DNA from: a virus
Virus record (IMG/VR): IMGVR_UViG_3300035698_002621
Span: 1 to 38,380 of that record
DNA: 38,380 nt
Strand: one strand, 5' to 3'
This document shows, in pieces, positions 1-38,380 of this stretch (positions are counted from its first letter, which is position 1; every line of letters starts with the position of its first letter). Made by a program: the position numbers and the translations under genes. The notes beneath the pieces were generated by a model. It had not been told where the DNA came from. It did no database searches and saw nothing but the letters and a program-made list of their open reading frames with translations.

Positions 1-127
1 CGATCGCCGTTTATCAGCATTGCACCGTCGGCATCTATCGTGTCGCCCGCTGCCGCACTAAAGGCTATGTTCAGTCGGTCGCTATCCGAATCGGTAATGG
101 TATGCGTAACCGATGCTTTCACCCAAC
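1..127. repeat. Terminal direct repeat, left copy (circular contig overlap)
   Basis: Bases 1-127 are identical to the last 127 bases of the window (38254-38380). The open reading frame that crosses this point stays in phase when the ends are joined. An exact 127-bp overlap is what a de Bruijn assembler with k=127 leaves on a circular or circularly permuted molecule, so I read it as an assembly overlap and not as a biological terminal repeat. The unique genome is then 38,253 bp. Confidence 0.93.
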
Positions 128-2645
128 CCTCACCACCGGCAAGGGTATACGTTACACTCGTTTGCGCGTTCACCCCAGCCGTGTCGGCCTCCTGTATGAT
201 CACATAATTACTCGCGCCGGTAGCTGCCGCGCTCGAAAGTAGCCAAACGTAGAACGTAAATGATTGCCCGACACTGAGCTTTTCGGTGTTGTAGAATTGC
301 ACCACCTGTACGGCGTTCTCAGCCCCGGCGCCGGGAACCAACCGACCGCAATAAGCACCGAATAGCGGACTCGCTTGACGCGACCATGTGCCGCCAGAAG
401 CTGTCCACGCATCCGCAATCGTCGTATCTTCAAACGAGTTATTCGCGAGATATTGCTTAACCCGTGGCCGCGCCTGTCGTGCTATAAGGTGCATGAGACT
501 GTTAGACTCGACCGAACCGACAAGCGGCGTATCTTCCCAATGCGTGCCGTATTGAAAGCGTGCTGAATGGAAACGCTCAACCGTGTCACGGGCTGAAATG
601 GTTACGTGTGAGATGTTTAGATATTGCGTCGTGCGTGAGAACCCCGCAGCAGATAACCTACCTACAAACGAGTAGTCAAAATCACCGTCATACCAATCCT
701 CGACCCATACTCGGCAGCGTCGTTGTAGATACTTTTGCGTGACGAGTCCGTTATAGACCGCGTTATTCGGATCAAAAGCAGCATACTGGTCGTCGGAAAA
801 CTCGCCGTTGTGATTGTTTAGCGCAACGGCGAGAGTATTCGACGAGTGCGCACCTGACAAACGATTCGCAACGCCTTTCTCGAATGACAAACCTGACACA
901 TAAGGCGATGACGGTACGTGGCACCGAGTCTTGCCCGTCGCGTGTCCGTCCATCGACCAGTAGATTTCCTCAGCGGTGACGTTCTTGAAATCGTTCTGCA
1001 CATCGGCGTCAGTTGCTACGTAGTCAGGAAACATGCGAACGTATGCAATATTGTAGTCTCCGGTCCCAAGACTTGTAGTGTTTCGCAATGTTACCTTATT
1101 CAGTACAGACGTTTTTGCATCTATCGCCGCGCCCCATGATGTATCATCTTGAGTTTTGTTCATCCACAGGCTCGACCCATCGGCTCGCGCATTCGTTAAG
1201 TCGTCAATCGATATGGTAAGCGTAATCCATTGATTGATATTTCGTTCTGCCGTTCCGTCATCATAAACCGCAGACGTCATAAACCGCCGCGTTCCACCAT
1301 CAATCCACGCCACAACGAAATAATCACTCCCGGCATCGTAGTATATTCTAAACCCCTGATTCGCGCTCAAGTACCATTCAATCAAACCCTCATTTCCTGA
1401 CGTATGCGCAAAGTTGGGTTTGAACTTTATTTGGAATGAAAAACTATCAGGCAACGTCACCAAATGCTCGGTATACCCACCAGTCAGCGAATGCGTGCCT
1501 GGTACGCTGTGCCGAGTAACGCGGATGTCATCGATATAACCAGCACCGCCATTACCAATCGAGTCGACACCGACAAGCGACATTCTGAACCCTGTCGCGG
1601 TAGTCGGTAATGTGACCGATGTGCTTATATTCGTGACGCCGGTTGATTTCACGGTTTGTATATCGCTCACCCACGCAGCGGAGTCATAATATCTCACGAC
1701 AAATAGCGCGTAATTGGACCCGCCATTCTTGTCATACCCACCGGCAACGGGAATATTTACCACCGCAGATACTTCGACCGTTTCACCTGGGACAATCCCG
1801 TGTAGGTCTGTAGTGAGTATGTTGTCGGTGAACTCATGCGTTACGTCAGAACCTGCATTGTGCAGTAGCTTGTATGAGTAGTCGCCACTGCGCGAATATT
1901 CATCCGACCGTAAAAACGTGCCGTTAGTATCTACGCCGCTCGTTTCGCCAAGTAACGCCGGAACTGTCGCACTCTCACAATTGCCACGGTCAATCAAATT
2001 GTCCTCACTGGCAAGGGTGAATGCGGGGTAGCGATGCGATTCCAAATCATCGACGTAAAAATACTCAACATTAGCCGAAGCCGATGCGAATGAGTATTGG
2101 ATTCCGAAACCCGTCGCAGAATCATTCAAGGTTCCACGTACCGCGAGTTTTTCCCACGAGTCAAGGACCGACGCGCTCGAAGCGGCAACCTCGTGCCATG
2201 CAGCCGAATAGTATTCGATGATAGCAACAGATACTTCAGCGGCAGTGGGTCCGCCGGTAGTAGGAATCTTTACCCACGTAACGTATTCAACCGTTTCGCC
2301 GGGTAGATGACCGTGCATGTCGGTAGTCAACACTGTGTCTTGAGGATACCAATATGCAGCGGTTCCAGCAGCAACGGTTTTCGTTACGAGATAGGATGAA
2401 CTACCAGAATGCGCTTGTGCTGTTGAGATTGCAGCCGTGGTGTTTGAATGTGAATCGGCAACCTCGCCGCGCATAGAAGGAGGCGTACTACTCTCACAAT
2501 CACCACGGTCAATGTATGTCCGCGTATCGCGTGAAACATCTGGGTAATCCAAACCACGGAAGTCGATATAGAGACGTTCGTCTCGGTCTGTCTGACCACC
2601 TGTTTTAAGATTCGTTTGCCAATCTGTGCCGATTGAGTCTATCAT
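1..2645 (-). CDS. Tail hub / receptor-binding protein with carbohydrate-binding domains (N-terminal part; continues across the circular join)
   Basis: The frame is open from the ATG at 2645 to base 1 and continues in phase at 37569-38253, giving about 1109 residues. The ATG overlaps the tape measure stop (ATGA). Two similar beta-sandwich segments, at about residues 40-190 and 215-380, start with IDRGDCES and IDRGNCES and share the pattern VPGETVE and YIDD; they look like CBM/galactose-binding folds. About residues 384-575 resemble a LamG/concanavalin domain (FSFQIKFKP, QGFRIYYD). A third CBM-like segment begins near residue 735 (NNSFEDT). Position after the tape measure fits the Dit/Tal region of siphophages. 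I infer a hub protein that binds surface glycans; the exact family is not identified. Confidence 0.75.
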   Translation of the reverse strand, partial: MIDSIGTDWQTNLKTGGQTDRDERLYIDFRGLDYPDVSRDTRTYIDRGDCESSTPPSMRGEVADSHSNTTAAISTAQAHSGSSSYLVTKTVAAGTAAYWYPQDTVLTTDMHGHLPGETVEYVTWVKIPTTGGPTAAEVSVAIIEYYSAAWHEVAASSASVLDSWEKLAVRGTLNDSATGFGIQYSFASASANVEYFYVDDLESHRYPAFTLASEDNLIDRGNCESATVPALLGETSGVDTNGTFLRSDEYSRSGDYSYKLLHNAGSDVTHEFTDNILTTDLHGIVPGETVEVSAVVNIPVAGGYDKNGGSNYALFVVRYYDSAAWVSDIQTVKSTGVTNISTSVTLPTTATGFRMSLVGVDSIGNGGAGYIDDIRVTRHSVPGTHSLTGGYTEHLVTLPDSFSFQIKFKPNFAHTSGNEGLIEWYLSANQGFRIYYDAGSDYFVVAWIDGGTRRFMTSAVYDDGTAERNINQWITLTISIDDLTNARADGSSLWMNKTQDDTSWGAAIDAKTSVLNKVTLRNTTSLGTGDYNIAYVRMFPDYVATDADVQNDFKNVTAEEIYWSMDGHATGKTRCHVPSSPYVSGLSFEKGVANRLSGAHSSNTLAVALNNHNGEFSDDQYAAFDPNNAVYNGLVTQKYLQRRCRVWVEDWYDGDFDYSFVGRLSAAGFSRTTQYLNISHVTISARDTVERFHSARFQYGTHWEDTPLVGSVESNSLMHLIARQARPRVKQYLANNSFEDTTIADAWTASGGTWSRQASPLFGAYCGRLVPGAGAENAVQVVQFYNTEKLSVGQSFTFYVWLLSSAAATGASNYVIIQEADTAGVNAQTSVTYTLAGGEGWVKASVTHTITDSDSDRLNIAFSAAAGDTIDADGAMLINGD

Positions 2646-4504
2646 GCGCCTGCCCGTTTTTGATCTATCACGTTGCTAATCCTCGCGACGAGTCTATCGT
2701 TGTCGTAGACATCGCCATTGAAATTTACCGTCGTACTTGATTGGGAGTTACGTTCTAAGCGTTGTGATTCACTTTCCGAAGCTATTCCACCGGCAACCGC
2801 AGCAAAGCCGGCAGCAGCCAATAGCGGTATAGCGACTTCCCATTGTCCAGCGAGCGCAGCAGTTGACGCCGCAGATAGCAACATCTGTGGGAGTTGGTTG
2901 AGTAGGGTAATACCGATCTGTCGCATAGCGTCATCGAAACTCGCAGCACCTGCGCTACCCATTACAAGCGACTCGCCAAAGGCGAACGCCGCATCAATCG
3001 CAGCACCACCGGCAGCCGAAAGAAAGGCTTGCTCCATCGACTTCCACAAACGTGTCATGGATTCCGCTGCTTCATCGATAGGCGTCTTCATATCACGTAT
3101 AGCTTCGTTCACGTCACGTATCTGGTCAACAACGTCAGTGAATTCTATCCCAGTTCCAATCAAGCCATCGAATACGCCACCACCACCCGCGAACATATCG
3201 GGTGATATGTCAGAAGGTGCCGAAGCGAATCTATTGTCTCTCGGCCCACCACGCGCCCTTGCCCCAGGTATGTCAGGGCCTTCGCCAGAAAGAAACTTAA
3301 CAAGGTCAGGGTATTGGTTCTTTAAGATATCAAAACCACCACCTGAACCGCTAAACCCGAAATCCAACATCTGAGAAAGTGCGCCACTCAACAAGCCTGC
3401 GCGCTGTTCTGTAGTATCGGGTCGCACGCCGGTTATAATTTCCTCGCGTCTTGCGTCAGCCGCAATGCCCTGGAAAGCCTTGGTCAATTCGTTCTGGATA
3501 CCTATACGGAAAGCCATCCACTGATTGCCACCGAAAGCCCGAAAGAACTCGTCATCTGCCAAGCCTTGACCTTGCGCCGCGCTTACAACGTTCGATATTC
3601 TTTGTGGCGACTCGGCCATACCAGCTTGCTCAAGTAAGAACTTACGCGTACCTGCATCGTCTGCTAAATCAAACCCGAACAATCGTTTCGATCCGAGGTT
3701 ATCCATAGCTGACGCAAGATCGTCTGTGTTGTTCGTCACGCCGAGGATTGCCTCGGCCAATACGTTCATTACCTGTATGGTAGGATCGACAAAGGTCGAT
3801 ATTGCTTTACCAATTATCTCGCCAATATCACCCATATTGTTCTTGAATTGTTCCATCCGGCCAAGCGTGGTATCGGCCAACGTTTCAGCCATGCCGCCAA
3901 ACTTCTCGTCAAGGGCCTCTACAAGCTGCGACAGCTTTTCTGTCTTGCCTGCTTGGGCGTCGATGACAATACCGTATCGAGATAGTGCGTTAGTAGTCGA
4001 GCCTAATGTTTTACCTACGAGCGAGGCAGCGGTTTGAAGATCAACGCCCATCGCTACGGAAAAGTCCTGTAACAGTGGGAGTATTTGTTTAAGACCTTCT
4101 TCGTTTAGGTTGCTGAGCTGTTGCAACATTGCCGCAGCCGATAGGGTAACCTCATCTCCAAAGGTTGTGAGTGATTGCAATTCACTCGCAAAATCTTGTA
4201 TACCCTTGCTGCTAATTTCGGTGGTCTTGTTTGTAATGGTCAACGCAGATTCAAAAGCGGTGATAGCACGTTCCTGTTCGCCATATAGCCCTACCATCTG
4301 CGTACCAACGCGAACAAGTTTACGAACAGCCATAACCGCCGCGCCGATACTCAGCGTAACACCAAGCGGACCTGTCAAGGCTTTCGACATACTCTTGAAT
4401 GAGTTGGTGCCTTTGTCTGTGGCACCTTTGACCTTTTGAAGTTCTTTTATGGCATTAGCTGCTTCGGCACGTACAACGACTTTCAACTCTTCGGTAACTG
4501 CCAT
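2642..4504 (-). CDS. Tail tape measure protein
   Basis: This 620-residue protein lies directly after the tail chaperones and before the tail hub, the standard place of the tape measure, which sets tail length and passes through the tail tube during DNA ejection. It is rich in Ala, Gly, Leu and helix-forming segments. Hydrophobic stretches lie near residues 45-65 and near 535-585, as is usual for this family. The ATG at 4504 follows the chaperone stop without a gap, and AGAGGA upstream serves as ribosome binding site. At roughly 1.5 angstrom per residue, the family rule of thumb predicts a tail near 90-95 nm, so a modest siphovirus tail. It is shorter than many tape measures. Confidence 0.88.
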   Translation of the reverse strand: MAVTEELKVVVRAEAANAIKELQKVKGATDKGTNSFKSMSKALTGPLGVTLSIGAAVMAVRKLVRVGTQMVGLYGEQERAITAFESALTITNKTTEISSKGIQDFASELQSLTTFGDEVTLSAAAMLQQLSNLNEEGLKQILPLLQDFSVAMGVDLQTAASLVGKTLGSTTNALSRYGIVIDAQAGKTEKLSQLVEALDEKFGGMAETLADTTLGRMEQFKNNMGDIGEIIGKAISTFVDPTIQVMNVLAEAILGVTNNTDDLASAMDNLGSKRLFGFDLADDAGTRKFLLEQAGMAESPQRISNVVSAAQGQGLADDEFFRAFGGNQWMAFRIGIQNELTKAFQGIAADARREEIITGVRPDTTEQRAGLLSGALSQMLDFGFSGSGGGFDILKNQYPDLVKFLSGEGPDIPGARARGGPRDNRFASAPSDISPDMFAGGGGVFDGLIGTGIEFTDVVDQIRDVNEAIRDMKTPIDEAAESMTRLWKSMEQAFLSAAGGAAIDAAFAFGESLVMGSAGAASFDDAMRQIGITLLNQLPQMLLSAASTAALAGQWEVAIPLLAAAGFAAVAGGIASESESQRLERNSQSSTTVNFNGDVYDNDRLVARISNVIDQKRAGA

Positions 4505-4798
4505 CTATTTATCCTCTTGATGTTGGTTGTACGCCCGATTGAAAGCGTTGAATACGTCAATGAGCCTACACGGTTGCTCGGCCCAGCCGCCCGAGAATGG
4601 AAACACTTCCCACTGTTTCGTAACGGTCCAAGCGTTGAGCAATTCGGTAAACTCTGCCGTGAAAAGTGCAGGTATTTCGTTGCGCTGTATTACGTGACCG
4701 CCTAACGTTTCAATGCGCTCGTCAGGCGATCTCGCAAACCGTGGTAAATCTTTATGATACCCCTTTAGCCACGCCCAAAAAGGTATGATTAGTTTTTT
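4505..4798 (-). CDS. Tail assembly chaperone, downstream (T-like) part made by -1 frameshift
   Basis: The frame is open from the slippery site to a TAG at 4505-4507 and encodes a basic, tryptophan-rich segment (after the slip it reads KKLIIPFWAWLKGYHKDL). No good start codon with a ribosome binding site is present, so the segment is best explained as the extension of the upstream chaperone, as in lambda G/GT and SPP1 17.5/17.5*. The fusion from the TTG at 5187 would be about 227 residues. Such chaperones wrap the tape measure protein, whose gene follows directly. The role rests on position and on the frameshift arrangement; the sequence itself is not distinctive. Confidence 0.82.
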   Translation of the reverse strand, partial: KKLIIPFWAWLKGYHKDLPRFARSPDERIETLGGHVIQRNEIPALFTAEFTELLNAWTVTKQWEVFPFSGGWAEQPCRLIDVFNAFNRAYNQHQEDK

Positions 4799-5187
4799 GA
4801 GTCTGTCTCTGCCGTGGCCTCAAGACAATACGCCTCGACTAACGACGCAAGGTCTGGCATTGCGCGCTTGTAAAAGTCTTGTATATCTGTCACGGCCTCG
4901 ACCTTATCGCCATAGTCGGCTTCAAGATTTTCAATCTTCGTGACCATTTTCATAGCCAATCCCTTTGAATCTTGTATCATCTTCCGACTACCGACCTGCG
5001 CGCTACCATCAACGATTTCCTGTGTAATCTCGATATCTTCGAGGTGCACATACTGTTGTCGTGTCGCGCTTCCAAGGAAGCGAATGTGAAACTTGATCTG
5101 CTCGTCCTCGGGTAAATCAAGATTGCTTCCATCTGGACTGTCATAGTCTGGTATGTATGTATCTGTTTGTTTCAGGCTGATTTTCAA
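4789..5187 (-). CDS. Tail assembly chaperone, upstream (G-like) part
   Basis: This protein of about 132 residues begins at a TTG (5187) placed seven bases after AAGGAG; longer in-frame starts would run into the preceding tail protein gene. The N-terminal half is a beta-type segment (KISLKQTDTYIPDY, EQIKFHIRFLGSATRQ), and the C-terminal half is helical and acidic. It ends at TAA 4789-4791, directly after the slippery heptamer. Position between major tail protein and tape measure plus the frameshift identify it as the G-type chaperone that helps fold and load the tape measure protein. The TTG start is inferred from the ribosome binding site. Confidence 0.82.
   Translation of the reverse strand: MKISLKQTDTYIPDYDSPDGSNLDLPEDEQIKFHIRFLGSATRQQYVHLEDIEITQEIVDGSAQVGSRKMIQDSKGLAMKMVTKIENLEADYGDKVEAVTDIQDFYKRAMPDLASLVEAYCLEATAETDSKN
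4792..4798 (-). promoter_or_regulatory. Programmed -1 ribosomal frameshift slippery heptamer A AAA AAC
   Basis: Read in the frame of the upstream chaperone, the last codons are TCA AAA AAC TAA. This gives the canonical X XXY YYZ heptamer A-AAA-AAC just before the stop. A -1 slip opens the frame that runs to 4505. The downstream gene has no start of its own. Confidence 0.88.
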
Positions 5188-5198
5188 AGGGTTGCTCC

Positions 5199-5633
5199 TT
5201 AGGTTGCTGTTGCGTGAACGAGTGGCCCTGCCGATTGCGCCCAATCTGCCGACCATCCTTGTAAACCTTCCGCGCTGTTTGTTTTGGTGATATTGCTCAA
5301 CACGACATTTCCGCTGAACATGCTTGCCGTTGATTCGATGAACTTCGCAGCCATTACCGCCGGTACGCCTCCAGATACAAATTGTATATCTGCCCGTTGC
5401 GTAGGTGACGACGATGCGCTTGATGCCAATGCCGGGTCAAACCGCATAACGCCATTCAGACTACCGTTGAAATCTTTGTACTTGCTGTATATTCGCTTTG
5501 GACCTGAGCTACCAAGATCGGGCGTGTCGATAGCCCCGGTGTTGATATTCATGGTCCATCCGTTCATGTATGACAGCTTTTTACCGTCTAAGTGCAGAAC
5601 ACCATCTGCCCCATATATAAAATCGTTAGCCAT
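5199..5633 (-). CDS. Major tail protein, second copy
   Basis: This 144-residue protein is a paralogue of the next gene upstream (5643-6074). Both begin with MAN.FIYG.DG, share NGWTMNINTG, DTPDLGSSGPKR and YSKYKDF, and end with SAEGLQGWSADWAQ. The family forms the stacked rings of the tail tube. AGGAG lies six bases before the ATG. The middle third, about residues 65-100, is where the two copies differ most. SPP1 also makes two forms of tail tube protein, but from one gene by frameshift; here they are separate tandem genes. One copy may be the bulk tube subunit and the other a minor or tip form; the sequence does not say which. Confidence 0.83.
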   Translation of the reverse strand: MANDFIYGADGVLHLDGKKLSYMNGWTMNINTGAIDTPDLGSSGPKRIYSKYKDFNGSLNGVMRFDPALASSASSSPTQRADIQFVSGGVPAVMAAKFIESTASMFSGNVVLSNITKTNSAEGLQGWSADWAQSAGPLVHATAT

Positions 5634-5642
5634 ACGCTACTC

Positions 5643-6074
5643 CTATGTAGATGTATTACTATCGTGCGCCAGTGGTCCGTCAGCCTGTGCCCAATCTGCA
5701 CTCCATCCCTGTAAACCTTCCGCGCTTTGAGTCTTTACGATATTCGAGAACACAACATTACCCTTGAACATGCTCTGACTCGATTCGACGAACTTGGTAT
5801 ACAATTTCGTCGGTGTACCGCCTGATACGAACATCGATGTTATCGCCTCTTGTGCAGCACTCGTAGCCGCCACCGGGTCGAACACCGTCTCGCCCGTCAT
5901 TGAGCCGGTGAAATCTTTATACTTTGAGTAGGTCCGTTTAGGGCCGCTCGATCCAAGATCAGGCGTATCAACTGATCCAGTGTTTATGTTCATCGTCCAG
6001 CCGTTTAGATAGGTGACTATTTTCGCGCCTACCGATACGGTCCCATCGACTCCGTAAATAAATCCATTTGCCAT
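5643..6074 (-). CDS. Major tail protein, first copy
   Basis: This 143-residue tail tube protein is closely related to its downstream neighbour and sits between the tail terminator and the chaperones, as in SPP1-type phages. The ATG at 6074 has GGAGG six bases upstream. Shared blocks include NGWTMNINTG, DTPDLGSSGPKRTY and SKYKDFTGSM, with a conserved C-terminal QSAEGLQGWSADWAQ. It lacks an obvious Ig-like extension. The strongly repeated blocks in both copies suggest a duplication that has since diverged, mainly in the loop region. The tail tube role is inferred from length, order and the typical 'NGW' beta-rich composition. Confidence 0.84.
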   Translation of the reverse strand: MANGFIYGVDGTVSVGAKIVTYLNGWTMNINTGSVDTPDLGSSGPKRTYSKYKDFTGSMTGETVFDPVAATSAAQEAITSMFVSGGTPTKLYTKFVESSQSMFKGNVVFSNIVKTQSAEGLQGWSADWAQADGPLAHDSNTST

Positions 6075-6075
6075 A

Positions 6076-6234
6076 CTATGCCTCCACTATTTCTTCGTCC
6101 GTATCCTCGAACGCGTTCACCTCAATAACCCGATTCATAAACACGTGGCAGACGGTACATACCGCCCCGCGTGATTCTCTTCGCTCTTCGACAACGCCGC
6201 ATGATGGGCATTCGTGTATAAAGCTATCTTTCAT
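6076..6234 (-). CDS. Small zinc-ribbon protein
   Basis: This frame encodes 52 residues. It starts at ATG 6234, overlaps the tail terminator by 11 bases, has GGTG as a weak ribosome binding site, and stops one base before the major tail protein ATG. Two CxxC pairs (CPSC at residues 9-12 and CTVC at 26-29) with a following His form a classic zinc ribbon; the C-terminus is acidic. I do not know its role. Its position, inside the tail operon, suggests either an assembly factor or a small regulator. Confidence 0.72.
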   Translation of the reverse strand: MKDSFIHECPSCGVVEERRESRGAVCTVCHVFMNRVIEVNAFEDTDEEIVEA

Positions 6235-6634
6235 AATTCACCGTCACGTCAACAATAAATTGATAGATATTGTCATAGTCAGGGTCGCGTAACACGCGAG
6301 GCCCGTTTGCTGATATATAGTAAATCTTCTTACTTCCTGGCGTCCCGTGATACGCGCTCAACGCATCAAACACCGCATTAGATAAGGTCAACCCGTTCGG
6401 TGGGTGAGTATGAAACACGCTGAATTGCACCAACGTTTCACTTGACCGCGTGCCGAGATATTGCAACTCGCCGTTTGAGAAAACTGTGAAATATACGATA
6501 TACGGGTACGCTTCATTCTCAGGTAACGCATCCGGTACGGTTGTGTAGTAAAGCTTCGTACCTATCCAATCAGTGACAGATGTTTGAGTAAGTAAATATG
6601 TTTCGAGGTCTTTCTCGATGCTTACGTGCGCCAC
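6224..6634 (-). CDS. Tail terminator / tail completion protein (DUF3168-like, SPP1 gp17-like)
   Basis: This 136-residue protein starts with GTG at 6634, overlapping the previous stop as TAGTG. It contains the pattern TDWIGTKLYYTTVPD, YPYIVYFTVF and a C-terminal DYDNIYQFIVDVTVNYE, typical of the DUF3168/tail completion family that caps the tail tube and joins it to the head. Its place after the gp10-like protein and before the major tail protein agrees. An alternative label is neck protein, since these small proteins are mostly told apart by order. Confidence 0.8.
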   Translation of the reverse strand: MAHVSIEKDLETYLLTQTSVTDWIGTKLYYTTVPDALPENEAYPYIVYFTVFSNGELQYLGTRSSETLVQFSVFHTHPPNGLTLSNAVFDALSAYHGTPGSKKIYYISANGPRVLRDPDYDNIYQFIVDVTVNYER

Positions 6635-7119
6635 TATTTACCCCTCTTGAGATAGAAGTCTACCCATTTACCGAAGTCGCGAAGAATGTCTTTCTTGTAT
6701 GCCATCAGCGCCGGTCTCAGGAATGGTTGCGCACCTTTTCGCCTGCCCTTGAATATAGACCTGCGCCCAAACACTTTTAACCTTTTGCGCGTTCCGTACT
6801 CGATGTGTGGAGCGTATTCTACGTTAGAGCCAACATGAAGCGTCCACTTCTTTGTCGGACCTCGAACCTCATCTCCTTGGAACATAGCTCCAGCGTTAAC
6901 GCCGCCATTACTTATTACGTCTCTTCCAGCGGAACCGTTCTGTTTAGTGGCCCATGTTATCGAGCCGCGCAACCTTCCAGTGTCTACTGGTGCAAGTAAA
7001 GCAGCTTGACGTTCGATGATAATACCGGCTTTCGTTAGCGCCTGCTCTACAGCCTTGTCAATAGCCGCATCGTAGTTGTTGCCGGACATAGTGTTAGTTA
7101 CAGTTACGCCCGACGCCAT
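6634..7119 (-). CDS. HK97 gp10-like head-tail joining protein
   Basis: The protein has 161 residues and the hallmark pattern of the HK97 gp10 family: APVDTGRLRGSI near residues 42-53, VGSNVEYAPHIEYGTRKR near 96-113, and QPFLRPAL near 131-138. Members act at the neck or as minor tail components. Its ATG shares one base with the stop of the upstream gene (TAATG), which implies translational coupling. The C-terminal tail is basic. The family assignment is firm; the detailed structural role differs among phages. Confidence 0.88.
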   Translation of the reverse strand: MASGVTVTNTMSGNNYDAAIDKAVEQALTKAGIIIERQAALLAPVDTGRLRGSITWATKQNGSAGRDVISNGGVNAGAMFQGDEVRGPTKKWTLHVGSNVEYAPHIEYGTRKRLKVFGRRSIFKGRRKGAQPFLRPALMAYKKDILRDFGKWVDFYLKRGK

Positions 7120-7442
7120 TACTGTTTCCTTGCATCGTTCTTCAAAAATACGAGCTTGTGATGATTCATATTCCCGGTGTTCTTGACGAAAACCACGTTA
7201 TAGTCCTTGCTATCCCACCGCACACGTTTAGTAACGTCTATCGTTACGGTTGACGACATAAACGCTTTGTAGTCAGCGAATAGCTCATTTCTGCCACCCG
7301 CGAATGACTCAACGCCGTTCACCGGGTTTACATACGCTTGCGCTGTGCTACACGATTCGGTAAACGCCGATGTTGAGAATTGCGCCGGAGGCGTGACCGT
7401 AATGACCTTGATAGTCTGGTCGTAGTAGTTAGTTATTGCCAC
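7119..7442 (-). CDS. Head closure / stopper protein (SPP1 gp16-like)
   Basis: This 107-residue protein starts with GTG (7442), with GGGG upstream. It is mostly beta (KVITVTPP, MSSTVTIDVTKRVRWDSKDYNVVFVKN), which fits the head closure or stopper family found between connector and gp10-like protein. It is followed directly by the gp10-like gene. The call rests on order, size and beta-barrel-like composition and not on a sharp motif. Confidence 0.7.
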   Translation of the reverse strand: MAITNYYDQTIKVITVTPPAQFSTSAFTESCSTAQAYVNPVNGVESFAGGRNELFADYKAFMSSTVTIDVTKRVRWDSKDYNVVFVKNTGNMNHHKLVFLKNDARKQ

Positions 7443-7510
7443 AATATCAACCCCGGACCTCGTTTCTTTTTGCGTCTCATTCGTAGTCGCTTTCTGAGTT
7501 TAGATAACAT
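7433..7510 (-). CDS. Candidate 25-residue arginine/lysine-rich peptide
   Basis: A 26-codon frame fills the only gap between two structural genes. Its ATG overlaps the upstream stop (TGATG) and its stop lies inside the start of the next gene. The peptide is very basic in the middle (KLRKRLRMRRKKKRG) and ends in a hydrophobic LILWQ. Size and composition resemble a nucleic-acid- or membrane-binding peptide. It could equally be a coupling device that carries ribosomes to the next gene. No homologue comes to mind. Confidence 0.45.
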   Translation of the reverse strand: MLSKLRKRLRMRRKKKRGPGLILWQ

Positions 7511-8085
7511 CAGTCTGCAACCTTCAACCCGGTAGCTGGTGTGTGTTCGTACCAATCCGCTCGGAATGAAACAGTGTTACCCGTGCTGCCACTTGCGAAT
7601 CTACGCAAATACGTTGTATTCGGTTTTAGCACAAGCTCATTACGGCGCCCTGCTGCGCCGCCTACGTTACCCTTGAATACCGTCCCGCCTACCTTCCAGT
7701 TCGCAAGCCGCGTACCAACTGCTGTAGATGAGGTTACACCACCGACGAACGTTGCGAGGCTTGCCTTAGTGCTGTTACGGTTGTGATTGATGGGCGTCAC
7801 CGTTGATCCGCCAGCCATCCCACCCTTAGCCTCCTCCCAGAATCCAGTTTCAAGAATACCGTTCGATTCAATTACCCACGTCAAGTGCATTTCTGCCGCA
7901 GTGTTTGGCGATACCAACTTAGCGAAAAACTCTTGTGTGTCTGACATCGTAGTATTGCCTTCTACGTAAAACCCGTCCCCATCGTGCGTTTCGTGGTGAT
8001 TGTGGTCGATTACAGTGATAGACTTACTCACACCATCTCGAGCATTCTGTAGCAGGTTGATTATCGGAAATGAGTTACCCGACAT
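7510..8085 (-). CDS. Phage virion structural protein, head-tail region
   Basis: This 191-residue protein is beta-rich and has the His/acidic motif VIDHNHHETHDGDGFYVEG near residues 25-43, which I recognise from many phage structural proteins of unknown role. The C-terminal half (LKPNTTYLRRFASG, NTVSFRADWYEHTP) looks like a beta-sandwich. It lies between connector and head closure, where the standard SPP1 order has no gene of this length, so it may be a decoration or fibre-like protein. The ATG shares a base with the connector stop. The virion role is inferred. Confidence 0.66.
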   Translation of the reverse strand: MSGNSFPIINLLQNARDGVSKSITVIDHNHHETHDGDGFYVEGNTTMSDTQEFFAKLVSPNTAAEMHLTWVIESNGILETGFWEEAKGGMAGGSTVTPINHNRNSTKASLATFVGGVTSSTAVGTRLANWKVGGTVFKGNVGGAAGRRNELVLKPNTTYLRRFASGSTGNTVSFRADWYEHTPATGLKVAD

Positions 8086-8705
8086 TACTGCGCTCTCGCC
8101 TTGCGGAACTTATCCAACCCGCTCACAAGCGAATACGGATACTGGTTGTTCCCAATTTGAGTACCTGGTCCTGGATACGATACCGAGTAGTCATCGATAC
8201 GCTCCGTTATAGCCCCGTTCGGTTTTTTGTTGCTTACCTGGTACCAGATCATTTTAGCTGCGATAGGTTTTAGAGCATTCGGCCAATTTATACGGCTTAT
8301 GCGGATGCCTCCGGTAGCGTGGTACGAGGTATCCTGATCCAAGCTCACGAACACACCAGTCGAGGTCATCGACATAGTGCCGCTTGATACCGTCCCGATT
8401 GTGTTGATTCCGTAGTTACTACCGCCTGCAATAGCAATGTCCATACCAGCAGAGAATCCAACCGTGCTGAATCGCGCCTGGTCGTCTGTGATGTAATCCG
8501 CTTGCGATGTCCCTGTGTCAGTATTGCCACGCACGAACGCGATGCCGCCTGACGCTTCGCGATAGATAGTCCTATCCTGAAACCAATTATCGAGATAGGT
8601 ACAAATGTCCTCTTCGATTATTGGGATATACGTACTTATCAGCGTGTCGTATGTCGCACTCGCCTCACCGATAAACGCCTTGACCTCCGCAAGCGTCATT
8701 AGCAT
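8085..8705 (-). CDS. Head-tail connector (SPP1 gp15 / HK97 gp6-like)
   Basis: This 206-residue protein begins with the helical signature of connector adaptors (TLAEVKAFIGEASATYDTLI, IPIIEEDICTYLD) that binds under the portal. An inserted beta segment of about 85 residues (GNTDTGTSQADYITDDQARF onward) separates it from the C-terminal helices (LKPIAAKMIWYQ, SLVSGLDKFRKARA). The insertion makes it about twice the length of HK97 gp6. ATG at 8705 overlaps the previous stop, with a second ATG six bases later that could also be used. Confidence 0.8.
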   Translation of the reverse strand: MLMTLAEVKAFIGEASATYDTLISTYIPIIEEDICTYLDNWFQDRTIYREASGGIAFVRGNTDTGTSQADYITDDQARFSTVGFSAGMDIAIAGGSNYGINTIGTVSSGTMSMTSTGVFVSLDQDTSYHATGGIRISRINWPNALKPIAAKMIWYQVSNKKPNGAITERIDDYSVSYPGPGTQIGNNQYPYSLVSGLDKFRKARAQ

Positions 8706-9004
8706 TACAACAGCACCTCTTCGTACGCTACGACTTTGTGCCCGGTTGAATTAGCTGACAACCGTATTCCAGTGGTCAAACCGCCACCTACAAACGCGCC
8801 TCTCGGTAATGCAAACCCAGACGATATCAGCGAGCTACCAGTTATGCCTGATGCCTGCACGAGTGCAACGGCTGCCTCAGAACTTACCACCTCAAATCCA
8901 TACCACTTGCCAGTTTTAGCCGCGCCGCTCATCGTCGATGTTATAACCGTTGCGTGCGTGTTTTTTGATATCTGCTTGTACCCTGCTCTGTCTCCGCCAT
9001 CCAT
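8705..9004 (-). CDS. Small virion-operon protein, unknown
   Basis: The real start is ATG 9004, which shares one base with the upstream stop (TAATG) and has GGAGG seven bases before it; this gives 99 residues. After a short basic N-terminus the protein is Gly/Ala/Ser-rich and beta-prone (ASGITGSSLISSGFALPRG, LSANSTGHKVVAYEEVLL), like a small capsid decoration or head protein. It has no motif that I recognise. Its neighbours are the putative glycosyltransferase-like gene and the connector. Confidence 0.62.
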   Translation of the reverse strand: MDGGDRAGYKQISKNTHATVITSTMSGAAKTGKWYGFEVVSSEAAVALVQASGITGSSLISSGFALPRGAFVGGGLTTGIRLSANSTGHKVVAYEEVLL

Positions 9005-9861
9005 TATACGCCTCCTACACCTGTACCTATGTTTCCGAGTTGATATTGTCTCATCATATATTCGCACTCTCCGATAGCGCCGTCTTGTCGAAGCTTCTGC
9101 TTTTCCCAGCGAATCATCTCGCTCTCGGCCTGAGACTGCCCGCCTTGCAACGACGTTAACCTGTCGCGCAGTTTCGGAATCGCTGGATGATAGCCCTCGT
9201 AACCGTATAGACCGTTTGAGGTTAGTACCGACCCGCCAGGAGCCATGAGTATGTCAATTCCGGCGCCTTCCATGCGCCCAAGCCAATACTCGCAACACGG
9301 TCTCTGCTCTGTGTACTCTTCGCGCGATGCCATGTGTATACCATACAGCCCAACGTGATACGGCTTACCAGTAGTCAGGTATGAGTGGTAAGCCCAAGCG
9401 AGCATGTAAGTGATACTCGTGGTGTGATAGCGCCTGTACTCCGGCTTGGTCAGCACGTCTATTGGGAACCGTACCGAATTAGGCACCTCTTTATAGTGGT
9501 CCATCATATATGTCGGACCTTCGTAATTGTTCAGCCGTTCGCGTATCTCTGGTCGATCCCAATACGCTCTATTGTGCATCTCAAAAAGCAGGTCAGAACG
9601 CTTGAACGCCGGGAACGTGGTACACACCGATACGCCCCAAATCTCGTATCCGTCATCGTTATATGGAGCCATCGGCATAGTTTCAGCCGTTCCGACTATC
9701 GCGAGCTTGTCTTTTTGGCAATAGAGCAATTCGCTTTTTTTACCTTTCTTCGGCTTGTACTCGTCCTTTTTCGGTAGCTCCGCCGCTTCTTTCTTTACAT
9801 TGATTATGTCTTCCGCGTCATCGACCAACATATTCTCAATCTGCGTAGTTTTATGTGCCAT
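9004..9861 (-). CDS. Rossmann-like phage protein, possible sialyltransferase/Maf-fold enzyme in the capsid operon
   Basis: From ATG 9861 (AGGAT four bases upstream) this is 285 residues. After a charged linker (residues 1-48) comes KLAIVGTAETMPMAPYNDD followed by YEIWGV, a glycine-loop plus Trp start seen in a family common in phages. Near residues 145-175 are HTTSITYMLAWAYH, then YHVGLYGIHMA and EEYTEQRPCCEYW. In GT42 sialyltransferases and DUF115/Maf proteins a nucleotide-binding loop is likewise followed by TSG...A...A...G..I.L.G.D. I therefore suggest, as an inference, a CMP-sugar or other nucleotide-sugar transferase. An enzyme here, between capsid and connector genes, is unusual. The C-terminus is a charged helix (SQAESEMIRWEKQKLRQ). 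Confidence 0.55.
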   Translation of the reverse strand: MAHKTTQIENMLVDDAEDIINVKKEAAELPKKDEYKPKKGKKSELLYCQKDKLAIVGTAETMPMAPYNDDGYEIWGVSVCTTFPAFKRSDLLFEMHNRAYWDRPEIRERLNNYEGPTYMMDHYKEVPNSVRFPIDVLTKPEYRRYHTTSITYMLAWAYHSYLTTGKPYHVGLYGIHMASREEYTEQRPCCEYWLGRMEGAGIDILMAPGGSVLTSNGLYGYEGYHPAIPKLRDRLTSLQGGQSQAESEMIRWEKQKLRQDGAIGECEYMMRQYQLGNIGTGVGGV

Positions 9862-9915
9862 ATGTATCCTATGTATCAATTGGTAGCGGGAGCCGAAGCC
9901 CCCGCCTATGAAAAT

Positions 9916-10383
9916 CTACGGTACGAGAATCGGGCAAATCAGGACATTTCCAGCGTCGGACGTGGCCCTCGCTTTCGATATCTTGATATACCCGTTGGTA
10001 TCCTTAAACCGCGTTCCGTCGAAAGGACCGATTGCAGCGATACCTACAGTACCACCGGTAGTCGCAAGCCCCTCAGTCAAAGCGGTCGTCGGAAATACAC
10101 TGTGCATCTTCACACGAGACCATGCCGAGCCGCGAGCTACGTAGTTCGCTTCCCAACACGAGCCAGACGAAGCAGACGCCGACGCGCCGAGATAGATATC
10201 TCCGGCAGTCGTTCCCACATCGGTCGTGTTCAAGCTGGCAACAAGTATAACTAACTTGCTGCAATCAACACCATTCACATCGAGATACTGGTTGTTAGCA
10301 CCGGAATCCAAGGTACTCCAATTCAGCGTCACGGGGTTAGATGAGAACGCAAGGCTCTCAATAGAACTTTCTTTAACTGCCAT
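9916..10383 (-). CDS. Capsid-associated protein, possible decoration protein
   Basis: The start is ATG 10383, just past the capsid gene stop and nine bases after GGAGG; 155 residues. The protein is beta-rich with Ser, Thr, Asn and Gly in abundance (LNWSTLDSGANNQYLDVNG, YLGASASASSGSCWEANY) and has no enzyme motif. A gene of this type directly downstream of the major capsid gene usually encodes a decoration or head-fibre protein. The Ser/Thr richness would make it a suitable acceptor for glycosylation, but that is only a suggestion. A 54-base gap separates it from the next gene. Confidence 0.6.
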   Translation of the reverse strand: MAVKESSIESLAFSSNPVTLNWSTLDSGANNQYLDVNGVDCSKLVILVASLNTTDVGTTAGDIYLGASASASSGSCWEANYVARGSAWSRVKMHSVFPTTALTEGLATTGGTVGIAAIGPFDGTRFKDTNGYIKISKARATSDAGNVLICPILVP

Positions 10384-10384
10384 C

Positions 10385-11236
10385 TTACGTTGCCTCCGCA
10401 GTATAATCAGCGTACAAGACGCCAAGGTTGTTTGGCCGTGTCACCTTACCACCGTAATACATCAGGCCCTTAGCAAGTGTTACGAACTGCTTTGAGGGTC
10501 GGACGATCTCAGCGGTCATGACCTGAGCGGCCATAGAAATTGAACCCTGATAACCGAAGAGAGCAGGGTATCTGTTAGTGCCGCTCAAGGCGACAACGTT
10601 GTTCGAGCTAAATACGTTAAACCCGTAAACTCGCCCGAGATAGCCTTCACCGAATACAGCGTTGTTGTCAGTCTTCTGTACGATACCGGCTAGGGTCGCT
10701 TTGTGAGCTAACCAAGCAGGAACTACAGCCCAACGGCCAGCGGTCGGTGTGTTCGCTTCATCGTGCTTGCGTGCGGCTTCCATGAAATAAACAAGCACGT
10801 TAGTCGAGGTGATATCTGCGCCGGTGGTTGATGTCCCGCCAACTGCGATAGCCGCGTCGCCATAAAGTGCCGCTATGTAAGCGTCAACATTATCACGCAA
10901 TGCCCATGATGCCTCATCAAGTCCATCCTGGATGAGCTTGATTCGCGCCTGAGCATTATCTACATCCTCAATCGTAAAGCTGTACGACGCCCCTTGATCT
11001 ATATCAAGTTTTTGACCAGCTGCGTCAAGCTGTTCGATGGTCAGGTCACTTGTCGTCCCCGGCGTATACGAATTGACCGAAACCGGCCCGACCTGTATGA
11101 TTTTTACAGACTGTCCGTACCCAGTGATTTCACCTTCGTAATCGGTGTTAGCCACGTTCATGAATACTGACGCGTCATTGAGACGCGCAAGTATTTGACC
11201 AGATACGATATCTGGTTTTAATGCGTCTAATGCCAT
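10385..11236 (-). CDS. Major capsid protein
   Basis: This 283-residue protein follows the scaffold and has the features of HK97-fold capsid proteins related to P22/SPP1-type coats: an N-terminal region without a long delta domain (ALDALKPDIVSGQILARL), a beta-rich E-loop-like segment (GQSVKIIQVGPVSVNSYTPG), a spine helix region (FTIEDVDNAQARIKLIQDGLD), an A-domain (VVPAWLAHKATLAGIV) and a C-terminal RVYGFNVFSSNNV. AGGAG lies six bases before the ATG. Position and length agree with the call. No protease gene is present, in keeping with a separate scaffold and no delta domain cleavage. Confidence 0.9.
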   Translation of the reverse strand: MALDALKPDIVSGQILARLNDASVFMNVANTDYEGEITGYGQSVKIIQVGPVSVNSYTPGTTSDLTIEQLDAAGQKLDIDQGASYSFTIEDVDNAQARIKLIQDGLDEASWALRDNVDAYIAALYGDAAIAVGGTSTTGADITSTNVLVYFMEAARKHDEANTPTAGRWAVVPAWLAHKATLAGIVQKTDNNAVFGEGYLGRVYGFNVFSSNNVVALSGTNRYPALFGYQGSISMAAQVMTAEIVRPSKQFVTLAKGLMYYGGKVTRPNNLGVLYADYTAEAT

Positions 11237-11245
11237 TAGTTACTC

Positions 11246-11797
11246 CTATATGGTGTCCGTAAGATAGGCGTTAAATTCTTCGCGAGACATATCGCCACCT
11301 TTCTTACCCTTGTAGTCAGGAGATGCTTGATTACCACCGCTCTTAGGCGGAGGCGCACCTGCCAACCTCTCGTTAACGCGCTTCGCTACCTCGGATTCAA
11401 CGCGAGCATTGAAGTTAGTTACCCAACCCTGTATGCCGTCGCTGTCTTTTGGTTCGCGCATCAGCTCCATTGCTGACGGGTCGATGCTATTTGACACCAA
11501 CCCCTCGGTAATGATGGCTTTGCGCTCTATATCTGCTTGACGCGTTTTGTATTGCTCATTCTCTTGTTTGAGCTGAGCAATCTCGTGTTTCTCGCGTTCC
11601 TTTTCGGTCATGTTGGCTATCTTCGCGTCCTCCAGCTCCTTTTCAAGCTCTGAATTACGGCGATTCAATCCGCTCATTTCCGCTTTCACGCGTTCGTTCT
11701 GCGCGACCATTGCCGCTTCTATCTTCTCGTCGATTGTCAATTCCGGCGGTTGCTCCGGTACCAGCGGCTCAACCTCTGGAGTTACCTCATCGCTCAT
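11246..11797 (-). CDS. Capsid scaffolding protein
   Basis: The protein has 183 residues, is strongly charged and predicted to be mostly coiled coil at about residues 25-105 (ERVKAEMSGLNRRNSELEKE, REKHEIAQLKQENEQYKTR), with an acidic Pro-rich start and a basic C-terminal segment (SPDYKGKKGGDMSREEF). This is the pattern of DUF4355-type phage scaffolds that interact with capsid protein through the C-terminus. AAGGAG is five bases before the ATG, and the capsid gene follows after nine bases. Confidence 0.88.
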   Translation of the reverse strand: MSDEVTPEVEPLVPEQPPELTIDEKIEAAMVAQNERVKAEMSGLNRRNSELEKELEDAKIANMTEKEREKHEIAQLKQENEQYKTRQADIERKAIITEGLVSNSIDPSAMELMREPKDSDGIQGWVTNFNARVESEVAKRVNERLAGAPPPKSGGNQASPDYKGKKGGDMSREEFNAYLTDTI

Positions 11798-11806
11798 GTT
11801 ATCTCC

Positions 11807-11989
11807 TTACCAAAACTTTTTAGTAGGCGGTCCGGCAAAGATAACCTTTGCGCGTAACTGCCCCGCTGCCGCTGTACTCAAATGGTATCGGTCGGCAACC
11901 TGTTTCAAGTCTGTGTTGCGCAAAGCACCCGCAGCATTGCGGCTCATCGCCTCGGTAACTTCGTATCTGATTCGCTGTTTCTTTGTCAT
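11807..11989 (-). CDS. Small basic protein, possible helix-turn-helix
   Basis: From ATG 11989 (GGAGG five bases upstream) this gives 60 residues. Residues 5-45 are basic and helical (KQRIRYEVTEAMSRNAAGAL then DLKQVADRYHLSTAAAGQL); the second part resembles the LxxVAxRYxLSxxxAxxL pattern of helix-turn-helix DNA-binding proteins. It sits between the minor head protein and scaffold, where a regulator or internal head protein is possible. I cannot choose between them. Confidence 0.6.
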   Translation of the reverse strand: MTKKQRIRYEVTEAMSRNAAGALRNTDLKQVADRYHLSTAAAGQLRAKVIFAGPPTKKFW

Positions 11990-12010
11990 GCGTTCCTCCA
12001 ATAAAAAAGG

Positions 12011-12928
12011 TCACCGCTTTGGTGACCACTCGTCATATGTCTTATAAGGGACGATTCCCTCACCTCGTATCCGTCTTAACTTCGGCTCGTATCCCTCGAT
12101 ACCGCCGGTGATTCGACATCGACAATTTATGTCAAAGCTCGCCAAGCCGCTTTGCGTCGGTCCCGCCACACGACCGACAGCCGTATTCCAATACTGATTA
12201 CCGTTGCTATCGACCGAAGCAGGTACGTTGTCAAGCGCGCCGTGAGAGGTGCGTGTCCGCGAGTCAAGTGTTGCATCCCATATATCTCGTACCTCAACTC
12301 CTAAATCTCTCGCCTTGTCATAGGTGTCCATTTGGCCTAACACCTGCGCCCGTTGCCCTTCGGTCCTGATAATACGCATCGCGTCGTTCGCGTTGCCGTT
12401 TATCGCTGTCCTGATACCTCGCATCATTGTCGGGTACGATTCGCCTCGGATCAAACCTTGCGTTATAGCTGTTCGGATTCGAGCGCGTCCATTAGCTCGG
12501 AGTCGCGTTGTAGCAATCTCGCGCAACGGGTTAGCAACCGCTGCTGTAACCGCTGAAGGGTTGAGCAAACCCCAACGTAAAGCGATACCCGACTCCTGAT
12601 CAATCGTCCACGCAAAACGATAAAACGCGTCGTCATATTCGATAGCCGCCATTTTATCAACGAGCGATTTGTTCGCTCGCGCACTTGGTCCAAGTATCTC
12701 TGTAAGGTCTTTATTCAACGTAGTCATACGCCGATACTTGGACATTTCCGAATGAGTCAACACGCCATTGACAGCGTATCGCTCATATAGTTTAGCCATC
12801 TCAATACGTATGCCGTTTAAAGCCTGCCGGTAATTGGCTCGTACCGTGGCCTCATATCTGCCTAACCTGACGTCAAGCGCATGTTTTGCGATTCTATCTA
12901 ATCGCTCCGGGTCACGTAGTGTCGCCAC
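12011..12928 (-). CDS. Minor head protein (SPP1 gp7 / MuF-like)
   Basis: The likely start is GTG 12928 (GAGG nine bases upstream); an upstream TTG at 12952 would add eight residues and increase the overlap with the portal gene. The C-terminal part has the Mu F-like head morphogenesis pattern: IIRTEGQRA, IWDATLDSRTRTSHGALDN, YWNTAVGRVAGP and the closing DINCRCRI. The N-terminal half is long and helical. Family members bind the portal and may be ejected with DNA. Its order after portal and before scaffold is that of SPP1. Confidence 0.88.
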   Translation of the reverse strand: MATLRDPERLDRIAKHALDVRLGRYEATVRANYRQALNGIRIEMAKLYERYAVNGVLTHSEMSKYRRMTTLNKDLTEILGPSARANKSLVDKMAAIEYDDAFYRFAWTIDQESGIALRWGLLNPSAVTAAVANPLREIATTRLRANGRARIRTAITQGLIRGESYPTMMRGIRTAINGNANDAMRIIRTEGQRAQVLGQMDTYDKARDLGVEVRDIWDATLDSRTRTSHGALDNVPASVDSNGNQYWNTAVGRVAGPTQSGLASFDINCRCRITGGIEGYEPKLRRIRGEGIVPYKTYDEWSPKR

Positions 12929-14249
12929 TTTCCGCAACCTCGTCGTCGGCAAACAGGTCCATTACGGGTGACTCTTCCTCAAGCTGGTCAATCTCAGCGT
13001 CGGGGTCATCAACAAAATCAGCGAATGTCTCAAGTAGGGTACGCTTCGATACATGACCTGCAAACAGGTTAAATATCTCAGCCTGCTCTTTGCTGTTGTC
13101 TGGAGTGTTGCGAGTCATGATGATCTTAACATCACGCACGTCTCCTCCCTTGCCTTGTATGGTAAGTATCTGATTGATAAGTACCATTCGCTCGCGTAGC
13201 CCGGTAATGAAGTACGATTCTTTTGGATCGGTGAACAATTCCATGAGATAGATAAATTTGGTCAGCGTCTTACCGCTTGCGCCGGCGCCATCATAATCCT
13301 CAAGGTTTGGAATCCCTGATTGTCGGTGAATCTCAGACCTCAACAGGTCAGCCATAAATGATATAAACTCTGTCTGTATGTCCTTGGTCAAAAATGACAC
13401 ATCGCCCGACTCATCAAGGTTTTCGAATACCCGCAATCTCTTGACCTTTTCTGCCTGGTCCTGAGATAACGCCATCCCCTTGAGTAACAGATACGCCCAC
13501 GCGAACCGGTCGAACTCATTCATCGAGTCAGATATCAACACATCATAGGCGTCTATCAACGGCTGCACCGCGTCAAAATCACCCATCTTCTCTTCGTTGT
13601 TTTCGAAGTCTACAAGCGGAACCATACCGTAAAAGTGCGGTATCTCATCGCCAACCATCGACAACTCGGCACCCTTGACATGCGTGTAGGTACGTATCAC
13701 CTTATCGTCAACGTACATCACTTCTGAGTACTGCTCTGTGTCTTCGGATACCTGCACAACACGCAAGAACGCGACTAACTCAGGTTCGATATCTTTGTTG
13801 TAAAACGGTATCACCTCCATTACCGGCAGCTTTGCAAACCGTGGCATCGTAGACGCGTCGTCACCTACAACGTAATGGTACTCATAGCCGCGTCCCTGAG
13901 TTGATACTTGCTTCCCCATCTGCTCGGTTTTTATAGGCTCGTCGTTAGCGTCGAATACCTCGCGCATCGACGCTTCGAGCGCGTCATCTTCAAACGCATA
14001 ATTGACAAGACCCGGCTTGAACATGTAACCATCGACAAGATTGACTATCCTGCGTGCATAGCTGATAGGTATGCGGTTGTCAGGTCCGCTATCGTCAGGC
14101 ACGTCGCGATCAAGTATCGACGGATTGTCACCCAAGTAATACTCAAGGTTGCGCTCGAAGTGCTTGCGCTCTTTACCCTTTTCGAACTCGTCTACTTTTT
14201 TAGACAGGTAAGACGATGTGAGATCATCGACTGAATCAACTTTATACAT
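12912..14249 (-). CDS. Portal protein (SPP1 gp6-like)
   Basis: This is about 445 residues from ATG 14249, with AGAGG five bases upstream; a GTG six bases earlier lies inside that ribosome binding site and is less likely. The N-terminus (ERNLEYYLGDNPSI, PDNRIPISYARRIVNLVDGY) and the sequence LISDSMNEFDRFAWAYLLLKG are characteristic of SPP1-type portals. The C-terminus is very acidic (PDAEIDQLEEESPVMDLF). The portal is the dodecameric DNA gate at one capsid vertex and docks the terminase. It overlaps the MuF-like gene by 17 bases. Confidence 0.92.
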   Translation of the reverse strand: MYKVDSVDDLTSSYLSKKVDEFEKGKERKHFERNLEYYLGDNPSILDRDVPDDSGPDNRIPISYARRIVNLVDGYMFKPGLVNYAFEDDALEASMREVFDANDEPIKTEQMGKQVSTQGRGYEYHYVVGDDASTMPRFAKLPVMEVIPFYNKDIEPELVAFLRVVQVSEDTEQYSEVMYVDDKVIRTYTHVKGAELSMVGDEIPHFYGMVPLVDFENNEEKMGDFDAVQPLIDAYDVLISDSMNEFDRFAWAYLLLKGMALSQDQAEKVKRLRVFENLDESGDVSFLTKDIQTEFISFMADLLRSEIHRQSGIPNLEDYDGAGASGKTLTKFIYLMELFTDPKESYFITGLRERMVLINQILTIQGKGGDVRDVKIIMTRNTPDNSKEQAEIFNLFAGHVSKRTLLETFADFVDDPDAEIDQLEEESPVMDLFADDEVAESGDTT

Positions 14250-14251
14250 CG

Positions 14252-14476
14252 TCACCTCTTACGTATTGGTTGCGGCCATGTGCGCCATTTCGCTTTCGGT
14301 TTAAAACTCATCAGCTCGCGGTCGTATGCGCTAAACATAGCATCAACATCGACACGATCAGCAGACGTATTCACCGGTGTGTTCATAAGCGAATTTACAT
14401 CGTCAATTAGGAAGTCTACCGTAGGCTCGCTAATCGGCCTTGTAGACGATTTCTCATGTACTATACTAATGCTCAT
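14252..14476 (-). CDS. Small hypothetical protein before the portal
   Basis: The gene encodes 74 residues and ends three bases before the portal ATG. The first half contains TVDFLIDDVNSLMNT, the second half ends in a basic, Trp-containing tail (FKPKAKWRTWPQPIRKR). No family is recognised. The upstream ribosome binding site is weak, so its translation may depend on the preceding gene. It may be a small head or packaging accessory. Confidence 0.55.
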   Translation of the reverse strand: MSISIVHEKSSTRPISEPTVDFLIDDVNSLMNTPVNTSADRVDVDAMFSAYDRELMSFKPKAKWRTWPQPIRKR

Positions 14477-14479
14477 CTG

Positions 14480-14815
14480 CTACACCATTAGCAATGGAAG
14501 CATCTGGAAGCGTATCTCATCCTTGAACGGCAGATCGTCACCTGAGTCAGAATCGTACACAGCCTCGATTGTCAACACTCGCCCGAGTATCCCCGGCCTT
14601 TGTATCGCGAGATCGACGCCGCTGAGTACAATGTCAACACTCGCAGCGGGTAGAGCTATAGCAACCGCAAGCCGAGAATTGACAACGTTGCCGCTCGTGT
14701 CGGTCAAGTCCCACGTAATCGAATCTGGTACTACCGCTGATCCAGCCTCATCGGAGAAGGCGATAGTCACGACATACGTTGATCGCTCGACCGCTTTAGT
14801 GCTAAGAATAGTCAT
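14480..14815 (-). CDS. Phage structural protein, beta-sandwich
   Basis: This 111-residue protein starts at an ATG overlapping the previous stop (TAATG). It has alternating beta-strand patterns (STYVVTIAFSDEAGSAVVPD, ITWDLTDTSGNVVNS, ILGRVLTIEAVYDSD) like a single Ig-like or beta-sandwich domain seen in phage head accessory genes. It is translationally coupled to the preceding beta-rich structural gene, so the two products probably act together on the virion surface. The exact role is unknown. Confidence 0.65.
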   Translation of the reverse strand: MTILSTKAVERSTYVVTIAFSDEAGSAVVPDSITWDLTDTSGNVVNSRLAVAIALPAASVDIVLSGVDLAIQRPGILGRVLTIEAVYDSDSGDDLPFKDEIRFQMLPLLMV

Positions 14816-15321
14816 TAAGCGCCGTCGTCAGAAGCGGTGAACGTATAGGTTACTTCAAGCTTGTCTCCGGAGTCGCCGTTTTTGTTACCGCCAGAGAACG
14901 CTGCGCCGCACAGAAGTATCCCGGTAGTGCCGCTTATCGCGTTACTTGATGCAAGAATCGCACCACCGATTGTAGACCCGTCGGCGTCCAAAGTGAACGT
15001 CGATTTGTTTGCAGAGTTGGTCACTGATACACCGCTACGAGCTTCTACGAAAGTAGGACGTGTAGCCTCGTCGTAAGCCGCAAACTCTGTGAATCCGTTT
15101 GTACTCAATCGGTCGCCAGTTGACACGGTTGGAGTCGCGCCAAGTAAACCAGTATACCAGGTGGTTACTTGAGTACCGCCGGTCAATGACGCATCAAGCA
15201 TATACTGCAACCCGGTACTCACTACCAGGTTGTCAAACGTGTCAGACCATTTCACGCTTCCGTCATCTCTATCTGTTAGTGTCGCTACAAACTGCCCGCC
15301 GAACGCTACTTTTTCACCCAT
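14815..15321 (-). CDS. Phage virion protein, beta-rich
   Basis: The protein has 168 residues with AAGGAG seven bases before the ATG. The motif LQYMLDASLTGGTQVTTWY followed by GDRLSTNGFTEFAAYDEATRP is one that I recognise from a widespread phage family of virion proteins usually left without a function. The C-terminus (SGTTGILLCGAAFSGGNKNG, LEVTYTFTASDDG) is a typical jelly-roll-like end. It lies between the repeat-containing fibre-like gene and a beta-sandwich gene, upstream of the portal. A surface or decoration role is an inference. Confidence 0.68.
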   Translation of the reverse strand: MGEKVAFGGQFVATLTDRDDGSVKWSDTFDNLVVSTGLQYMLDASLTGGTQVTTWYTGLLGATPTVSTGDRLSTNGFTEFAAYDEATRPTFVEARSGVSVTNSANKSTFTLDADGSTIGGAILASSNAISGTTGILLCGAAFSGGNKNGDSGDKLEVTYTFTASDDGA

Positions 15322-15330
15322 TTTGTCTCC

Positions 15331-16509
15331 TTAACTTGCCGTAATAGTCGGCGCTGCCGCACTCACACCGAAAGCTGGTGATGTGACGCTTACCGATATG
15401 CTCGCACCTGCAACAGATGCCGTCATCGTAATCAATCCATTCGCGCCACCGGCAGATTCGACAGTGATGGCGCCTAATTCGACGCCATCTGATACTGACG
15501 CAAGTAACGACGCGAGTACCGTTGGAAGATCACCAAACGTGATACCATCCGCAACCGAGCCCAATAGGTCAGCGCGCACTATTGTAGTATCGCTAAACGA
15601 TACGCCATCAGTTACGACGCCGCTTATCACGCCTGTCGTGGAGCCGCTTGTAACATCGCCCAATATCGCGCCATCATCAGCGACGGCCAACAGTGTCATG
15701 CCAGCGATATCAGAATCGCTGAATATAACCCCGTCTGTAGTCACCGCGTGTAGCGTCATTCCGGCTACGTCAGAATCGCTGAACGTACTGCCGTCAACCG
15801 ATGATCCAAATAGGGTCATCAGCGCGACCGCACTATCGCTGAACGTGCTACCGTCTGCCGCAGATTGTCCACCGGCAGCTACAACGATATCAATTATGAT
15901 TAGAGCGGCAGCGTTAGCACCGTTGGCCGACGTCGTCGCATACGTGATATCTGTTTGCGTTGTGGCAAACACCGTATACGATACGTCAAAATCAAACGTG
16001 CCTGATGTTGTTCCGTCAACCCCTTCGCCGCCTATCAGGTTATTAGAAAGCGCCGATCTATCATTAGTAGCACTACCGACTGCAAGACTGTCTGTTTCGC
16101 CAGACGATGCAGTCGCGGAGGTGGGATTGCCGCCCCAGCCGGTTGAAGTCGTAGCTGGGCCGTCCTGGAATGATGGTGTCTCGCCTATTCCCGGCCTGAA
16201 TTGCTGTACGATGAGTTCTACGTCGCCGTTTGACACCCCGCTTAAAGTCGCGCGGATCGTAGCCGCCGCATCTGCCGCAGCGGATATCAGATACGATCCC
16301 GTGATAACCCAATTCGACGTAACAGATTCGGCGAGTAAGGTGAACGCGTTACTTGCATCGTCCTGAGCAACACCGGTCACGGTTAAGTTTCCATAATTGC
16401 CCGCTACGTAGCAAACGAGTACGTCACCCGCTGCGATGTTCAGAGTCCCGGCGGTATCAAGCGTTGATACCGATGACCCTGCTCCGACTGCTGATGCGAC
16501 GAAAGTCAT
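15331..16509 (-). CDS. Fibre-like structural protein with about six 20-residue repeats
   Basis: This 392-residue protein has an N-terminal beta-sandwich (residues about 1-205) and then tandem units of 20 residues beginning with DG, for example DGSTFSDSAVALMTL, DGSTFSDSDVAGMTL, DGVIFSDSDIAGMTL, DGVSFSDTTIVRADL and DGITFGDLPTVLASL, at about residues 218-345. The pattern suggests a repeated beta-hairpin fibre. The composition is dominated by Ser, Thr, Ala, Val and Asp, with almost no Lys. A short beta domain ends the protein. Location between terminase and portal suggests a head fibre or decoration protein. A very long open frame on the other strand is a shadow of this composition. Confidence 0.68.
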   Translation of the reverse strand: MTFVASAVGAGSSVSTLDTAGTLNIAAGDVLVCYVAGNYGNLTVTGVAQDDASNAFTLLAESVTSNWVITGSYLISAAADAAATIRATLSGVSNGDVELIVQQFRPGIGETPSFQDGPATTSTGWGGNPTSATASSGETDSLAVGSATNDRSALSNNLIGGEGVDGTTSGTFDFDVSYTVFATTQTDITYATTSANGANAAALIIIDIVVAAGGQSAADGSTFSDSAVALMTLFGSSVDGSTFSDSDVAGMTLHAVTTDGVIFSDSDIAGMTLLAVADDGAILGDVTSGSTTGVISGVVTDGVSFSDTTIVRADLLGSVADGITFGDLPTVLASLLASVSDGVELGAITVESAGGANGLITMTASVAGASISVSVTSPAFGVSAAAPTITAS

Positions 16510-16515
16510 TGGTAC

Positions 16516-16791
16516 TTAAAACTCAAGAATCAGCGCGTCGATTTCGCCCTTCAATGCCGTGAACTCAGTCGCTATTTTCGCCCGTTCGTCTTGCGCTTGC
16601 TCTTCAAACGGTCCCGTTGGAGTATACCCATTGATCTCTGAGATCACGTCCGAAAACTGCGTTGGGAGCGCTCCCAACACATCGGACGCGGTTACAATAC
16701 GAGATTTCGCCGTTGCTATCGACCGCCGTTCTGTGACGATTATCTGTGTGATGTCGTCCAGGCCTCGTTTTACTTCGGTTACTGTTGCCAT
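16516..16791 (-). CDS. Small helical protein, unknown
   Basis: The product has 91 residues, with AGGG six bases before the ATG. It begins MATVTEVKRGLDDITQII, and the C-terminal third (EEQAQDERAKIATEFTALKG) is a charged helix, so it is probably a small coiled-coil protein. It is followed after six bases by the fibre-like gene, and one possibility is a chaperone or anchor for that fibre. No family is recognised. Confidence 0.6.
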   Translation of the reverse strand: MATVTEVKRGLDDITQIIVTERRSIATAKSRIVTASDVLGALPTQFSDVISEINGYTPTGPFEEQAQDERAKIATEFTALKGEIDALILEF

Positions 16792-16806
16792 GATTTACCC
16801 TATTCC

Positions 16807-16959
16807 CTACGACTGCTTTACGCCGACGCCTGCCGCGATCATCCCCACTGCCGACATCACATAACCCCACCCGGCAGATATCATATCCTCGTTGCCGAGA
16901 ATCATGGCCGCTGCCACGAGCACTACCGCCGCAATCAATTTGATCCATTTGCTGTTCAT
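16807..16959 (-). CDS. Small membrane protein, two hydrophobic segments
   Basis: A 50-residue frame starts at ATG 16959 with AGGAG five bases upstream and lies 8 bases after the large terminase. Two hydrophobic segments (about residues 6-21, IKLIAAVVLVAAAMIL, and 33-47, YVMSAVGMIAAGVGV) are joined by a short acidic turn. This is a holin-like or phage-head-membrane-like hairpin. Holin candidates also occur elsewhere in the genome (34858-35199 and 33336-33584), so the role is open. Confidence 0.65.
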   Translation of the reverse strand: MNSKWIKLIAAVVLVAAAMILGNEDMISAGWGYVMSAVGMIAAGVGVKQS

Positions 16960-16967
16960 CTAGACTC

Positions 16968-18131
16968 CTATAGTCCTGCTTCGGATGCGGCCGCGCTACC
17001 GATACTTCCAGCCGCTTTCATTGTACGTTCTAAAGCATAACGCAACGCGTCAATGATATGATTATGCTTGTCTTCTAATACCGGCAATATCTCTCCGGTC
17101 AATCTGTCGGTCTTGTAGCTATATAGCTTGAACTCATCAGCTGTGTGTTTACACCGTTCGTGAATCATCACACCCCGGAATGAGCGTAAGAAGGAAACGC
17201 CAGCCTCCACGCTTCCCGCGCCTTTCTTCGCGGATTGTATCTGGTACCCGTTCTTCCGTAGATAACTGATAACGTCGGGTCTCTGCGAATCGCCAATGAT
17301 CGGCCAATCCTTCGACCCAGGAACAGCCCCAAACATCTCAGGTAAATCGTCAATGTCAACACCAACGCCATACGCCTCGTAGTCTATCCATAGGATCTGG
17401 TTTCTGATGAATCCTCTGGCCAAAGTTGACGGGTCCTGGCTGAAACCCCAATCTGCGCCAAAGTAGAATCTATCAACATCTGTAGGCGTCTCGAATGCTG
17501 CCACTCTGTACTTACCACGGAACACTTGTGCTTCGGTAATCGTGCGCGGTTGACCTTCCCAAATCCATTCATATTTGGAATAGTCGGTTGCCTTATCGTA
17601 TTCCATCTCCTTTCGAAGCGGTTCGGGGAAGTACGGGTTGTTGTAATAGTTAACCTCGACTACTGTAGAGTCCCTGCCCTCTAACGCCCTGATTGGGTCG
17701 TCTTCGGTGTCAGGGTTATAGGATACCCATATCTCACTACCAGGCTCGCGGATCGTAGGTATCAGCACATCAAGCGCAGATTTCGCTACGTTCTGCCCTT
17801 CCTCAATCCATACACGTGTAATACCCTCAAGCGATTTTATACGCTCAGGGTTTTGTAAGCCACGAAACAAAAACTCTGTACCGTTCGCGCATGTCAAGCC
17901 GTGGCGCGTCTGCGTAAAAGCCGCATCGAGCCCATGATCGTGTATCACTCGTTTGAGCATCGCAAGCGCAGAATCACTCAACGTGTTCTGTACGTCACGA
18001 GTGAGCAACATTTTGTGCTTGCCCTTGATAGCCTCAACGATAAAGTTCTCGCCGATACCGTATGACTTGCCGGATCCGCGACCGCCTTTAGCTACTTTAT
18101 ACCGGCTCTTTGTTTTCCATAGTGGCAACAT
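16968..18131 (-). CDS. terL: Terminase large subunit
   Basis: This 387-residue protein is the ATP-driven DNA packaging motor with a nuclease domain, of the PBSX/Terminase_3 type. The Walker A is GGRGSGKS at residues 16-23, and Walker B with catalytic acids is RVWIEEGQ at 106-113. The RNase H-like nuclease acids are seen at GADWGFSQD (D230), IGDSQRPD (D284) and HNHIIDALRYAL (D364). Its gene overlaps the small terminase gene by 35 bases. The circularly permuted assembly would agree with headful packaging, but that alone is not proof. Confidence 0.95.
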   Translation of the reverse strand: MLPLWKTKSRYKVAKGGRGSGKSYGIGENFIVEAIKGKHKMLLTRDVQNTLSDSALAMLKRVIHDHGLDAAFTQTRHGLTCANGTEFLFRGLQNPERIKSLEGITRVWIEEGQNVAKSALDVLIPTIREPGSEIWVSYNPDTEDDPIRALEGRDSTVVEVNYYNNPYFPEPLRKEMEYDKATDYSKYEWIWEGQPRTITEAQVFRGKYRVAAFETPTDVDRFYFGADWGFSQDPSTLARGFIRNQILWIDYEAYGVGVDIDDLPEMFGAVPGSKDWPIIGDSQRPDVISYLRKNGYQIQSAKKGAGSVEAGVSFLRSFRGVMIHERCKHTADEFKLYSYKTDRLTGEILPVLEDKHNHIIDALRYALERTMKAAGSIGSAAASEAGL

Positions 18132-18423
18132 CGCCGGTATCGGTTTGATCTTCAGTTAAGTCTACCTCAATTACGTCTGGTAAGTTCTGCATCAGGTTGT
18201 GAACGGTTTCGGTAGGCTTACCGTCTAATCGGTCAATCGCATACTTCAAAGCTGCAAGGTCGCCACCATCGGCCAACTCTATCAGCTTGTTGACCATCGC
18301 TTGCTTATCTACCGTCTCACGTAACAGGTCGGTAATAGCTTGGTCCTTTTTAGGTCTGCCGTTAGGGTTATTAACCTCTCCCGGCTTAAAGTCTCTACCG
18401 CCCGTTTTCTTTCCTATAGCCAT
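18097..18423 (-). CDS. terS: Terminase small subunit (DUF5681-like)
   Basis: This 108-residue protein begins with GRDFKPGEVNNPNGRPKK, the KPG..NP.GRP start of the DUF5681/small terminase family that recognises the packaging site. The middle is helical (LAALKYAIDRLDGKPTE), and the C-terminus is acidic. It directly precedes the large terminase. A 27-base gap upstream holds a short hairpin (TCGCT / AGCGA with a seven-base loop, 18434-18450) and no clear ribosome binding site. A packaging site often lies in or near this gene, but I cannot point to it. Confidence 0.83.
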   Translation of the reverse strand: MAIGKKTGGRDFKPGEVNNPNGRPKKDQAITDLLRETVDKQAMVNKLIELADGGDLAALKYAIDRLDGKPTETVHNLMQNLPDVIEVDLTEDQTDTGDVATMENKEPV

Positions 18424-18450
18424 CGCATTTATATCGCTGTTTTATAGCGA

Positions 18451-19242
18451 CTAACTCCGTTTTTTGTCGGTAATGGCATTAATTCCTAACAATATCTCAA
18501 GACCGACTATCGTCTTATTTAGCCATTCAATCCATTCTGGAGACCCGCCAGAATCACGCATCTCATACCAAGAGTCAAGAGAAGGCGGTGGAAGCGGGCC
18601 ACCACCTACCACGATGTTCGATCCTGCGTTGTCTGGGATTGTGGCGTCTGGTTCTGTGTAGTAATACCCAGACTCATCGACACGAATCATGTAGTGCCTC
18701 TCCATTTTACCTGGTGTACCACCAACAGGCTTACCAACCGAATAGCCGCTATTCACGAACCTACCGATTATCTTTTCCTGTTCTTGCTTTGAAAGGTTTT
18801 CAAAGTCTGGAAAGCAAAAATACCAGCTTACGGCTTGAGTCGCGCCAGCTATCATCTCAGCCTCTTGCCCTTCGTAGTACTGCCAATCTAATATCTCTGG
18901 TTTAGGGTCGAGATATTTACCTCGATAAAGGTCTATTGCCCTACTCGGAATCGGCTTTTTTTTTATTTCTTTCCCCGTTACACTTATACCGTACAGGTTT
19001 TGACCCTTTTCTTTCTGTACATGATACTTTTTGCGATAATACGCAGCCTTTATAGCCTTACCGCCCTGTTCGGCATAGAACTCGACAGTTAAGCCGCTTT
19101 TGTGTGTTGCGATACGCAACCAAGCATCTTGTATATATTCCTCTTGATTCTCAATATTGCTTGAATACCGCCTTGCGTATTTTGAAAGCGCAAGTTTTAA
19201 CTCGCTATCATACAACAGCTTACTAATTTCTGCACCTGTCAT
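18451..19242 (-). CDS. Sigma-like or HTH regulator candidate upstream of the terminases
   Basis: The protein has 263 residues. Its first 50 residues (LALSKYARRYSSNIENQEEY then IQDAWLRIATH) resemble region 2 of ECF sigma factors, where a helix with ExxxQDAWLR binds core polymerase. The rest is not sigma-like: a charged middle, a Gly/Pro-rich segment near residue 215 (NIVVGGGPLPPPSLDSW) and a C-terminal Trp-rich helix. Late transcription regulators frequently stand directly before the terminase genes, which supports a role in switching on late genes. This is an inference from position plus weak similarity. The ATG overlaps the preceding micro-ORF stop (ATGA). Confidence 0.4.
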   Translation of the reverse strand: MTGAEISKLLYDSELKLALSKYARRYSSNIENQEEYIQDAWLRIATHKSGLTVEFYAEQGGKAIKAAYYRKKYHVQKEKGQNLYGISVTGKEIKKKPIPSRAIDLYRGKYLDPKPEILDWQYYEGQEAEMIAGATQAVSWYFCFPDFENLSKQEQEKIIGRFVNSGYSVGKPVGGTPGKMERHYMIRVDESGYYYTEPDATIPDNAGSNIVVGGGPLPPPSLDSWYEMRDSGGSPEWIEWLNKTIVGLEILLGINAITDKKRS

Positions 19243-19286
19243 TTTGCGCCTCCGTTGTATAACTCAAGCACCTCGATAGTTCTCAT
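19239..19286 (-). CDS. Possible 15-residue micro-ORF linking two genes
   Basis: A 16-codon frame fills the gap between the dehydratase gene and the sigma-like gene. Its start overlaps the upstream stop (ATGA), its stop overlaps the downstream ATG (ATGA), and its last codons carry the GGAGG of the next gene. It may be a translational coupler and not a functional peptide. Confidence 0.3.
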   Translation of the reverse strand: MRTIEVLELYNGGAK

Positions 19287-20128
19287 GCGGGTCTCACCGG
19301 CGCGTACCATTCCATAACCTCGTCAAATAGGTCACGATTGCGCCAGTAGATAACCGTCGCTGAATATGGGAGATAGCGCGTAACGTCAAACTTATGCTCG
19401 AATCCTGACGGGTAGGCTAAATCCTCGACTTCCTTCTCGCCGTCCATCAATTCTTCGTACTCGATCGTCGTGTTGCCGTGTTCCGTCATCACCCGCTTTG
19501 CGATGTCGGTCATCTTATAGCACGGAGGGTCTTGCAAGTGAAACACATGAGGATTGTCGTCAAGGCATTTCACGGCCTGCGTTATTTGGTGAACCGCCAT
19601 TTTCTCCGTGATATAATGCCGCCGCGTGCCCTTGCCACGTATGACGATCGGTTCGCCCTTACGTGCTTTTTCTGCCCAGATCAATTCGGCGCACCCATTA
19701 GAATAGTGTATATTTACCAACCTGATTACGCTGCCGTACTCAAGCGCAATTCGCTCACCTGCGTACTTCGAAAAGCCGTAAACGTTGATCGGGTAAACCG
19801 CCTTGTCGGTCGATATCTGTAGTAACTTCCACTCACCGTCCATGCTTGCGAGCGCATTCGAGTTGACCTCCAAAGCACGAAACGGGTTATCCTCGCAATG
19901 CACAACGTGTTTCATCGCCGCGCAATCTATCACCACGTCGGCATGTGCCTTGTCCCAAAATCGCGCGTTGCAGATATCCTCAACTATCGGCGTGATAGGA
20001 TAGTCAAGCGATAGGTAGTGCAGGTCGGTCTCATTGATATCCACCGCTATTACGTCGTGATCGTGACAGTAATGCCTACACAAAGCGCTACCCAACGTAC
20101 CGGCTGCACCGGTTATGATTATTCGCAT
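19283..20128 (-). CDS. PseB/CapD-like UDP-sugar 4,6-dehydratase (NAD-dependent epimerase family)
   Basis: This 281-residue short-chain dehydrogenase-type enzyme has the Rossmann loop GAAGTLG at residues 7-13, AAMKHV at 70-75 and STDKAVYPINVYGFSK at 106-121. The T-D-K triad and Y117xxxK121 are the catalytic groups of the CapD/PseB/LegB dehydratases, which convert UDP-GlcNAc to a 4-keto-6-deoxy sugar with NADP+. It is somewhat short (PseB is about 330). It is the last enzyme gene of a cassette that also holds aminotransferase, CMP-transferase and nonulosonic synthase genes, so I place it as the first step of a pseudaminic- or legionaminic-type pathway. Exact product stereochemistry cannot be read from sequence. 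Confidence 0.8.
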   Translation of the reverse strand: MRIIITGAAGTLGSALCRHYCHDHDVIAVDINETDLHYLSLDYPITPIVEDICNARFWDKAHADVVIDCAAMKHVVHCEDNPFRALEVNSNALASMDGEWKLLQISTDKAVYPINVYGFSKYAGERIALEYGSVIRLVNIHYSNGCAELIWAEKARKGEPIVIRGKGTRRHYITEKMAVHQITQAVKCLDDNPHVFHLQDPPCYKMTDIAKRVMTEHGNTTIEYEELMDGEKEVEDLAYPSGFEHKFDVTRYLPYSATVIYWRNRDLFDEVMEWYAPVRPA

Positions 20129-20505
20129 GCTATTTCCTGTACGCGCCTCTCATTAGCTATTTTTACTGCGTGTTCAAGGTCGCGTGCGCGTATATCGCGA
20201 TAACTGACCATTTTCCCATCGTTCCACATACCCTTAAAGCCATGGTGTACAACGTTATCATATTTCACGCCCCACTTCCCTCTGTCTTTTGCCGATATTA
20301 CAGAACCAGTTTTCCGATACATGGAGATGTCCCACAACGGCATTCTGGGGGCTGTGCTGTTTATCTCGTACTCTTCAACCGTGCCCTCGTCCCACTCGTC
20401 GCTCACATCCTTAGCACACACCTCGGCTACAAGATTATCAGAAAACGCGGCAATTATATGATAGTCGCTGTATGATCCTTTAGTAACCAAATACACTCTT
20501 TTCAT
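20119..20505 (-). CDS. Conserved small phage protein, unknown
   Basis: The 128-residue product begins with KRVYLVTKGSYSDYHIIAAF, a start common to a family of small phage/bacterial proteins (VYLVxxGxYSDYxIxAxF) of unknown function, and ends in a charged helix (RDLEHAVKIANERRVQEI). It sits between the aminotransferase (overlap ATGA at 20502-20505) and dehydratase (overlap 10 bases), so it is co-translated with the sugar genes. I do not know whether it works in the pathway. Confidence 0.62.
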   Translation of the reverse strand: MKRVYLVTKGSYSDYHIIAAFSDNLVAEVCAKDVSDEWDEGTVEEYEINSTAPRMPLWDISMYRKTGSVISAKDRGKWGVKYDNVVHHGFKGMWNDGKMVSYRDIRARDLEHAVKIANERRVQEIACE

Positions 20506-21167
20506 ATTCCCTCCGAAAACATCGTAAATTGCGACAAATCCGCGTAGTCATCGTTGGGCAAATCGTCGTTATGGTCTGGAATGTATTGCATCAACGCTAA
20601 CCCCCTAGCGGCGTCAGTTGGTTCTAAAAGGCAATGATAACCCGGTACATCAAAAGAATCAAGTCGTGTCTTCACACCCTCTGTACGCCCATCGTAGCGC
20701 ATTCGGCGCAATGTGTCGGCTGTCGCTTTGTCGTCTGTGAGGATCATCCCACCGCGCCCGATTGGTAAGTGCTTGGCATAGTGGAATGATAGGCAAAACA
20801 ACATGTTCGGCTCGTACATATTTTTCGTAAATCGCCGCGCAGAGTCAACGATATTCGTCCCGCCGAGTAAGTATGCCCCGCTCCAATCCTTGCTGTTGAA
20901 CTCGCACTTGTGGCCGGCGAGTATCACAGCCTGCGCCACACCGACATATGTGAACCGTGGCAACCCTATATGTCGATTGCCTACTCGTAACCGCTCAAGC
21001 AGCAGGCAAAGCAGCAACGCGTTCGTGCAGCTATCAACTGCGACACCATACGGCGCACTCGCGTAATCGGCAACGCTTTTCTCAAAGTCACGTACTGTAT
21101 TCCAAGGTGAGGTTACACGGTCCCAACCGCTCGCGTATAGTGATTGCGAACTAAAGGTATCACACAT
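20502..21167 (-). CDS. DegT/DnrJ/EryC1-family (PseC-like) sugar aminotransferase, short form
   Basis: From ATG 21167 (GAGGAG seven bases upstream) this is 221 residues. The PLP-dependent sugar aminotransferase marks are present: SCTNAL at 46-51, FTYVGVAQAVILAGHKCEF at 72-90, D108 in NIVDSARRF for the pyridine nitrogen, and the PLP lysine K132 in SFHYAKHLPIGRGGMILTD, followed by EPTDAARGLALMQ. Members are usually 360-390 residues; here the C-terminal small domain is almost absent. The catalytic core appears intact, so it may be a minimal enzyme. In the pathway it would aminate the 4-keto sugar made by the PseB-like enzyme. Confidence 0.8.
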   Translation of the reverse strand: MCDTFSSQSLYASGWDRVTSPWNTVRDFEKSVADYASAPYGVAVDSCTNALLLCLLLERLRVGNRHIGLPRFTYVGVAQAVILAGHKCEFNSKDWSGAYLLGGTNIVDSARRFTKNMYEPNMLFCLSFHYAKHLPIGRGGMILTDDKATADTLRRMRYDGRTEGVKTRLDSFDVPGYHCLLEPTDAARGLALMQYIPDHNDDLPNDDYADLSQFTMFSEGI

Positions 21168-21426
21168 CGCAAAGCTCCTCGTAATCGTCAAGGTGGTCAT
21201 ATACCTCATCGACAACGTATCGGCCGATTGCGTCGTATCCCCTGAGTATAGCTGCGGGCATCCCTACTACAAACTCTATGTACGATACGCGAGCCTCGAC
21301 ATAATCCATTCCGTCGGCTTTTGCAGTCTCTATCTGTGTACGCAGCGTATCACGTATAGATTTATACGACTCGTACACGTTTTCGATACGCTGTAACTCG
21401 TTTGCAAAATCCTCTAATTCTGACAT
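21160..21426 (-). CDS. Small helical protein within the sugar cassette
   Basis: From ATG 21426, overlapping the stop of the CMP-transferase gene as TAATG with GGAG seven bases upstream, the protein has 88 residues. Residues 1-40 are a charged helix (LEDFANELQRIENVYESYKS), followed by a short hydrophobic segment (YIEFVVGMPAAILRGYDAIG) and an acidic end. It overlaps the aminotransferase gene by 8 bases (ATGTGTGA). No family is recognised. Confidence 0.55.
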   Translation of the reverse strand: MSELEDFANELQRIENVYESYKSIRDTLRTQIETAKADGMDYVEARVSYIEFVVGMPAAILRGYDAIGRYVVDEVYDHLDDYEELCDV

Positions 21427-21719
21427 TAGCAATCTCCTTTATTTCCGTGCATCTTAGTATACATCAGCTCGGCCATATCCCAATCGTCTTGCGTGTCAAT
21501 GTCAATGGCCCTGGTAGCGGGTATCTCAACGTAGCCTGCTTCCATCGGGGTCAAGGTTCGCGCCATCATTAACCAGGTTACATCTGCAACATACCATTGA
21601 CCGGCTGGGTAGTACACTTTCGCGAAATTATCGGAGTTGACATCCTTATATTCAGGGTAGCGAGGCGTTACCGTGTCGCCATTGACAATCAACGCACGTT
21701 CCGGTGCTTCACGTGATTC
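21426..21719 (-). CDS. PseF/NeuA-like CMP-sugar cytidylyltransferase, C-terminal part in a -1 frame
   Basis: Read one frame behind the upstream part, from 21719 the sequence gives ESREAPERALIVNGD, then TPRYPEYKDVNSDNFAKVYY, PAGQWY and TRAIDIDTQDDWDMAELM. These match the second half of PseF/NeuA-type enzymes, including the PERAL, DAGQ(F/W)Y and IDTxxDWxxAE blocks. A local TTG start at 21692, overlapping the previous stop, could be used alone, but it would miss the ESREAPERA stretch. Joined to the upstream part it restores a protein of about 228 residues, the usual length. I read this as one gene broken by a single-base frameshift. Confidence 0.72.
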   Translation of the reverse strand, partial: ESREAPERALIVNGDTVTPRYPEYKDVNSDNFAKVYYPAGQWYVADVTWLMMARTLTPMEAGYVEIPATRAIDIDTQDDWDMAELMYTKMHGNKGDC

Positions 21720-22111
21720 GTAACCGGGTACGCAACGTGACGCCCGAGGTCTTGCACTTGATGCAACCCCTTGATAATGTCAAACCTCTCAGCGAGTGGT
21801 GCGCAAGGGTATATCATTATAACCATGTCGAAATTGTTAATCCTGGTATCTAACACATCAAGCACGACATCCACCATTGGCGTGTCATCCAGACACAGCA
21901 CTTGGTCACGCGATCTCCACGCGCAACCAAGCGACATAGCAATCTCGCCTATATCATCATCATCACTCGATACCACTACATGATTGCAGCCAGTCGCATG
22001 CGCCAACTCTATCGAGTGCTGAATCATCGGCTTTCCGCGAAACATCTTCGTGTTCTTTCCCGGTAGTCTCTTGCTCGTCGCTTTCGCTGGTATTACGCAT
22101 AGTGTTTTCAT
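21689..22111 (-). CDS. PseF/NeuA-like CMP-sugar cytidylyltransferase, N-terminal part
   Basis: The start is ATG 22111, with AAAGGAG five bases upstream. The protein begins with CVIPAKATSKRLPGKNTKMF, the CTP-binding start motif (IPARGxSKRxPxKN) of CMP-sialic/pseudaminic acid synthetases, and continues with HVVVSSDDDDIGEIA and MIYPCAPL. The frame meets TGA at 21689 after an unrelated-looking tail (TNHVKHRNVR, residues 131-140), while the homologous continuation is in the -1 frame from about 21719. The enzyme activates a nonulosonic acid with CTP. The break may be an assembly error, a true mutation, or a frameshift used in translation; no slippery heptamer is evident. Confidence 0.78.
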   Translation of the reverse strand: MKTLCVIPAKATSKRLPGKNTKMFRGKPMIQHSIELAHATGCNHVVVSSDDDDIGEIAMSLGCAWRSRDQVLCLDDTPMVDVVLDVLDTRINNFDMVIMIYPCAPLAERFDIIKGLHQVQDLGRHVAYPVTNHVKHRNVR

Positions 22112-22241
22112 CGTTACTCCTTTTGACGAGATATCCGATAGCCGCAAATTGCGCTGATACCCTCGAATCTGTTTCGTCTTGCTTGGTTTCGAGTGCTTGT
22201 ACTCGCTTGGTTAGCTCGTGAAATGCTCGTAGGTCAATCAT
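21963..22241 (-). CDS. Small charged coiled-coil protein (overlaps CMP-transferase start)
   Basis: The 92-residue frame starts at ATG 22241, nine bases after AGGAG. Residues 1-45 (DLRAFHELTKRVQALETKQD) look like a coiled coil; the remainder is low-complexity charged sequence that overlaps the CMP-transferase gene by about 150 bases, which is unusually long here. The N-terminal part is in an otherwise unassigned gap, so some product is likely, though the true end or a frameshift may lie earlier. Confidence 0.42.
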   Translation of the reverse strand: MIDLRAFHELTKRVQALETKQDETDSRVSAQFAAIGYLVKRSNDENTMRNTSESDEQETTGKEHEDVSRKADDSALDRVGACDWLQSCSGIE

Positions 22242-22314
22242 CGCTCAACACTCCTATAAGCACAATTATCAAGACAAAGCCCAACAAGATGCCGACCGCT
22301 ATATCAAATATCAT
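22234..22314 (-). CDS. 26-residue single-span membrane peptide
   Basis: A 27-codon frame begins at ATG 22314, four bases after GGAGG and overlapping the upstream stop (ATGA), and ends eight bases inside the next gene. The peptide is almost entirely one membrane helix (DIAVGILLGFVLIIVLIGVL) with acidic ends. The good ribosome binding site and double coupling argue that it is real. No family is recognised. Confidence 0.6.
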   Translation of the reverse strand: MIFDIAVGILLGFVLIIVLIGVLSDD

Positions 22315-22526
22315 AACGCCTCCCAATATGGACAATGTTCTAAGTGGGTAGAACCTCTATGAATATGCCCACCGCACGGCTTAGGTATCCCGCCAACAAA
22401 ATAAAAAGCATTCGGCAACTCAGGAAGTTTCACTTGATATCCGCACATACCGCCTTTCTGTGGGTGTAGGCGACCGTTTTTGGTCCTGTCCCAATCTGCG
22501 TGTCGGCACTTATCGCAACTTTTCAT
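22311..22526 (-). CDS. Small zinc-binding protein
   Basis: The 71-residue product has CDKC at residues 4-7, C28, C51 and C65 with neighbouring His residues (H9, H54, H56, H62), a probable zinc-binding module. The N-terminus MKSCDKCRHADW resembles small phage proteins with a CxxCxxxxW start. The ATG overlaps the synthase stop (ATGA), placing it in the sugar operon. The role is unknown. Confidence 0.6.
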   Translation of the reverse strand: MKSCDKCRHADWDRTKNGRLHPQKGGMCGYQVKLPELPNAFYFVGGIPKPCGGHIHRGSTHLEHCPYWEAL

Positions 22527-23185
22527 AACGCCTCCAAAATATCGCGCAACTGCTTCGGTCGCAAAGCAAACGGTCCAGTGTCAGGCCCTGTTTGCCAATC
22601 AAGGCAAAAGTGCGTCTCGTATAGTTCTGGGCGGTAGATATTAAGTAAATCCATTCCTACCGTGTGATCGGTGTGGTCTGATATCCCCGCACGTAGTTGA
22701 GTGTCAGTGAACCGGCTTACGTAGTCTCCTGCTTTTGCCGGGTATTCGCGGACGCAACACATGAGATTCGTGTTTCCTCGTCTGATATACAGGTCGTGTT
22801 CTATGCTTGTTTCTATGCTCACGATACTTCCATGCTCCCAATACGTATTCCGCGTGAACAGCATTAGATGATCTTTCGACGCTTGATGATTCGCTGCCTT
22901 GGTAAACGGCACGTCAAATATACCGAGAAACTTCGCCGACTCGTAATCAAAAACACTCGCCGTAGTAGCATACCCAAGCTTTAGAGCGTAATCGTACGCA
23001 TACGAAAATATGCCCTGATGCAAAGCGCGAAGGTGTGTAAACTCACCACCACGGAATAGCTGCCATTTGAGAATGATTTCCGTCTCTCTATTATCAGCAT
23101 CGTCAACCTCGTCGATCATTGTGCGGACAGCGCGTGGGTCATTTTTGCAAGTCTCACCGCTGCCAAGGTCTAAAATTATCGTCAT
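22523..23185 (-). CDS. NeuB/PseI-like nonulosonic acid synthase, short form without SAF domain
   Basis: From ATG 23185 (AAGGAG five bases upstream; overlaps the previous stop) the protein has 220 residues. NeuB marks are in order: LKWQLF at 39-44, TTASVFDYESAKFL at 74-87, DVPFTKAANH at 91-100, CVREYPA at 144-150, SDHTDHT at 169-175 and YETHFCLDWQTGPD at 189-202. These outline the TIM barrel that condenses phosphoenolpyruvate with a hexosamine to give sialic, legionaminic or pseudaminic acid. Known enzymes are about 340 residues; the C-terminal antifreeze-like (SAF) domain is missing and the barrel seems shortened. With the other three enzymes it supports a phage-made nonulosonic acid. Confidence 0.78.
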   Translation of the reverse strand: MTIILDLGSGETCKNDPRAVRTMIDEVDDADNRETEIILKWQLFRGGEFTHLRALHQGIFSYAYDYALKLGYATTASVFDYESAKFLGIFDVPFTKAANHQASKDHLMLFTRNTYWEHGSIVSIETSIEHDLYIRRGNTNLMCCVREYPAKAGDYVSRFTDTQLRAGISDHTDHTVGMDLLNIYRPELYETHFCLDWQTGPDTGPFALRPKQLRDILEAL

Positions 23186-23556
23186 ATCATCTCCTTTTGT
23201 AACCACCAACCCATTTTCAGATCCTCGGAGTTCTGATCGTATTCCTTGCGGAAAACACTATGTCTGTGCGAGCTATCAAACTTCGGCTCTCGCGGAAATT
23301 GCTTACGTGTGCTAAGCCTGCAATGATACGGGATATCGTCATACCCGTCAATGATCTCTTCTTTGACCGTTGACTCGGCCTTTAGAGGCTTGGATATATT
23401 CGCTCCGTGAGCTCGCAACGTACTGACATGCGATATGACCTGTAATCTGCTAACCCCGTCTATGTGTCGCATTACCAACCTCGGCCCACCGATCGGGTAG
23501 TGCTTGATTATAACAGCATCGTCCGCGCTTGTCCATGATCGAGTCTTAGCACCCAT
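23182..23556 (-). CDS. Possible Myb/HTH-like DNA-binding protein
   Basis: The likely start is ATG 23556, overlapping the previous gene by 11 bases; an earlier start would run far into it. The 124 residues begin MGAKTRSWTSADDAVIIKHY, which has the spaced Trp and acidic pattern of Myb/SANT-like or GcrA-like helix-turn-helix domains, followed by GVSRLQVISHVSTLRAHG as a possible recognition helix. The C-terminal half is basic and ends WWLQKEMI. A DNA-binding role is an inference; the ribosome binding site is weak. Confidence 0.55.
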   Translation of the reverse strand: MGAKTRSWTSADDAVIIKHYPIGGPRLVMRHIDGVSRLQVISHVSTLRAHGANISKPLKAESTVKEEIIDGYDDIPYHCRLSTRKQFPREPKFDSSHRHSVFRKEYDQNSEDLKMGWWLQKEMI

Positions 23557-23821
23557 CGGTGTTATCCAGCAGAGCTGCGAGTAGTTCGGGCGACCTAACC
23601 TTGACATTCCAAAGTTGCTTGATTGCGTATGACATTTCCTTCCACCACTCGCGCCATATCTTATTCTCCGCTGCGAGTGCAACCCCTTCGTCGCTTGCCT
23701 CAGCAGCGCACTCTTCGAGGTAGGTGTTTCGTGCTTCGAGTTCTTTCACTCTGTCCGTAAGTTCGCATACCTCGCAAACACGCCGAGGGTGTCCGTGCTT
23801 GCACCATAGCTCTGGTATCAT
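23546..23821 (-). CDS. Small zinc-finger plus coiled-coil protein
   Basis: The product has 91 residues. C7, H10 and C16xxC19 near the start (CKHGHPRRVCEVC) form a possible zinc-binding knuckle, followed by a coiled coil (DRVKELEARNTYLEE) and a helical C-terminus. The ATG overlaps the stop of the previous gene (ATGA, 23818-23821). It resembles the Ea/Nin-type small early proteins of phages in build, but I recognise no family. Confidence 0.55.
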   Translation of the reverse strand: MIPELWCKHGHPRRVCEVCELTDRVKELEARNTYLEECAAEASDEGVALAAENKIWREWWKEMSYAIKQLWNVKVRSPELLAALLDNTDGC

Positions 23822-24243
23822 TCGTTACCTCCAGTAGCATCAGTGATCGGTGGTTCTTTCTCCTTTTGCTCACGCCAATAATTCACAAACCACTCTATGC
23901 GCCGGTCCTTCCGCTTATTCTCGGCTTCGAGGGTGGCGAGCTTCGTTTTGAGCAATTCATTATCGTTAGCCATGCACGTGATAATTTCCTCGCTCGGAAG
24001 GTCATACGCAACAGCATCTTCTTTCAACCATTCGTGCATGTATTCACCGGGGCGGCACCCGTTAGGCTCGGCATCATCCAACTTCTTAGATTCTTCCTTT
24101 AGAAAATGTCTGCGCCAGTTATCGAGTTCCTTCGTCTGCTCGTCGATGTGGGCGAGTAGGCTGGTCATCACAGCCGACGCCAATGGCGTATATTCGTACT
24201 CAGTGCAGTGAATTTTTATCGCTCGAATCGCTTCTGGTGTCAT
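23818..24243 (-). CDS. Small charged coiled-coil protein, unknown
   Basis: The 141-residue product starts at ATG 24243, six bases after AAGGAGG and 44 bases inside the repeat-protein gene. It has an N-terminal helical region (MTPEAIRAIKIHCTEYEY), a central segment (GCRPGEYMHEWLKEDAVAYD) and a C-terminal coiled coil (ELLKTKLATLEAENKRKDRR). No known domain. Confidence 0.55.
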   Translation of the reverse strand: MTPEAIRAIKIHCTEYEYTPLASAVMTSLLAHIDEQTKELDNWRRHFLKEESKKLDDAEPNGCRPGEYMHEWLKEDAVAYDLPSEEIITCMANDNELLKTKLATLEAENKRKDRRIEWFVNYWREQKEKEPPITDATGGNE

Positions 24244-25105
24244 TCGTTACCTCCTTCTCCCATAGTATTTTATCTCGATTATGCAATCTCCAATTTTGGC
24301 CGTCAAACGACGGAACCAATCCAGCACGCCACAAATCTATTGCCGGTTGAAACGGATTATCTCCGGATGCGTGTTCGGTATAGTCCCATTTTTCTACGTT
24401 TGGAAATAATGACGATATATAAGCCCAGACCGAAGCCCAGACCGAATCCCTGGCCGCAGCCCCGACCGAAGCCCCGACCGAAGCCCCGACCGAATCCCTG
24501 GCCGAATCCCAGACCGAAGCCCAGACCGCAGCCCCGACCGAAGCCCCGACCGAATCCCTGACCGAATCCCTGACCGAATCCCAGACCGAAGCCCCGACCG
24601 AATCCCTGGCCGAATCCCAGACCGAAGCCCCGACCGAATCCCTGGCCGAAGCCCCGACCGAATCCCTGACCGCAGCCCTGACCGCAGCCCTGACCGAAGC
24701 CCATGCGTCAACCAATTCTATCTCACGTTTCATGACAACCGATCGTGATTTTGTCCACGGATTAAACGGAAATGTAGAATGCTCAATATCCCAGTCCCAC
24801 GTCCTACTATGCATGCGGGTGATTATCTCTGATTTAGTGACCCTATCCCCCAACTCGAACTGCTCGTACCTGCGTTTGAATTGATCATACTCGACCGACT
24901 GCCCCCCGACTTCGCATTCGTATATAATCCTGCCGGGTCTGTATGCATAGCATAATCCATCAAGATCAGTGGCGTAGTATCCGCTAGAACAGGGCAGTGT
25001 TGCATCGGAATTAAAATCAGAGCACACGTATTTTTTTCCTGTGACGTATGTATGATTTTTGTATGGGCTGATTTTACCTGCAAGAAGAACCTTATATAGT
25101 TTCAT
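24200..25105 (-). CDS. Tetrapeptide-repeat protein
   Basis: This 301-residue protein starts at ATG 25105, six bases after AGGAGG. Residues 1-90 contain YVTGKKYVCSDFNSD, CSSGYYATDLDGLCYAYRPG and a short EYDQFKRRYEQFEL, resembling a leader domain found in phage repeat proteins (a 'G(F/Y)(H/Y)A...L' element). Residues 135-230 are about 24 tandem four-residue units of the form (R/G/W)(D/A)(S/A)(V/A), such as RDSVGASVWDSARDSV. The last 70 residues return to normal complexity with many Trp. The repeat may fold as a regular solenoid or amphipathic rod. Function unknown; it is reminiscent of, but not the same as, pentapeptide repeats. Confidence 0.72.
   Translation of the reverse strand: MKLYKVLLAGKISPYKNHTYVTGKKYVCSDFNSDATLPCSSGYYATDLDGLCYAYRPGRIIYECEVGGQSVEYDQFKRRYEQFELGDRVTKSEIITRMHSRTWDWDIEHSTFPFNPWTKSRSVVMKREIELVDAWASVRAAVRAAVRDSVGASARDSVGASVWDSARDSVGASVWDSVRDSVRDSVGASVGAAVWASVWDSARDSVGASVGASVGAAARDSVWASVWAYISSLFPNVEKWDYTEHASGDNPFQPAIDLWRAGLVPSFDGQNWRLHNRDKILWEKEVTNDTRSDSSDKNSLH
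24416..24703. repeat. Tandem 12-bp minisatellite inside the tetrapeptide-repeat gene
   Basis: About 24 imperfect units of 12 bases, based on CCGAAGCCC/CGAATCCCTG-type blocks on the plus strand. Because the unit is a multiple of three and free of stops, all nearby frames on both strands stay open. Unit gain or loss would leave the coding frame intact. Confidence 0.9.
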
Positions 25106-25108
25106 TCA

Positions 25109-25462
25109 TTACCTCCTGCGGCCATTGCGCCAATCGCCCTCATATGCTCTTAGCTCGGCTTCGAGGGTGGCTATGCGCTTATCGGTTTTCGTTATATAAC
25201 CCGGCCCCTCTTCGCCTTCGAGCCACACGAACTCTCGACAATCTGACTCTAATTTTTCGATCCGCTTCGCTTGCCTCTCTACCTCGGCGAGTAGGTCGGG
25301 TGCTGCGGCAATCAAATCGGCGTTAGGAGGACAGTTGTAAACGAGATTGCAGATATTCCCGTCACGCTCAGAGTCAACAATATCCCACCCACCAACTCCG
25401 GTAGAATGATGCCAAGGTCCAGGAGTATGTCCTTTCAGTTTCGCTATCTGTTCTTTTGTCAT
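25109..25462 (-). CDS. Early phage protein of the 'HTPGPW' type
   Basis: The 117-residue protein carries the widespread phage signature HTPGPW near residue 12 and NADLIAAAPDLLAEVER near residue 48, followed by a coiled coil (KRIEKLESDCRE). Such proteins are common in early or accessory regions of siphophages and have no known activity. The ATG overlaps the previous stop (ATGA). Confidence 0.72.
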   Translation of the reverse strand: MTKEQIAKLKGHTPGPWHHSTGVGGWDIVDSERDGNICNLVYNCPPNADLIAAAPDLLAEVERQAKRIEKLESDCREFVWLEGEEGPGYITKTDKRIATLEAELRAYEGDWRNGRRR

Positions 25463-26328
25463 TCGTTACCTCGCTCGTCAATCTCGCCACCGCAGTAGGG
25501 GCAGTATTCGTAGCAATTATCTACCGGCCCGTCAGCCAGAAACTCGTTGAGGTTGTTGCATTTCGTTTCCCAAATTCCGTCCTCGTCCTCTGTCCATTTG
25601 CACTTCTTGACCTTGCGGTAGTAGGCCGCATACATTGGGCTGCGATCATTACGTATCCATTTCCCGCTTGCGCCCAGAGTACTGACTGTCCATGCGCCAA
25701 TCTCATCCGGCATATCGTCCGGGGTGGGGTCGGCAAAACTGCCACGATCAATCACACCATCTTGCGAGCAGCCCTTTTTTATTGTCATAGCTTCAGATGA
25801 TGTAAAACCGTTTTGCGTAACCTCATCCAGCATATCGTCCGAGGTGTTTTCGAGCGTTCCTGGTATCGGTTCATCCAGCGTATCGACGATAGCCATAGCT
25901 GCGTTCCACATTCGGCGTCGTTCGGCCTTGTCCGTGTGATAAATAAACGTACCGCATCGTGTGCATTCCACACTATCATAGCCTTCTTTGTCTTTCGCTT
26001 CACCACCGCATCGACACCGGGCAAGGGCTGGTTCGGGGGTAGGTCCAATACAGGCTGTGTGTATTTCATATATTAGGCCATTCTGGTCAAACTCAATTCC
26101 ACCTACGTTGGTAAAACTTACTTTGATAAAATCTGGTGGTTTTGGTTTGACGTAGGGTTCGATGTATTGCCAGCGTAGCGGTCTCGGAGGTGAAAAATGC
26201 TTCTCCTCATTTCCGGGAGATGAGAGAAGATCTATTCCATTTGCATGGTTCTCAAACTCCCACAAGACATGTTTACTCGTATCTGTCGGTTGATTTGTTC
26301 CGTCGTACTTCGTCCATCCGCTATTCAT
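25459..26328 (-). CDS. Lar-like zinc-ribbon protein, composite
   Basis: This protein has 289 residues and three parts. Residues 1-95 are unlike anything I recognise. Residues about 104-147 (RCRCGGEAKDKEGYDSVECT then RCGTFIYH...AERRRMWNAA) match the Lar restriction-alleviation zinc ribbon pattern, with two C-x-C pairs and a closing W-N. The C-terminal third ends with KCKWTEDEDGIWETKCNN and NCYEYCPYCGGEI, a second zinc-ribbon tail common in phage proteins. Lar protects phage DNA by modulating type I restriction, but many such ribbons have no tested role. The start overlaps the preceding gene by eight bases. Confidence 0.66.
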   Translation of the reverse strand: MNSGWTKYDGTNQPTDTSKHVLWEFENHANGIDLLSSPGNEEKHFSPPRPLRWQYIEPYVKPKPPDFIKVSFTNVGGIEFDQNGLIYEIHTACIGPTPEPALARCRCGGEAKDKEGYDSVECTRCGTFIYHTDKAERRRMWNAAMAIVDTLDEPIPGTLENTSDDMLDEVTQNGFTSSEAMTIKKGCSQDGVIDRGSFADPTPDDMPDEIGAWTVSTLGASGKWIRNDRSPMYAAYYRKVKKCKWTEDEDGIWETKCNNLNEFLADGPVDNCYEYCPYCGGEIDERGNE

Positions 26329-26617
26329 TTTCCAACTCCCTTATCCGTATGCTCATATCGTATATCGTGATTCTGTAAGTGTTAACCATCCCATTCATGG
26401 CATCAAGGTTGCCCTGTACGAAATCGAGCATTTCGATCGTCGCGTTTAGCATCCTCGCGTCACGCTCTGCCTTCTCAATGATATACTCGCTTTCGCCTTG
26501 GCGTAGGCTAATCTGCGTCTTAAGCCAGCCAATATCATCGGCCATAACAAACACGCCAATCATAAGACTCAGAACGAACGCACACAGAATCCCAATCGCT
26601 ACTGTCGTTTTACTCAT
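26321..26617 (-). CDS. Membrane-anchored coiled-coil protein
   Basis: From ATG 26617 (AGGAG five bases upstream) this gives 98 residues. A single transmembrane helix at about residues 5-25 (VAIGILCAFVLSLMIGVFVM) is followed by a coiled coil (YIIEKAERDARMLNATIEML onward). The build is that of a type II membrane protein. It overlaps the preceding gene by eight bases. A role in superinfection exclusion or membrane attachment of replication is possible, but I have no specific evidence. Confidence 0.62.
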   Translation of the reverse strand: MSKTTVAIGILCAFVLSLMIGVFVMADDIGWLKTQISLRQGESEYIIEKAERDARMLNATIEMLDFVQGNLDAMNGMVNTYRITIYDMSIRIRELENE

Positions 26618-26960
26618 TTCGTCTCCTAACGTTTTTAGCGTCACACAACTTTTTCAATGTCTCGCGTAATTCGGCCAACATATCAGAACCCTCGTCACGC
26701 TCGACCACATCTCTCGGACCTTCCAATTTCAAGTATTGACCATCTCCTTTGTTGGTGTCAAGTAGTTTCGCAATATCCGCGATACTTATCGTGTTTACAG
26801 GTTCGATTTTGTGATACTCGACTAAATCAAAGTACACGTCATCGAGCGAATGCCCTTGTATGTCACGCTTGTCCAACCATCGCTTGATCACCGGACCCGC
26901 ATCCTCACGCCAGGGTCCAAAGTATTCAAAGAGTCGTTTGATAAATGCGTCGCTTGTCAT
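26610..26960 (-). CDS. Protein coupled to the replication initiator gene
   Basis: The start is ATG 26960, overlapping the initiator stop (ATGA); an upstream start would extend into that gene and is unlikely. The 116 residues include AFIKRLFEYFGPWRED and WLDKRDIQGHSLDDVYFDLV, followed by an acidic-basic coiled coil end (DMLAELRETLKKLCDAK). In lambda-type order the helicase loader P follows O, but this is much shorter and no match is evident. A replication role is suggested by position only. Confidence 0.58.
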   Translation of the reverse strand: MTSDAFIKRLFEYFGPWREDAGPVIKRWLDKRDIQGHSLDDVYFDLVEYHKIEPVNTISIADIAKLLDTNKGDGQYLKLEGPRDVVERDEGSDMLAELRETLKKLCDAKNVRRRNE

Positions 26961-27817
26961 TTCCACAACTCGTCTAATTCGGCGTCGTTCTCTTTTGTGG
27001 CGGTTACCTTGTTCATCATTGCCTCCGCTTCTGGTTCCAGACGTTCCCAAACTGCAAGCATCCCCTTCGGTGTCATCGGCTGTCGTGACCAGAACTGCTT
27101 ATTGCGTTCGCTCATATTCGGCAGTGTACCACCTCGCAGACGTTCGTACAAGGTCATCATAGTCGGTAGCACCTTCTCAGGGTCGCCACGCACACCGGCA
27201 AGCTCTATGAGACGAGGCAGAGCATCGAGGTTAGATTGATTATCCGACCAAAGCGGAGTGTGCCGCTGAAAGGCTGCGATTGTCTTTGAACGTAGGGTGA
27301 CATTTGCCACGCTTGCGGGCGCGTTCTCTTCCCTTAAGTTAACTTGTATTACTTTAGTTTTAATTAACTTAGGGCGGCCCTTGTTTTCATCATCGGTCGC
27401 GGTGCTCGCGGATTTTATCCGGCAAGTATCCGGAAGGTATCCGGAAAGTATCCGGAAGGTATCCGGCAAACATCCGGATAAGGTAGGATTACCCGTATCT
27501 GGCTCACGATCTGCACGTAAACCAACCTGATTATCGGCGAACTTTGGGAATTCTAACCACATATCGCCGTCATGTTCAAACCATATAACAAGCTCGGCGT
27601 CTACCCATTCCTTGACATATGACTCGACCTCATCGGCTGTTATATCGTGACGCCTTGGTATGACGATTGACTTCAAAACGCCTTGGTCGCCGTGTATAAC
27701 GCCGTTCTTATCAAGGTGTGAGATAGTCCATGTGTAGAGTAATTGCGCCCTATCACTCATCGAATTGACCGACTTATTCAATGAGATCCGCTTATTCAAC
27801 ATTCGGCCTCGTGCCAC
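26957..27817 (-). CDS. Replication initiator / replisome organiser (winged-helix, DnaD-like family)
   Basis: The chosen start is GTG 27817, five bases after GGAGG and downstream of a terminator; an ATG at 27880 is in frame but lies upstream of the terminator. The 286 residues begin ARGRMLNKRISLNKSVNSMS with DRAQLLYTWTISHLDKNGVI and IVIPRRHDITADEVESYV, the pattern of phage replisome organisers that bind origin DNA through a winged helix. Residues about 126-150 contain SGCLPDTFRI and SGYLPDTCRI, an 11-residue repeat encoded by the 11-bp iterons. The C-terminal third is helical (ERNKQFWSRQPMTPKGMLA). Lambda O also contains its own origin. Confidence 0.85.
   Translation of the reverse strand: MARGRMLNKRISLNKSVNSMSDRAQLLYTWTISHLDKNGVIHGDQGVLKSIVIPRRHDITADEVESYVKEWVDAELVIWFEHDGDMWLEFPKFADNQVGLRADREPDTGNPTLSGCLPDTFRILSGYLPDTCRIKSASTATDDENKGRPKLIKTKVIQVNLREENAPASVANVTLRSKTIAAFQRHTPLWSDNQSNLDALPRLIELAGVRGDPEKVLPTMMTLYERLRGGTLPNMSERNKQFWSRQPMTPKGMLAVWERLEPEAEAMMNKVTATKENDAELDELWK
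27331..27374. other. AT-rich tract with inverted repeat (possible unwinding element)
   Basis: This 44-bp stretch is A/T-dominated with an imperfect inverted repeat, CCCTTAAGTTAA against TTAACTTAGGG (one base gap). In lambda an AT-rich segment adjacent to iterons is melted first at the origin. Position beside the iterons suggests the same here. Confidence 0.7.
27416..27481. repeat. Six tandem 11-bp iterons (candidate replication origin)
   Basis: Six end-to-end units follow TATCCGG(A/C)A(A/G)(G/A): TATCCGGCAAG, TATCCGGAAGG, TATCCGGAAAG, TATCCGGAAGG, TATCCGGCAAA and CATCCGGATAA. They lie inside the initiator gene, as do the iterons in lambda O. An AT-rich palindrome lies about 42 bases away (27331-27374). 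Confidence 0.88.
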
Positions 27818-27828
27818 TAATACCTCCA

Positions 27829-27866
27829 TAAAAAAACCGCCTCGGCGTGACAGCGCTTTGGCGGTT
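27829..27866 (-). terminator. Rho-independent terminator upstream of the replication gene
   Basis: On the minus strand AACCGCC (27866-27860) pairs with GGCGGTT (27841-27835) around an 18-base loop, directly followed by a run of Ts (27834-27829). It would end transcripts coming from the methyltransferase gene just before the GTG at 27817, so replication genes may be under attenuation or anti-termination. No separate promoter is visible between terminator and GTG. Confidence 0.84.
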
Positions 27867-27877
27867 AGATGGTAACT

Positions 27878-27914
27878 CATTACCCACGAAGTCTGTCACC
27901 TTTCGTTGGTAATG
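27878..27914 (-). promoter_or_regulatory. Hairpin just upstream of the terminator (attenuator-like leader)
   Basis: CATTACC and GGTAATG flank ACGAA...TTCGT, giving a 7+5 bp stem with one mismatch. Its 3' arm can instead pair within GGTAATGAGTTACC, so two foldings compete just before the terminator. An in-frame ATG at 27880 opens a short leader (MSYHLTAKALSRR). This has the look of an attenuator, but no known regulator motif is seen. Confidence 0.45.
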
Positions 27915-27928
27915 CCTACGGTAATATA

Positions 27929-28591
27929 CTACGAATCAGGATCAAGGTCAAGCGTAGTCTGCCGCGTGAAATCATACACGCGTTTTTCTATCGCCGCGAA
28001 ATAATCCTCGTCGATCTCGTACCCGATGTAGTCGAATCCCATATCAAGGCACGCGATATAGCTTGAACCGCTGCCCATGTGGGTATCAAGTATCAGGTCG
28101 CCTTCTTTGGCGTAGTTGGAGAGTAGCCACTTGTAAAGGGCTACTGGTTTTTGCGTGGGATGGATGCGCTTAATTCCAGCACCGTCAGCATTCACGACCC
28201 CGCAATGCTGTATCCTTGCAATTTTATGCCCCAGCCTTGTTGACCATGCAAGCTCGAATTGTCCACCAAATATTCCATCAGCTGCCGGGGTGACTCTCTT
28301 ATCCCATGCTACCCAATGGGCCGAAGCTGGCAAATTGAAATACTCACCGCCCCATATAATCTGATTTGCTGATACTCTACAAAGCTCAACAAAATACTCT
28401 GCCGGTGGTGGTACTGCGTCCCAATCTGTTACAGGGCGTTGCGTAGTGTTGATGTCATTATATCTCGCAAAATCAATACCAATCCCATACGGCGGGTCAA
28501 CGATAGCCAAATCGACATAGTTGTCAGGCATTTCCTTGAGCGCGTCCATGCAGTCAATACAGTGTATTTTGTTCTTCTCTATTAGGCTCAC
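27929..28591 (-). CDS. DNA methyltransferase, N6-adenine/N4-cytosine type (beta class)
   Basis: This 220-residue protein starts with GTG 28591, seven bases after AAGGAG. Motif IV DPPY at residues 32-35 comes first, HPTQKP at 144-149 and motif I-like DTHMGSGS at 169-176 later, the beta-class order. Y184-I-G-Y-E-I-D follows as the AdoMet-binding acid. No paired restriction endonuclease is present, so it is probably an orphan that protects phage DNA from host restriction. Target sequence is not readable from the sequence. It overlaps the 59-residue gene upstream by 38 bases. Confidence 0.88.
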   Translation of the reverse strand: MSLIEKNKIHCIDCMDALKEMPDNYVDLAIVDPPYGIGIDFARYNDINTTQRPVTDWDAVPPPAEYFVELCRVSANQIIWGGEYFNLPASAHWVAWDKRVTPAADGIFGGQFELAWSTRLGHKIARIQHCGVVNADGAGIKRIHPTQKPVALYKWLLSNYAKEGDLILDTHMGSGSSYIACLDMGFDYIGYEIDEDYFAAIEKRVYDFTRQTTLDLDPDS

Positions 28592-28733
28592 GTAGTATCT
28601 CCTTTACATCATGACCGTTCGCGTGTAGATAGGCTACCAGTTTAGTATTCTTCCGCTTGATGCTCAAGTAGTCCTCGTGTAGCTGTCTCATGCGCTGTTT
28701 AACATCGTCGATGGTTTCTTTTGATTTTGCCAT
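28554..28733 (-). CDS. Small basic helical protein (59 residues)
   Basis: The frame starts at ATG 28733, overlapping the PP-loop protein stop by one base, with GAGG seven bases upstream. Its first 45 residues (KETIDDVKQRMRQLHEDY onward) are a charged helix or coiled coil. It extends 38 bases into the methyltransferase gene. No family is recognised. Confidence 0.62.
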   Translation of the reverse strand: MAKSKETIDDVKQRMRQLHEDYLSIKRKNTKLVAYLHANGHDVKEILREPNREEQNTLY

Positions 28734-29509
28734 TAGTCGGCCTCATCGAGAAAGCACCCGCAACCGCCCCAATCGAAGAGGTCAACTTGCTTGTCCGACT
28801 CGACCAGGTACTCTTCGCGGAATGTGCGTAGGCTTTTGTATTGGTACTCGCCGTCAACCGTGATACGTAGAAACGGTTGCTCTTTACCAAGCACCTCGAA
28901 AACTTCCTGCTCGGCTTGTTCACACTCAAGATAATAGTCAGGTTTCTCAATCCACAACTTTCGGAATTGTGCTTGCCCTGCCTTAATGCAAAAACCGCCG
29001 CAGTTGTTATGATGGAAACCCATATCATACAGCCTTGGCGTGGTAACTCCCGAGTCACGACATTTGTCAACCATTTGTTGCTTGGTCAAATACGGCGGCT
29101 CACACATTGGGGCGTCGTAGACATAGGGAAGTTTACGAGGTTTTAACCGTTCTATTCTGTGTGTTTCGGTCCAATCGATACCCAGACTTATCACACACTC
29201 TTCGGGTTTGTGATTGTCTGCTACCCATTTATCGGCAAGCTCGCGTTTGAGTATCCTGCTGCACGGGTCTATTCTTGAGTTCCCCATGAACTTAACCGAT
29301 TTGAACACTTCCCATATGTCCCGACCGTCTGCGATGGTGATAAGTTCCAAGTCAAGTGCTTCCGCGCTCTCATTGAGGAACCGGTATAAATCCTCATCCT
29401 CGCACTTAGTGTCCGCGAACAATAACAACGGATCATGCCCTTGCTCTTTTAGTCTGGCTGCGGTCGCCCATGAGCCGATGCCACCGCTATACATCACTAT
29501 ATGTTCCAT
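28733..29509 (-). CDS. PP-loop ATPase / PAPS reductase-like protein
   Basis: The protein has 258 residues and the PP-loop SGGIGS at 8-13, with FADTKCEDEDLYRFL at 31-45 and DPCSRILKRE at 81-90, the pattern of the PAPS reductase / adenine nucleotide alpha-hydrolase family. Cysteines at 170, 174 and in CGC near 250-252 could bind metal or carry sulfur. This phage-borne subgroup has no well-known substrate; related enzymes adenylylate a carbonyl in base modification (QueC, TtcA, TilS) or transfer sulfur in DNA phosphorothioation (DndC). It is followed by the DNA methyltransferase gene. GAGGTG lies four bases before the ATG. Confidence 0.75.
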   Translation of the reverse strand: MEHIVMYSGGIGSWATAARLKEQGHDPLLLFADTKCEDEDLYRFLNESAEALDLELITIADGRDIWEVFKSVKFMGNSRIDPCSRILKRELADKWVADNHKPEECVISLGIDWTETHRIERLKPRKLPYVYDAPMCEPPYLTKQQMVDKCRDSGVTTPRLYDMGFHHNNCGGFCIKAGQAQFRKLWIEKPDYYLECEQAEQEVFEVLGKEQPFLRITVDGEYQYKSLRTFREEYLVESDKQVDLFDWGGCGCFLDEAD

Positions 29510-29819
29510 TATTCACCTCACATTAAGAATCGTACGCTATGTTGGTAATTGTACCTATAGCGAGTCGCCGAATCGAACGGCGATACACCATCTCGCTACG
29601 TCACGTTGGCGACATACCCGGCAAGGCAGCCGGCACCAACGCAACACTCAAATCCTGTAAGTGTTTTTTGTAAGCTCTCTCCTATCGTCTTTGGAAATAC
29701 CCGACCATACGGTCAAGGCTTGTGATACCGCCTACTACAACGGTAGTTATTACCTACGTCCTGTAACGCGGGTAATCTATGTGCAAATCAGGGACCGCAA
29801 CGCGGTGTGATGTTGTCAC
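29510..29819 (-). other. 310-nt gene-free region with many hairpins (candidate structured RNA)
   Basis: No convincing protein gene lies here. On the minus strand several stems line up: ACCGC/GCGGT (29794-29806), TACCG/CGGTA (29726-29745), GACC/GGTC (29703-29714), a nested stem CGTTGG/CCAACG enclosing CCGGC/GCCGG (29604-29641), and AGCGAG/CTCGCT enclosing CGCCG-TTCGATT-CGGCG (29559-29597). The last has the T-arm consensus of tRNA (TTCGATT, seven-base loop) with an acceptor-like stem but no D or anticodon arm, so it is not a normal tRNA. A structured transcript or a tRNA remnant is possible. Confidence 0.5.
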
Positions 29820-30179
29820 CTATCCATTCTCGCACACATCTTTCAATGTTTCAAGCTGATCTCGTAGAAATTGGTCGCGTGTGATTCCGTTTTTCACAAG
29901 ATAATCCTTGAACGTTATCCGTTCACGCGCTGCCAGGTAGTCCATATCTACGTGCTTGGTCACCTCAGACCGACCAAGTATCGTGTCAGCGATGTTGTGA
30001 CAATCGACGCACAGCGGTATGCCATTCTTGCAATCATGCCGAAGCATCGCCCTCGCCCTATGAACGACATGATGACATTGTACGGGCGTCTGACGGCATA
30101 TTACACACCTGTTACCGTGTACGGTTTTGACCGCACGACGCCAATAGTTCTGTAGCGTTGAGTCGCTTGGTGCTTTCAT
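29820..30179 (-). CDS. HNH endonuclease
   Basis: The 119-residue protein has C25xxC28, H36 H37 and H40 in CVICRQTPVQCHHVVHRARA, and C57xxC60-H61, the zinc-supported HNH fold. The C-terminus is helical (RITFKDYLVKNGITRDQFLR). It is overlapped by the upstream small gene (ATGA). In recombination-type operons such nucleases act with annealing proteins (NinG/Rap-like), which fits its place after the single-strand annealing protein candidate. A role in packaging is less likely, since it is far from the terminases. Confidence 0.82.
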   Translation of the reverse strand: MKAPSDSTLQNYWRRAVKTVHGNRCVICRQTPVQCHHVVHRARAMLRHDCKNGIPLCVDCHNIADTILGRSEVTKHVDMDYLAARERITFKDYLVKNGITRDQFLRDQLETLKDVCENG

Positions 30180-30379
30180 GTCGACGCTTTCTCTAAGTCC
30201 ATAAGGCGAAATCGTCGAATGAATCCAATCTTATCAGTCTTGTTTACGGTGTGTTCGCACTTCGCACACTGCTTGCCGTCTAATATCTCGAAGGCTAATA
30301 TCTTAGCCCATCCGTAGCGTTTCGTGTGCCTGATACGCGCATACTCGCCAATCTTAAAGCCGTAGTTTTTACTCGGCAT
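30176..30379 (-). CDS. Small basic protein with CxxC
   Basis: The true start is probably ATG 30379, seven bases after AAGGAG; an ATG six bases upstream is too close to the ribosome binding site. The 67 residues include GEYARIRHTKRYGWAKILAF, a KOW/Tudor-like beta segment, and KCEH with C40xxC43. No family is recognised. It sits between two recombination-type genes. Confidence 0.55.
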   Translation of the reverse strand: MPSKNYGFKIGEYARIRHTKRYGWAKILAFEILDGKQCAKCEHTVNKTDKIGFIRRFRLMDLEKAST

Positions 30380-30803
30380 CACCATACTCCTTTAGCTTGA
30401 TGTCCAAATCGCTCGCGATGTGAAGCAACTCGTCAATCAAATACCCCGCCTCGACGGTCGAGATATCACGCTCCGAAACGGGTACGATGTTGCCAAAGCT
30501 GTCTTCGCGAGTAGGGTAGCCAAGCGTAACAGCTCGCCTTTTAGCTTCCGAGATAACGTCCTCTTTGTAGTCACCTGTAAACGCTCCTATTTGCTGTGCT
30601 GATCCATGTATTTTGTGATTCTGGCTCATCTCACCGGTAGTACGCGGCCGCTTTGGTGGTGCGAGCTTCACGTATAGCTGGTGCGATTTATCGACATTCC
30701 TATTGTGCCGAAGTAGATCATATTGAGCTTGTAGTAAAATCGGAATATCAAACACAACCCTTCTCGGCTCTAACGTCACTTTCGCCGCTGGCAGTTCAAT
30801 CAT
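30369..30803 (-). CDS. Phage recombination-region protein, unknown (NinB-like position)
   Basis: The 144-residue protein has a basic segment, KRPRTTGEMSQNHKIHGSAQ, and then GYPTREDSFGNIVPVSERDI with VEAGYLIDELLHIASDLDIK. I recognise the RPRTTGxxSQNxxIxGxxQQI pattern from phage early regions, where it occurs next to annealing proteins and HNH nucleases. The order resembles that of NinB-type recombination mediators, but sequence similarity to NinB is not clear. The ATG shares a base with the annealing protein stop. Confidence 0.6.
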   Translation of the reverse strand: MIELPAAKVTLEPRRVVFDIPILLQAQYDLLRHNRNVDKSHQLYVKLAPPKRPRTTGEMSQNHKIHGSAQQIGAFTGDYKEDVISEAKRRAVTLGYPTREDSFGNIVPVSERDISTVEAGYLIDELLHIASDLDIKLKEYGDAE

Positions 30804-31645
30804 CAGAACAAATCACCAGATCGGTCAACCGGTGCGTCAAATGCTGCGGATACACCATCTTCAATGTACGGTTCGGTGTCGCTTGTAACGCCAATCTCGC
30901 TTGCTGCGAATATCGCACCGGCTGCTTTAGCATTCTCAAGCGTGTCGATTCTTTCCTCTTCGCGTCCGACAGATTCACATACGGATTTTAACTCGCGATA
31001 CACAGCACGCATGTCGTTGATGCTTTTCGCAGCTTCCATATCAAGTCGTGCACTATCAATAACCTCACGCGCTACGATTGTTTGGTACTGCTCGATGAGC
31101 TTCTCTATCTCTTGACGCGCTTTGTCCATATTCGGTAAGGCCCGTTGTGTCACAACCTCGGCTACGGTCTGAATCGATTGTGCAGGTATCGTCTCAATCT
31201 CGGTTTCGTCAAGCATCCCAAGGCCACAGATCGAAAGCGTAAGTCTCCGCTTCGCTTTCGTCTCGGCTTTCATGATTGCGTTCGCCAGCTTGTCTCCGGT
31301 CAATCCCTTGATAGTAACTGCGCCGGTCGCCGTGTCGGTTCGCCCTGTCTTGTCTTGACCCTTCGCCTTGATGATATACACACCATCGATGTTGTCGGAT
31401 TCGAGGTCTATCACAGACACCCCGTTGATCTTTCGCAACTGCTCGGTGGCGTCCTTAGTAGCGTACAACACTTCCTTTCCATTCAACCGCAGGTACTGAA
31501 ACGGTCGAGTTAACGGATTCAGCCCTAACGACTCACAGATACCATTGTAGTACGTCACCTTATCTTGCTCATTTAATCCTGAGATATCACCGCGCAATAC
31601 TATCGACGCAACGATATCACCTCTTGTAGCTACTTCATTACTCAT
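30803..31645 (-). CDS. Probable single-strand annealing protein (RecT/Redbeta-like)
   Basis: This 280-residue protein begins with the pattern LNEQDKVTYYNGICESLGLN, PLTRPFQYLRLNGKEVLYATKD and, near residue 125, AIMKAETKAKRRLTLSICGL followed by GMLDETE. Phage annealing proteins show the same 'LGLNPLT..' start and 'K.E.KA.RR.' helix. The middle is a coiled coil (ARQEIEKLIEQYQTIVAREV). The acidic C-terminus ends SGDLF, like the tip of proteins that touch SSB partners. HNH and small neighbours fit recombination. Family placement is not certain. Confidence 0.6.
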   Translation of the reverse strand: MSNEVATRGDIVASIVLRGDISGLNEQDKVTYYNGICESLGLNPLTRPFQYLRLNGKEVLYATKDATEQLRKINGVSVIDLESDNIDGVYIIKAKGQDKTGRTDTATGAVTIKGLTGDKLANAIMKAETKAKRRLTLSICGLGMLDETEIETIPAQSIQTVAEVVTQRALPNMDKARQEIEKLIEQYQTIVAREVIDSARLDMEAAKSINDMRAVYRELKSVCESVGREEERIDTLENAKAAGAIFAASEIGVTSDTEPYIEDGVSAAFDAPVDRSGDLF

Positions 31646-31752
31646 GTGGTTTCCTCCACTATGCCATCGTCGATTATCTCAGCGAGTTTGTCAAGTCGGT
31701 CACTGATTCCTTCGATCAACGCCATTTGTGACTCGGTGTACTTGACGGTCAT
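31642..31752 (-). CDS. 36-residue protein
   Basis: A short frame with GGAGGAAAA upstream of ATG 31752 (overlapping the preceding stop, ATGA) and ending inside the next ATG (ATGA). The sequence is a charged amphipathic helix (ESQMALIEGISDRLDKLAEI). The good ribosome binding site and double overlap support a real small gene. No family is recognised. Confidence 0.62.
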   Translation of the reverse strand: MTVKYTESQMALIEGISDRLDKLAEIIDDGIVEETT

Positions 31753-31937
31753 TTTTCCTCCCAATCGTCACACTCGCCATCGTCTATGCTGTGTGTTCGG
31801 TACACGTCAACTCCTTTGCTATCGGGTCTAAGTTGGTAGTGGTCGATCACGAAACCGCAGCGGTACTCGTAATCTTCGGTGTACTTATTGAAAAACCGCT
31901 CCCAATACGTACAGGTCTTGCACGATCTAACGTTCAT
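31749..31937 (-). CDS. Small cysteine-rich protein
   Basis: The 62-residue product has C6xxC9 near the start (SCKTCTYWER), then C27 and C56, a possible zinc-binding fold, and ends in acidic DDGECDDWEEK. Its start overlaps the upstream gene by 11 bases. It is like many small early phage proteins with CxxCxxW starts; the role is unknown. Confidence 0.58.
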   Translation of the reverse strand: MNVRSCKTCTYWERFFNKYTEDYEYRCGFVIDHYQLRPDSKGVDVYRTHSIDDGECDDWEEK

Positions 31938-32202
31938 CCTGCTTCCTCATATCGGCGATAACCGCCGCATCAACTTTGTTCATCTCTTCGGGTTTTAGCA
32001 TGTCTGATATTTCATACTGTGGCACGTTTAGTACCCAGTCGAGACTACCAGGAACGGTCACGTCAACGACCGAAAGCGTAACGTCGATCTTATCCCAATC
32101 ATACTCGCCGAGGTTGCAATTCCCCTCGTATTCAACCGTTACCGGCCAATCTTCTCCGTTAAGTCTTACCATCATGGTAATCCGTCCCTCAAATTGTGTC
32201 AT
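31927..32202 (-). CDS. Small early protein, beta-rich
   Basis: The 91-residue protein is beta-rich and acidic (MMVRLNGEDWPVTVEYEGN, DKIDVTLSVVDVTVP) with a helical end (EMNKVDAAVIADMRKQ). The ATG overlaps the HTH gene's stop. No family is recognised; it may be a DNA mimic or inhibitor by its charge, but that is a guess. Confidence 0.55.
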   Translation of the reverse strand: MTQFEGRITMMVRLNGEDWPVTVEYEGNCNLGEYDWDKIDVTLSVVDVTVPGSLDWVLNVPQYEISDMLKPEEMNKVDAAVIADMRKQDER

Positions 32203-32384
32203 TTTGTCTCCTTGAATGTTTGGACCTTGCGCGACTCTCGCCAGTCGTCAATATCCTCTTGTGTGAACATCGGCGTTGCACCAAATCGGTAAAACGCCAA
32301 CCCGTCTCTCGTGTAGTTTTGCACCGTGCGCTTTGTCACGCCCATGATCTCCGCTACCTGGTCGATACTTAACCACTGTTTCAT
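32199..32384 (-). CDS. Small HTH/excisionase-like DNA-binding protein
   Basis: The 61-residue protein is a single winged-helix domain of the HTH_17/MerR-like type: LSIDQVAEIMGVTKRTVQNY at residues 5-24, then a wing (GLAFYRFGATPMFTQEDIDD). Such proteins act as excisionases or early regulators. With no integrase in the genome a regulatory role is more likely. It starts inside the stop of the preceding membrane protein (ATGA). Confidence 0.75.
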   Translation of the reverse strand: MKQWLSIDQVAEIMGVTKRTVQNYTRDGLAFYRFGATPMFTQEDIDDWRESRKVQTFKETK

Positions 32385-32575
32385 ATCATTCCCGAAACGA
32401 TCATAATCACCAAAGCTACGGCTATGAATGTGAGAAACAGGATCGAAGAACCGAACATTATCGGTTCACACACGTTTTCAAATCTGTCATGCGTAAACAG
32501 ATTTACAGCAAGTGCGCCGAGACATACCAGGATCGACAAGCACCCACACAATAGCAACACTAATATGATATCCAT
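32381..32575 (-). CDS. Small membrane protein, first early gene
   Basis: The 64-residue protein has two transmembrane segments, about residues 3-27 and 42-62, joined by a short hydrophilic loop (FTHDRFENVCEP). The ATG has AGGGGGAG two bases upstream, and a good promoter lies 26 bases before it. As the first gene of the early transcript it might act in superinfection exclusion or host take-over. No family is recognised. Confidence 0.65.
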   Translation of the reverse strand: MDIILVLLLCGCLSILVCLGALAVNLFTHDRFENVCEPIMFGSSILFLTFIAVALVIMIVSGMI

Positions 32576-32600
32576 GACTCCCCCTTGTTAATCTACAACT

Positions 32601-32629
32601 ACCATACTACATCCATCGGAACTATGCAA
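32601..32629 (-). promoter_or_regulatory. Candidate sigma70 promoter for the early operon
   Basis: On the minus strand TTGCAT (32629-32624) and TATGGT (32606-32601) are separated by exactly 17 bases. The -10 lies 26 bases before the ATG of the first early gene, leaving room for a short leader with AGGGGGAG. Confidence 0.5.
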
Positions 32630-32884
32630 CATCTATTTACATCTTTTTGCACGAAGTGAAAAAGGCATAGGTAGGGGTGCCAAAATGGCGTATCAAGTTG
32701 AAATAAGGAAGTGGTTTATTTTAAGTTCGGAATATCAACCGTGGGTTTAGTTTTATGGAGGTAAGTATTTGCATAGATAGGGTATGCGTAGTGTCGATGT
32801 TACGAACTACACATAGGCTCAAGTGTGGCAGTATATGTCACAAACTGTTGCCACTTATCAACAAGTGTTTACAATTTGCGGCAA

Positions 32885-32945
32885 TGCTCGGCGATAAACT
32901 CGGAATACCGATAGTGTGTATCTCTTCCGAGTTTATCGCCGAGCA
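32885..32945. repeat. Perfect 21-bp inverted repeat with 19-base loop
   Basis: TGCTCGGCGATAAACTCGGAA (32885-32905) and its exact complement (32925-32945) flank 19 bases. The right arm begins two bases after the stop of the spanin-like gene. Neither side is followed by a run of Ts, so it is not a typical intrinsic terminator, although it lies where the late transcript should end. A protein-binding or recombination site is also possible. Confidence 0.85.
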
Positions 32946-32946
32946 C

Positions 32947-33333
32947 CTATGTTACAAGCACGATGAGAAGTGCGGCGAGAATCGTGACTATTCCGATTAC
33001 GTATGACCGTATAGTGACGTCACGTATTCGATTTTCGACGTCTTTCTCGTAGTCGCGAAAGTCGTTGCCTATTTGCTTCATGCTGTCTTGTGTAGACTTC
33101 ATGGCTGCCGCCGCCGTCTGTAGACTCTCGGATATCGTTTGCAGCCTCGGCGATAACCTCGCTACCGTTCCGTAAAGCTGTAGATGCGCTTGATAAGCCG
33201 TCTCCAACTCGTCGTAGATCGCCAGAAAGTGGTCCGCTATCTCCGCGTCCGTCATCTCGCCTACCTCTGCCGAGAAGGTAGGAAACGACACCAACAGCAA
33301 TAGAAATAACAACAGCCATGGCAACCTTAGCAT
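32947..33333 (-). CDS. Spanin-like or exported coiled-coil membrane protein
   Basis: The chosen start is ATG 33333, six bases after AGGTGG; a TTG at 33339 overlaps the upstream stop. The 128 residues begin with a hydrophobic signal segment (LPWLLLFLLLLVSFPTF) ending in a likely SPase I site (SA-E), then a coiled coil (residues about 30-100) and a C-terminal membrane helix (YVIGIVTILAALLIVLV). No lipobox Cys is seen, so it is not a standard Rz1 or unimolecular spanin, but position after lysis genes and the coiled coil favour an envelope-disruption role. Confidence 0.6.
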   Translation of the reverse strand: MLRLPWLLLFLLLLVSFPTFSAEVGEMTDAEIADHFLAIYDELETAYQAHLQLYGTVARLSPRLQTISESLQTAAAAMKSTQDSMKQIGNDFRDYEKDVENRIRDVTIRSYVIGIVTILAALLIVLVT

Positions 33334-33352
33334 ATTCAACCACCTTTTTCAT
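33020..33352 (-). CDS. Overlapping alternative frame with N-terminal membrane helix (uncertain)
   Basis: This 110-codon frame lies almost wholly over the spanin-like gene, in another frame. It begins KKVVEYAKVAMAVVISIAVG, a type II membrane anchor, then an Arg/Gly/Asp-rich linker, and ends with a strongly basic helix (RQRLSRLRERRRK). Nested lysis genes exist (Rz/Rz1), so it is listed, but its ribosome binding site is weak and the frame may be a by-product of its partner. Confidence 0.28.
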   Translation of the reverse strand: MKKVVEYAKVAMAVVISIAVGVVSYLLGRGRRDDGRGDSGPLSGDLRRVGDGLSSASTALRNGSEVIAEAANDIRESTDGGGSHEVYTRQHEANRQRLSRLRERRRKSNT

Positions 33353-33584
33353 TCTTTTTCTGCCATGCTTTCGCAGCTTGCGCTACTGCAACCATTCCAG
33401 CTCCCGTCGTTAGCGCAATCCCCGCATCCGGCAGGCTCATAAACATCGCTACCGTTCCCGCTAACGCGACCCCGAAACCTATCACGGCACCCGGAACCAC
33501 AATCAACCGCAAAGCACTCGTGTTGTATCGGTCGTCTTGATACCAGCGAGATTTCTCCCCTGTGATCGGTGTCACTGTCGTCAT
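33336..33584 (-). CDS. Small membrane protein, holin candidate
   Basis: This 82-residue protein has two hydrophobic segments (about residues 25-49, LRLIVVPGAVIGFGVALAG, and 53-72, AGIALTTGAGMVAVAQAA) and a charged C-terminus (WQKKNEKGG). GGAG lies eight bases before the ATG. Build and place between the metallophosphoesterase and the spanin-like gene are those of a two-span (class II-type) holin. The 113-residue protein next to the amidase is the other candidate. Confidence 0.6.
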   Translation of the reverse strand: MTTVTPITGEKSRWYQDDRYNTSALRLIVVPGAVIGFGVALAGTVAMFMSLPDAGIALTTGAGMVAVAQAAKAWQKKNEKGG

Positions 33585-33587
33585 AAG

Positions 33588-34322
33588 TTATTCTCCCCAT
33601 GTTCTACCCTCGAATGTAAACGAGCCGTTGATAATGTTTATCGGATACAGGCTGAAACCGCCATCGTCGTGTAGGTACATAACAGCAAAGCCGTTTTGCC
33701 AACCCATCGGGCGACCTTTGGCATACTCCGGCGCGAGGTCACACAAGCAGCCTATCGTCCAGGCTTGTATCTCATCGGCATAGTTTGGCACGCCTCGTGA
33801 AAACACCTGGAAGCGGTGAACATCGCCAGAGATTACGTTACCCATATAGACGTCAAGGTGCTTTGCCGCCGGATACTTGCCGTGATAGTATCCGTGGAGC
33901 ATGTTCAGTTTGCCGAGTTTGACCGGTTGACCATCACGGAACCTGTGCCAACCGATACCGCGACCGGAGAAATTAAACTCCACCTCGTAGTCGATCACGC
34001 CTTCGAGGGCCGGCACGGCGTCAATCCATCGCTCGATACGTTCGTCGTGGTTTCCTTCAAGCTTGATGAGCTTCGCGACCTCTTGCCATTCGTCAAGCTC
34101 TCTGTGTGCGAGGTCATAGTCGCCTCGTAGCCGCCTCGATTCCAAATGCCGTAGCTTTTCCTTGTCGAATGATGATAGGTAGTTGAGGTCAAGCCAATCA
34201 CCAAGATCAACAACTATATCCGGTCGCCAATCCTTAGCAAATTTCTTGACGAGTTGGTAGCTTGGATGCGGTTCCTCATCATGCCGTAGATGTGCGTCGG
34301 TCATAATCAGTACGCGTTTCAC
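33588..34322 (-). CDS. Calcineurin-like metallophosphoesterase
   Basis: The best start is GTG 34322, forming GTGA with the amidase stop; an ATG at 34352 would overlap it further. The 244 residues hold the two-metal phosphoesterase motifs: DAH at 9-11, LGDWLD near 40-45, GNHDER at 90-95, HGYYHGK near 143-149 and SGDVHR further on. These enzymes cut phosphodiesters or phosphate monoesters. The role in lysis-region operons is not established. Confidence 0.85.
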   Translation of the reverse strand: MKRVLIMTDAHLRHDEEPHPSYQLVKKFAKDWRPDIVVDLGDWLDLNYLSSFDKEKLRHLESRRLRGDYDLAHRELDEWQEVAKLIKLEGNHDERIERWIDAVPALEGVIDYEVEFNFSGRGIGWHRFRDGQPVKLGKLNMLHGYYHGKYPAAKHLDVYMGNVISGDVHRFQVFSRGVPNYADEIQAWTIGCLCDLAPEYAKGRPMGWQNGFAVMYLHDDGGFSLYPINIINGSFTFEGRTWGE

Positions 34323-34762
34323 ATCCGTAACCCTCGCTTGAACCCGTGCCATGCGTGACGATCGCTAACCCAATAACATGGGCAGTCTTTACCGGTCACA
34401 TCCCAATGACGCAGCATGTTGCATGGCTTTAGATTGTAGTCGCTTAGTAGCTCTTCTGCAAGCCACGCGGCACTTGACATGGTCGCTTCAGTAAAAACAC
34501 CAGTCTCGGTAGGGTGACATAGTTCGACGCCAACGAATATCCAGTTGGGCGTTCTGCCTGCGTGTTGCGTTGCATGATCTGGGTACTGATTCTTGAGGTA
34601 TGTAGTGTAGCAATGGCTCCCACAGTGCCATACAACGCGCTCACGGTCCGCAAACTGCCATATGGCTCCATCTATACCTATGCAGTAATGGCAGCCGCTG
34701 TACGTCTGTTTTGTTGGATCATCGAAATACCGATACGCTTGCTCTGGTGTCTGACCAGGCAT
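34319..34762 (-). CDS. N-acetylmuramoyl-L-alanine amidase endolysin (Amidase_2 fold); start uncertain
   Basis: Starting at ATG 34762 the protein has 147 residues. It shows SGCHYCIGIDGAIWQFAD, then the zinc-binding C-terminal pattern LRHWDVTGKDCP, as in T7 lysozyme-type amidases that cleave the peptide from muramic acid. The first zinc ligand of the family should come from a segment just upstream: in frame the DNA reads LGVVWHYTG immediately before the ATG, with no ATG, GTG or TTG between it and the stop at 34889-34891. So the true product must begin upstream by an unusual start, a frameshift from the neighbouring gene, or an assembly error. Confidence 0.82.
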   Translation of the reverse strand: MPGQTPEQAYRYFDDPTKQTYSGCHYCIGIDGAIWQFADRERVVWHCGSHCYTTYLKNQYPDHATQHAGRTPNWIFVGVELCHPTETGVFTEATMSSAAWLAEELLSDYNLKPCNMLRHWDVTGKDCPCYWVSDRHAWHGFKRGLRM

Positions 34763-34857
34763 ACCGGTATAGTGCCATACGACGCCGAGTGTTTGAGGTC
34801 TTATATAATCAGAGCCGAAATGTGCAGTGACCCCGACAAACTTCTTTTTGATTTCCG

Positions 34858-35199
34858 TTACGTCAACCTCGCAAAGAACGCAATGATTTTATCCCAATTT
34901 GAGACAGCCGACACGATGACTGCCATGATAGCCACTTCCATGCCTCGCTGCCTCGCTACGCCCTTGCCTAATTTATCGCGCCGTTTCATCAAAAGGTCAA
35001 GCTTTGTGCATATAATAGCGATATCTTTTTGCATCTCAGGGATTAACGCTGCGGATGTCGAGACTCCGTTGTATAGCGTTTCCCTTATATCGTGTATGTG
35101 CTTGTCTTGCCTAGCCTGAGTTTTGATTACTTGCGCGAACTTCTCAGCGCATACCGCGTCGTATTGCTCTTTGCTCACCTGTTGTACTCCTGCTGTCAT
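34858..35199 (-). CDS. Membrane protein with coiled coil, holin-like
   Basis: The 113-residue protein has an N-terminal coiled coil (QYDAVCAEKFAQVIKTQARQ and IICTKLDLLMKRRDKLGKGV) and a single C-terminal hydrophobic helix (MEVAIMAVIVSAVSNWDKII). Its ATG overlaps the upstream stop. The location before the amidase gene suggests a holin or membrane-anchored lysis regulator. The end of the gene overlaps the region encoding the amidase N-terminus, in the +1 relation. Confidence 0.6.
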   Translation of the reverse strand: MTAGVQQVSKEQYDAVCAEKFAQVIKTQARQDKHIHDIRETLYNGVSTSAALIPEMQKDIAIICTKLDLLMKRRDKLGKGVARQRGMEVAIMAVIVSAVSNWDKIIAFFARLT

Positions 35200-35840
35200 T
35201 TTACTGACTCTGTTCTTGAGCCTATTGTGTCAGATTCGTAGTGGAAGTCAAACTCCAAAAAGCAAGCGTTGCCGGTATAGGTGTCCGTACCCTCGTCACC
35301 CAACCTCGTGAGGCGACATATCACGATATTACTAATGGTCAAGCCAGTGCCATCCATTGTCGTAAAATCGTCGAGTTGATGTTTGTAAGCTGTCCCGTCA
35401 GCAGGGACGGTGATTGTATCTGTCGTAGTCGCACCGAACGTTCCGCCTATGTTTTGTATGGTGTACTCAAACTCCCATACTACATTACCACCATTAGTAC
35501 TATCAGGCGACCAATGGATGTGTGGATATATATCGCTACCTTCTTTATAACCGTGTGGCATTTGCGCAGCAAAATGTAGCGATTCGTCGTCATCATTACC
35601 GCTGTCGAACTTGAACACAAACACACTACCGGTAACACCGAAGTTCTCGAATGCTGGTTCTGACTTAGAAGGATTGAGTTTTGTGTTCTGTGCAGGCACC
35701 CGCAAGTCATCCCACACGGTAGCCGTTCCTTCCATCCTCTGCGTGCCGTCGGCTTCAAATTGCGTGAAGTTTGTACCGTCGCCAAACTGCCAAGGCTTTT
35801 TCACTACGTAAGTCGTACCGTTCCAGTTCCAGCTATTCAT
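35196..35840 (-). CDS. Phage virion-associated protein, beta-rich
   Basis: The 214-residue protein has HGYKEGSDIYPHIHWSPD followed by VVWEFEYTIQNIGGTFG, a pattern that I recognise from many environmental phage genomes at the end of the tail region. It is beta-rich and probably a jelly-roll type. GGAG lies six bases before the ATG. It follows the beta-helix spike, so an accessory tail or fibre role is likely. No enzyme motif is evident. Confidence 0.7.
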   Translation of the reverse strand: MNSWNWNGTTYVVKKPWQFGDGTNFTQFEADGTQRMEGTATVWDDLRVPAQNTKLNPSKSEPAFENFGVTGSVFVFKFDSGNDDDESLHFAAQMPHGYKEGSDIYPHIHWSPDSTNGGNVVWEFEYTIQNIGGTFGATTTDTITVPADGTAYKHQLDDFTTMDGTGLTISNIVICRLTRLGDEGTDTYTGNACFLEFDFHYESDTIGSRTESVK

Positions 35841-37568
35841 CTAATACTCCACCGTGTTTGTACCGAGGTTTGTGAAGTTAGTCCCATTATTAAACGACCT
35901 CGATGAGTTTATGATAGTGCTATCTGCCGTTCCTGATATAAGTACCCCATTTCCGGAACAATCCACCACCAATATCCCTGAGAACACGTTTTGGCTGCTT
36001 GTGCAAAGGATGCCACTACTATTCGCAGGCGTGTCCGAGTTGTCAAGATTCCGCATGGCGATATTAGCGAATTGATTACGCTCGGACGCAACGATAGCGA
36101 TGCCCGTGGCAGATGACGCTCCGTCGCTACATATAAAATCAGTTATATTTAGATTTACAAATCTACAGTCATCGCTCGTGGCCAACGTAACGCCACTTGC
36201 TCCGGTGTCTGACGATGACAAATTTTTAATAACGATATCAGAGAAGTTAGACCTGTCGCTATCGCCAATAAATATCCCTATTACAGGGCCTGCTATGACA
36301 GTAGCTTCGCCATCTATATTAACCGTAGACGCGGTGAAGTTCCTGCAATGGTCAAGAAGTAGCCCCACGTTTGAAAAACCTATCAAGTCAATGTCTGCGA
36401 TAGTCATATTATCGCAGTAGGTGAACTCCGCACAGTCAGTATACGCGTCTGAAATCATTACGCCACTAATAAATGAATCATCAACGTATGACATGTACAG
36501 AACTTGGATATCATTCGTATCAGCGGAGTTTCGTGTAATCTTTATATCGCGAATCTTGATATCTGTGATTTCCGTCCCGCTACCGCCAACCGCCTCTATT
36601 GCGTAATCATTCGCGTTCTTTTCAATGATGGTATTTGCGCCCTCGCCCTCAAGTATTACATTGCTTTTCATTTCGATTGCCGCGCCAATGTTATACGTTC
36701 CTGAGGTAAGATGAACCTTTCCGCCTATGCCGCTTGATGACATAAGAGCGATGACAGAATTGATTTCTACCTCGTCGTTCGTACCGTCGCAATAGACATC
36801 AGCACTGCCAGGGTAGTATTGGCTCGCTACATTTATCGTGAGCTTATTATTGTAGACTCTCGAAGTACCACCACTCGCAATGAATCTCGCAACGGCGTTG
36901 CTATCATTCTTCCACGCCTCTTCGATCTCGCGCATGATTAACACCGTCTCGCCAAGTTCACCCGGTCTGCGAATCATGCGGGCATTGAATATCTCAACCG
37001 TTGAATCGATGTTTTCAGCTTCGCCCGCGCTACCGATCTGCAACCGCGCCCATTCGCCAGGTTGCAGAAAGTGCCACATTCCTGTAAGGGTTACGACATA
37101 GATATGCTTGGCGGTTTTGTGATACTTCCACCAATAGTCTGCAAGCTTGTTTAGTGTATCGATGTCGGTTATATCTTCATTCCCAAACTCAAAGGTTTTC
37201 TCGCCGTGCTTGTCTACGTCGTTAAAATCAGCGAACTTGTCATGCACGTACCCCTCCGCACCTGATACCATTCTCACGGCTTTACCACGAATAAAAACGC
37301 TCTTGAGATTAACCGTACCGCCTGTGCTGTTTGTGAGTAGTATACGCGCTGAACCAGGACGCTCATTTATCCAATCATCCTGCGACGTAAAGGTGGTTGT
37401 CTGTGTCATATCGGTCACACTACCATCGTCGGTTATTGACTCTAAGGTAGCCGACCTCATTCCGATAATGCGCCTTGTCGATGTGTTGTAGTTGGCTTTA
37501 CCACCACCTACAAATACTTTAGGCTCTGGTGTGTCATATGTAGTGCCGTCTCTACCGCGCATTTCCAT
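35841..37568 (-). CDS. Tail spike / beta-helix tail protein
   Basis: This 575-residue protein has two parts. Residues 1-235 form a tail-hub-type lead (LNKLADYWWKYHKTAKHIYV, FLQPGEWARLQIGS, MREIEEAWKNDSNAVARF). Residues about 240-575 have the start of a right-handed beta-helix (VYCDGTNDEVEINSVIALM, GGKVHLTSGTYNIGAAIEMK) and then recurrent short turns (NIDG, ITDI, ANIAM, INSS). Such spikes bind and often cut host surface glycans. Catalytic residues are not evident by eye. The gene starts right at the end of the tail hub gene. Confidence 0.78.
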   Translation of the reverse strand: MEMRGRDGTTYDTPEPKVFVGGGKANYNTSTRRIIGMRSATLESITDDGSVTDMTQTTTFTSQDDWINERPGSARILLTNSTGGTVNLKSVFIRGKAVRMVSGAEGYVHDKFADFNDVDKHGEKTFEFGNEDITDIDTLNKLADYWWKYHKTAKHIYVVTLTGMWHFLQPGEWARLQIGSAGEAENIDSTVEIFNARMIRRPGELGETVLIMREIEEAWKNDSNAVARFIASGGTSRVYNNKLTINVASQYYPGSADVYCDGTNDEVEINSVIALMSSSGIGGKVHLTSGTYNIGAAIEMKSNVILEGEGANTIIEKNANDYAIEAVGGSGTEITDIKIRDIKITRNSADTNDIQVLYMSYVDDSFISGVMISDAYTDCAEFTYCDNMTIADIDLIGFSNVGLLLDHCRNFTASTVNIDGEATVIAGPVIGIFIGDSDRSNFSDIVIKNLSSSDTGASGVTLATSDDCRFVNLNITDFICSDGASSATGIAIVASERNQFANIAMRNLDNSDTPANSSGILCTSSQNVFSGILVVDCSGNGVLISGTADSTIINSSRSFNNGTNFTNLGTNTVEY

Positions 37569-38380
37569 CTAAAAACCGTCCCTTATTACATTACCAGCGT
37601 CTTTGAAAAACTTAGTTATATCGTTTCCTCTGTCGGCGAACCATGTGTGAATGTTGAACCCATTCTCCGGTATCGGCGGCAATGGCGGCTCGGTATATTG
37701 GCCGTACTCAGGCTCTTGACCGTCATATCTCGCGTAGTACGTGCCATAGAATCTAGGGGTAGGCCATGTCTCGGCAGTTAGTACGTCCTCATCCAAATAC
37801 CCTGCCTCGTCAACAGCGAACGAACCAGACGCCTCGGCAGACCACAAGAACCTTGTGTTTGTATCTTTCCAAATCTTCACACCGCGCCCGACGATCCTGT
37901 TAGCCTGTTTCATAGTTAGGTTCGTATTTATCCCCGGTTGAACATCGGTCGCACCGAACAGATAGAACGGCACGTTGTCAGAGTAGTCATCCGCAAGCAC
38001 TGCCCTGAATCTCAAAGTACCGCTTGTGTCATCTCCGATATAAAGTACAGCACTCGCGTCGGCTATCGATTTGAGATGTGACCAAGCGGATTCGTTCTCT
38101 TGTACCACTTTCCACGGGTGTACTATCGTCACGGGTGAAACGTCAAATCCGAACACATCGTAAGCGGTTTGGTCTGCGAAGTCGGCCGATACTGCGCCAC
38201 TACTTGCCGCTGTGTTGAGTACCAACGATGAGTCGCGGAATAGGTTGGTATCGCGATCGCCGTTTATCAGCATTGCACCGTCGGCATCTATCGTGTCGCC
38301 CGCTGCCGCACTAAAGGCTATGTTCAGTCGGTCGCTATCCGAATCGGTAATGGTATGCGTAACCGATGCTTTCACCCAAC
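37569..38380 (-). CDS. Tail hub / receptor-binding protein, C-terminal part (continues from base 1-2645)
   Basis: This is the C-terminal part of the large hub protein that begins at 2645 and passes the circular join. The bases 38254-38380 repeat 1-127. Residues about 842-1109 include HPWKVVQENESAWSHLKSIA, DASAVLYIGDDTSGTLRFRA and ANRIVGRGVKIWKD, a segment typical of siphophage tail hub/endopeptidase-type proteins, and end WFADRGNDITKFFKDAGNVI. The stop TAG is at 37569-37571, adjacent to the next ATG. The two window fragments should be merged when the genome is circularised. Confidence 0.75.
   Translation of the reverse strand, partial: WVKASVTHTITDSDSDRLNIAFSAAAGDTIDADGAMLINGDRDTNLFRDSSLVLNTAASSGAVSADFADQTAYDVFGFDVSPVTIVHPWKVVQENESAWSHLKSIADASAVLYIGDDTSGTLRFRAVLADDYSDNVPFYLFGATDVQPGINTNLTMKQANRIVGRGVKIWKDTNTRFLWSAEASGSFAVDEAGYLDEDVLTAETWPTPRFYGTYYARYDGQEPEYGQYTEPPLPPIPENGFNIHTWFADRGNDITKFFKDAGNVIRDGF
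38254..38380. repeat. Terminal direct repeat, right copy (circular contig overlap)
   Basis: Identical to bases 1-127. See the left copy: an exact 127-base overlap points to a circular or permuted molecule assembled with k=127. Confidence 0.93.

Follow-up and report, generated by a model that had tools for sequence, protein, structure and literature searches.

What does the protein encoded between the capsid and connector genes of an uncultured tailed phage do, and why do sialic-acid-type sugar genes accompany it on the same DNA? The question is raised by IMG/VR record IMGVR_UViG_3300035698_002621, whose 38,380 nucleotides constitute the window analyzed here. A sequence-only reading had likened the protein to GT42 sialyltransferases and DUF115/Maf proteins and suggested that it transfers a nonulosonic acid to a virion protein. 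The GT42-like predicted fold, taken together with the company of sialic-acid-like sugar genes, suggests that these phages probably sugar-coat their own particles. We therefore regard as the probable explanation that the protein is a soluble nonulosonic-acid (sialic-acid-type) transferase with a GT42/Maf fold, acting on head proteins in the cytoplasm.

A head-operon gene and a distant sugar cassette

The open reading frame is real and its translation contains the three stretches that had been quoted from it, KLAIVGTAETMPMAPY, HTTSITYMLAWAYH and YHVGLYGIHMA. It lies, as described, within a head operon on the minus strand, in the order terminase, portal, head-morphogenesis-like, scaffold-like, capsid, Ser/Thr-rich head protein, the gene under study and head/adaptor protein, so that the major capsid protein gene is upstream and a head-tail adaptor gene downstream (Table 1). 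The stop codon overlaps the start of the next head gene (TAATG), with a strong AGGAGG-type ribosome site ahead, and no obvious membrane segment was seen in the protein sequence. Homologues of the Ser/Thr-rich head protein also adjoin the family at other loci. In the tail region, two adjoining and clearly related proteins of 144 and 143 residues (5199-6074, minus strand) likely represent a duplicated tail-tube-type gene.

The distant nonulosonic acid cassette proved equally real, with PF02719, PF01041, PF02348 and PF03102 genes at 19.3-23.2 kb. The frame of its CMP-sugar synthetase (21430-22147, minus strand) is broken in the window: the N-terminal part ends at 21689 and the rest continues in another frame to ~21.43 kb, a change that could reflect either an error in sequencing or a genuine lesion. 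Elsewhere, an open reading frame at 24200-25105 contains a 12-base tandem array of 23.5 copies (24421-24703), across which more than one frame stays open, encoding DSVGAS-type or GFGQGFGRG-type repeats.

Table 1 Features of the window, with the domain plan of the protein under study.
Feature	Position	Strand	Remarks
Predicted nonulosonic-acid (CMP-sugar) transferase	9004..9861	-	285 aa; Rossmann-like GT42/Maf/MptE fold
Modeled domain plan of the same protein	residues ~48-215; 227-274		Rossmann-like core; long C-terminal helix
Head protein / head-tail adaptor, downstream	8085..8705	-	phrog_1236, phrog_132
Ser/Thr-rich head protein, adjoins capsid gene	9916..10383	-	22% S+T; putative acceptor
Major capsid protein	10385..11236	-	phrog_267; putative acceptor
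Portal	14255-12912	-	phrog_64
PseB-like nucleotide-sugar dehydratase/epimerase	19283..20128	-	PF02719
DegT-type sugar aminotransferase	20502..21215	-	PF01041
CMP-sugar synthetase, first part	21689..22147	-	PF02348
NeuB-like nonulosonic acid synthase	22523..23209	-	PF03102, E 1.1e-7; short, without C-terminal domain

A protein family of uncultured phages at a recurrent head-gene position

Pfam and PHROGs searches with the single window protein gave no match. Scanning IMG/VR with an alignment of four members yielded at least 112 confirmed relatives, 80 of which were kept, and GTDB genomes contributed eight further members, all in metagenome-assembled genomes. By contrast, three different queries against 50,697 phage records detected one member only, in Microcystis phage Mvi-Yong1342-1; the family is thus widespread among uncultured phages, as had been claimed for phages in general, but not among phage records. 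The Microcystis homologue (L005:8902-9705) adjoins the terminase small subunit gene. Its GenBank label, type 11 methyltransferase, is backed by neither models nor profiles and looks like a misannotation.

The reading frame is not a chance one, because some relatives share 50-54% of their residues with the window protein and, of the 112 confirmed homologues, the 68 that were aligned have five invariant columns. These are P66, E73, W75, P133 and G174, while G57, D69, I74, R88, F93, H96, A157, E182, Q186, G201 and Y219 are nearly invariant; E182, Q186, R187 and H96 are specific to the family. The G-x-D strand proposed earlier is absent from the window protein itself, which reads G-I-H, but describes most of its relatives: position 176 is aspartate in 72% of the family and histidine in 19%, including the window protein.

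The genomic position is conserved as well. Upstream neighbors of the family match major head proteins of PHROGs 10, 617, 2263, 267, 283 and 334, or head morphogenesis or portal families; downstream are head-tail adaptor or head closure genes (phrog_442, 1161, 40, 25 and 132) and Phage_connect_1. The family therefore recurs between capsid and head-tail adaptor genes in unrelated phages with several capsid lineages.

The predicted fold resembles GT42 and Maf transferases

The AlphaFold2 model of the window protein, built with the 68-member alignment, has a mean pLDDT of 86.9 and about 97 in the core. The three best Foldseek matches in the PDB were CstII (1ro8, E 7.6e-4), CstI (2p56) and a P. multocida sialyltransferase (9c08). 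Structural comparison with VIA gave the highest Z score for Maf (5mu5; Z 12.3 over 170 residues, 3.3 Å), followed by MptE (M. jannaschii HPPK, 10.8), CstI (10.5), thiamin pyrophosphokinases (up to 9.5) and human ST8SiaIII (about 7.8). We also modeled a distant Bacillota homologue that shares 30% identity with the window protein (pLDDT 94.1, pTM 0.91), for which the first seven Foldseek matches were all CstII (E 3.5e-5 to 1.2e-3), with structural Z scores of 9-10 to CstI/CstII. Maf is not among the structural matches listed for the Bacillota model, which does not count against the Maf likeness, and the long C-terminal helix of the window protein is absent from it. The comparison with CstII, Maf and MptE that had been proposed thus returned transferase folds, GT42 ranking best by Foldseek for two family members, with Z scores of about 9-10.5.

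At the sequence level the resemblance is more distant. The family profile placed CstII first among PDB sequences at a sub-threshold E of 0.2, and hhalign aligned the family with CstII at E 4e-5 and probability 70. In this alignment Y183 faces CstII Y162, and the alignment stops short of H188; a clear equivalent of the catalytic His188 of CstII was not found in the alignments, and the His188 loop is shortened in the family. The window protein itself gave no match to the Pfam CST-I model PF06002 or to PF01973, and other members stayed below both cut-offs (PF06002: best of 68 members, E 0.044; PF01973: 4 of 68 members weak, best E 0.0081). Because TM-scores to GT42 reach only moderate values (0.38-0.50) and the same fold is found in thiamin and pterin pyrophosphokinases, the reaction cannot be read from the fold by itself.

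The family is linked to CMP-nonulosonate genes

The co-occurrence survey that had been proposed gave frequencies far above controls in both directions. The CMP-sugar synthetase PF02348 is present in 24 of 50 family-bearing records and NeuB in 15 (14 over cut-off), compared to 0/95 for each in control phages without the family, these being lineage-matched rather than randomly drawn, with many fragments among the records. Controls were phage records related to the window by terminase or capsid lineage, with the few family carriers removed; both sets were fetched with alignments, since single-sequence TerL and capsid scans yielded too few. One record fetched via capsid similarity (G056) was dropped from the terminase control as a family carrier. 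Restricting the comparison to dereplicated records of at least 20 kb, PF02348 was found in 13/17 family-bearing records versus 0/49 controls (p 1e-10), and NeuB in 8/17 (p 4e-6).

Conversely, the family is present in 25 of 50 NeuB phages that were found without using it; for comparison, carriers number 0/49 among terminase controls and 4/50 among capsid controls. In this reverse set a bacterial PseI served as ranking sequence, while phage NeuB rows chose the search patterns; a smaller NeuB alignment led by the PseI was used because the all-phage NeuB alignment was too divergent for scanning. The median gap between NeuB and the family gene, in reverse-set records with both, is 2.5 kb. At nine phage loci and five bacterial ones the CMP-sugar synthetase gene lies at most two genes from the family gene, in one case (L034) directly abutting it.

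Cassette-positive members are spread over a maximum-likelihood tree of the family and force at least 10 changes, so the link is not the heritage of one clade; labels were set by hand from the NeuB and PF02348 searches, and the negatives are mostly fragments. The cassette was not seen in many family-bearing records, mostly fragments. In the Microcystis phage, the one cultured relative, neither NeuB nor a CMP-synthetase was found, and host CMP-sugars would have to serve there.

The same association holds in bacterial chromosomes. The family is present on six Bacillota-type chromosome fragments (L084-L089), on five of them in two tandem copies, and NeuB and a CMP-sugar synthetase are nearby in all six; in three loci checked the synthetase has an additional weak HAD match. 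The neighbors that were tested included no phage head genes. These loci tie the family to CMP-nonulosonates independently.

MptE-like proteins occur in some NeuB phages that lack the family

PF01973 MptE-like proteins are present in 11 of the 50 NeuB phages, with the cut-off reached in five records. Ten of the 11 lack the window-protein family, and in the remaining one the match is the family gene itself. A separate PF01973 gene is thus found in 10/25 NeuB phages without the family versus 0/25 with it (p 6e-4). The two therefore look like alternatives, with the MptE-like proteins (L307-L311) apparently doing the same job while belonging to a different sequence family. As read from sequence, the MptE-like gene adjoins capsid/connector genes in L308 and L309, and NeuB directly in L311.

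Discussion

In the mechanism that we propose, a CMP-activated nonulosonic acid of sialic-, pseudaminic- or legionaminic-acid type would come either from the cassette that the phage carries or from its host, and the single-domain transferase would move the sugar onto a head protein from the same operon, in the cytoplasm during infection. The linkage to CMP-sugar synthetase genes points, indirectly, to a CMP-nonulosonate as the putative donor. The acceptor would be the capsid or the adjoining Ser/Thr-rich head protein. Maf may serve as a model: its Maf_flag10 central domain resembles CstII, Ser/Thr of flagellin receives nonulosonic acids from Maf enzymes (PMC11339370), and this takes place in the cytoplasm, before export (PMC4065374).

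With GT42 (CstI/CstII) the family shares, besides the fold, a K-h-hIhG loop, a T-x-S helix, a G-h-D strand and the tie to CMP-nonulosonate supply. It differs in its location in phage head operons, in a sequence identity of about 10-17% across the structurally aligned part with no above-threshold Pfam match, and in its shortened catalytic lid/His188 region (the catalytic set of CstII being His188 and Tyr156/Tyr162). Like Maf it is of a soluble, cytoplasmic type, has genes next to nonulosonic acid pathways and is expected to have Ser/Thr protein acceptors; however, Maf is a three-domain protein that targets flagellin, whereas the family combines a single domain with a helix and has head genes as neighbors. 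Because it falls outside the Pfam definitions of GT42 and PF01973 and lacks the Maf domain plan, we describe it as a new family with a GT42/Maf fold. Phage-encoded modification of virion proteins has precedent in principle, since actinobacteriophages are reported to glycosylate their virions (Freeman 2023, cited in PMC13313380). Those phages use other glycosyltransferases, and neither a nonulosonic-acid link for them nor a direct precedent for phage nonulosonic acid with such an enzyme family was found in the literature searched, which included few subscription journals.

A transferase of this kind might instead act on something other than the virion, either host surface glycans (for receptor masking or superinfection exclusion) or phage DNA. 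Phages often carry sugar genes that modify surfaces, and the Bacillota loci, where the family occurs without phage head genes alongside, imply that acceptors differ between members. Nevertheless, we consider a non-virion acceptor unlikely given the recurrent site between capsid and head-tail adaptor genes in unrelated phages, the overlap of the stop codon with the start of the head gene that follows and the failure to see an obvious membrane segment in the protein or DNA-modification genes tied to the family.

The two remaining explanations dispense with sugar transfer. The fold that MptE/HPPK and thiamin pyrophosphokinases have in common with the window protein, and the name of the nearest Pfam model, MptE-like, would suit a nucleotide-dependent pyrophosphokinase or other pathway enzyme in sugar synthesis. 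To our knowledge, however, no such step is required in the known Neu, Pse or Leg pathways, Foldseek ranked GT42 first for both models and D176 is not conserved, making this very unlikely. Least probable, with hardly a chance in our view, is a head-assembly or decoration protein that retains a dead transferase fold. The constant place in the head operon and the long C-terminal helix missing from the modeled bacterial homologue would fit such a role, but not the strong tie to CMP-sugar genes, which is zero in capsid-matched controls and recurs in bacterial chromosomes without phage genes.

The nonulosonyltransferase interpretation assigns a function that can be tested to a nameless gene family found next to the capsid gene of many uncultured phages, and it accounts for the sialic-acid-type sugar genes that such phages carry. 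If true, a dedicated enzyme would give particles sialic-acid-like coats, which would affect how stable virions are and how they adsorb and are recognized; a small, soluble scaffold for a protein sialyltransferase would also be gained. We lean, though only slightly, towards the wider proposal that a dedicated family of small GT42-fold nonulosonyltransferases coats the heads of uncultured tailed phages, across several capsid lineages, with sialic-acid-type sugars from phage-encoded pathways, and that in some spore-forming Bacillota the same family is the unrecognized nonulosonyltransferase. As of 2020, the enzyme that transfers legionaminic acid in B. subtilis had yet to be identified (PMC7439481), and the Bacillota homologues are a candidate for spore-surface nonulosonic acid transfer. 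Their loci are possible spore-surface nonulosonic acid loci; GerA germination or YheC/D genes lie near the family in two of the fragments.

Follow-up and report, generated by a model that had tools for sequence, protein, structure and literature searches.

A nonulosonic acid gene cassette and a GT42-like gene in the head operon of a tailed phage: a proposed route to virion glycosylation

The window, by which we mean the whole 38,380-base stretch of viral DNA analysed here, contains homologues of PseB, PseC, PseI and PseF together in one cassette and, shortly downstream of the major capsid protein gene, a gene whose product resembles sialyltransferases of family GT42 in its fold and whose relatives are genetically linked to CMP-sugar genes. 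We consider it fairly probable that the phage makes a CMP-activated nonulosonic acid (CMP-NulO) and that the GT42-like enzyme attaches the NulO to virion proteins. Those parts of this reading that concern CMP-NulO synthesis and the transferase are well supported. The window ends in direct repeats of 127 bp and one gene spans the join, which indicates that the genome is closed, at about 38,253 bp. Almost all of the genes lie on the minus strand. The window is assigned to a tailed phage on account of its portal, minor head, major capsid, terminase, neck, amidase and methyltransferase genes; the nearest isolate-phage counterparts of its terminase and portal share just 28–48% identity with them.

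The cassette (19283–23185, minus strand) has the order NeuB–PseF–PseC–PseB, with small genes interspersed among the enzymes. The preliminary description had claimed four NulO enzyme genes of one pathway in this region, and the family profiles agree with it. The NeuB/PseI-like synthase (22523–23185, 220 aa) is a TIM barrel that passes the gathering score of Pfam NeuB (PF03102; 32.0 bits versus 22.1, E 1.1e-7). It overlaps by 4 bp a small Cys-rich ORF (22311–22526) that has no Pfam or NCBIfam family. The PseF-like CMP-sugar synthetase follows at 21426–22111, and a small ORF with no family match lies at 21160–21432. The DegT/PseC-like PLP aminotransferase (20502–21167) is short, at 221 aa, and matches PF01041 (1.3e-20) and aminotransferases of the PDB; its PLP-lysine region is kept. 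A further small ORF (20119–20505) matches DUF7336 weakly and has a homologue near a member of the GT42-like family in another record (L036). The PseB/CapD-like UDP-HexNAc 4,6-dehydratase (19283–20128; PF02719, 1.1e-26) retains STDKAV and the YxxxK motif (as YGFSK), and its PDB relatives are UDP-HexNAc 4,6-dehydratases. The motifs said to be visible in each gene can be found by eye (K-W-Q, SDH and ExH in the synthase, STDKAV/YxxxK, the PLP-lysine region, and IDIDTxxDW). All four genes fall in named families; neither a placement of at least two of them in unrelated families nor a loss of active-site residues was seen. The best NCBIfam pathway matches are PseB (3.2e-14), PseC (4.7e-11), PseF (3.3e-26) and PseI (1.2e-4). 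None of the four reaches its equivalog cut-off (52.6 of 408, 42 of 424, 92 + 41 of 206 and 21 of 340 bits), and for this reason we do not file them as true Pse enzymes. As judged from its genes, the cassette suggests a pseudaminic-like NulO, with pseudaminic acid and a related NulO both possible.

The GT42-like gene (9004–9879, minus strand) is located outside the region covered by the preliminary description, whose suggestion of virion glycosylation it strengthens. It is preceded on the same strand by the major capsid protein gene (10385–11236; phrog_267, 1e-43) and a gene for a capsid decoration-like protein (9916–10380), which adjoins the capsid gene in relatives too; either product is a possible acceptor. 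Searches of Pfam, NCBIfam and PHROG gave no match for the GT42-like gene. An alignment search of IMG/VR found 112 loci encoding the family, and the best 80 of these were kept. Across diverse phages the gene sits in the head gene cluster beside capsid genes. In L022, L025, L033, L034, L035, L038, L039, L042, L051, L052 and L054–L056, the CMP-synthetase gene shares 4–20 bp with the transferase gene; the first four of these records have the order portal, minor head, CMP-synthetase, transferase, scaffold-like, capsid. In L197 the transferase gene is overlapped by NeuB.

CTP_transf_3 (PF02348) was found in 24 of 47 records with the GT42-like gene (GT-positive) and in none of 45 GT-negative records with the same capsid (Fisher p 2.5e-9, raw), the controls representing one capsid family and the GT-positive set being broader. 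After clustering at 70% identity, the counts are 14 of 34 and 0 of 32 (p 2.4e-5). NeuB is present in 15 of the 47 GT-positive records, and one of the 45 same-capsid controls has a NeuB-like match. Nearly half of the 47 have no detected CTP_transf_3 gene, and many are fragments. The chemistry of the linked genes varies. Two GT-positive phages (G005 and G031) encode NeuC above the equivalog cut-off together with NeuB and a CTP_transf_3 gene, which on paper completes a route from UDP-GlcNAc to CMP-sialic acid with a NeuA-type synthetase; a third (G009) has LegB and LegC just under cut-off, and a fourth (G026) has PseB with a GNAT and a class III aminotransferase. The sugar modules of different GT-positive phages would thus be, from their sequences, of Pse, Leg or Neu type. 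The Ser/Thr content of capsid-region proteins differs between GT-positive and GT-negative records (p 0.03 and 0.01); these differences are small and confounded, and Ser/Thr enrichment as an acceptor signature was dropped as evidence.

The cassette and the transferase might instead alter LPS, capsule or flagellin at the surface of the host, with superinfection block or receptor change as the outcome. The O-antigen is the target of many phage glycosyltransferases. In Bacillota MAG contigs, a CMP-synthetase gene adjoins one or two members of the GT42-like family in an ordinary chromosomal setting, and NeuB lies beside it in both contigs that were inspected closely. The bacterial homologues are located in chromosomal NeuB–NeuA islands; in Acinetobacter, the prophage genes epaA/epaB alter the pseudaminic acid of the host capsule (PMC12053666). 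We nevertheless regard a host-surface role as unlikely, given the position of the gene in the head cluster of diverse phages. We noticed neither a flippase nor a lipid-linked transferase next to it, and neither an integrase nor a repressor in the window.

The NeuB-like synthase was the most doubtful of the four enzymes. A model of it, predicted with AlphaFold from an alignment with three relatives (pLDDT 86, pTM 0.87), was compared with the PDB using Foldseek. The ten best matches are all NeuB, SpsE or PseI (6ncs, E 6e-11, TM 0.79; PseI 8h2c, E 2e-8), as the earlier assignment predicted, and DAHP and KDO8P synthases rank below them. The relatives, from three phages, share 39–45% identity with the window protein and were recovered solely by the alignment query; single-protein searches of IMG/VR and phage records with the window NeuB gave no match, nor did a DNA-level search of one of these phages (G001) with the window cassette. 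The C-terminal SAF domain is absent from all four phage proteins, which consist of the barrel only. The K-W-Q, barrel lysine, SDH and ExH motifs are invariant across the four, and this conservation at such identities indicates that the small synthase is under selection.

The four phages share the cassette in different gene combinations, and all four records contain the GT42-like gene. The order is NeuB–GNAT–x–PseF in G001 (IMGVR_UViG_3300037504_000365), which has a 127-bp repeat of its own, PseB–NeuB–GNAT–PseF in L182 (PseB, 7e-73) and NeuB–x–GNAT–PseF in L184. PseH and PseG are both absent from the window cassette, as originally observed. The GNATs that lie between NeuB and PseF in the relatives belong to Acetyltransf_3, and two of them resemble PseH weakly; the acetylation step absent from the window cassette is therefore probably encoded in the sister phages. 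We noticed no PseG in the cassettes of any of the four.

The cytidylyltransferase had been described as a single gene. Its PseF-like identity holds; its single reading frame does not. It consists of two ORFs in different frames, 21689–22111 (NCBIfam PseF 3.3e-26; CTP_transf_3 2.6e-14) and 21426–21692 (NCBIfam PseF 1.8e-10), which meet at a TTGA junction and are colinear with positions 1–134 and 148–221 of the 222-position profile. The gene passes the CTP_transf_3 gathering score (54 bits versus 22.6). In the relatives, PseF is one ORF. Programmed frameshifting was rejected, since the junction shows no evident slippery heptamer and its length is consistent with a one-base difference from G001. 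The break is possibly an error of metagenome assembly.

These features bear on whether the cassette is real but degenerate here, the broken PseF and the short enzymes being decaying acquisitions without function. The frame break would fit such decay, as would PseC and NeuB that are shorter than their cellular counterparts and two stops in the GT42-like gene of one record (G095); two in-frame stops are noted for the L182 copy of that gene. The conservation of the small NeuB with its catalytic motifs in four phages argues against decay, and the PseF break is a single-base event that leaves colinear halves and may lie in the assembly. We judge loss of function quite unlikely.

The assignment of the transferase is based on a structural model from a 61-member alignment (AF2, pLDDT 85). 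The two best PDB matches (Foldseek) are Campylobacter CstII (1ro8/1ro7; E 4.5e-4, probability 1.00), with low TM-scores of 0.38–0.48, and the sialyltransferases 2p56 and 9c08 are among the first six. A weak PDB sequence-profile match of the family is also to CstII. Weak Pfam matches among members are to CST-I and MptE-like, with two of the 61 matching CST-I at E 0.048 or worse; the window protein itself has no match to CST-I (PF06002) by sequence score. The viral structure neighbours of the model are unnamed or MptE-like phage proteins. In the subfamily of the window, the consensus motif WGLN of the family has lost its Asn; E188 is invariant and Q192 almost so. It is very improbable that the protein is some other Rossmann-like phage protein (for example a structural factor, or a pyrophosphokinase of the MptE-like type) with an incidental CMP-sugar linkage, as the low TM-scores, thiamine pyrophosphokinase as the next match after CstII and the MptE-like Pfam matches might suggest, since MptE-like (PF01973) also includes the Maf NulO transferases and the linkage is strong, recurring with three sugar chemistries and in bacterial chromosomes. 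We propose gene 9004–9879 as a GT42-like CMP-NulO transferase of a new phage family.

In the proposed mechanism of virion decoration, the PseB-like dehydratase and the PseC-like aminotransferase would produce an amino sugar. The SAF-less PseI/NeuB would condense the six-carbon sugar with PEP, and PseF would convert the product to CMP-NulO. The host would provide the steps that are not encoded (acetylation and UDP release). The soluble GT42-like enzyme would then transfer the NulO from CMP to a virion protein, an acceptor suggested by gene position only. On what the phage would gain one can only speculate; charge, adsorption and protection against host factors are examples. Observations that count against the mechanism are the broken frame of PseF, the absent PseH and PseG, the unmet cut-offs, the short PseC and NeuB, and the low TM-scores with CstII. 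We incline slightly towards a broader reading, in which the GT42-like family is fixed in the head cluster and combined with interchangeable Pse-, Leg- or Neu-type modules, and which would amount to a widespread, undescribed capsid decoration with sialic-acid-like sugars. If correct, phages coat their own particles with such sugars by means of their own biosynthesis and transferase genes. More than 100 phage proteins that now lack annotation would then belong to a named family. This reading would also explain phage NulO genes otherwise filed as auxiliary metabolism, and open a direct route to test the role of virion glycosylation.

Among 50,697 phage records, the GT42-like family occurs solely in Microcystis phage Mvi-Yong1342-1 (PP496355), annotated as a methyltransferase, and no close relative of the G001 PseF is present. 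In the literature, of which our coverage is incomplete, we found no earlier description of a phage whose NulO cassette is linked to its capsid genes. Phage TayeBlu has one putative sialyltransferase (PMC12772287). Mycobacteriophage virion proteins are glycosylated by phage-encoded transferases (Freeman 2023, as cited in PMC12691614). The window enzyme would likewise be a phage-encoded transferase acting on virion proteins. The mycobacteriophage system is not known to use a CMP-NulO pathway. The Acinetobacter epaA/epaB genes are also phage genes that act on pseudaminic acid, but they modify a host capsule sugar and have no synthase or virion link. CstI/CstII of GT42 (PF06002) are the best fold match of the phage protein, which has its strand and helix motifs in a comparable order and shares the linkage to CMP-NulO genes; it differs in its approximately 11% identity, low TM-score, long C-terminal helix and location in phage head operons. 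The Maf/MptE-like flagellin NulO transferases (PF01973) resemble it in the weak Pfam matches, the phage structural neighbours and the proposed cytoplasmic protein acceptor, whereas the phage protein is smaller, single-domain and non-flagellar. The cassette corresponds to the Campylobacter/Helicobacter PseB-C-H-G-I-F pathway in its homologues of PseB, PseC, PseI and PseF and, in the relatives, in the GNAT adjoining NeuB and PseF; unlike that pathway, it scores far under the equivalog level, has a PseI without SAF and a short PseC, is without PseG and PseH, and is carried by a phage.

Paralogue pairs of the GT42-like putative glycosyltransferase family, with both members in the same phage, are found at loci L003, L004, L028, L031, L039, L057, L067, L072, L073, L075 and L198. 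The presence of two paralogues within one phage suggests two acceptors or linkages. The family match at locus L187 (virus record G095, 24386–25078) contains one in-frame TGA and one in-frame TAA and is possibly degraded or frameshifted.

In the window, a tandem pair of paralogous proteins of about 144 aa each is encoded in the tail or neck region (5199–5633 and 5643–6074). The 301-aa protein encoded at 24200–25105 carries a long imperfect repeat (ASVGASVWDSARDSVGAS...), and two further frames are likewise open across this region. The phrog_424 match at 28733–29509 is a PAPS-reductase-like gene.

The family-positive phage contig G009 (L190) carries LegB and LegC (just below the NCBIfam cut-off) together with NeuB, a CTP_transf_3 gene and an NTP-transferase, adjoining an integrase-like gene. 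Phage record G055, without the glycosyltransferase family, has a short NeuB-like gene (26499–26951).
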